From IMG/VR virus record IMGVR_UViG_3300023119_000093, positions 1 to 28,021 of that record: 28,021 nt of DNA, one strand, 5' to 3'. The notes below the pieces were generated by a model, which was not told the origin of the DNA, searched no databases, and worked only from the letters and a program-made list of their open reading frames with translations. The translations under genes were made by a program, and so were the position numbers. The DNA is from a virus. Shown piece by piece: positions 1 through 28,021 of the stretch (its first letter is position 1; each line of letters begins with the position of its first letter).

Positions 1-2
1 AG

Positions 3-422
3 ATTATTCATCAATCTTTAAAAGCAACAGAATCTTCTTGGATATTTGACCAGAAAAAAGATCAAGTTCCAACAGTTGGTGACTTACAACATACAGCAAA
101 ACAACTGCTTGATTCTGTGATTGAAAAAGCAGAGGTTCTAGGACCTTCTGCTTATTATATTAAGGGTAGTGGAGGATTTGTTGTCTCATACTATGGCGAT
201 CATTTTCCTGCGAAAGAATTAGCTGGAAATTTATCTCTCACTTTTAATATTTCAAATGTTTCTTTATCCTATCGTGATGTGGCAGGAGAACATCATACAG
301 AAAAACGAAAAACAATTGAAGATGATGTGTTTGAACTTAAAGATGATGTAAAAAAGATGTATGCTATTTTACAAGAACTTAAAAGAAATCAACCATATCA
401 TATTCAAAGTTTAGCAGACTAA
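3..422 (+). CDS. Hypothetical protein, 5' end cut by window edge
   Basis: The frame is open from base 3 to the TAA at 420-422, so this gene starts to the left of the window. A GTG at 117 is in frame, but coding continues upstream of it with no stop, and the upstream codons read like protein, so I treat 117 as internal. The visible part is about 139 residues. The C-terminal third is acidic then basic and rich in K, E and D (KRKTIEDDVFELKDDVKK), which suggests a helix or short coiled coil. No family is recognised. Its stop codon overlaps the AAGGAG ribosome binding site of the next gene, so the two are probably cotranscribed. Confidence 0.75.
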   Translation: MIHQSLKATESSWIFDQKKDQVPTVGDLQHTAKQLLDSVIEKAEVLGPSAYYIKGSGGFVVSYYGDHFPAKELAGNLSLTFNISNVSLSYRDVAGEHHTEKRKTIEDDVFELKDDVKKMYAILQELKRNQPYHIQSLAD

Positions 423-430
423 GGAGAAAT

Positions 431-619
431 ATGACAGTTTATCTTGTAATGTGGAAATCAACAAAATCAAATGGTGTTTCAGCAGTTTTTAATTCACAGG
501 CGGCGGCTGATAGAGCATGTGAAATGTTTCGTGAAAGCCGTGAAGATTCTTCTACGGCATTTCATGTAGCGCCATTTCTTGTTCAATCAGAAGAGTTTTT
601 AGATGATACAAGTAACTAA
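431..619 (+). CDS. Small hypothetical protein (62 aa)
   Basis: The ATG at 431 has an excellent ribosome binding site, AAGGAG, four bases upstream, formed from the end of the previous gene. The product starts MTVYLVMWKS, and its centre (AAADRACEMFRESRE) looks helical. No known family is recognised. The 3' end overlaps the start of the iscA-like gene by 17 bases in another frame, which implies translational coupling. The tight spacing on both sides supports it as a real gene. Confidence 0.7.
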   Translation: MTVYLVMWKSTKSNGVSAVFNSQAAADRACEMFRESREDSSTAFHVAPFLVQSEEFLDDTSN

Positions 620-947
620 AGATGCTGCTGATGCTTTATTGGCATCCTACATGGCAGAAAATTTAGAACCAAAAGAAACAGTTCTTCGTGTTGGTGCGAA
701 CTCAGGAGGTTGTTCTGGTTGGTGTTGGGAACTCGAAACAAATTCAAAAGGTCAAATCGGAGAAGAAGATGTGACCTTTGAAACAAATGAAATTCTTGTT
801 GCCGTCAACAAAGAACTTTATGAAACTGTGATTGGTCCCGTGAAGATTGATTATAGTCAGAAGAATCTTGTTGAGCAGGGTTTTGTATTCATTCGTGAAA
901 GCGGTCAACAATGTGGTTGCGGAGAAAGTTTCACACCTTACCAGTGA
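603..947 (+). CDS. iscA: A-type Fe-S carrier protein, IscA/HesB/ErpA family
   Basis: A 114-residue protein, the usual length of the A-type iron-sulfur carrier family. The three ligand cysteines are in the expected places: Cys37 in the SGGCSG motif, and Cys104 and Cys106 in the C-terminal CGCGESF motif. Family members bind Fe or a [2Fe-2S]/[4Fe-4S] cluster as dimers and pass it to target apoproteins in the cytoplasm. No IscU, IscS or Suf partner is visible here, so the product would have to work with the host machinery. Similar proteins are known from marine T4-like phages, where they are regarded as auxiliary metabolic genes. The start at 603 lies inside the previous gene, with AAGAG upstream. 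Family certain; cellular role inferred. Confidence 0.93.
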   Translation: MIQVTKDAADALLASYMAENLEPKETVLRVGANSGGCSGWCWELETNSKGQIGEEDVTFETNEILVAVNKELYETVIGPVKIDYSQKNLVEQGFVFIRESGQQCGCGESFTPYQ

Positions 948-953
948 GGTCTT

Positions 954-1661
954 ATGAAAAAAATTTTTATATTATGTTTGTATCTTTTCGTATCTTTTAC
1001 AATCTATGCTTGGGAAGACGAAATCGTATTTGAAAAAAATGGGAATGTTTATGCGGTAGGAATCTCTCGCTGGTTTGAAAGATTAGACCGCTCAGTGTAT
1101 GATGCTTATTTGATGGCTTTGAAAAACTATAACATGTTTCATAACATTGATGTTTCCACTGAATACTTGGAAGAACTTCAAAATGGAAAACATTTATCTT
1201 CAACGGAAAAACTTTCTGCTTCTTCAAGAAATCAACTAAACACTGCAAAAATTGTTCGAAGAAAAACAAAAAAAGACATTGCTTCGGGAATGTTTCAAAC
1301 AAGAATCCTTCTTCAACTAAAAGGACCAGAAGAAAAATCTGGTTATCAACCACTCAGTCTTTATATTCATCTTCATTATTCATTGGATCGGTGTCTGTTC
1401 ACTGAGAATACAATTGAAACAGACTATGGAGATTTGAATTCAGGATCTCATTTATTACGAATGAAAGGGCATGAAGTGAATTCAGGAGCAGAATATATTG
1501 GAGAAATTCCCTTCAATTTATTTCTTGAAGAGTGTGAATATAAGATTCTGATTGCGGACAATCAACAATACGGTCCATATCAGACGGACCGTTTTCGCCC
1601 AGATGGTCTTCACGGAGACCAGCTTCCCAGTGGCTTAGGACGCCCAAGAGAAATTTTTTAA
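954..1661 (+). CDS. Secreted hypothetical protein (235 aa)
   Basis: The ATG at 954 lies six bases after the iscA stop, with GAGG just upstream. Residues 1-19 form a standard signal peptide: KK, a hydrophobic stretch, then a likely signal peptidase I site after IYA, before WEDE. There is no lipobox. The mature protein has a basic, Ser/Lys/Arg-rich middle (about 80-110), then a beta-rich region with YIHLHYSL. I do not recognise a domain. Export suggests action in the periplasm or envelope of the infected cell. It ends just before a strong promoter, so it is probably the last gene of the left-hand transcription unit. Confidence 0.75.
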   Translation: MKKIFILCLYLFVSFTIYAWEDEIVFEKNGNVYAVGISRWFERLDRSVYDAYLMALKNYNMFHNIDVSTEYLEELQNGKHLSSTEKLSASSRNQLNTAKIVRRKTKKDIASGMFQTRILLQLKGPEEKSGYQPLSLYIHLHYSLDRCLFTENTIETDYGDLNSGSHLLRMKGHEVNSGAEYIGEIPFNLFLEECEYKILIADNQQYGPYQTDRFRPDGLHGDQLPSGLGRPREIF

Positions 1662-1668
1662 AAAAGCC

Positions 1669-1696
1669 TTGACTTTTTGAACCAATCTGATATGAT
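1669..1696 (+). promoter_or_regulatory. Sigma-70-like promoter
   Basis: TTGACT at 1669-1674 and TATGAT at 1691-1696 are separated by 16 bases. Each matches the bacterial -35 and -10 consensus with one mismatch. It lies right after the stop of the upstream gene and about 40 bases before the next start codon, so it would drive the cluster beginning at 1735. Use by host RNA polymerase would suit early expression; that is inferred. Confidence 0.7.
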
Positions 1697-1734
1697 CTGA
1701 TCGTTAAGTGATTGATGACTAACCTCAACGAGAG

Positions 1735-1968
1735 ATGACCATGACAAGAGCAGAGTACGAAGCAAAATTTTTCTCACGATGTGTACCAAAAGCAAAAAGT
1801 TCAACTAAAGGCAGCAAGCAGTTCGATGCGGACCTTCGCACAAAGCAAGTTCAGTTCTTAGAGTCAGGTGGTAGTGCGAACACGGAGAATTTCATACCAT
1901 CCTCTTCAGCACTCAAGGTTCGTCGAATTGAAACAATCAACGGTAAAAAATTCAAAGTAATCTCATGA
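1735..1968 (+). CDS. Small basic hypothetical protein (75-77 aa)
   Basis: First gene after the promoter. Two start codons are possible: ATG at 1735 and ATG at 1741 (both in frame, MTMTRAEYEA). The purine-rich GAGAG sits directly against 1735 but is six bases from 1741, so 1741 is the better ribosome start. The product is basic and polar, with a Lys/Ser-rich N-terminal half and a C-terminal KVRRIETINGKKFKVIS. No family is recognised. Its TGA overlaps the ATG of the DUF3310 gene (ATGA), so the two are translationally coupled. Confidence 0.7.
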   Translation: MTMTRAEYEAKFFSRCVPKAKSSTKGSKQFDADLRTKQVQFLESGGSANTENFIPSSSALKVRRIETINGKKFKVIS

Positions 1969-2345
1969 CAGAAAAAGTAAATCACCCAATACATTACAAC
2001 CACCACCCTTCGGGGGTGGAGGCGATTGATATCATTGAGCATATGATATTTAATTTAGGTAATGCCTTTAAATATATCTTTCGTTTCAATCTTAAAGGCG
2101 GCCTTGAAGATATTGACAAAGCAATTTGGTATCTTGAAAGACAAACGAAGAATCCAAACACACTTCACTTTGAGATGCCCGATGCTGTTTATCTCAAAAT
2201 TCAAAAGTTTTTGGAAAAAGAAGACGATCCTGATTTGAAAATTGTATATAATAATATTATTCAATATCAATTTTATGGTGAACATCCAAAAGTATTATGG
2301 GAATCAATTGAAATTTTACACCGTCTTGAACAGAGGTATAAATGA
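1965..2345 (+). CDS. DUF3310 family protein
   Basis: The N-terminal 60 residues match the phage family DUF3310 (sometimes annotated as SaV-like or nucleotide-kinase-like): VNHPIHYNHHPSGVEAIDII, then LGNAFKYIFRF and GGLEDIDKAIWYLER. This protein of 126 residues is longer than the common form; the extra C-terminal half (about 65-126) is helical and charged with no family I recognise. The biochemical role of DUF3310 is not established, and the kinase label rests on old annotation. It is coupled by ATGA to both the gene before it and the small lipoprotein gene after it. Confidence 0.85.
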   Translation: MTEKVNHPIHYNHHPSGVEAIDIIEHMIFNLGNAFKYIFRFNLKGGLEDIDKAIWYLERQTKNPNTLHFEMPDAVYLKIQKFLEKEDDPDLKIVYNNIIQYQFYGEHPKVLWESIEILHRLEQRYK

Positions 2346-2470
2346 AACTTCTTTTTTGTTTTGCACTTATTATATTGCTTGCGTCTTGTAGTAGTAAAAA
2401 TTATCGACTTTGTGATTTGGAGCATTATGAAAAGGCTTGGTCTACTGCTGATTTGGTTCGTTGTAAGTAG
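2342..2470 (+). CDS. Tiny lipoprotein (42 aa)
   Basis: The ATG at 2342 overlaps the DUF3310 stop codon (ATGA), and GAGG lies upstream. The product has KL, a hydrophobic stretch (LLFCFALIILLA) and a clear lipobox, LLASC, with Cys16 as the predicted lipidated residue. The mature peptide is only 27 residues with two more cysteines. The last 44 bases of the gene are shared, in another frame, with the start of a second lipoprotein gene. Size and lipidation recall Rz1 spanin subunits and receptor-blocking lipoproteins of phages such as T5, but there is no sequence evidence for either. Confidence 0.7.
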   Translation: MKLLFCFALIILLASCSSKNYRLCDLEHYEKAWSTADLVRCK

Positions 2471-3314
2471 TTGTAGTTATTCAGAAAGTTTTATCATGGG
2501 TCAATGTGAAACCCGTGGTGTTGAAAGTGAATGGTGTAAAAAGCATCGTAAAGAATTTATTCAACAATACACGAAAAAATTGCCAGACTATGAGTGTGAT
2601 CCTGGTATTCCACCTCGTTCGAAGGATTTTGTTCATGTCAAAATGGTCAATGATGCTGTTGAGCAAAAATCTGTTCTCACAACTTGGTCTATATGGGCAG
2701 GTCATGGAAAAGTATGTCATAATATAAGTACATTAGATTTAGAATATAGAGTGATTGACAAATATAAAACAGATCTTTTTACATCACCTACCATTTTTAT
2801 CGACCGTAGTATGGAAAAAGAAACAATTGACAATATCATACGTCACTATCAAATACATGAAGGAAAGTATGGTAGAAAATTGCCCTTGGGTATTGAAAAT
2901 AAATCTGAATTCTATGCGAATAAAGTTCTGAAAAAAAATTATAAAAAGAAATCTCATTGGTCTTCAAATAAAAAGGTTACAGTTCCTTTTCAGTTTACAG
3001 AAGAAATAGCACAACGAATACATAATGGTGAGATTATTATTCAAGGTAATGGGTATATCAAGAACCCAAATTATGAATCAATCAAGAATCGTAAACCAAC
3101 ACCTTTTGATAAAGTACCTTTAGCAAAGCCAATGTCTTCAGCTAAAAAATTAGAGTATGTGAAAAATAGTGAATTTATGAGTTTTCGTAGTTGTAAATGT
3201 TCTGCTGTTGAAAGACTTGAATTATGTATTCGTAAATATAAACAGCATCTTGAAACACCAATTACTTGGCGTTATGCTTCACCAAGATATGGAGGATGTC
3301 AACAATGGGAATAA
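2427..3314 (+). CDS. Cysteine-rich lipoprotein (295 aa), unknown function
   Basis: An ATG at 2361 is in frame, but I choose 2427: it has GGAG four bases upstream, and from there the protein starts MKRLGLLLIWFVVSSCSYSE, a textbook lipoprotein signal with lipobox VSSC and lipidated Cys16. The signal peptide is encoded inside the end of the preceding lipoprotein gene in another frame. The mature protein is rich in cysteine (such as GQCE, SEWCKKH, YECDP, VCHN, RSCKCS, ELC, GGCQQ) and has many basic residues. Paired cysteines suggest disulfides in the periplasm. No family is recognised. It could be an envelope-active protein used in lysis or superinfection exclusion; this is a guess. Confidence 0.75.
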   Translation: MKRLGLLLIWFVVSSCSYSESFIMGQCETRGVESEWCKKHRKEFIQQYTKKLPDYECDPGIPPRSKDFVHVKMVNDAVEQKSVLTTWSIWAGHGKVCHNISTLDLEYRVIDKYKTDLFTSPTIFIDRSMEKETIDNIIRHYQIHEGKYGRKLPLGIENKSEFYANKVLKKNYKKKSHWSSNKKVTVPFQFTEEIAQRIHNGEIIIQGNGYIKNPNYESIKNRKPTPFDKVPLAKPMSSAKKLEYVKNSEFMSFRSCKCSAVERLELCIRKYKQHLETPITWRYASPRYGGCQQWE

Positions 3315-3317
3315 AAT

Positions 3318-3788
3318 ATGTCATATGAAGTAATCGAAGAAGACGATAGTTTTTTAGAAAATTCTGATTTCTCTCAAATCTATGAACAATTATTTTCAAA
3401 TGTTATACAACAATGTAATTTTCGTTCGTGGTATGAAATCTTAAGAATTTTAAATAAAAATGATAGCACAACACCTTCAGCAAAAAATCTTCAAACAAGA
3501 ACTTATAATTTGTTGAAAAAGTGTTTGAATAATATGCTTGAAAATCATACTGAAAATTGTTCTGTATCACAAGAACATATTCATGTAGAAATTTATGGTT
3601 TGAATTATCCTGATCCAGAAAGACAAGGTGAAATTAGTGTTTCATTTTGTATAGAAGAATTTATGGCAAAACTTTCTGATGTTTTCGTTTTTAACGAAGC
3701 GCCAGAAGAACTTCATCTTTCTCATGATGAACGAATTGCTTCTCTTGAGAATCGTGTAAGAACTTTGGAGAAAAAGATTGGTTTATAG
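3318..3788 (+). CDS. Hypothetical protein with C-terminal coiled coil (156 aa)
   Basis: Begins three bases after the lipoprotein gene stop. The start at 3318 has no strong Shine-Dalgarno sequence (GGAATAAAAT), so coupling to the upstream gene is likely. The protein is acidic at its N-terminus (EVIEEDDSFLENSDF), has a helical middle, and ends in a heptad-like stretch (about 135-156, ERIASLENRVRTLEKKIGL) that should form a coiled coil. No family is recognised; it may oligomerise. Confidence 0.7.
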   Translation: MSYEVIEEDDSFLENSDFSQIYEQLFSNVIQQCNFRSWYEILRILNKNDSTTPSAKNLQTRTYNLLKKCLNNMLENHTENCSVSQEHIHVEIYGLNYPDPERQGEISVSFCIEEFMAKLSDVFVFNEAPEELHLSHDERIASLENRVRTLEKKIGL

Positions 3789-3797
3789 GGGGGAACT

Positions 3798-3902
3798 ATG
3801 TCACCAGCAAATTTTCGAAGATGGCGAAGAATTTTAGTTTGGAGCATTCTTGTTGGCTCAACAATTTTTTTACTTGACTTTCTTTACTTGGCAAACATGT
3901 AG
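3798..3902 (+). CDS. Very small membrane protein (34 aa)
   Basis: A strong purine-rich ribosome binding site (GGGGGGAA at 3788-3795) precedes the ATG at 3798. The product has a basic, Trp-containing N-terminus (FRRWRRI), then one transmembrane segment of about 18 residues (ILVWSILVGSTIFLLDFL). Positive charges at the N-terminus predict an N-in topology. It resembles many tiny phage membrane proteins, but none I can name. Confidence 0.6.
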   Translation: MSPANFRRWRRILVWSILVGSTIFLLDFLYLANM

Positions 3903-3920
3903 CCGCTTCATCAGGAAAGA

Positions 3921-4004
3921 GTGATACTTGATGGCATACCACACACCATACAAAATGTCCTTGGCACTTTTCATGGTTCTGTAAGTTGTGACTATGAGGT
4001 ATAA
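3921..4004 (+). CDS. Possible tiny ORF with GTG start (27 aa)
   Basis: GTG at 3921 is preceded by AGGAAAGA with acceptable spacing and opens a 27-codon frame (VILDGIPHTIQNVLGT...) ending at TAA 4002-4004. An overlapping 17-codon ATG frame from 3931 has no ribosome binding site at the right distance, so I prefer the GTG one. The tract is too short for codon statistics, and it could be untranslated leader. Confidence 0.3.
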   Translation: MILDGIPHTIQNVLGTFHGSVSCDYEV

Positions 4005-4022
4005 ATCACTCAACTCTCAACT

Positions 4023-4050
4023 GGCACTCTGCGGAGTGCCCTACTCTTTT
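4023..4050 (+). terminator. Hairpin terminator before the methyltransferase gene
   Basis: GGCACTC and GAGTGCC form a perfect 7-bp stem around a TGCG loop (4023-4040), followed by a pyrimidine-rich tail ending in TTTT at 4050. The T tract is short, so it may be a partial terminator or an RNA processing structure. It separates the small-gene cluster from the gene at 4056. Confidence 0.55.
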
Positions 4051-4055
4051 AAATT

Positions 4056-5246
4056 ATGGTCACACAAATTGAATTTCGTAAATGTTCCTATGAGCAGTTC
4101 TGTTCAGAACTTGCTATTCTCGATATCGGTGATAAAACTGGAACATTTCAAGTCAAACAACATCTAAAGCCATTTCTACTTCGTGTCTGTCGAAATCCAA
4201 ATGACTTGCGACTTGACCTATATGAAGACTATACGAAAAAGCTTTATGAAATTTTAGTTACAAATGCGGTAGAATCGTTTGATTATTTTATTGACAAATA
4301 CATTTCACTCAATAAACCTCTTGAAAAATATTTGTATCTACCAAAGAAATCATCTCTTGAAGGAAAAGTTTTTAATGGACAAAAGAATGCTTGGCTAGGT
4401 CGTTTCTCAAAGAATCTGAATCATCAAGAATTCTTTAGCACTAAGAAATATTCAGACAAAGATAGTGAGTATACCTATGGTTTACTTCGTGTGATGTATG
4501 AGAAGTTTCACATAAGAAACTCCATGGCTTGTCCAGCTTTCTTTGATTCAATTCTCAAGGCTCAAAACTATGGTGCTTTTTGGAAAGCATTCATGTTAGG
4601 TTGTAATAAACCTTCAATCTTTAATCCTCACACATACTATTCAATTCTCTCTGAATGTTTTTCAGGTGAAGTTTTATTTGCTCCTGTGATGGGTTGGAAT
4701 TCTTATCAGATTGGTTTTCAAAACAGTTCTTTTAAACATATGATCACAACAGATGTGATTCCTTCTGTTGTTGATAACTCAAGATTAGTCACAAGATTAT
4801 ATGATCAGAATCCTTTTATTGAAGCAAAACAAGTAGATGCTTTTCTTTCACCAAGTGAGAAGTTAGGTATTGGTTTTATTCATGAATATCAGAACATGGT
4901 AGATGCTGTTCTGTTCTCACCACCTTATTATAATCTTGAAGTCTATGAATCAGGAGAACAATCTTATAAAAACTATCCAAGTTACAGTGAGTGGCTTGAT
5001 TGCTATTGGAGGGTAACTCTTCAGACTTGTGCTGAAGTGATGAAAAGAAAAGCCAAAATCGGCTTTGTGATTTCAAACTATCGGGGTAATGATTCTTTCT
5101 GTGCTGATATGACAGAGATCGCAAACTCAATCTTTGTTCAAAAAGATGTTTATTCTGTCAAGTGGGCTGCTCAAAGAGGCAGTCGAGCACCTAAGAAACA
5201 AGCACAAGGCAATCTTGAAAATCTTTATATCTACTCCAAAATATAA
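4056..5246 (+). CDS. DNA methyltransferase, SPPY-type (N4-cytosine/N6-adenine class)
   Basis: 396 residues. The catalytic motif IV appears as SPPYYNLEVY (288-297), the signature of amino-group DNA methyltransferases; SPPY is most usual in N4-cytosine enzymes. A probable SAM-binding motif lies upstream as LFAPVMGWNSYQIGF (about 207-221), a degenerate motif I, followed by an acidic residue in ITTDVIPSVV (230-239). KIGFVISNYRG (334-344) fits a later core strand. The first 180 residues have no recognised domain and may hold target recognition. No restriction endonuclease is next to it, so an orphan role such as protection from host restriction is likely (inferred). The ATG at 4056 lacks a Shine-Dalgarno sequence, but an in-frame stop at 4050-4052 rules out extension. 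Confidence 0.8.
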   Translation: MVTQIEFRKCSYEQFCSELAILDIGDKTGTFQVKQHLKPFLLRVCRNPNDLRLDLYEDYTKKLYEILVTNAVESFDYFIDKYISLNKPLEKYLYLPKKSSLEGKVFNGQKNAWLGRFSKNLNHQEFFSTKKYSDKDSEYTYGLLRVMYEKFHIRNSMACPAFFDSILKAQNYGAFWKAFMLGCNKPSIFNPHTYYSILSECFSGEVLFAPVMGWNSYQIGFQNSSFKHMITTDVIPSVVDNSRLVTRLYDQNPFIEAKQVDAFLSPSEKLGIGFIHEYQNMVDAVLFSPPYYNLEVYESGEQSYKNYPSYSEWLDCYWRVTLQTCAEVMKRKAKIGFVISNYRGNDSFCADMTEIANSIFVQKDVYSVKWAAQRGSRAPKKQAQGNLENLYIYSKI

Positions 5247-5264
5247 CTCTAAATACAGGATAAC

Positions 5265-5354
5265 ATGAAAGAGATCGACATTATTATAAGTATTACAGGC
5301 TTCGTTTTATACTCTTGTGTATTCTCATTAGCGATAGCCAGTAGCATGTATTGA
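5265..5354 (+). CDS. Very small membrane protein (29 aa)
   Basis: AGGA at 5257-5260 precedes the ATG at 5265. The 29-residue product starts MKEIDI and is otherwise one hydrophobic helix (IIISITGFVLYSCVFSLAIA), so it is a predicted single-pass membrane peptide. It is one of several such small genes in the left arm. No homologue is recognised. Confidence 0.5.
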   Translation: MKEIDIIISITGFVLYSCVFSLAIASSMY

Positions 5355-5374
5355 CCCAGTGAATAATCATTAAC

Positions 5375-5404
5375 ACACTTACTGTAGGGTCAATCAGTGA
5401 GTGT
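5375..5404 (+). promoter_or_regulatory. Hairpin in the leader of the BMP-family gene
   Basis: ACACTTACTG (5375-5384) can pair with CAGTGAGTGT (5395-5404) as a 10-bp RNA stem with one G-U pair and a 10-base loop. It sits 22 bases before the start codon at 5426 and is immediately followed by TATAAAAT, which resembles a -10 element. A second inverted repeat, TTGACCC (5351-5357) and GGGTCAA (5387-5393), overlaps it. It could be an operator or leader structure; no T tract follows, so it is not a typical terminator. Confidence 0.4.
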
Positions 5405-5425
5405 ATAAAATCTTGAAAGGAAATA

Positions 5426-6472
5426 ATGAAAAAATTCCTCTTCCTCTTCTCTCTTATCTTTTCTCTCTTTATTTCAATTGCTTACGCTGATAAACCAAAA
5501 GCCGCATTCGTCTATGTAGGGCCTGTAGGGGACGGTGGTTGGACCTACGCCCACGATCTAGGACGTCAAGAACTTGAAGCCGCTGGCTACGAAACAACTT
5601 ATGTTGAATCTGTTCCTGAGACTGATTCGCAGAGAGTTCTTCGTAATTTAGCAAGGCGTGGTTATGATGTAATCTTTACAACTAGCTTTGGGTTTATGGA
5701 TCCAACTCTTGAAGTTGCGAAACAATTTCCCGACACAATCTTTTTACATTGTTCTGGATTTAAAACAGCAGACAATATGGGCAACTATTTTGCAAGAATG
5801 TATCAAGCAAAATATCTTGCCGGTATGGTTGCTGGTATGACAACAAAAACAGATAACATTGGTATCATTGGTTCACACCCAATTCCTGAGATTGTTCGGC
5901 ATATCAATGCGTTCACTCTTGGTGCCCGATCAGTGAATCCTGATGCAGAAGTCAATGTTCTTTGGGTCAATTCTTGGTTTGATCCTTCAAAAGAAGGCGC
6001 TGCGGCAAACACATTGATGGACAATGGAGCAGATGTTGTTCATATCACAACCGATTCAGCCGCCGCAACACAAGCTGCAGATAAACGAGGAAAATTTGCG
6101 ATTGGTAACGATTCTGATATGACTCTTTATGGGCCCAAGGCTCACTTGACCGCACCTATTTTCAACTGGGGACGATACTATGTCGATGTAATGAAACGAA
6201 TTGAAGATGGTTCATGGACTTCTTCAAGCGAATGGTGGGGCATTGAGACTGGTATCATTGACTTATCAAAATTTGGACCAATGGTTCATACAAAAATAAA
6301 AGATATTGTAAATAAGAAGAAGCAAGATATTATGTCAGGACGATTTGTTGTATTCGAAGGACCTATTTACAATCGTGATGGTGACCTCGCTATTCAAGAT
6401 GGAATTGTTCCAACTGATTCAGAACTTCTTTCAATGAATTATTTCGTTGAGGGTGTAAACGGAAATCTATAA
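5426..6472 (+). CDS. BMP-family ABC transporter solute-binding protein
   Basis: 348 residues. Residues 1-21 are a signal peptide with a cleavage site after AYA. There is no lipobox, so this is a soluble periplasmic protein. The mature part has the features of BMP/Med (PnrA-like) binding proteins, which deliver nucleosides or related solutes to ABC importers: VGPVGDGGWTYAHDLGR (31-47), FTTSFGFMDPTLEVAKQFPD (84-103), INAFTLGARSVNPDAEV (160-176), WVNSWFDPSKE (180-190) and a C-terminal YFVEGVNGNL. Full-length and intact. It closely resembles what I recall of alphaproteobacterial members. No permease or ATPase gene is present, so it must use a host transporter. It has AAAGGA at 5416-5421 as ribosome binding site. 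Its codons seem slightly less AT-rich than its neighbours', which would fit acquisition from a host. Substrate unknown. Confidence 0.92.
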   Translation: MKKFLFLFSLIFSLFISIAYADKPKAAFVYVGPVGDGGWTYAHDLGRQELEAAGYETTYVESVPETDSQRVLRNLARRGYDVIFTTSFGFMDPTLEVAKQFPDTIFLHCSGFKTADNMGNYFARMYQAKYLAGMVAGMTTKTDNIGIIGSHPIPEIVRHINAFTLGARSVNPDAEVNVLWVNSWFDPSKEGAAANTLMDNGADVVHITTDSAAATQAADKRGKFAIGNDSDMTLYGPKAHLTAPIFNWGRYYVDVMKRIEDGSWTSSSEWWGIETGIIDLSKFGPMVHTKIKDIVNKKKQDIMSGRFVVFEGPIYNRDGDLAIQDGIVPTDSELLSMNYFVEGVNGNL

Positions 6473-6485
6473 TTAACAGAGGCCA

Positions 6486-6593
6486 ATGAGAAATGAAGGA
6501 ATGATGTTATTTTTTATTTTAGCAATACTAATTGTTTTTCTCATTGGTTTTCCAATATTAGAAGACCTTGTAATGCCAGAGGAGATCGGGTAA
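6486..6593 (+). CDS. Very small membrane protein (35 aa)
   Basis: AGAGG at 6478-6482 precedes the ATG at 6486. The product MRNEGMMLFFILAILIVFLI has one transmembrane helix and a short acidic tail (EDLVMPEEIG). Its TAA overlaps the next ATG (TAATG), so translation is coupled to the gene at 6593. No family is recognised. Confidence 0.6.
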   Translation: MRNEGMMLFFILAILIVFLIGFPILEDLVMPEEIG

Positions 6594-6964
6594 TGACGCA
6601 ATATACAAGAACAATTGTTTCAAATCAAAATTATGTGGTATCGAATGCACAAGATTTACTTCGTGATGAATTGAAATATCTTGAAAGTTTACCAGAAGAA
6701 CAAATGTGTGATGAACTAATTGATGAATTTCTTGGAAGTAAACGAATCAAACATGTGCCGATGTTTGTCGAAACACTTAAGAATTTCCTTACAAAGGGCT
6801 CTGCTTCATTGACTCGATCAAATATCAAAAAATATCCACATTTACATATTGTGTCCGATATGAAAGGTGAATTGATTGCTTATGTTTATAATCGTGGTAA
6901 AGCACGAAACACAATTCACAAATCACCAACTGATGTTTTCTTTGATTACTTTGATAATCGTTAG
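6593..6964 (+). CDS. Hypothetical protein (123 aa)
   Basis: Starts at the A of the upstream stop codon (TAATG), with GGAG nearby at 6581-6584. The first half is acidic and helical (LLRDELKYLESLPEEQMCDE), the second half basic with predicted strands (HLHIVSDMKGELIAYVYNRG). No domain is recognised. It probably acts in the cytoplasm since there is no signal or membrane segment. Confidence 0.7.
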   Translation: MTQYTRTIVSNQNYVVSNAQDLLRDELKYLESLPEEQMCDELIDEFLGSKRIKHVPMFVETLKNFLTKGSASLTRSNIKKYPHLHIVSDMKGELIAYVYNRGKARNTIHKSPTDVFFDYFDNR

Positions 6965-6973
6965 AGGAGAAAA

Positions 6974-7228
6974 ATGAATATCAAATTATTTTATACTAAA
7001 AAACTTACAGAATACTGGGCCTTTGAAATTGAGCTACTTCGCTGGTTTGGCACAAAGGGTTGGTTTCCAATCTATGAAAATAATTTGTCCGCAAAGATTC
7101 GTGGCTCTCATTGCGGGTTTTATTGGACATTCAATCTATTGGGTCTTAAAATTATTGAATTCAATATTTACGACACAAGACATGATGAAAATGAATACGA
7201 AACGAGTGATATCAAAAAAGAAAAATAA
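6974..7228 (+). CDS. Hypothetical protein of a recurrent small phage family (84 aa)
   Basis: The ATG at 6974 has AGAGGAG immediately upstream. The sequence is rich in aromatics and ends with SHCGFYWTFNLLGLKIIEFNIYDTRHDENE, split here as HCGF, LLGL and FNIYDTRH; I recall this pattern from small uncharacterised proteins of T4-like and other large phages. Function is unknown. An overlapping frame from 7023 is a shadow. Confidence 0.7.
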   Translation: MNIKLFYTKKLTEYWAFEIELLRWFGTKGWFPIYENNLSAKIRGSHCGFYWTFNLLGLKIIEFNIYDTRHDENEYETSDIKKEK

Positions 7229-7234
7229 GGTTAT

Positions 7235-7420
7235 ATGGAAATTGGAATGATGTTTGGTGTTGGGTTTGCGCTGGGAATTATTGTTGGCCTTCACATTTCA
7301 AGAATGTGTTGGCCTGAATATGATGAATCTGTATGGGATCGAAAAAGACGTGAAAAAGAAATAATTGATGATGCTCTTGAAAAGGAAAGAACGAGACTTC
7401 AGGAACCCCAATCAAGATAG
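7235..7420 (+). CDS. Small membrane-anchored protein (61 aa)
   Basis: Starts seven bases after the previous stop with AAGG upstream. The N-terminus is a glycine-rich transmembrane helix (GMMFGVGFALGIIVGLHI) followed by a charged helical tail (WDRKRREKEIIDDALEKERTRLQ). It is the last + strand gene, and its 3' end overlaps the 3' end of the - strand oxidoreductase gene by 22 bases. No function can be assigned. Confidence 0.65.
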   Translation: MEIGMMFGVGFALGIIVGLHISRMCWPEYDESVWDRKRREKEIIDDALEKERTRLQEPQSR

Positions 7421-8004
7421 TTGAATTCATTGATTTCATATTGAATATCTTTTCTCACTCGTCCTAACATTTTTTCTCTCTTCTTTTCACTACAGAATGG
7501 AACTGAAAAGAATTGTCGTATGGTAGGACGAAACCATCCAAAGCAAAAGCTGAACACACCTAACTGTAATCTCCACTTCACTGAATTCAAATAGATTGTA
7601 TGAACTGGCAATGCGGGAGCGCCGTGTGTCAAATAAGTATACACAATCTTATTCTTTAACAAAGGCATGGGTAAACCATATGTCTTTGTGATTTGCTTAA
7701 ACTTATAAGCAAAACCTGGCACAAAAATCTGATCAAAGAATCCTTCCAACATTGAAGTACAACGAAACCACCAAACAGGTGACACAAAGATCAAATGTGT
7801 TGCTTCTGTGATCTTCTCTTTATATTTTTGAATCAATTCACTATTTTTTTCTGCTTGAAATGCCGCATGAAATTCATCTTCATAAAGATCGATAATTTCA
7901 AATTCTTTACGAACAGATGAAAGTTCTTCAACTAAAGTCTTAACAATTCCTTGGTGATTAAAGCTATCTTTTTTATGATAGCCTATGATGATCAGAACTT
8001 TCAT
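7399..8004 (-). CDS. Flavodoxin-fold NAD(P)H oxidoreductase
   Basis: 201 residues, typical length for the flavodoxin-2 family (NAD(P)H:quinone oxidoreductase/YwrO/KefF type). The fold starts MKVLIIIGYHKKDSFNHQ (strand plus FMN-phosphate loop), and the hallmark FVSPVWWFRCTSMLEGFFDQ is at 73-92, followed by PGFAYKF and a later THGAPA loop near the isoalloxazine site. Members use FMN or FAD and NAD(P)H to reduce quinones or related electron acceptors. It is the last gene of the tail-fibre run, joined to the fibre gene upstream by an ATGA overlap (start 8004, upstream stop at 8001), so it is expected to be expressed with the late genes. Its role in the infection is unknown. Confidence 0.88.
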   Translation of the reverse strand: MKVLIIIGYHKKDSFNHQGIVKTLVEELSSVRKEFEIIDLYEDEFHAAFQAEKNSELIQKYKEKITEATHLIFVSPVWWFRCTSMLEGFFDQIFVPGFAYKFKQITKTYGLPMPLLKNKIVYTYLTHGAPALPVHTIYLNSVKWRLQLGVFSFCFGWFRPTIRQFFSVPFCSEKKREKMLGRVRKDIQYEINEFNYLDWGS

Positions 8005-8654
8005 GAGAACACTTCAAATGCGGTGACTGTTCCACCATTGATATTGAATTCAGCAGTTCCTGTGAAATTATGAAGTCTCAAGTCAAATGAGGTTGAATCT
8101 GCTGTGATCGAATCACTGAGACAGGCAAAGGGTATGTGAATGTTTTGGCTATCAGCGGCTCCGTATCCAACTGAGCCGTCGACAAGTAATGTTGTCATAT
8201 CATCTCCATCAATGGATAATTGTGCTGAATCTGTTGTGTCTGCGCTAATTCTTTCAAGATTGACTGAGCCAGTCAGATAAACTTTCGAGCCCTGGTGAAG
8301 CCCTGTGAGATCCAGAGAAATCAGAATTGTGTTTTCGGTCAATCCAGGACCGTAGCCAATTTGCGAAAAATTGAGCAATTTCATATGACCGGTGGGGAAG
8401 TTCACGCTTGATGATAAAGTGCCGCTGGTGACGCTTCCAGACGCATCCACGATGAAATTATTTGCTGTGATTGAGTTCCCCGTTCCCGTCTGTTCAATTC
8501 TCACACCGCTATTTGCATTTGAAAAACGAAACAATGCTTCTGTTTCGTTTAACAGAATTTGATTGTTTGAATCAAAATGTTCAGCATTCAAAAGCTGATA
8601 GATTCCTGAACGATTTGAAATACGATTTACATAAATTACACTATTGTTTGGCAT
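8001..8654 (-). CDS. Tail-fibre-like structural protein (217 aa)
   Basis: Begins MPNNSVIYVNRISNRSG. Around 77-92 it has SGTLSSSVNFPTGHMK, which resembles the linker TGNVSFPAGHV of the fibres at 21567 and 22500. The C-terminal part (95-217) is beta-rich with many Thr/Ser/Asn, as in a jelly-roll head domain. No catalytic motif. A ribosome binding site TTAGG sits upstream. It follows the collar-fibre gene with five bases between, and its stop is coupled to the oxidoreductase gene. Receptor binding is inferred from composition and context. Confidence 0.7.
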   Translation of the reverse strand: MPNNSVIYVNRISNRSGIYQLLNAEHFDSNNQILLNETEALFRFSNANSGVRIEQTGTGNSITANNFIVDASGSVTSGTLSSSVNFPTGHMKLLNFSQIGYGPGLTENTILISLDLTGLHQGSKVYLTGSVNLERISADTTDSAQLSIDGDDMTTLLVDGSVGYGAADSQNIHIPFACLSDSITADSTSFDLRLHNFTGTAEFNINGGTVTAFEVFS

Positions 8655-8659
8655 TATGT

Positions 8660-10417
8660 TTACCTAAAGACTTGAATTGAAATGCGAGGATGATTTGTGT
8701 ATGCCCCTGCAGAGTCAGTTGCACGAATGTTAAAACGGTCTATCCAGAAATCATGGGAACCATTACCATTGAATTGCTGTGTATCTAATTGAGCGTAGCC
8801 ACTGCTTGTGCCCCCGCCTGTTCCTGTGATAGTTGGTGAATAATTAATGTCAGGCATTGGTGTCTTGAAGTGAACAGAGTATTTCCCAGTTTCATGTCGG
8901 ATCACTTTGCTGATGTTTCCAGAAGCGAGTATTTTACAATGAGATTCACCATTTACTGTTGTGAAATCTGTTCCGTCAAAAGTACAGAAAGCACGGCAGG
9001 CATATGAAGGTAGTTCTGAGTTGTCAGCATTAGTAGCGGCTCCTCTCGATGCATCCGTGTCGAGTTCACTGTAAGCAGTTTGAGCAAGAGCCACAGACCC
9101 AGAAACAGCCTTGTACTTGATGCAGTAAAGGACACCAGCGTTAAAGGATCTGGTTTCTGATCCGTGTCTAGGAAATCCATTTCCATCATGCTCACCATAG
9201 CCGGCATCTCCTCCGGGGGTGGCCTCGTGTAAGTGTTCAACACCAGAGTTGTCACCGCCTACTGAGTTAATTGTATTTCCCCAAGATCCAGTAGTGTCAT
9301 ATCTTATATTGTGATAGTGCCCTTGAAGCTCATCTTCTTGGAATTCACCGACAGTACTTGGCCCATACTTTTCTCTACCATTGATTGAACCATTGCCAAT
9401 CCCTCTCAGGAAAGAGCCTTGTAGATCTGGAAGTTTGAAGTCACTTGCTCCGGTTCCTCCCCATGTTGTTCCAATCGCAGCAAAAAGGTCAGCATATTCA
9501 GGATTGGCAACGGAATTGAGTGTGCTGCCATCACACACTAGCCATTCATCTGGAGCATTCTCCATTGCAAACGGTGCGATCATTCCGATAGGAGAGGTTT
9601 CAGAGATGACAGTTCCACCAGCAGATCCAGAAGACTCACCGATTTCCATCAAAACTACTTCTGATGTATTCGGCTTCCCACCGCTTGGATAGTTAAACCA
9701 AACATATGGGGAGCCTCCTTCTCCTCCTTTTGCTCTTAAAGTATAAGTGTTTGTTCCAGCAATTGGATTTTCATCTAATGCAATCATGGATGTGCTATTT
9801 AGTGCCCATCCTGTTGTACTTGAAGATATCATATTATAGTAGCTTAGAATGACATCTCGATTATGATTCAAGATCTCCCACTCACTTCTTTCGCTTCCTT
9901 CCCATAAATTGACAAATGCCAGATTTATATAAACTTGATTTCCTGCCTTTATGTCATCAATAGAAAATGACCAGAGATCTGCCCATGAAGTTGTATGGTT
10001 ATTGATTGCTTCACTTGTTTCGTGTCTAACAACTTGCTGAATTACACCACCACTGCCAGCAACATTAGATCCTCCTTCTCCAGCGGCTACATTTCCATTT
10101 GTCCATTTGTTATTCTCAGCATCCCAAATCAATGCTTGACCGTTTGTGACTGAATCAAGAGCGATATTACCAATATCATCTAGTTGACCAATGAATGTTC
10201 CTGTTGAACCAGAGGCTTCATGAAGTTCTTCTGGAGTTAGGTCCTCTGTGACCCATGAGTTGTTCACATATTTTGCTTTTTTTGATGAGTCATCAAATGC
10301 TGGTGGAGGAAATTCCGTAGCATCTGCTGGCATCAAATATTCACCAGGACGAGCAGGATTTGGTTGTGCCCAAGTGACCTTACCAGTTTTCGTTGAATAA
10401 ACTTTCTTCATCGCCAT
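8660..10417 (-). CDS. Large tail-collar domain fibre protein (585 aa)
   Basis: Domains in order: N-terminal segment with KVTWAQPNPARPGEY (about 12-27); a beta-rich domain (125-262); a phage tail-collar domain (275-435) with IGMIAPFAMENAPDEWLVCD, GTTWGGTGASDFKLPDLQGSFLRG, paired histidines HYH (367-369) and HLH (395-397), and SETRSFNAGVLYCIKY; and a C-terminal domain (470-585) with ACRAFCTFDGT and HFKTPMPDINYSP that I recall from marine phage fibres. In T4 gp12, HxH histidines in the receptor-binding tip hold a metal ion; the same may apply here (inferred). AGGAG lies nine bases before the ATG. It probably binds the host surface. Confidence 0.88.
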   Translation of the reverse strand: MAMKKVYSTKTGKVTWAQPNPARPGEYLMPADATEFPPPAFDDSSKKAKYVNNSWVTEDLTPEELHEASGSTGTFIGQLDDIGNIALDSVTNGQALIWDAENNKWTNGNVAAGEGGSNVAGSGGVIQQVVRHETSEAINNHTTSWADLWSFSIDDIKAGNQVYINLAFVNLWEGSERSEWEILNHNRDVILSYYNMISSSTTGWALNSTSMIALDENPIAGTNTYTLRAKGGEGGSPYVWFNYPSGGKPNTSEVVLMEIGESSGSAGGTVISETSPIGMIAPFAMENAPDEWLVCDGSTLNSVANPEYADLFAAIGTTWGGTGASDFKLPDLQGSFLRGIGNGSINGREKYGPSTVGEFQEDELQGHYHNIRYDTTGSWGNTINSVGGDNSGVEHLHEATPGGDAGYGEHDGNGFPRHGSETRSFNAGVLYCIKYKAVSGSVALAQTAYSELDTDASRGAATNADNSELPSYACRAFCTFDGTDFTTVNGESHCKILASGNISKVIRHETGKYSVHFKTPMPDINYSPTITGTGGGTSSGYAQLDTQQFNGNGSHDFWIDRFNIRATDSAGAYTNHPRISIQVFR

Positions 10418-10429
10418 TTTTTATAACTC

Positions 10430-10768
10430 CTAATATTTTATACAATAAAAAGCTGCAGCATCACCAGGACCAGCAATTGTTAGGTCACGAAAATCTGGTA
10501 TGTTAAAATTGTTTGCTCCTGTTCCACCCCATGTTGTACCGATTGTATCGTATAGTTCAGTAAACATCGTATCAGCTACACTATCGAGAGGAGAGCCGTC
10601 ACAAAAAAGCCAGCCAGTTGGCAAGTCACCCATTGCAAATGTAGCAATGAAACCTACAGGTATTGGTGTTCCACTTCCAACAGCAAGTGTTTTACCATCA
10701 GAATGTGCGTAATCAATGATTTCTTGAGGGAGTGCCGCTAAGGAAGCACTCATGATAAGTTGCGCCAT
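10430..10768 (-). CDS. Miniature tail-collar protein (112 aa)
   Basis: The collar core is clear: PVGFIATFAMGDLPTGWLFC (37-56), DGSPLDSVADTMF, GTTWGGTGANNFNIPDFRDL (77-96). It then jumps directly to the terminal FYCIKY (107-112). The loop-rich tip that follows this point in the other two collar proteins, including the HxH histidines, is missing. The end of the protein still matches the family end, so this is an internal loss and not a 3' truncation. It starts about 34 bases after a possible late promoter. It may be a spacer or assembly subunit without receptor binding. Confidence 0.82.
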   Translation of the reverse strand: MAQLIMSASLAALPQEIIDYAHSDGKTLAVGSGTPIPVGFIATFAMGDLPTGWLFCDGSPLDSVADTMFTELYDTIGTTWGGTGANNFNIPDFRDLTIAGPGDAAAFYCIKY

Positions 10769-10802
10769 GGTTTCTTATGAATAGGTTATAAATTTATATA
10801 CC

Positions 10803-10812
10803 TTATTTATCT
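10803..10812 (-). promoter_or_regulatory. Possible late promoter motif (AGATAAATAA)
   Basis: On the - strand this reads AGATAAATAA, close to the T4-like late promoter core TATAAATA. It overlaps the stop codon of the 2OG oxygenase gene and lies 34 bases upstream of the collar gene start at 10768. The same ten bases occur at 20533-20542 with similar spacing. A 12-bp palindrome TATAAATTTATA lies between it and the gene (10787-10798). Confidence 0.45.
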
Positions 10813-11483
10813 AAGACCTTTTTATACTGAAGAAAAGAATTTAGATGAACTGAAGCAGAAATATTAACTCTTTCTACATTTTTATATTTTGAATCATAAC
10901 GAATAGGATTCACGGCATGATTGAGAAAAGATGGAAAGATAATCAATAAACCTGAACACGGACGAACAAACATTCGATCTTGACTTGAAAAATTATAATA
11001 TGAAAGTTGAGGAAATGGTGAATATACAATAAGTTCACCACCTAAGTTTAATTTTGGATCAGGTGCCTTATGATAATAAACACCATTCACCAAATAATCA
11101 GGATGTTGATGGGCAATCAAACCAGATTCATTTGAATTTTGTTTCACAATCCATGAATCTAATTCTAAATCTTCTTCAGGATTAATTCTTTCCCTATCAT
11201 GTTCATATAAACAATGACGATGTATGTAATCTTTAAATTCATTTTGAAAAATCCAAGGAAGTAACGAGAAAGAATCATTCTTAAAGATTTTATAGTTGTA
11301 AGGTATTTTGTCTTCGGTTGCATTTTCCATGTCAACACCAAATTTTGAGCCATTTCCAATGTTACCTTGTGTTTGTAGAAAAACAGTTTTTTTCATAAAC
11401 TGATTGATTTCTTTTCCAATTTCATCTTTGTTTGGTAATTCTTTCACAATTATAGGAACTTTAAACAATTCAACTGTAGACAT
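10803..11483 (-). CDS. Putative 2OG-Fe(II) oxygenase (226 aa)
   Basis: Resembles the putative 2OG-Fe(II) oxygenase family TIGR02466. Metal-site candidates: His125 and His127 in LIAHQHPDY, followed by the typical NGVYYHKA, then His189 in LLIIFPSFLNHAVNPI, and Arg205 in RVNISASVHL as the 2-oxoglutarate ligand. The double-stranded beta-helix order (HxH, LxxFPSxxxH, R) is right for the family. Enzymes of this fold hydroxylate proteins, nucleic acids or small molecules using Fe(II), 2-oxoglutarate and O2. It lies inside the tail-fibre run and overlaps the preceding oxygenase gene by 14 bases, so the two are probably made together. Target unknown. Confidence 0.82.
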   Translation of the reverse strand: MSTVELFKVPIIVKELPNKDEIGKEINQFMKKTVFLQTQGNIGNGSKFGVDMENATEDKIPYNYKIFKNDSFSLLPWIFQNEFKDYIHRHCLYEHDRERINPEEDLELDSWIVKQNSNESGLIAHQHPDYLVNGVYYHKAPDPKLNLGGELIVYSPFPQLSYYNFSSQDRMFVRPCSGLLIIFPSFLNHAVNPIRYDSKYKNVERVNISASVHLNSFLQYKKVLDK

Positions 11484-12213
11484 AATTTTTCTTTGGAAAA
11501 ATGTTCATAAAAATAGCTTGAGCATATCTTGTTTCATTACAAAATTGTTTTGTAGGTGTTCTTTGTCCATGTATAAATTGATCACCAGGAAATAGTATCG
11601 CACGATTTTCTTTTCCTTGAATTGTCAAATCAATGTTCAACAATTCTTTTGGACAATAAGTTGTGCCATATGTACTGTTAAATTTTTCAATCGGTTTTTT
11701 TGGAGAATAAAAAGAAAAGCCCTCACCTTCCTCATAATGTTCATTGAGAAAAATCAACAAAGCAACCATACCAATCGCATCAACAGGTGGATCTAAATGA
11801 GCAAAACAATAAGAGTTTTCATCATAAAGCGGACCTTTTTGAAAAACATTGACCAAGATATCACCAACAGTCAGAGCTTGAAGATTTTGGTTTTCTAAAT
11901 CAAGAAGTTCTGTAACATGTGTATTCAATTGGTCACGATATGGAGGAATAGTTCCTCGCATTCCCACAACATGTGATTTTCTACCTAAGAAAAAATGTTC
12001 TTTTGTTTCTTCAAATGTTTCGGGTAAACCGACCTGACAGACAGGAAGTTTATTCACTTCATGACGAACAGCAGAAATATCGGAATAAAAGGAATCGATT
12101 AGATAGATTGTTTTTGAAGAAAGTTTTTGTGTTGAGATTTCCCAACGATTACTACATTCAAAAACCTTCGGGGAAAAGATTTGTAGGGGTTGGTTCTTTT
12201 GGCCAGTGTTCAT
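11470..12213 (-). CDS. Putative 2OG-Fe(II)-type oxygenase, DUF6445-like (247 aa)
   Basis: The C-terminal half has a candidate facial triad: His139 and Asp141 in CFAHLDPPVD, His215 in AILFPGDQFIHGQRTP, and Arg229 in NETRYAQAIFMN as 2-oxoglutarate ligand. Between them, ALLIFLNEHYEEGEGFSFY fits the strand plus the conserved EGG/GEG-type turn of prolyl-hydroxylase-like enzymes and of DUF6445, which I recall as having this layout. The N-terminal 40 residues are unassigned. The start at 12213 overlaps the chaperone-like gene by 56 bases; no good later start is seen. It is distinct in sequence from the oxygenase downstream, so not a simple duplicate. Confidence 0.75.
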   Translation of the reverse strand: MNTGQKNQPLQIFSPKVFECSNRWEISTQKLSSKTIYLIDSFYSDISAVRHEVNKLPVCQVGLPETFEETKEHFFLGRKSHVVGMRGTIPPYRDQLNTHVTELLDLENQNLQALTVGDILVNVFQKGPLYDENSYCFAHLDPPVDAIGMVALLIFLNEHYEEGEGFSFYSPKKPIEKFNSTYGTTYCPKELLNIDLTIQGKENRAILFPGDQFIHGQRTPTKQFCNETRYAQAIFMNIFPKKNYVYS

Positions 12214-12640
12214 ATTTTTTCAAACGAAATTCATTGTCAATTGTTGGCATTGGAATTTCACCACGGTCAATACGACCAGGCAATTCTCTCAATTCTTTAC
12301 GATATTGTTTCCATTCTTCTACATCTCCTCGTTCATAATCAGGAAGCATTCGCCAATCTGTCAGACTGATTTTATAGTCTCTTTGTGCTCGAAAGATTTC
12401 CATCACATTCGGAACATAATCAGGAACACTATCTTCAAAGATTGGTGAAGGATCTTGTTTCTCAATAATCACTTCCTTGTCATAAACAGTCCATTCAGAA
12501 TCTTCATAAACAGCATACTGATCCTCTGAGAAGAAAGGAGGTTCCTCTTGAGTATATGTATCGGGAATTAAAAAACCATCATTTGTTGGATGTCTTTGAG
12601 CTTCGTAGGGAAGACCTGTTGAAATGGAGTAGATGATCAT
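12158..12640 (-). CDS. Tail-fibre assembly chaperone-like protein (160 aa)
   Basis: Residues about 84-148 match the phage tail assembly chaperone pattern (Phage_tail_APC type): RAQRDYKISLTDWRMLPDYE, EEWKQYRKELRELPG and a final HWPKEP. This is the most divergent of four such genes in the window and has a long N-terminal part (1-80) with YEDSEWTVYDKEV. Its C-terminus extends past the usual WPxEP end. It starts just after the collar gene at 12642-13133, so it may serve that fibre. Family chaperones help fibre folding or trimerisation; some stay on the virion. Confidence 0.75.
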   Translation of the reverse strand: MIIYSISTGLPYEAQRHPTNDGFLIPDTYTQEEPPFFSEDQYAVYEDSEWTVYDKEVIIEKQDPSPIFEDSVPDYVPNVMEIFRAQRDYKISLTDWRMLPDYERGDVEEWKQYRKELRELPGRIDRGEIPMPTIDNEFRLKKYEHWPKEPTPTNLFPEGF

Positions 12641-12641
12641 A

Positions 12642-13133
12642 TCAATACTTTATACAAAAATGAATAGCAATATTTCTAGGACGAGTTTCAGAACCAGCAC
12701 CTGGTGAACCAGTTCCAAAAGAAAGATAGTCTGAAAGTCTCAATGTTGTTTTATCGTATCCAGTTGCTACCCATGAACCATCAAGGTCTCCATCACGCTG
12801 TCCCCACCAACTTGCGCCACGAATATTTGTGTTATAACTTTCATGTCGATGAGCTTGATAAGACATGCCTTGGTAAGTAGCCATACCTCTTCCACTATCC
12901 GCACCACGACCAGCATCCCAACCACGAAGAAACTCACCACGAAGATCAGGTATTCGAAAATTTGAACTACCTGATCCTCCCCAAGTTGTGCCAATTGCTT
13001 GATATAAATCAAGAAAGATTTTATCTTCTACAGCATTCAACGTTGCGCCATCGCAACGAAGAAAACCGTGAGGAATTGAAGAGTGAGCAAATGGAATAAT
13101 TGCTCCAGCAAAAATGTCACCAAGAACACTCAT
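12642..13133 (-). CDS. Tail-collar domain protein (163 aa)
   Basis: Nearly the whole protein is one collar domain: FAGAIIPFAHSSIPHGFLRC (8-27), DGATLNAVEDKIF, GTTWGGSGSSNFRIPDLRGE (48-67), FLRGWDAGRG, an HxH pair in AHRHES (95-97), and a C-terminal SETRPRNIAIHFCIKY. This is a complete small collar fibre of the T4 gp12 or Tn5-prophage microcystin-dependent type. HxH may bind a metal in a trimer (inferred from gp12). It follows the RCC1-like gene by 13 bases and precedes a chaperone-like gene. Confidence 0.88.
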   Translation of the reverse strand: MSVLGDIFAGAIIPFAHSSIPHGFLRCDGATLNAVEDKIFLDLYQAIGTTWGGSGSSNFRIPDLRGEFLRGWDAGRGADSGRGMATYQGMSYQAHRHESYNTNIRGASWWGQRDGDLDGSWVATGYDKTTLRLSDYLSFGTGSPGAGSETRPRNIAIHFCIKY

Positions 13134-13146
13134 AATATATTCTCAA

Positions 13147-14892
13147 TTAAAATGCTACAGGAGCTAAAGAAGGATATTCAGTTGAATGAGGCATCGCCAA
13201 TTGGTAATTATCACCACAACCACTAATTAAAAGCTGACCATCACTTGTAAGAACGTGAAGATTCATATATCGTTCATGTCCAACAAAAATAGCATCTACA
13301 ATAAATTTATCACAAATAGCTTCAGTCAATCTAGTTTTGTTACTTTGGTCACCGACTCCTAATTGACCGTAACCATTATATCCACAAGCATACACTCGTC
13401 CTTGGTCTGTAAGAACACCAAATACATTATGTCCATTTTGACCGTTACAGAAAATCTTGATTGGAAGTTCACCATTTTTAAACATACTCATATCTACTTC
13501 TGTCCACGAGGCTCGGGCAGAAGTATCACCAACACCAAGATTTCCAACTCCATTATATCCAGTAGAGTATAATTTATTATCAGTCTTATAAATGTAAGAT
13601 GCGGGATAATCATAGTAAGTATCATGGCAGAATAGCTCAACATCATCAGTAGAAGGAACTGGAATTCGTGAAGAAGAATTGACTGTAGAACTTCCGCTAT
13701 TCACACCAATACCATGAGAACCGTATCGATCTCCACCCCATACATGAAGAGACTTATCAGCAAGACGGCAGAATGAACTATGCGGTCCAGCCCAAATATC
13801 TGTGACCACTTGATTTGTGATTGATCCGCTGTTCAGATGAAATGGTGTGGCAGCATTTGTCGATGAGTTATTTCCTAATTGATAATCACCATTATAACCC
13901 CATACATGTAATCTTCCTGTACTATCAATTGAAAGTCCATGTGTGTATTCTGCTCGTCCTAAACGAACTTTTTCTACAGTCACACCTTCTGAAGTTTTTA
14001 GATTATCAAAATATGCAGACTTAACAAACCAGGAACTTTCTGATGTATCACCACGACCAAGCTGGCCATGAGCATTATAACCTGTCATATAAAGAAGACC
14101 GTTCACACCAATAACTGCCATACAGTTATTGTTTTGTGAACCACAAGGAACTTGAACATCTACTACTTTTGTTGCTCCTGGATTTCCATCATACAATGGA
14201 TTCGCACCGTCATTGCGTTTCATTACATTTTTTGGCATGTAGTTGTTACTATTTGTACCACAAACACCATTTTGATTTTCACCCCAAGTCCAAAGGTCTC
14301 CATTTTTGTCGATCAAAGCAAAACCATACTGATGTGATTTAACAAGCATTGGAGTATTATCAACAGCATGATACGCAATTCCTGGAAATCCAAGAGGGAA
14401 AGGCATACGATGTGTTTTTGGGCGGCTAGAATTATTTGTTCCTAGCCCAAGACCATAATGACCACCATGCCCCCAGCATCTTACTGAATCATCTTCCATC
14501 ATACAAAATTGTTCATATCCGTTCATTGGAACACCTTCAAATCGCAATAAACTTTTAACACGATTTGAGCTTGTTGTATATGGTGTAACCCATTCAGGCA
14601 TATTTGTATCAGCATTGATTGAAAGAACTTCTCCTTCATCACCAATTGGCAATCGACGTAGTTGATAGCCATCATGATAAATCAAATCTCCTGGTGTTGT
14701 TGCGACATCACGGGTTCCTTGAGCAAAGGTATCCCATTCAGTTACATCGAAAGCACCTGATGTTGATTGTGCCACCTTACAGATGAATGTATCAGCACCA
14801 TTGCTCACAACATCCTGTTCATGATATGTAAGATTGGTGTCGAACTCACCTTTCCAAGTGATGGCTACTTTTCCTAAAATTACGTTTGCCAT
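13147..14892 (-). CDS. RCC1-repeat beta-propeller tail protein (581 aa)
   Basis: Two parts. The N-terminus (1-60) has ITWKGEFDTNLTYHEQDVV and FICKVAQSTSGAFDVTEWD, the WKGxxxxxTxYxxxDVV motif of a small carbohydrate-binding-type module common at phage fibre N-termini. From about 125 there are eight RCC1-like repeats, with cores near 139 (CWGHGGHYGLG), 202 (TWGENQNGV), 268 (MTGYNAHGQLG), 330 (VWGYNGDYQLG), 384 (VWGGDRYGSHG), 442 (STGYNGVGNLG), 501 (ACGYNGYGQLG) and 556 (ISGCGDNYQLA). RCC1 repeats fold as a seven-bladed propeller in eukaryotes; an eighth repeat could cap or close it. Likely a virion adhesin. Paralogue of the next gene upstream. Confidence 0.88.
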   Translation of the reverse strand: MANVILGKVAITWKGEFDTNLTYHEQDVVSNGADTFICKVAQSTSGAFDVTEWDTFAQGTRDVATTPGDLIYHDGYQLRRLPIGDEGEVLSINADTNMPEWVTPYTTSSNRVKSLLRFEGVPMNGYEQFCMMEDDSVRCWGHGGHYGLGLGTNNSSRPKTHRMPFPLGFPGIAYHAVDNTPMLVKSHQYGFALIDKNGDLWTWGENQNGVCGTNSNNYMPKNVMKRNDGANPLYDGNPGATKVVDVQVPCGSQNNNCMAVIGVNGLLYMTGYNAHGQLGRGDTSESSWFVKSAYFDNLKTSEGVTVEKVRLGRAEYTHGLSIDSTGRLHVWGYNGDYQLGNNSSTNAATPFHLNSGSITNQVVTDIWAGPHSSFCRLADKSLHVWGGDRYGSHGIGVNSGSSTVNSSSRIPVPSTDDVELFCHDTYYDYPASYIYKTDNKLYSTGYNGVGNLGVGDTSARASWTEVDMSMFKNGELPIKIFCNGQNGHNVFGVLTDQGRVYACGYNGYGQLGVGDQSNKTRLTEAICDKFIVDAIFVGHERYMNLHVLTSDGQLLISGCGDNYQLAMPHSTEYPSLAPVAF

Positions 14893-14915
14893 GGTTTTCT
14901 ATTCCTTTTTTAATA

Positions 14916-16697
14916 TTAGAAAATTATTTTACTAGGTACGTGAATGTCCACATCATGAAGTTGACCATTCACACCTGCGTAACCTGCGCCTGAGGCGAAA
15001 ACATCACCTTTATCTGTAAGAACATGAAAAGACCAATAAGGTTGCCAGGTTCCTCCATAATTATGATATATGTATCCGGTATGAGTTGCTTCAACAATTT
15101 TATCGTTACCTACAGGATAATAAGCATTATCATATCCAACATAATCATCATTTGCAGGTTCGCCTACCCGTGTGGAACTAGCATGTCCTAATCCTCGCCA
15201 ACCTTCGTAATTACAACCTGTTGTCCACACACGACCATCTTTTGTCAAGGCATATCCCATTGAATTAAGATTTGACTTATACCAAGTGAATTCCTTAATA
15301 TTATCATTCCAATATGTGTTGTCGAGTTCATAGATAGGATTTGTATCCCAATCAACAGGTCCAGTTGGTGTGCAGTGGTTGCCCGGCCAAGGCGCTTGTC
15401 CCCAGCGATTTGGTCCACGATAAATCCAACGACCATCTTTTGTTCTTGCTATTGCCATTGGCCAAGCACCATTACCAAACCAAATATTACTAATATTTTG
15501 TCCTGTTTTATAAGACTCATTATGAATGGAATGTGACCAACTTGCTCCAGGTGAACCCCAACTTTCACCATCATGGGAGTCACTTCTGTGATAGAAATCA
15601 CCATTCTTAAATAGTATTCCTACCATAGCATAATAGTTATTATTGCTTGTATGGCGATAACAACCAACAGCGGAAAACTCATGAACTTTGTCAGGTAAGA
15701 ACAAAACTCTATTAAATTCAGTTGTAGAATAACCTAAGAAATTTGCCTTAGAATGTCCTACGGTCCATAAGTTATCATCTTCATCAATCATACCAGTTAC
15801 GTAATATCCATCTGAAGAAATTTTCTTGATTGGATGTTCGGCTGTGAATGGTATAAGTGCGGCTTGGTATCTTGTTCCACCACCTCGTCCTTGAATACCA
15901 TGAGGATTATCTTGCCCCCAGGAATATACTTTCCCAGATTCAGTTAAAGCGAAGTAAGTATCATAACCCCATTTTCCAATTTCAGCAAAGCAAAAAACAT
16001 CTTTAACTTTTTCATTACCAATTGGAGTTCTTTCATTCAGATTGACCATTTGTCTTTGATGGCCTTGATCTTCATTTTTTGTTGCGCCACCATAATGAAA
16101 TTGATGACCTGCTCCCCAAAGTTGACCATCACGGTCTATACAATGAATGGAAACATGTCTCGTCATTGTTTTTACAATTGGAGGTGTTCCTTTTGGGAAA
16201 TTAATTCGTGTTGGTGTATAATCACCAGTGGCGGTAGTATTATCTTTGGGACCCTGCCCTGTCAAATTATAAGAATTATTCCACCCCAAAGAACGAACAG
16301 AACCATCCCACATAACATAAGATATATAGTGGTGATTATGCCAGAAATTACCACAACCACCCATAAATCCATAATCAGATGATTTAGGTATAGATGAGAG
16401 TGCTTTGACTTTAGTTCCATTACGGTCATAGGGATGTTCAAAATTTACTTCACCGTTGCGAACATATAAAAATTCTCCGGGAAATCCAGAAACAACAGTA
16501 GAATCACCACCAACAATAATTTCACCTTTTGAAATTGCTTCGACTTGACCTCTGGCAAAAATCTTAAATGATTGTGTATCTCGTTCATAAGCAAAGGCCG
16601 CACCATCTTTATAGACAACATCTTTGTCTTCATAATCAATTGATTCAGAATAGGGACCTCGCCAACGATATCCTAATTTTTTGTAATCTATATGCAT
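14916..16697 (-). CDS. Divergent RCC1-like propeller tail protein (593 aa)
   Basis: Same plan as the gene at 13147 but more divergent. The N-terminal module is GYRWRGPYSESIDYEDKDVV (9-28). The body has eight degenerate RCC1-like cores, including VRSLGWNNSYNLTGQG, LWGAGHQFHYGG, VYSWGQDNPHGIQGRG, LWTVGHSKANFLGY, WIYRGPNRWGQAP, VWTTGCNYEGWRGLG and VFASGAGYAGVNGQ. It is notably rich in Trp, Tyr and His, which suits sugar binding. The same repeat count and N-terminal module in adjacent genes indicate tandem duplication followed by divergence. A role in receptor recognition is inferred. Confidence 0.82.
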   Translation of the reverse strand: MHIDYKKLGYRWRGPYSESIDYEDKDVVYKDGAAFAYERDTQSFKIFARGQVEAISKGEIIVGGDSTVVSGFPGEFLYVRNGEVNFEHPYDRNGTKVKALSSIPKSSDYGFMGGCGNFWHNHHYISYVMWDGSVRSLGWNNSYNLTGQGPKDNTTATGDYTPTRINFPKGTPPIVKTMTRHVSIHCIDRDGQLWGAGHQFHYGGATKNEDQGHQRQMVNLNERTPIGNEKVKDVFCFAEIGKWGYDTYFALTESGKVYSWGQDNPHGIQGRGGGTRYQAALIPFTAEHPIKKISSDGYYVTGMIDEDDNLWTVGHSKANFLGYSTTEFNRVLFLPDKVHEFSAVGCYRHTSNNNYYAMVGILFKNGDFYHRSDSHDGESWGSPGASWSHSIHNESYKTGQNISNIWFGNGAWPMAIARTKDGRWIYRGPNRWGQAPWPGNHCTPTGPVDWDTNPIYELDNTYWNDNIKEFTWYKSNLNSMGYALTKDGRVWTTGCNYEGWRGLGHASSTRVGEPANDDYVGYDNAYYPVGNDKIVEATHTGYIYHNYGGTWQPYWSFHVLTDKGDVFASGAGYAGVNGQLHDVDIHVPSKIIF

Positions 16698-16700
16698 TTT

Positions 16701-17195
16701 TTATACTACCATTACTAGGTTATTGTTAATGAGTTGAAAACTTGCTGCTCCGACCATCCAATTTTCTTCTTCTTGTAGACTAACTTGATCAGCCGCTTCA
16801 GCAGTATACCATTCGAGTTCTGAATCACCTGATAAAAGCGATAGACGATAGAATTGTGAAGGTGTTGAACTTCCACCAGAACCCGCACCAATCACACTAG
16901 GTCCAAGAGTAACATTATCAAGAACTGTTGTGCCTCCAGACTCACTTAGAATACTATCTCCACCACTGCTTTGAATTGTATCGGCATCAGGTAACGAAAT
17001 CAGAGGTAATAAGTCATTTCGTATATCAGCAAGTGAATTATAGATATAATCAAGATTGTTCCAAGTCTGAGAACCATCACCAATCTTTACTTTGCCGGTG
17101 TCTGTTTCAAAACCGAATTCTCCGGGGTTTAGAATCGGATCGTGATTTACCCAATCATTTGATGGACCCCTTCTTACTTGAATTAAACTAGCCAT
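16701..17195 (-). CDS. Mtd-N-like tail protein (164 aa)
   Basis: The first 52 residues match the N-terminal domain of phage major tropism determinant-like fibres: IQVRRGPSNDWVNHDPILNP, GEFGFETDTGKVKIGDGSQT and WNNLDYI. This module is a frequent attachment domain at the N-terminus of fibres. The rest (60-164) is Ser/Gly-rich linker then beta-rich. There is no C-type lectin domain or reverse transcriptase nearby, so no sign of a diversity-generating system. AAGGAG lies before the ATG. Confidence 0.82.
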   Translation of the reverse strand: MASLIQVRRGPSNDWVNHDPILNPGEFGFETDTGKVKIGDGSQTWNNLDYIYNSLADIRNDLLPLISLPDADTIQSSGGDSILSESGGTTVLDNVTLGPSVIGAGSGGSSTPSQFYRLSLLSGDSELEWYTAEAADQVSLQEEENWMVGAASFQLINNNLVMVV

Positions 17196-17221
17196 GTTAT
17201 AACTATCTCCTTTTGTATTTG

Positions 17222-17644
17222 TTAGCTATGGTCTTGAACTACAGTACCACCATCAATATTTAATAATTCACTTGCGAATACAGAATCAGGCTTACCACCA
17301 TCAACATATCCGAAATAAGCATCTGAATAACCTATAGCTCCGGTTTCAATTGGGTTTGAAAAACGAAAACCACCCAAACCATCTGCTGTTAATACTTGAT
17401 TTTCATTTGCTGTATCTACATTTGTTAAATTCGCTATCTGATTCATCATGAAATTTAGATAAGTATTCGCTGAAATCGTTTCTGCAGTTAGCTTATCAGT
17501 GACAGTAATATTTTGTCTTGTGACAGAAAGCCGACCATCCGCAGTAATGAGGTCGCCGGATGGACCAGTAATTTTACCCACAATATGAATACCCGCATTT
17601 GCGGTCAACTCTTGTAAACTGTCTACTTTAAGTATACTAGCCAT
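17222..17644 (-). CDS. Tail-fibre-like protein (140 aa)
   Basis: Starts MASILKVDSLQELTANAGIH, an N-terminal pattern (ILKVDxxQ...GI) also seen in degraded form in the protein at 18763 (VLIVDEIQAPEGSEGIRL). The middle is low in charge and rich in Thr/Asn (QIANLTNVDTANENQVL), and the end reads ELLNIDGGTVVQDHS. No enzyme motif. It begins about 35 bases after a CTAAATAC motif in a 57-base gap, so it may open a new late transcript. Confidence 0.7.
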   Translation of the reverse strand: MASILKVDSLQELTANAGIHIVGKITGPSGDLITADGRLSVTRQNITVTDKLTAETISANTYLNFMMNQIANLTNVDTANENQVLTADGLGGFRFSNPIETGAIGYSDAYFGYVDGGKPDSVFASELLNIDGGTVVQDHS

Positions 17645-17679
17645 GAAATTATCTTTTTATAAGTGATGATTATTATTTT

Positions 17680-17687
17680 GTATTTAG
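17680..17687 (-). promoter_or_regulatory. Possible late promoter motif (CTAAATAC)
   Basis: In the 57-base gap before the gene starting at 17644 the - strand reads GCTAAATACAA. It shares TAAATA with the motifs at 10803 and 20533, and its distance to the start codon (35 bases) is close to theirs. This gap is one of the few long ones in the right arm. Confidence 0.35.
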
Positions 17688-17701
17688 CTTCTTTTATTTT
17701 C

Positions 17702-18346
17702 TCAAACGATTGTTAAAGTTCCTTTTAACGTAATGATTCCATCAAGTGTTATTGGTCCAACCATCATTGCATTTTCATCTTCACTGATATGCATATCACT
17801 TCGAATTTTGTTTGGTGTTGAAAACATTGGATGAAATGCTTTTTCTGTTTTTGAATTATGTGCTGAACTGCGGAATCCATGAGCAATAATTTCAATAACA
17901 ATCACATCATCTTGCTCTCTTTCACTCATAGTTATTGTCTTATTTATGTAATCAATATCAAAATCAGTCTCTGAAATACGAAGACCATTTAGATAAACAT
18001 TGATTCTTTCACCACCAGTTATTGACATCTTCAATTGAAATAATGTTTGACCTTGAGCCGCTGTAAATGTTTCTCTTGAATAAGAGGATCTGGCTAAATC
18101 TGTCACACCATTTGTGCCATACAAATCAACAGTATCACCAACTTCAGGTGGTTGAACAAATTCAATAAAATTACCATTCGGATCAATAAGATAATCTTCA
18201 GTCTCTTTGAGCTTGATACCATTCATAAAAACAAGAACAGCATTACTTTCATATTGAATACCAAATGCTCTTCTTGTTCCATCTCCACTGTATACTTTAT
18301 GTTCTTGTAACCTCTCAACAGAAGGTTGATTTCCAATAAACGGCAT
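17702..18346 (-). CDS. IGN-type tail-fibre protein with duplicated domain (214 aa)
   Basis: Starts MPFIGNQPS, the M-x-x-IGN N-terminus shared with the genes at 18348 and 23021. Two copies of a beta-sandwich-like unit follow: the first (about 18-77) with RAFGIQYESNAVLVFMNGIK, the second (about 92-152) with TLFQLKMSITGGERINVYLN and GLRISETDFDID. The C-terminus VGPITLDGIITLKGTLTIV matches the end of the protein at 23021 (AGPITIADGVIVTVP...). Such proteins are common in marine T4-like phages. Structural role is inferred. Confidence 0.78.
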   Translation of the reverse strand: MPFIGNQPSVERLQEHKVYSGDGTRRAFGIQYESNAVLVFMNGIKLKETEDYLIDPNGNFIEFVQPPEVGDTVDLYGTNGVTDLARSSYSRETFTAAQGQTLFQLKMSITGGERINVYLNGLRISETDFDIDYINKTITMSEREQDDVIVIEIIAHGFRSSAHNSKTEKAFHPMFSTPNKIRSDMHISEDENAMMVGPITLDGIITLKGTLTIV

Positions 18347-18347
18347 G

Positions 18348-18761
18348 TTATGATCCTGTTAAAGTTGCTACTTGGTCTTCAAGAGCTTGAAGTCGGTCTA
18401 AAATATTTGCGAAATCTGCAACATCAATACCTGCGATTTTACCACCAACAATATGAACATCTGTTCTTTCAAGAATATTACTGATTGGTAAATTATAACC
18501 AATGATTTCAATTTGGTCTGTTGGTGCGATTGTCAATGTAGTTGTAGCTATACGAACATCTACTCCGTTTTCTGCTACATAAGTATCTGCCATCAAATAA
18601 GTTCCGTTGACAATAACAGATACATTACCTGGAGAATATCTCACATAGAAGGTGCTGAAGCCCGCATTTGTGGTTGTGTCCGCATTTGACCCTAAGAGTT
18701 TTTGATGGTCAATTGTTGATGTGGGAAGTATTGTTTTGTGAGTGTTTCCAATAAAAGGCAT
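18348..18761 (-). CDS. IGN-type tail-fibre protein with C-terminal coiled coil (137 aa)
   Basis: Starts MPFIGNTHKTILPTSTIDHQ, then one beta unit (50-95, VSVIVNGTYLMADTYVAENG) like those in the neighbouring 17702 protein. It ends in a short coiled coil, NILDRLQALEDQVATLTGS (about 119-137), very like the end of the protein at 20281 (LQNRVTALEGS). Coiled-coil ends of this sort usually help trimerisation. It is separated by one base from the next gene. Confidence 0.75.
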   Translation of the reverse strand: MPFIGNTHKTILPTSTIDHQKLLGSNADTTTNAGFSTFYVRYSPGNVSVIVNGTYLMADTYVAENGVDVRIATTTLTIAPTDQIEIIGYNLPISNILERTDVHIVGGKIAGIDVADFANILDRLQALEDQVATLTGS

Positions 18762-18762
18762 A

Positions 18763-20238
18763 TTAGAATAAAAGTAGTTTGTTAACGTAACTTACATGAT
18801 TTCGACGATTATCACTATAAGGTGAGTAGTCTTCATGAACCCAACCATAATCATTGCGATAGATTCCTAAGTAAGCACCATTTTGCGGTGCTGCCCAAGC
18901 ATATTTTGGAGCGTTATATGATTCATTGAACCATAAAACTTTGTCAGCATTTTTGACAACATTACCATAAGTGTAGAGAAATATCCAATTTTTCTTTTCA
19001 TTACTTTGAAATAGATGGTCATTTAGATTATTTTGACCACTCGCATTAACGTGCGGCCAATGTGCAATCATATCAATTACTTTACCATAATGAAGACTAT
19101 CAATACCACCAATTGTCATCAAAACCCAACCTGCTCTTGGTGTTTCTGGATCAAGCATTTCTGGCACATATAAATGAGCGCCTCCAATCCAAAAGCCTGG
19201 CATGTGTAAACTACCTGAACCTGCTGACCGTATTGCTATATGAATTTCTTGAAGTTTCTTTGTTGTCTGTGGTGGAACAAATTGCTGATTTTGATCATTC
19301 TCAGCACGAACACCAGGACCCAAAGTTGTATTGTCCATTTCATAACCAAGAAATATATTCGCATCATTTGCATCATAAACTGCTTCTACATCATGCGAAG
19401 TACTTGAAGTTCCCTTGAGAGCAGACATTGGAATTACTGAGTCTGGTATAGTTCCTTCATAGAAATCAAGTTTAGTTAACGCAATTGAGTTATTCGCAAT
19501 CTTTGATTTTTCAAATGAAAGTTCAATTGAATCAGTAGGTATATTGACTTTTTCAAAATCAATTGAACCATCGGGTATCACTACGGCATCAATTGAAATT
19601 GATTGATTTGGTATGTTAATCTTGCTTAGTTCAATCGCATTGTTTGCTATGGTAAGTAATGAATAATCAATTGAATTGTTTGCAATTTCGATATGATCTA
19701 ATGTAAAACTTTTATGAGGTATGTCTAACTTATCAAATGTAATTTCATTATTCGCAATTGATATTCGGTCATAATCAATTGATGCCTCAGGTATGATAAT
19801 ATGATCTAATGTAAAGCTTTGAGATGGAATATTGATTCGATCGAGTTCGATCTCATTTTCATTGATTGTAATTTTATCATAAGGTACAGGTGCTAAACGA
19901 TTAGGTAAGATTGAAAAGAGAGGAACTGTAAGTTTAGCAAAGGGAATTTGACCATCGTTAACTGTTACTTTGCTGTAGGGAATTTGTGTCATCTTATCGG
20001 GTGTGACAAATCCCGCAGGCATCTCTTCTAATTTTGAGAATTTTAACGCACCATCTGGTATATCAAGTTTCGAATATGGTATTGAACCATCTTCGAATGA
20101 ACTGAATCTTGTGTGAACATTGCCGGACACGGCATCCAGAAGTGAAGCACCTTCAGATGAGAGTAGGGGTGCCTTTAGACGAATTCCCTCAGAACCTTCA
20201 GGAGCTTGTATTTCATCTACAATTAGAACACCGGCCAT
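18763..20238 (-). CDS. Tail-fibre protein with dodecapeptide repeats (491 aa)
   Basis: Three zones. The N-terminus (1-47) has VLIVDEIQAPEGSEGIRLKA. The shaft (48-258) is built of 12-residue units of the form IxxxSIxxxxIx, such as IPEASIDYDRIS, IANNEITFDKLD, IPHKSFTLDHIE and IPDGSIDFEKVN; eleven successive units from 125 to 258 are regular, except one of 14 residues, and looser units precede them. The C-terminal head (280-491) is Trp/Tyr/His-rich and unique in the window (WIGGAHLYVPEML, WAAPQNGAYLGIY, HEDYSPYSDN) and likely binds the receptor. Alternating hydrophobic residues suggest a beta-helical or triple-stranded fibrous fold. No enzyme motif. Confidence 0.82.
   Translation of the reverse strand: MAGVLIVDEIQAPEGSEGIRLKAPLLSSEGASLLDAVSGNVHTRFSSFEDGSIPYSKLDIPDGALKFSKLEEMPAGFVTPDKMTQIPYSKVTVNDGQIPFAKLTVPLFSILPNRLAPVPYDKITINENEIELDRINIPSQSFTLDHIIIPEASIDYDRISIANNEITFDKLDIPHKSFTLDHIEIANNSIDYSLLTIANNAIELSKINIPNQSISIDAVVIPDGSIDFEKVNIPTDSIELSFEKSKIANNSIALTKLDFYEGTIPDSVIPMSALKGTSSTSHDVEAVYDANDANIFLGYEMDNTTLGPGVRAENDQNQQFVPPQTTKKLQEIHIAIRSAGSGSLHMPGFWIGGAHLYVPEMLDPETPRAGWVLMTIGGIDSLHYGKVIDMIAHWPHVNASGQNNLNDHLFQSNEKKNWIFLYTYGNVVKNADKVLWFNESYNAPKYAWAAPQNGAYLGIYRNDYGWVHEDYSPYSDNRRNHVSYVNKLLLF
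19465..20097 (-). repeat. 36-bp coding repeats for a fibre shaft
   Basis: Codons for the 12-residue repeats of the 18763 protein. The regular block (19465-19866) holds eleven units, and looser units extend to 20097. Units alternate between IANN- and IP-type starts. DNA identity between units is lower than protein pattern identity, so these are old repeats under selection at the protein level. Confidence 0.75.
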
Positions 20239-20280
20239 TTATTCCTCAATATAAATTTTACTTGTTTACCAAATAACATG

Positions 20281-20502
20281 TTAACTTCCTTCCAGGGCAG
20301 TAACTCGATTTTGTAAATCTTCAATCATTTGTCGAAGTTCAGATAAAGGATCGATACCACCAGCTGTCTTACCATCATGAATACGAATTTCACCGGTTGG
20401 TTCATGGTCTTCATTTGTGACCATAGAAATCACTCCTTTTTCGCCAGTATATGTTTCATGGTCAGAGGAGGTTCCTCGAAGGTGTTTGATTATATTTCCC
20501 AT
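20281..20502 (-). CDS. Short Mtd-N-like/fibre N-terminal protein with coiled coil (73 aa)
   Basis: HLRGTSSDHETYTGEKGVIS and EIRIHDGKTAGGI resemble a shortened Mtd-N module (R-G-T ... G...G-E-I-R-I-H-D-G). The rest (52-73) is a coiled coil, ELRQMIEDLQNRVTALEGS. It looks like a fibre N-terminal adaptor with a trimerisation helix but no head. It may pair with another protein or be the remnant of a longer fibre. It begins 30 bases after a TAAATA-type motif. Confidence 0.72.
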   Translation of the reverse strand: MGNIIKHLRGTSSDHETYTGEKGVISMVTNEDHEPTGEIRIHDGKTAGGIDPLSELRQMIEDLQNRVTALEGS

Positions 20503-20532
20503 AGTGTCTTTTATAATTGTTGAATTTACTTA

Positions 20533-20542
20533 TTATTTATCT
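20533..20542 (-). promoter_or_regulatory. Possible late promoter motif (AGATAAATAA)
   Basis: Identical over ten bases to the motif at 10803-10812, and likewise overlapping the upstream gene's stop codon. It lies 30 bases before the start codon at 20502. It is followed by an AT-rich leader. Resembles a T4-like late promoter core. Confidence 0.45.
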
Positions 20543-20693
20543 ATTGAGAAATGTATACAATCACTGTAGCAGCAAAAACGAAAAGGTATGAAAAGACAAA
20601 CACACTGATTACTTTTGGATGAAAAAGTTCTTTGCGTGTGAATAAACTCTGAAAGAGTCGATAGTCATTCCAGAGTTTATTTTTGATACTCAT
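20541..20693 (-). CDS. Small membrane protein inside the fibre run (50 aa)
   Basis: Starts with ATG at 20693 overlapping the previous stop (ATGA) and ends at TAG 20541-20543. The N-terminal half is basic (MSIKNKLWNDYRLFQ, FTRKELFHPK). The C-terminal half is one transmembrane helix (VISVFVFSYLFVFAATVIVYI). A membrane protein is out of place among fibre genes; it could be an accessory lysis or holin-like protein, but there is no family match to say so. Confidence 0.65.
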   Translation of the reverse strand: MSIKNKLWNDYRLFQSLFTRKELFHPKVISVFVFSYLFVFAATVIVYISQ

Positions 20694-21244
20694 GATGATA
20701 GGTAAATAAAGTTTAATTGATGGTAATTACCAAGGTAGAGTTGTGAACTACCATTGGTATATAGACCCATAGCAAATGTATCACCAACTTCTCCTTCTAA
20801 AAGCCAATTACCTGTAAGTGTTTCATAATTGCGAGTAGCCTGGTGTAAACCATGACACCATTGAGAGGAAGGATACCAAGTACCATTTCTGTATGGTTTG
20901 AAATAAGCATAATTATCAACAACGCCAGCTGTGTTTATAAAAAGTGAACAGAGGCAAAGATATTTTCCAGACAATGGTACTGTATAATCTCCTGTGCTAA
21001 TATTATATCCATTATGTGTGTCTATTACAATTTCTTGTAGTTTAATCCGAGTACCTGCGTGAGTTGTATGTGCGGAGCCATTATGCCGAACAGCAAGTAT
21101 TGGACGATTGAATTCTTCAAAATGTTCAGAAGTTGCCTTTGCGATAGTCGACATATCATGATTGAATTTCAATTCACCACTGTCTGACTTGATTGAGTAG
21201 TTGTTTGGAAATTCAATTCCTGATGAACCATGAATTTTGATCAT
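20690..21244 (-). CDS. C1q/TNF-like jelly-roll fibre head (184 aa)
   Basis: An ATG at 21262 would give six more residues, but I choose 21244, where ATGA overlaps the upstream stop. After MIKIHGSSGIEFPNN (an N-terminal adaptor-like segment), residues about 50-182 follow the C1q-like jelly-roll plan: AVRHNG, IDTHNGYNISTGDYTVPLSG, KYLCLCSLFINTAG, NYAYFKPYRNG, GEVGDTFAMGLYTN and LNFIYLSS at the end. Such domains are typical trimeric receptor-binding heads. It sits directly after a chaperone-like gene. Confidence 0.78.
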   Translation of the reverse strand: MIKIHGSSGIEFPNNYSIKSDSGELKFNHDMSTIAKATSEHFEEFNRPILAVRHNGSAHTTHAGTRIKLQEIVIDTHNGYNISTGDYTVPLSGKYLCLCSLFINTAGVVDNYAYFKPYRNGTWYPSSQWCHGLHQATRNYETLTGNWLLEGEVGDTFAMGLYTNGSSQLYLGNYHQLNFIYLSS

Positions 21245-21570
21245 ACCGGCTCCTCTGGCCAAGTGACGTTTTCTGGATCTTGTTCTGTAATATCTCGAAG
21301 TGCCTGACGATACTCAAGCCATGCTGCTTGGTCATCACCGGGATAATCAATTGTGGCACGCCAATCTGTTGCCGTCAATCGACGGTCTCTTTCTTCTCTC
21401 AATAGTCGAAGTGGTTCGGCTGCTTCGAGTTCAGCAATCTTGTTTTGAATTTCTTTTTCACTTGGCTTAGTTATATCTCCTTCCCAAAAAATTTCACCAT
21501 CTCGAACTGTGAAAACTGCGCCAGGGCGTAACTCAACTAAGGCTTCTGGTAAAAAGTTATGTTTTATCAT
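21241..21570 (-). CDS. Tail-fibre assembly chaperone-like protein (109 aa)
   Basis: The chaperone core is near-canonical at 52-108: EPLRLLREERDRRLTATDWR, YPGDDQAAWLEYRQALRDIT and TWPEEPV. The N-terminal part (1-45, LPEALVELRPGAVFTV) would contact its fibre partner. It lies between fibre genes at 21567 and 20690, overlapping both by four bases. Like other family members it probably assists folding of an adjacent fibre. Confidence 0.82.
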   Translation of the reverse strand: MIKHNFLPEALVELRPGAVFTVRDGEIFWEGDITKPSEKEIQNKIAELEAAEPLRLLREERDRRLTATDWRATIDYPGDDQAAWLEYRQALRDITEQDPENVTWPEEPV

Positions 21571-22130
21571 TGTTGAAATACCATTCCATATACTTGAATA
21601 TTTTGACCACCACCACCTTCTGTAGCACGAACAATTCCACCATCACCTGACCTAAAAATTGGCGTAAGAGTGAAGGGATTTGAATAGTCAGTGATTGACC
21701 AATCTGCTGGTGTATAAACATATGAATAAGAAAGAGAACATGGATGAGCAGTAGCTGAAATCTCTGAACCAAAGAAAGCAAGACCCTGAGAACTATCAGA
21801 AAAATTAGTAATGCTTCCGTCTGAATTTAACAAACCCCAGGAGTAAAAAGACATGTTGCTACTACTACCACTATGCTTATTTGGTCCTCCACCTGAGATA
21901 TTGACTAAAACTTTATTTGTTGAATTTAAGGTAAATGACAATCGAAGTGAGGAATTGATTTCAACAAAATTTTGGCTGCTTGTCGATATATCGCCACCCG
22001 AATACATTTCATGTTTTAGCTGAATCACATGCCCAGCAGGAAATGAAACATTGCCTGTCAATGCTCCATTTGACATCATCACATTGTCTTCTAAGTCCCG
22101 TATCTCTTTGATTCGCAAAGCACTAGGCAT
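21567..22130 (-). CDS. Tail-fibre protein with FPAGHVIQ module (187 aa)
   Basis: N-terminus ALRIKEIRDLEDNVMMSNGA then LTGNVSFPAGHVIQ (to residue 37), nearly the same as in the 22500 protein. The remaining 150 residues form a beta-rich head with an aromatic stretch (SFYSWGLLNSDG) and end VYGMVFQQ. Heads of the two paralogues differ, indicating a shared stem with exchanged heads. Overlaps chaperone-like genes at both ends. Confidence 0.78.
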   Translation of the reverse strand: MPSALRIKEIRDLEDNVMMSNGALTGNVSFPAGHVIQLKHEMYSGGDISTSSQNFVEINSSLRLSFTLNSTNKVLVNISGGGPNKHSGSSSNMSFYSWGLLNSDGSITNFSDSSQGLAFFGSEISATAHPCSLSYSYVYTPADWSITDYSNPFTLTPIFRSGDGGIVRATEGGGGQNIQVYGMVFQQ

Positions 22131-22503
22131 TTGGTACCTCCGGCCAGTTTACATTGGTCAATTGTCCATTCTCATCCAATTGAGGATCACTGTTTGATGG
22201 CAAGTCTCTCAACGCTTGACAATATTCATACCATTCTTGTTTTGGTTCTTGGTCAATACGAAATCTCCAATCTGTTTCAGCAAGTAGCCGATTGCGTTCT
22301 TCTTTTAATAGTCGCATTGGTTCGGCTGCTTGGAGTTCTGCGAATTTTTCTGAAACTTCAGACCAAGTAATTGACCATTCGTTTGGATTTTTACTTCTAT
22401 TTTGTGTAAATCCCTTATTAAATTCTGTTTCAGTTAATCCGTTCCCTCGGAGAGTCCAGTTTTTTACCTTTAAACTCTCCAGCACATCAATTATCGTAAT
22501 CAT
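22123..22503 (-). CDS. Tail-fibre assembly chaperone-like protein (126 aa)
   Basis: Core at 60-122: AEPMRLLKEERNRLLAETDW, QEWYEYCQALRDLPS and NGQLTNVNWPEVP. It is closest to the copies at 21241 and 23703, which share RLLAETD or LTNVNWP. The N-terminal 50 residues are different from the other copies, as expected if each copy is specific for its own fibre. It overlaps the fibre genes on either side. Confidence 0.82.
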   Translation of the reverse strand: MITIIDVLESLKVKNWTLRGNGLTETEFNKGFTQNRSKNPNEWSITWSEVSEKFAELQAAEPMRLLKEERNRLLAETDWRFRIDQEPKQEWYEYCQALRDLPSNSDPQLDENGQLTNVNWPEVPNA

Positions 22504-23021
22504 ACTTTAATCTCCTGCACGACTAATGTACTATATCCTGCCCCGTCATACGGGTTATTGACAACTACTGTGCCAGATGAACTGACAGATTGAAATTCGA
22601 CATTAAAAGTATAGGTCGCCCCTGACGATAATAAACCTGTTTGGTATGCCATTGAAACTGGCATTCTTATATCAGTTACGCTATAACCTACGTCTCTAGC
22701 TAGAGGATAATGCGTTGTAGAACCACCTAAAGTTTGAGCTAGCCTAAAATAAGCTCTTGCAGAGGTCGAAGCTGTTGCAAACCCTGAAAAAAAAACCATC
22801 ACCAAAACCTTATTATTACCAATCATTGTAATATCAATTCCGGTAAATGGTGTAACATAAGTTGTAGTATCGGTGCTTGTTACAATACCATCAATTTCAA
22901 CAAAAGTTTGAATCACATGCCCAGCAGGAAACGTAACATTCTCTGTCAATGCTCCATCCGACATCACCACCTGATCGTTCAACAGTCTTAGTTCATCTGT
23001 TTTAATTATACTTGTTGCCAT
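22500..23021 (-). CDS. Tail-fibre protein with FPAGHVIQ module (173 aa)
   Basis: I choose the ATG at 23021, which overlaps the upstream stop by one base (TAATG), over an ATG at 23036. Starts MATSIIKTDELRLLNDQVVM, then SDGALTENVTFPAGHVIQ, shared with the 21567 protein. The head (40-173) is beta-rich with no cysteine and contains RAYFRLAQTLGGS and NPYDGAGYSTLVVQEIKV. Probable adhesin. Confidence 0.78.
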   Translation of the reverse strand: MATSIIKTDELRLLNDQVVMSDGALTENVTFPAGHVIQTFVEIDGIVTSTDTTTYVTPFTGIDITMIGNNKVLVMVFFSGFATASTSARAYFRLAQTLGGSTTHYPLARDVGYSVTDIRMPVSMAYQTGLLSSGATYTFNVEFQSVSSSGTVVVNNPYDGAGYSTLVVQEIKV

Positions 23022-23701
23022 TATACCACTGTCCAAACTGAGTTAGCAGGCACTGTAACAATCACACCATCTGCGATTGTGATCGGTCCCGCACTGAGAG
23101 CATTTTTGCCATCAGTGATTGTATAAGATTCTGTTAGAATGTTACTGTTCTCATAGAACATATCTGCCTTCGCACCAGCATCTAAGTTGAGTCCTGATGT
23201 GTTCACAGCAGCAATCGGAATGCCATTTGCTGTGAGTGAGAGTGATTCGAGTGAGATTGAATTTGCAGTTATATTTATTGCTTCAATGGGTATTGAGTCT
23301 TCAGAAATATTCACTACAGCAATTGGAATACCATTTGCTGTCAACGCTAAAGCACTGATTGGTATTGAAGCATCTGCCACATCAATTACATCAATGGGTA
23401 ATGAGTTTGATGTGAGATTTAGTTTCTCAGGACCAAGTGAATTATCAAGCACTTGAACAACTTCAGTACGATATTCAAACAACATAATATCATCTTTGAC
23501 CGCTGGTGTATTCAGCAGCACAGAATAACCATCACTTGCTAAGTAATCTTCTTCAGCCAGTCTTACACCATTACGAAAGACCGAAATGTATCCTGGCTGA
23601 TAACCTTGCGTGGTGAACAGGTCTTGAGATTCTGTAGTGATTGTCTGTTCTTCACGAAACTCAGTTGTTTGAAGAACAGGAGTGTTACCAATGTATGACA
23701 T
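23021..23701 (-). CDS. IGN-type tail fibre with dodecapeptide repeats (226 aa)
   Basis: N-terminus MSYIGNTPVLQTTEF (IGN-type), then one beta unit (35-80, GYISVFRNGVRLAEEDYLAS). A shaft of six 12-residue repeats covers 96-167, with units such as VADASIPISALA, ISEDSIPIEAIN and the near-duplicate LTANGIPIAVVN and LTANGIPIAAVN. The C-terminus SAGPITIADGVIVTVPANSV parallels the end of the 17702 protein. So this gene combines the shaft of 18763 with the ends of 17702. Structural role inferred. Confidence 0.8.
   Translation of the reverse strand: MSYIGNTPVLQTTEFREEQTITTESQDLFTTQGYQPGYISVFRNGVRLAEEDYLASDGYSVLLNTPAVKDDIMLFEYRTEVVQVLDNSLGPEKLNLTSNSLPIDVIDVADASIPISALALTANGIPIAVVNISEDSIPIEAINITANSISLESLSLTANGIPIAAVNTSGLNLDAGAKADMFYENSNILTESYTITDGKNALSAGPITIADGVIVTVPANSVWTVV
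23201..23416 (-). repeat. 36-bp coding repeats for a fibre shaft
   Basis: Six tandem 36-base units encode the shaft of the 23021 protein. Two of them are nearly the same in protein (LTANGIPIAVVN and LTANGIPIAAVN), which points to fairly recent duplication. The unit type matches the longer repeat tract at 19465-20097. Confidence 0.75.
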
Positions 23702-23702
23702 G

Positions 23703-24056
23703 TTATGCTGGTTTTGTTGGCCAGTTGACGTTTGTTAAATTGCCATCCGCATCTAATTGTGGATCAGCGGTTGTTGTTAGGTCTCGAAGAGCTTGTCGAT
23801 AGTCATACCACAATTGCTTATCAGGATGATCATAATCAGCAAGTCCCCAAGGTGTGTCTGTTTCTGCTAACAGTCGGTCTCTTTCTGCTCTTAGTTGAAC
23901 ATCCGCTGGTGTGACATCAGCTGGTTCAGGAGTGTTACCTTCTGCTAACCATTCTTTGTATTCATCATAGTCACGATTACCAGGAGCGACAGGAATGTGT
24001 GCGCCATCTGCTAATCGTATAATCATTAATTCTGGTTGTTGTGATAGTTTATACAT
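23703..24056 (-). CDS. Tail-fibre assembly chaperone-like protein (117 aa)
   Basis: N-terminus MYKLSQQPELMIIRLADGAH, then a proline-rich link (EGNTPEPADVTPADV) and the chaperone core at 55-115: LRAERDRLLAETDTPWGLAD, KQLWYDYRQALRDLTTT and NLTNVNWPTKPA. It follows the adhesin at 24068 by 11 bases and precedes the repeat fibre at 23021 by one base, so it could serve either. Confidence 0.82.
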   Translation of the reverse strand: MYKLSQQPELMIIRLADGAHIPVAPGNRDYDEYKEWLAEGNTPEPADVTPADVQLRAERDRLLAETDTPWGLADYDHPDKQLWYDYRQALRDLTTTADPQLDADGNLTNVNWPTKPA

Positions 24057-24067
24057 ATTTGTTTCCT

Positions 24068-25111
24068 TTATAGTTCTGCATCTGCTGTGTAATGAAACGC
24101 CAAAAATTTTCCTAATGCTGTGCTAGTGTGACTATAAATAGTTGCGCCAACATCTCCTAATCTACTAACAACCGGGCTAATGTCTAAATTATCATCGACA
24201 TTTCTAATTTCGTTTGACGTTCCATCGTTAGGATTATATATTGTAACTGCTGGTGCGGTTCGTTTTTGTGTTATAAACCTTAATGCATAATGTGGTAGTC
24301 CAGGGTTTCTATTAGCTATAAATACAACAGCACCTTCATAAGTTGCCGACCCAGGAGCAACAGTATTGTTATAACTTTTCTCAAAGTACCTCTGACACAA
24401 ACTTAGTTCCAGACCATACGGCCGATGCTCAAATGGTGTGGCAACTGGTCCTTCTTCAAGCTGGACCCCAGTTACTTCTACATAATCATCTATTACTCCC
24501 GCAACAGATGCTCCACCATCATCACAAAATCCAAAATTAATATCAGGATGATATGTAAAATTGGCAGAAGTTTTATGAACGGTAAAAGTTATTTCTTTTT
24601 TTACCCATGTATTTGTAGAGGGTAGGTCAGCAATTTTGTTATAAAAGCTTGTGCTGTTATTATTAATCCATTGACCAACTTTTAATTGACCAGAAACGTT
24701 TTGAGCTTTATAGTAAAAACTAATGGTCATCACACGGCCTTCAACAAACTGTTTATAATCTTCAATACCTTGGCAAATTCTACGATACTTTGTATCTGTA
24801 GATTTTACTGTCATTTTGAGTGACTTTGTATTATATAACCCATCTGGTTGATTATCGGAAACATGTTGAATATAATCAGTTCCTGCTCCATCACTATTGA
24901 GTCTCCATCTATCTACAGTATAATCATTTGCAGTAAAACCATGTGTTCCATCTGTTGAGAAATCACCTCGTTGACTAATTCGCATATCCCCATTGATAAT
25001 CTTATTCCGAAACGATAACACTGGTGCTGGCATCTCAACCGGGTTCGCAACCGATAACTCGTTACCTTGTGTGTCTATAATTTGATCAATGTTGCGTAAA
25101 ATCTTTGCCAT
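24068..25111 (-). CDS. Jelly-roll adhesin, FRNKIING type (347 aa)
   Basis: After a short N-terminus come the family marks: FRNKIINGDMRISQRG (34-49), VDRWRLN, a carbohydrate-binding-like jelly-roll with MTISFYYKAQ, and VQLEEGPVATPFEHRPYGLE, then LSLCQRYF and a variable C-terminal half ending TADAEL. The pattern is one I recall from tail fibres and virion proteins of marine phages; the central part looks like a CBM. One of three paralogues in tandem. No catalytic residues recognised, so binding is more likely than cleavage. Confidence 0.8.
   Translation of the reverse strand: MAKILRNIDQIIDTQGNELSVANPVEMPAPVLSFRNKIINGDMRISQRGDFSTDGTHGFTANDYTVDRWRLNSDGAGTDYIQHVSDNQPDGLYNTKSLKMTVKSTDTKYRRICQGIEDYKQFVEGRVMTISFYYKAQNVSGQLKVGQWINNNSTSFYNKIADLPSTNTWVKKEITFTVHKTSANFTYHPDINFGFCDDGGASVAGVIDDYVEVTGVQLEEGPVATPFEHRPYGLELSLCQRYFEKSYNNTVAPGSATYEGAVVFIANRNPGLPHYALRFITQKRTAPAVTIYNPNDGTSNEIRNVDDNLDISPVVSRLGDVGATIYSHTSTALGKFLAFHYTADAEL
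24421..24465 (-). repeat. Conserved 45-bp block, copy 1
   Basis: Encodes the QLEEGPVATPFEHRP segment. Copies at 25518-25562 and 26772-26816. Copies 1 and 3 differ at one base of 45, while flanking sequence diverges strongly. Confidence 0.8.
24990..25013 (-). repeat. Conserved 24-bp block, copy 1
   Basis: Encodes FRNKIING. Identical to 27367-27390 and one base different from 26018-26041. It marks the start of the shared jelly-roll module in the three adhesin genes. Confidence 0.8.
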
Positions 25112-25114
25112 GTA

Positions 25115-25180
25115 TTACCTTACTCTACCGTAGTGGGATTGTATGGGGTCCGCATTATACTTAGCAGATGTAATATTCAT
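25115..25180 (-). CDS. Possible tiny protein or gene remnant (21 aa)
   Basis: In the 80-base gap between two adhesin genes, ATG at 25180 has AAAGG six bases upstream and opens a 21-codon frame, MNITSAKYNADPIQSHYGRV plus R, to TAA at 25115. The MNITSAKY start recalls longer small phage proteins of unknown function, so this may be a truncated copy. It could also just couple ribosomes to the next gene, whose start is four bases beyond the stop. Confidence 0.4.
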   Translation of the reverse strand: MNITSAKYNADPIQSHYGRVR

Positions 25181-25191
25181 TTTGACCTTTA

Positions 25192-26463
25192 TTATATTTC
25201 GGCATCAGCTTTAACTGGTAAAGCAAGTCTCCACATAACCCAATTATGATTACTTGTTGCAGTTGACCTTAAATCAAATCCAGCCTTGTTAGTAACAATA
25301 TAAAAACCAGTTGCAGTATTAAGTGTTCCAGAATTGAATCCCGCATATAGAACTTCAGAAGTTGTAACTACAGGTGCTACTCTCATGTGAACCGGAAACA
25401 TAAAAGGTAATGATTCATAATATGAGAGTTTAGCCATCAATAAATAGGGATAAGGATGATTACTAGAATCTAATTGCCAATAATACCTCTGACATAAACT
25501 TAGTTCCAGACCATAAGGCCGATGCTCGAATGGTGTGGCAACTTCCCCTTCTTCAAGCTGAATCATTGCTATATCATAAGTAACTCCATCAGTCAAATCA
25601 TTAATAATATATTGATTTGATTTTCCTAAAGCAGGTACTGTTGTTTTAAAAGTTCTTGTAAATTTTTGCCAAGAAGTAGTTACATCAATCCAAAAATCAT
25701 CATTGATTCTTTCTGTTTCGGTATGGTCATAAACAAATCCAAAATTTATTGTAGAAGCTTGACTTGCTTTTATCCAGGCTGAAAGTGTTACTGTTTTTTC
25801 ATATCGATAATTTTCAATGTTCTGAAATAAACCTCTTCCTCCATTATAACCTTGACCTTCATCCGATATTCGCAAAACATTTACTGTTTGCCCATCAACA
25901 ACATCAGTTATCTTTTGACTTCTTTTTTTATTATGCCACCAACGGTCGGCAGAATATATACCCCATGAATTATTTCCATTAGTTATATCTTCTGACCTTT
26001 GCCAAACATCAAAGTTTCCATTGATAATCTTATTTCGAAACGATAAGACTGGCGCTGGAATCTCAGGCACCTCTGGTATCACAGGTGCGGGTGAATTGAC
26101 CCATGTGTTTTCGGATGTGCTATAGCTAAGTAGTTCACCATCTTGAGGATCTTGAATGTTCATTTCAATGATGTCAACAGTTGCGACCGTGTTTGTCACA
26201 CTATTCGCATCATAGTACTCATTCACACCATCTGTTGAGTATGTAATACCAGAGTTGAAGACATTTGAGATGTCAGCAAAGTCATTCATGATCACGGCAG
26301 TGTTTGCTTCTAAAGCCTCAATATCATCAGCAATACCATCAATCAGTTGAGCATTTGTATTTGCACGAACAATTGCGTTCTCGATATCAGTGACCTGATC
26401 CGCTAATTCTGATAGATTGTTAACGTCAACTGCTAATGATGCAAGTTTGTTTGCTTTACTCAT
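25192..26463 (-). CDS. Jelly-roll adhesin with long N-terminal helix (423 aa)
   Basis: Paralogue of the genes at 24068 and 26473. It differs by a long helical N-terminus (1-70, ELADQVTDIENAIVRANTNA, then IDGIADDIEALEANTAVI) that should form a trimeric coiled coil, then a proline-rich hinge (PAPVIPEVPEIPAP, about 125-138). The shared module follows: FRNKIINGNFDVWQRS (142-157), RWWHNKK, EKTVTLSAWIKASQ, IQLEEGEVATPFEHRPYGLE, LSLCQRYYW, and a variable tail ending VKADAEI. The long helix may be the stalk that extends the head. Confidence 0.82.
   Translation of the reverse strand: MSKANKLASLAVDVNNLSELADQVTDIENAIVRANTNAQLIDGIADDIEALEANTAVIMNDFADISNVFNSGITYSTDGVNEYYDANSVTNTVATVDIIEMNIQDPQDGELLSYSTSENTWVNSPAPVIPEVPEIPAPVLSFRNKIINGNFDVWQRSEDITNGNNSWGIYSADRWWHNKKRSQKITDVVDGQTVNVLRISDEGQGYNGGRGLFQNIENYRYEKTVTLSAWIKASQASTINFGFVYDHTETERINDDFWIDVTTSWQKFTRTFKTTVPALGKSNQYIINDLTDGVTYDIAMIQLEEGEVATPFEHRPYGLELSLCQRYYWQLDSSNHPYPYLLMAKLSYYESLPFMFPVHMRVAPVVTTSEVLYAGFNSGTLNTATGFYIVTNKAGFDLRSTATSNHNWVMWRLALPVKADAEI
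25518..25562 (-). repeat. Conserved 45-bp block, copy 2
   Basis: Second copy of the block encoding the QLEEGxVATPFEHRP segment, here with several changes around the EGE position compared with copies 1 and 3. Confidence 0.75.
26018..26041 (-). repeat. Conserved 24-bp block, copy 2
   Basis: Encodes FRNKIING of the second adhesin; one base different from the other two copies. Confidence 0.8.
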
Positions 26464-26472
26464 GAATTACCT

Positions 26473-27501
26473 TTATAGTTCTGCATCAAGATGAACATAA
26501 CCCCAAGTATATGCTCTACCGGCTGTTTCCGAATAAAATTGATATCCACAATAAGAATTACTCAACTCAAGAGCCGAAAATCCTACAACACCAACTGTAG
26601 TGTTTATATTATTTCTATAGTAGGGATATGCAACATTCACGATTGTTGGTGTTGTTCTCATGATTACAGGAAAGGGTGCTGCTCCAGCACTCCAACGATT
26701 ACCATCCCAGTCGACTCCGAAAGGAAAATATTGAAAATATCTTCGGCATAAAGTTTCTTCTACAGAAATCGGCCGATGCTCAAATGGTGTGGCAACAGGT
26801 CCTTCTTCAAGCTGGACTTGAGCAATGTCAAAGGTTCCAGATTGGTTACCAAGTGAATTGGTTCTATCATCCTTATCTGTTCCCACACTAAGATACAAAT
26901 ATAAACCTAAATAATTATTAACTGAACCAACTATTTTTTCACTAATTGATGGAATTAAAACAGTTGCTGTAAATTTTTTCCAAGAAGTTGTTAAATTATG
27001 TGTAGTATTTCCAATATAAGCTACGGGGTCGGACCCATCAGTACCAAAAACTTGATAAAATTCTGAAACTATATCTTTATCTGAATCTGCCTTTGCCCAA
27101 AAACTTAATGTTGCTGTTTTACCAGCAAGTGTGTTAACGTCTTCAATACTTATTCTAAGATTTATATTTTCCGAAGAACTTGAATCGGTTGTTACTTCCA
27201 GCCTTGCGTAATACTTAGGATTACCTGGAACTTCTGTTTGTCCAAGGTCAAACGCTTGTTGTGAAAGTGTGGTAGAACCAGAAGAAATTAAGTTGAGTCT
27301 CCATCTATCCGCACTTTGCCATCCAGTACTAGTCTGACTTGTTCCACGTTGCCAAATGTCAAAGTTTCCATTGATAATCTTATTCCGAAACATGTATGAA
27401 GAAGCAGGCGCAACTGTATTTCCCAGAGTCAATGACCCGGCACCTTCTACGCCCGTATGGCTTGCTAATATATTTCCGCCAACTGTAATTTCTCCAGCCA
27501 T
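26473..27501 (-). CDS. Jelly-roll adhesin, FRNKIING type (342 aa)
   Basis: Third paralogue. Starts MAGEITVGGNILASHTGVEG, a short adaptor. The module has FRNKIINGNFDIWQRG (38-53), ADRWRLN, AGKTATLSFWAKADS, TSWKKFTATV and VQLEEGPVATPFEHRPISVE, then TLCRRYFQ and a variable region ending VHLDAEL. All three paralogues finish with DAEL or DAEI. It overlaps the stop of the upstream gene by one base. Likely a receptor-binding protein of the virion. Confidence 0.8.
   Translation of the reverse strand: MAGEITVGGNILASHTGVEGAGSLTLGNTVAPASSYMFRNKIINGNFDIWQRGTSQTSTGWQSADRWRLNLISSGSTTLSQQAFDLGQTEVPGNPKYYARLEVTTDSSSSENINLRISIEDVNTLAGKTATLSFWAKADSDKDIVSEFYQVFGTDGSDPVAYIGNTTHNLTTSWKKFTATVLIPSISEKIVGSVNNYLGLYLYLSVGTDKDDRTNSLGNQSGTFDIAQVQLEEGPVATPFEHRPISVEETLCRRYFQYFPFGVDWDGNRWSAGAAPFPVIMRTTPTIVNVAYPYYRNNINTTVGVVGFSALELSNSYCGYQFYSETAGRAYTWGYVHLDAEL
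26772..26816 (-). repeat. Conserved 45-bp block, copy 3
   Basis: Third copy of the block, one base of 45 different from copy 1 at 24421-24465. Confidence 0.8.
27367..27390 (-). repeat. Conserved 24-bp block, copy 3
   Basis: Third copy of the FRNKIING-encoding block, identical over 24 bases to 24990-25013. Confidence 0.8.
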
Positions 27502-28013
27502 TATTCCTCGTCTGTCATGTAGAATCCAGAAACTGCTGGAAGATTACTTCCAGATTTTGTTGGAATGTAAACGAATCCTGTATGGTCAGCACCTATTCTT
27601 TCACATATAAAAGAAATTTTATTTTGGCCTTTATTAATGAACGCTCTATACGCATCAATATCAGTTGAGATTCCTGTATTATAACGCATTGAACCTCCTC
27701 TCACTCGTCCACAGGTTAGTTCACTATATTCGGCGGCGGTGAAAGGTAATCCGCTATAGAGTTTAACAGCAATTGCATCTTGTGGAATTTTATCTTCAGC
27801 TACCCAGCCCGTTGTTATATAAACTAAATTACCAATTCGTGTATACAATCCTGTACCTACACTTACTGGTGTACCATAATCATCAGCATGTCCTGTGTAG
27901 CCTTGGTATAACCATTCAAGAAGAATATTCCAGGTTCCTGTTTCAAATTTTGTGAGAACAAGACCACTATTATTGAATTCAATACCATTTGTCTTTAATT
28001 GTGCTGCATTCAT
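27501..28013 (-). CDS. Tail-fibre-like protein, start uncertain (170 aa visible)
   Basis: The first visible ATG is at 28013, but only eight bases lie before the window edge and they show no ribosome binding site. The frame remains open to the edge, so the gene may start further right. Visible features: KTNGIEFNNSG, FETGTWNILLEWLYQG (23-38) and GLYTRIGNLVYITTGW (55-70). The GTW...YxRIGNLVY pattern is frequent in phage receptor-binding proteins. It ends DEE, one base into the start of the next gene. Role inferred from these motifs and the context. Confidence 0.72.
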   Translation of the reverse strand: MNAAQLKTNGIEFNNSGLVLTKFETGTWNILLEWLYQGYTGHADDYGTPVSVGTGLYTRIGNLVYITTGWVAEDKIPQDAIAVKLYSGLPFTAAEYSELTCGRVRGGSMRYNTGISTDIDAYRAFINKGQNKISFICERIGADHTGFVYIPTKSGSNLPAVSGFYMTDEE

Positions 28014-28021
28014 AATAGGTG

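Follow-up and report, generated by a model that had tools for sequence, protein, structure and literature searches.

We consider it reasonably probable that a marine SAR324 phage, represented by an IMG/VR virus record analyzed over its 28,021 linear bases (the window), carries a host-derived binding protein that loads the host's own purine ABC importer during infection. Contigs related to the window are T4-like; its BMP gene is nested among SAR324 genes and points to a probable marine SAR324 phage with a host-derived auxiliary metabolic gene. Neither the BMP family and its fold nor the notion that phages carry binding proteins is new.

The gene occupies positions 5426 to 6472 on the plus strand, with an ATG at 5426 and a stop codon ending at 6472, and encodes an intact BMP/PnrA-family substrate-binding protein of 348 amino acids; a ribosome-binding-site-like sequence (AAAGGAAA, 5416 to 5423, plus strand) was read upstream. 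The Pfam Bmp profile (PF02608) covers residues 24 to 304, aligned over profile positions 2 to 292 of 301, with 206 bits (E = 6.8e-61) against a cut-off of 24.1, which places the protein in the family, while no PHROG matched the ORF. Reading by eye gives a putative Sec-type signal peptide in residues 1 to 21 (5426 to 5488, plus strand; MKKFLFLFSLIFSLFISIAYA/D), which ends in AYA/D and has no lipobox; its hydrophobic character is that of the export signal of BMP/PnrA-like proteins, and residues 1 to 20 have a pLDDT of only about 50 in our structure model. A sequence-only reading had described a full-length gene with a signal peptide, and both points stand. Among the phage copies of the gene, dN/dS is 0.09 to 0.16, with synonymous distances close to saturation in several pairs; the gene is kept by purifying selection, and on these values we reject a pseudogene.

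Most of the window consists of about 20 kb of minus-strand tail-type genes, with tail collar, tail fibre, and associated phage genes at 8001 to 28013 (PHROG and Pfam matches). Further genes encode a 2OG-Fe(II) oxygenase, a DUF3310 protein, an IscA-type Fe−S protein, and a flavodoxin-fold reductase. Neither tRNA genes nor purine-biosynthesis genes were identified in the 28-kb window, and the T4-type late promoter motif gave 69 matches versus 54 expected, none of which served as evidence.

The BMP gene was also found in five more viral contigs (G001 to G005) at 73 to 100% identity. G001 (33.2 kb) belongs to the virus of the window, its proteins being almost 100% identical in the shared stretch of about 23.6 kb; G002 and G003 hardly differ in their proteins and not at all in the BMP gene; G004 is related to the window; and G005, which has two tRNA genes, is a different phage. 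Together, the window and these contigs represent four distinct phage lineages. G002 and G003 carry a T4-like TerL, the G002 terminase being at most 46% identical to those of marine myophages, and T4-like terminase, portal-like, sheath-like, and baseplate genes on contigs related to the window show a phage context in place of the ordinary bacterial chromosome whose presence would have spoken against a phage gene. In G002, one ORF of about 6,700 residues spans 22780 to 42900 on the minus strand (across L011 and L012) in the tail-gene region, with a match in G003.

IMG/VR records are predictions, most of the contigs are fragments, and the window itself has tail genes with no capsid or terminase gene, all of which would fit a host gene recently captured as a functionless bystander, or a contig that is bacterial and wrongly classed as viral. 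We give this explanation very little credence, in view of purifying selection, four phage lineages, the T4-like TerL of G002 and G003, and an identity of at most 73% to any SAR324 gene, which argues against a recent capture. In addition, a contig of 88.9 kb (G060) links a Bmp gene of a second viral clade to Portal_T4, Gp23, a tail sheath stabiliser, a scaffold protein, a prohead protease, DNA polymerase B, and a terminase; given its position among these T4-type core genes, we reject bacterial contamination. Another contig (G070, 90.2 kb) combines Bmp with T4 baseplate proteins, gp32, a ribonucleotide reductase, and IMPDH.

The phage gene probably derives from SAR324 bacteria. Among the matches listed for GTDB representative contigs, three deltaproteobacterial/SAR324 metagenome-assembled genomes lead at 66 to 70% identity and the next reach at most 56%. 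The maximum identity is 73% among 52 genomes of the phylum of locus L023, which we take as SAR324 because the genome of L024, a SAR324 cluster bacterium, falls in that phylum; 385 Alphaproteobacteria reach at most 52%. In the tree of bacterial BMP proteins that the sequence-only reading had proposed, four phage BMP proteins form one clade (100/98) nested in a SAR324 clade (99/100). The phage of the window therefore probably infects SAR324, the BMP tree being the one source of this host assignment. The SbmA/BacA-like transporter of G005 was rejected as added host evidence (one match, at 41%, in the 52 genomes); genes of this type occur with BMP on two phage contigs (L006:632-1603 in G005, and G060). 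Judging by its nesting in SAR324, the tail genes of the window, and the T4-like core genes of related contigs, the phage BMP gene is of host origin within a real phage genome and is a probable auxiliary metabolic gene.

In SAR324 genomes, the BMP gene ends an ABC operon (ATPase-permease-permease) and lies nearly always directly after its permease genes (flanks of about 1.5 kb), whereas the phage gene stands alone. Relatives of the SAR324-type permease and ATPase were absent from the window and its five relatives, as well as from four additional viral contigs, even at an E value of 0.01, so that a binding protein is encoded without the permease or ATPase of a complete BMP-type importer, as the sequence-only reading had also observed for the window. 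The contrast extends to a wider sample, in which the SAR324-type permease was found at none of 80 viral loci versus 70 of 80 bacterial loci (Fisher p about 1e-34, a value overstated by the kinship of the contigs, by some short loci, and because other permease types would be missed). The long locus L024 has xanthine dehydrogenase genes adjoining the BMP operon, and in L023 genes for allantoinase, HIU hydrolase, allantoicase, ureidoglycolate lyase, and a deaminase adjoin it (names read from translations). The SAR324 BMP proteins with such operons (L022, L023, L024, and L110 to L118), at most 73% identical to the phage protein and equipped with the same pocket string, are its probable source.

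By sequence and fold, the phage protein belongs to the AtzT-type, purine-base-binding subgroup. The closest solved proteins are the Brucella BMP protein 3s99 and AtzT 6pi5 (327 and 318 bits, respectively), the next structure scoring 92 bits. A model built on 36 relatives (mean pLDDT 92.8) matches the same two best, with 44 to 46% identity and a TM score of about 0.9; next comes a guanosine binder (25% identity), and after it PnrA and BmpD (16 to 22%). AtzT from Pseudomonas sp. ADP was crystallized with guanine and binds guanine with an affinity of about 110 nM, adenine with 2.5 µM, and other nucleobases weakly, while adenine was modelled in 3s99 (PMC6834077).

Pocket positions were assigned by alignment to the AtzT contacts (PMC6834077; all codons on the plus strand). 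The aromatic partners of the base, Tyr45 and Trp194 in AtzT, correspond to W39 (5540 to 5542) and W184 (5975 to 5977); Ser97 and Phe98 correspond to S87 and F88 (5684 to 5689), Glu165 to E155 (5888 to 5890), and Asn220 to D210 (6053 to 6055), which is Asp in 3s99 as well. All main purine contacts are thus kept (aromatic, Ser, Phe, Glu, Trp, and Asn or Asp), and the loss of ligand-pocket residues that would have contradicted a working binding protein is not seen. Differences from AtzT are K129 for Thr139, H159 for Asn169, and T208 for Asn218. The nine-position string WSF[K/R]EHWTD is common to the phage protein and the tree-nearest SAR324 bacteria. AtzT and 3s99 share subgroup, fold, and main contact residues with the phage protein but are bacterial genes, whereas the latter is phage-borne and lacks importer genes. 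PnrA, TmpC, and BmpD share its Pfam family and fold but differ in their nucleoside ligands and low identity in the structure comparison.

The main AtzT pocket positions are kept and the model best matches 6pi5 and 3s99, which makes a purine base, rather than a nucleoside, the most likely ligand. The sequence-only reading had proposed that the protein feeds a host ABC importer with nucleosides or similar solutes; the importer-feeding part is supported, but the AtzT/3s99 subgroup points to nucleobases. Since K129, H159, and T208 replace Thr139, Asn169, and Asn218, the ligand preference may differ from that of AtzT, and the structure comparison includes other proteins with this fold whose ligands are nucleosides or riboflavin. 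The xanthine and allantoin catabolism genes beside the host loci likewise make xanthine or related oxidised purines possible. The same capture with a nucleoside, a pyrimidine, or a purine-like compound other than adenine or guanine as the ligand nevertheless seems unlikely to us, given that by far the nearest structures (44 to 46% versus at most 25% identity) hold guanine or adenine and that the pocket retains its aromatic sandwich together with the Glu and Asp/Asn contacts.

For the preferred adenine- or guanine-type ligand, the proposed sequence of events is as follows. The BMP protein would be made during infection and exported by Sec to the periplasm, where it would bind a purine base; the loaded protein would then dock on the permease and ATPase of the host itself, and the resulting rise in purine capture, an effect already suggested by the sequence-only reading, may supply phage nucleotide synthesis. 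Marine T4-like cyanophages carry a host-derived PstS phosphate-binding protein (PMC3429862, PMC2984593). By analogy, and most simply, the phage BMP protein may top up the binding protein of a host importer. Both are host-derived periplasmic binding proteins on marine T4-like phages, and the parallel, drawn earlier for a stand-alone binding protein, holds, although PstS belongs to another family, has phosphate as its substrate, and concerns cyanobacterial hosts.

As the phage contigs encode no importer parts, permease coupling would have to be assumed, and one could instead envisage a role outside transport: receptor masking or blocking against superinfection, signalling, or periplasmic purine hoarding. 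We regard such a role as improbable, since the ligand pocket is retained in all viral clades, the protein traces back to the one that partners the importer of the host itself, and purine genes adjoin BMP in G005. That contig has, on the same strand and within about 12 kb of BMP, purA, a purT-like ligase, purC, purM, and an IMPDH/GMP reductase gene, with a dihydroorotate-dehydrogenase-family gene in the same cluster. Among 47 viral contigs with BMP that were searched, IMPDH/GMPR domains scored above the cut-off on 9 and purA was present on 2, raw counts for which we claim no enrichment; the latter count rules out purA as a regular partner of BMP.

An IMG/VR scan with the family alignment found 517 stretches encoding BMP relatives, the best 80 of which were the viral loci examined here. 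T4-type TerL is present on 8 of 45 contigs, which are mostly fragments. When the viral proteins are placed in trees together with bacterial ones, clade A, to which the window belongs, groups with one set of SAR324 proteins, and clade B, formed by L142 and seven others, with a different SAR324 set.

Clade C, with most contigs, is nested in Alphaproteobacteria, the branches at its exact sister being weak, and a cluster of seven contigs around L170 groups with Azonexus/Azoarcus; L166 and L169 were omitted from the last tree as uncertain. The W/S/F/E/W/D pocket positions are kept in all viral clades. From the separate positions of clades A, B, and C and the L170 cluster, the trees imply that phages would have captured BMP independently at least four times. 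Alphaproteobacteria and Betaproteobacteria are suggestions only for the hosts of clade C and the L170 cluster, respectively. The evidence tips modestly toward the broader view that capture of nothing but the purine-binding protein of a host ABC importer has happened repeatedly and independently in phages of several bacterial groups, and we lean just as slightly toward these groups being two lineages of SAR324, along with probably Alphaproteobacteria and possibly Betaproteobacteria, with phages that are T4-like where testable.

Phage records contained no named isolate with a BMP relative, the only matches being 14 unannotated "Bacteriophage sp." entries (13 faecal) at 23 to 43% identity. A near-identity DNA search of phages gave no match, and BFVD offers a single clear PnrA-like model, a fragment with 32% identity. 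We found no report of a phage BMP protein or of a nucleoside- or solute-binding auxiliary gene in the open-access literature, which is weak evidence of absence. The cargo may thus be new, as had been surmised, but it is not rare: the viral metagenome search, also suggested earlier, yielded the five related contigs and hundreds of IMG/VR stretches from several captures. If our reading is true, phages add a binding protein to a host importer and so obtain extracellular purines besides those of degraded host DNA, and the PstS idea extends to organic, nitrogen-rich nutrients. Phage lineages would also be suggested for SAR324, little-known marine bacteria. If the broader view of repeated captures holds as well, taking over an existing importer by means of its binding protein would be a way in which phages generally secure nucleobases, not one peculiar to phosphate-limited cyanobacteria. 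The phage BMP protein offers one assayable protein for the importer-loading idea.

In G004, codon 43 of the BMP gene is interrupted by an insert of 2,856 bases (L016 6507 to 9362), which opens with GTGCGACATG, encodes a 668-amino-acid reverse transcriptase (RVT_1 and RVT_N), and has group II intron domain V at its 3′ end (RF00029, 56.7 bits). Taking the insert out joins CA and T and regains the reading frame TYAHDLGR; the insert is a group II intron, whose predicted splicing would restore the frame exactly. Introns of this group seem to be uncommon among T4-like phages.

Several other genes of these phages were noted. Two large RCC1-like repeat proteins are encoded among the tail fibre genes of the window (13147 to 14892 and 14916 to 16697, minus strand) and are possibly beta-propeller receptor-binding parts. 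Flavodoxin-fold reductase genes at 7399 to 8004 of the window and 28023 to 28628 of G001 (both minus strand) are 74% identical and belong to one phage. The IscA-type gene of the window (603 to 947) lies near a NifU/IscU-type Fe−S scaffold gene of G001 with an intein-like insert (L009:7156-8025, minus strand), the two forming a small Fe−S assembly set. The same virus also encodes a Bax-inhibitor-1 family membrane protein (L009:8035-8745, minus strand) and a peroxiredoxin (L009:10034-10612, minus strand).
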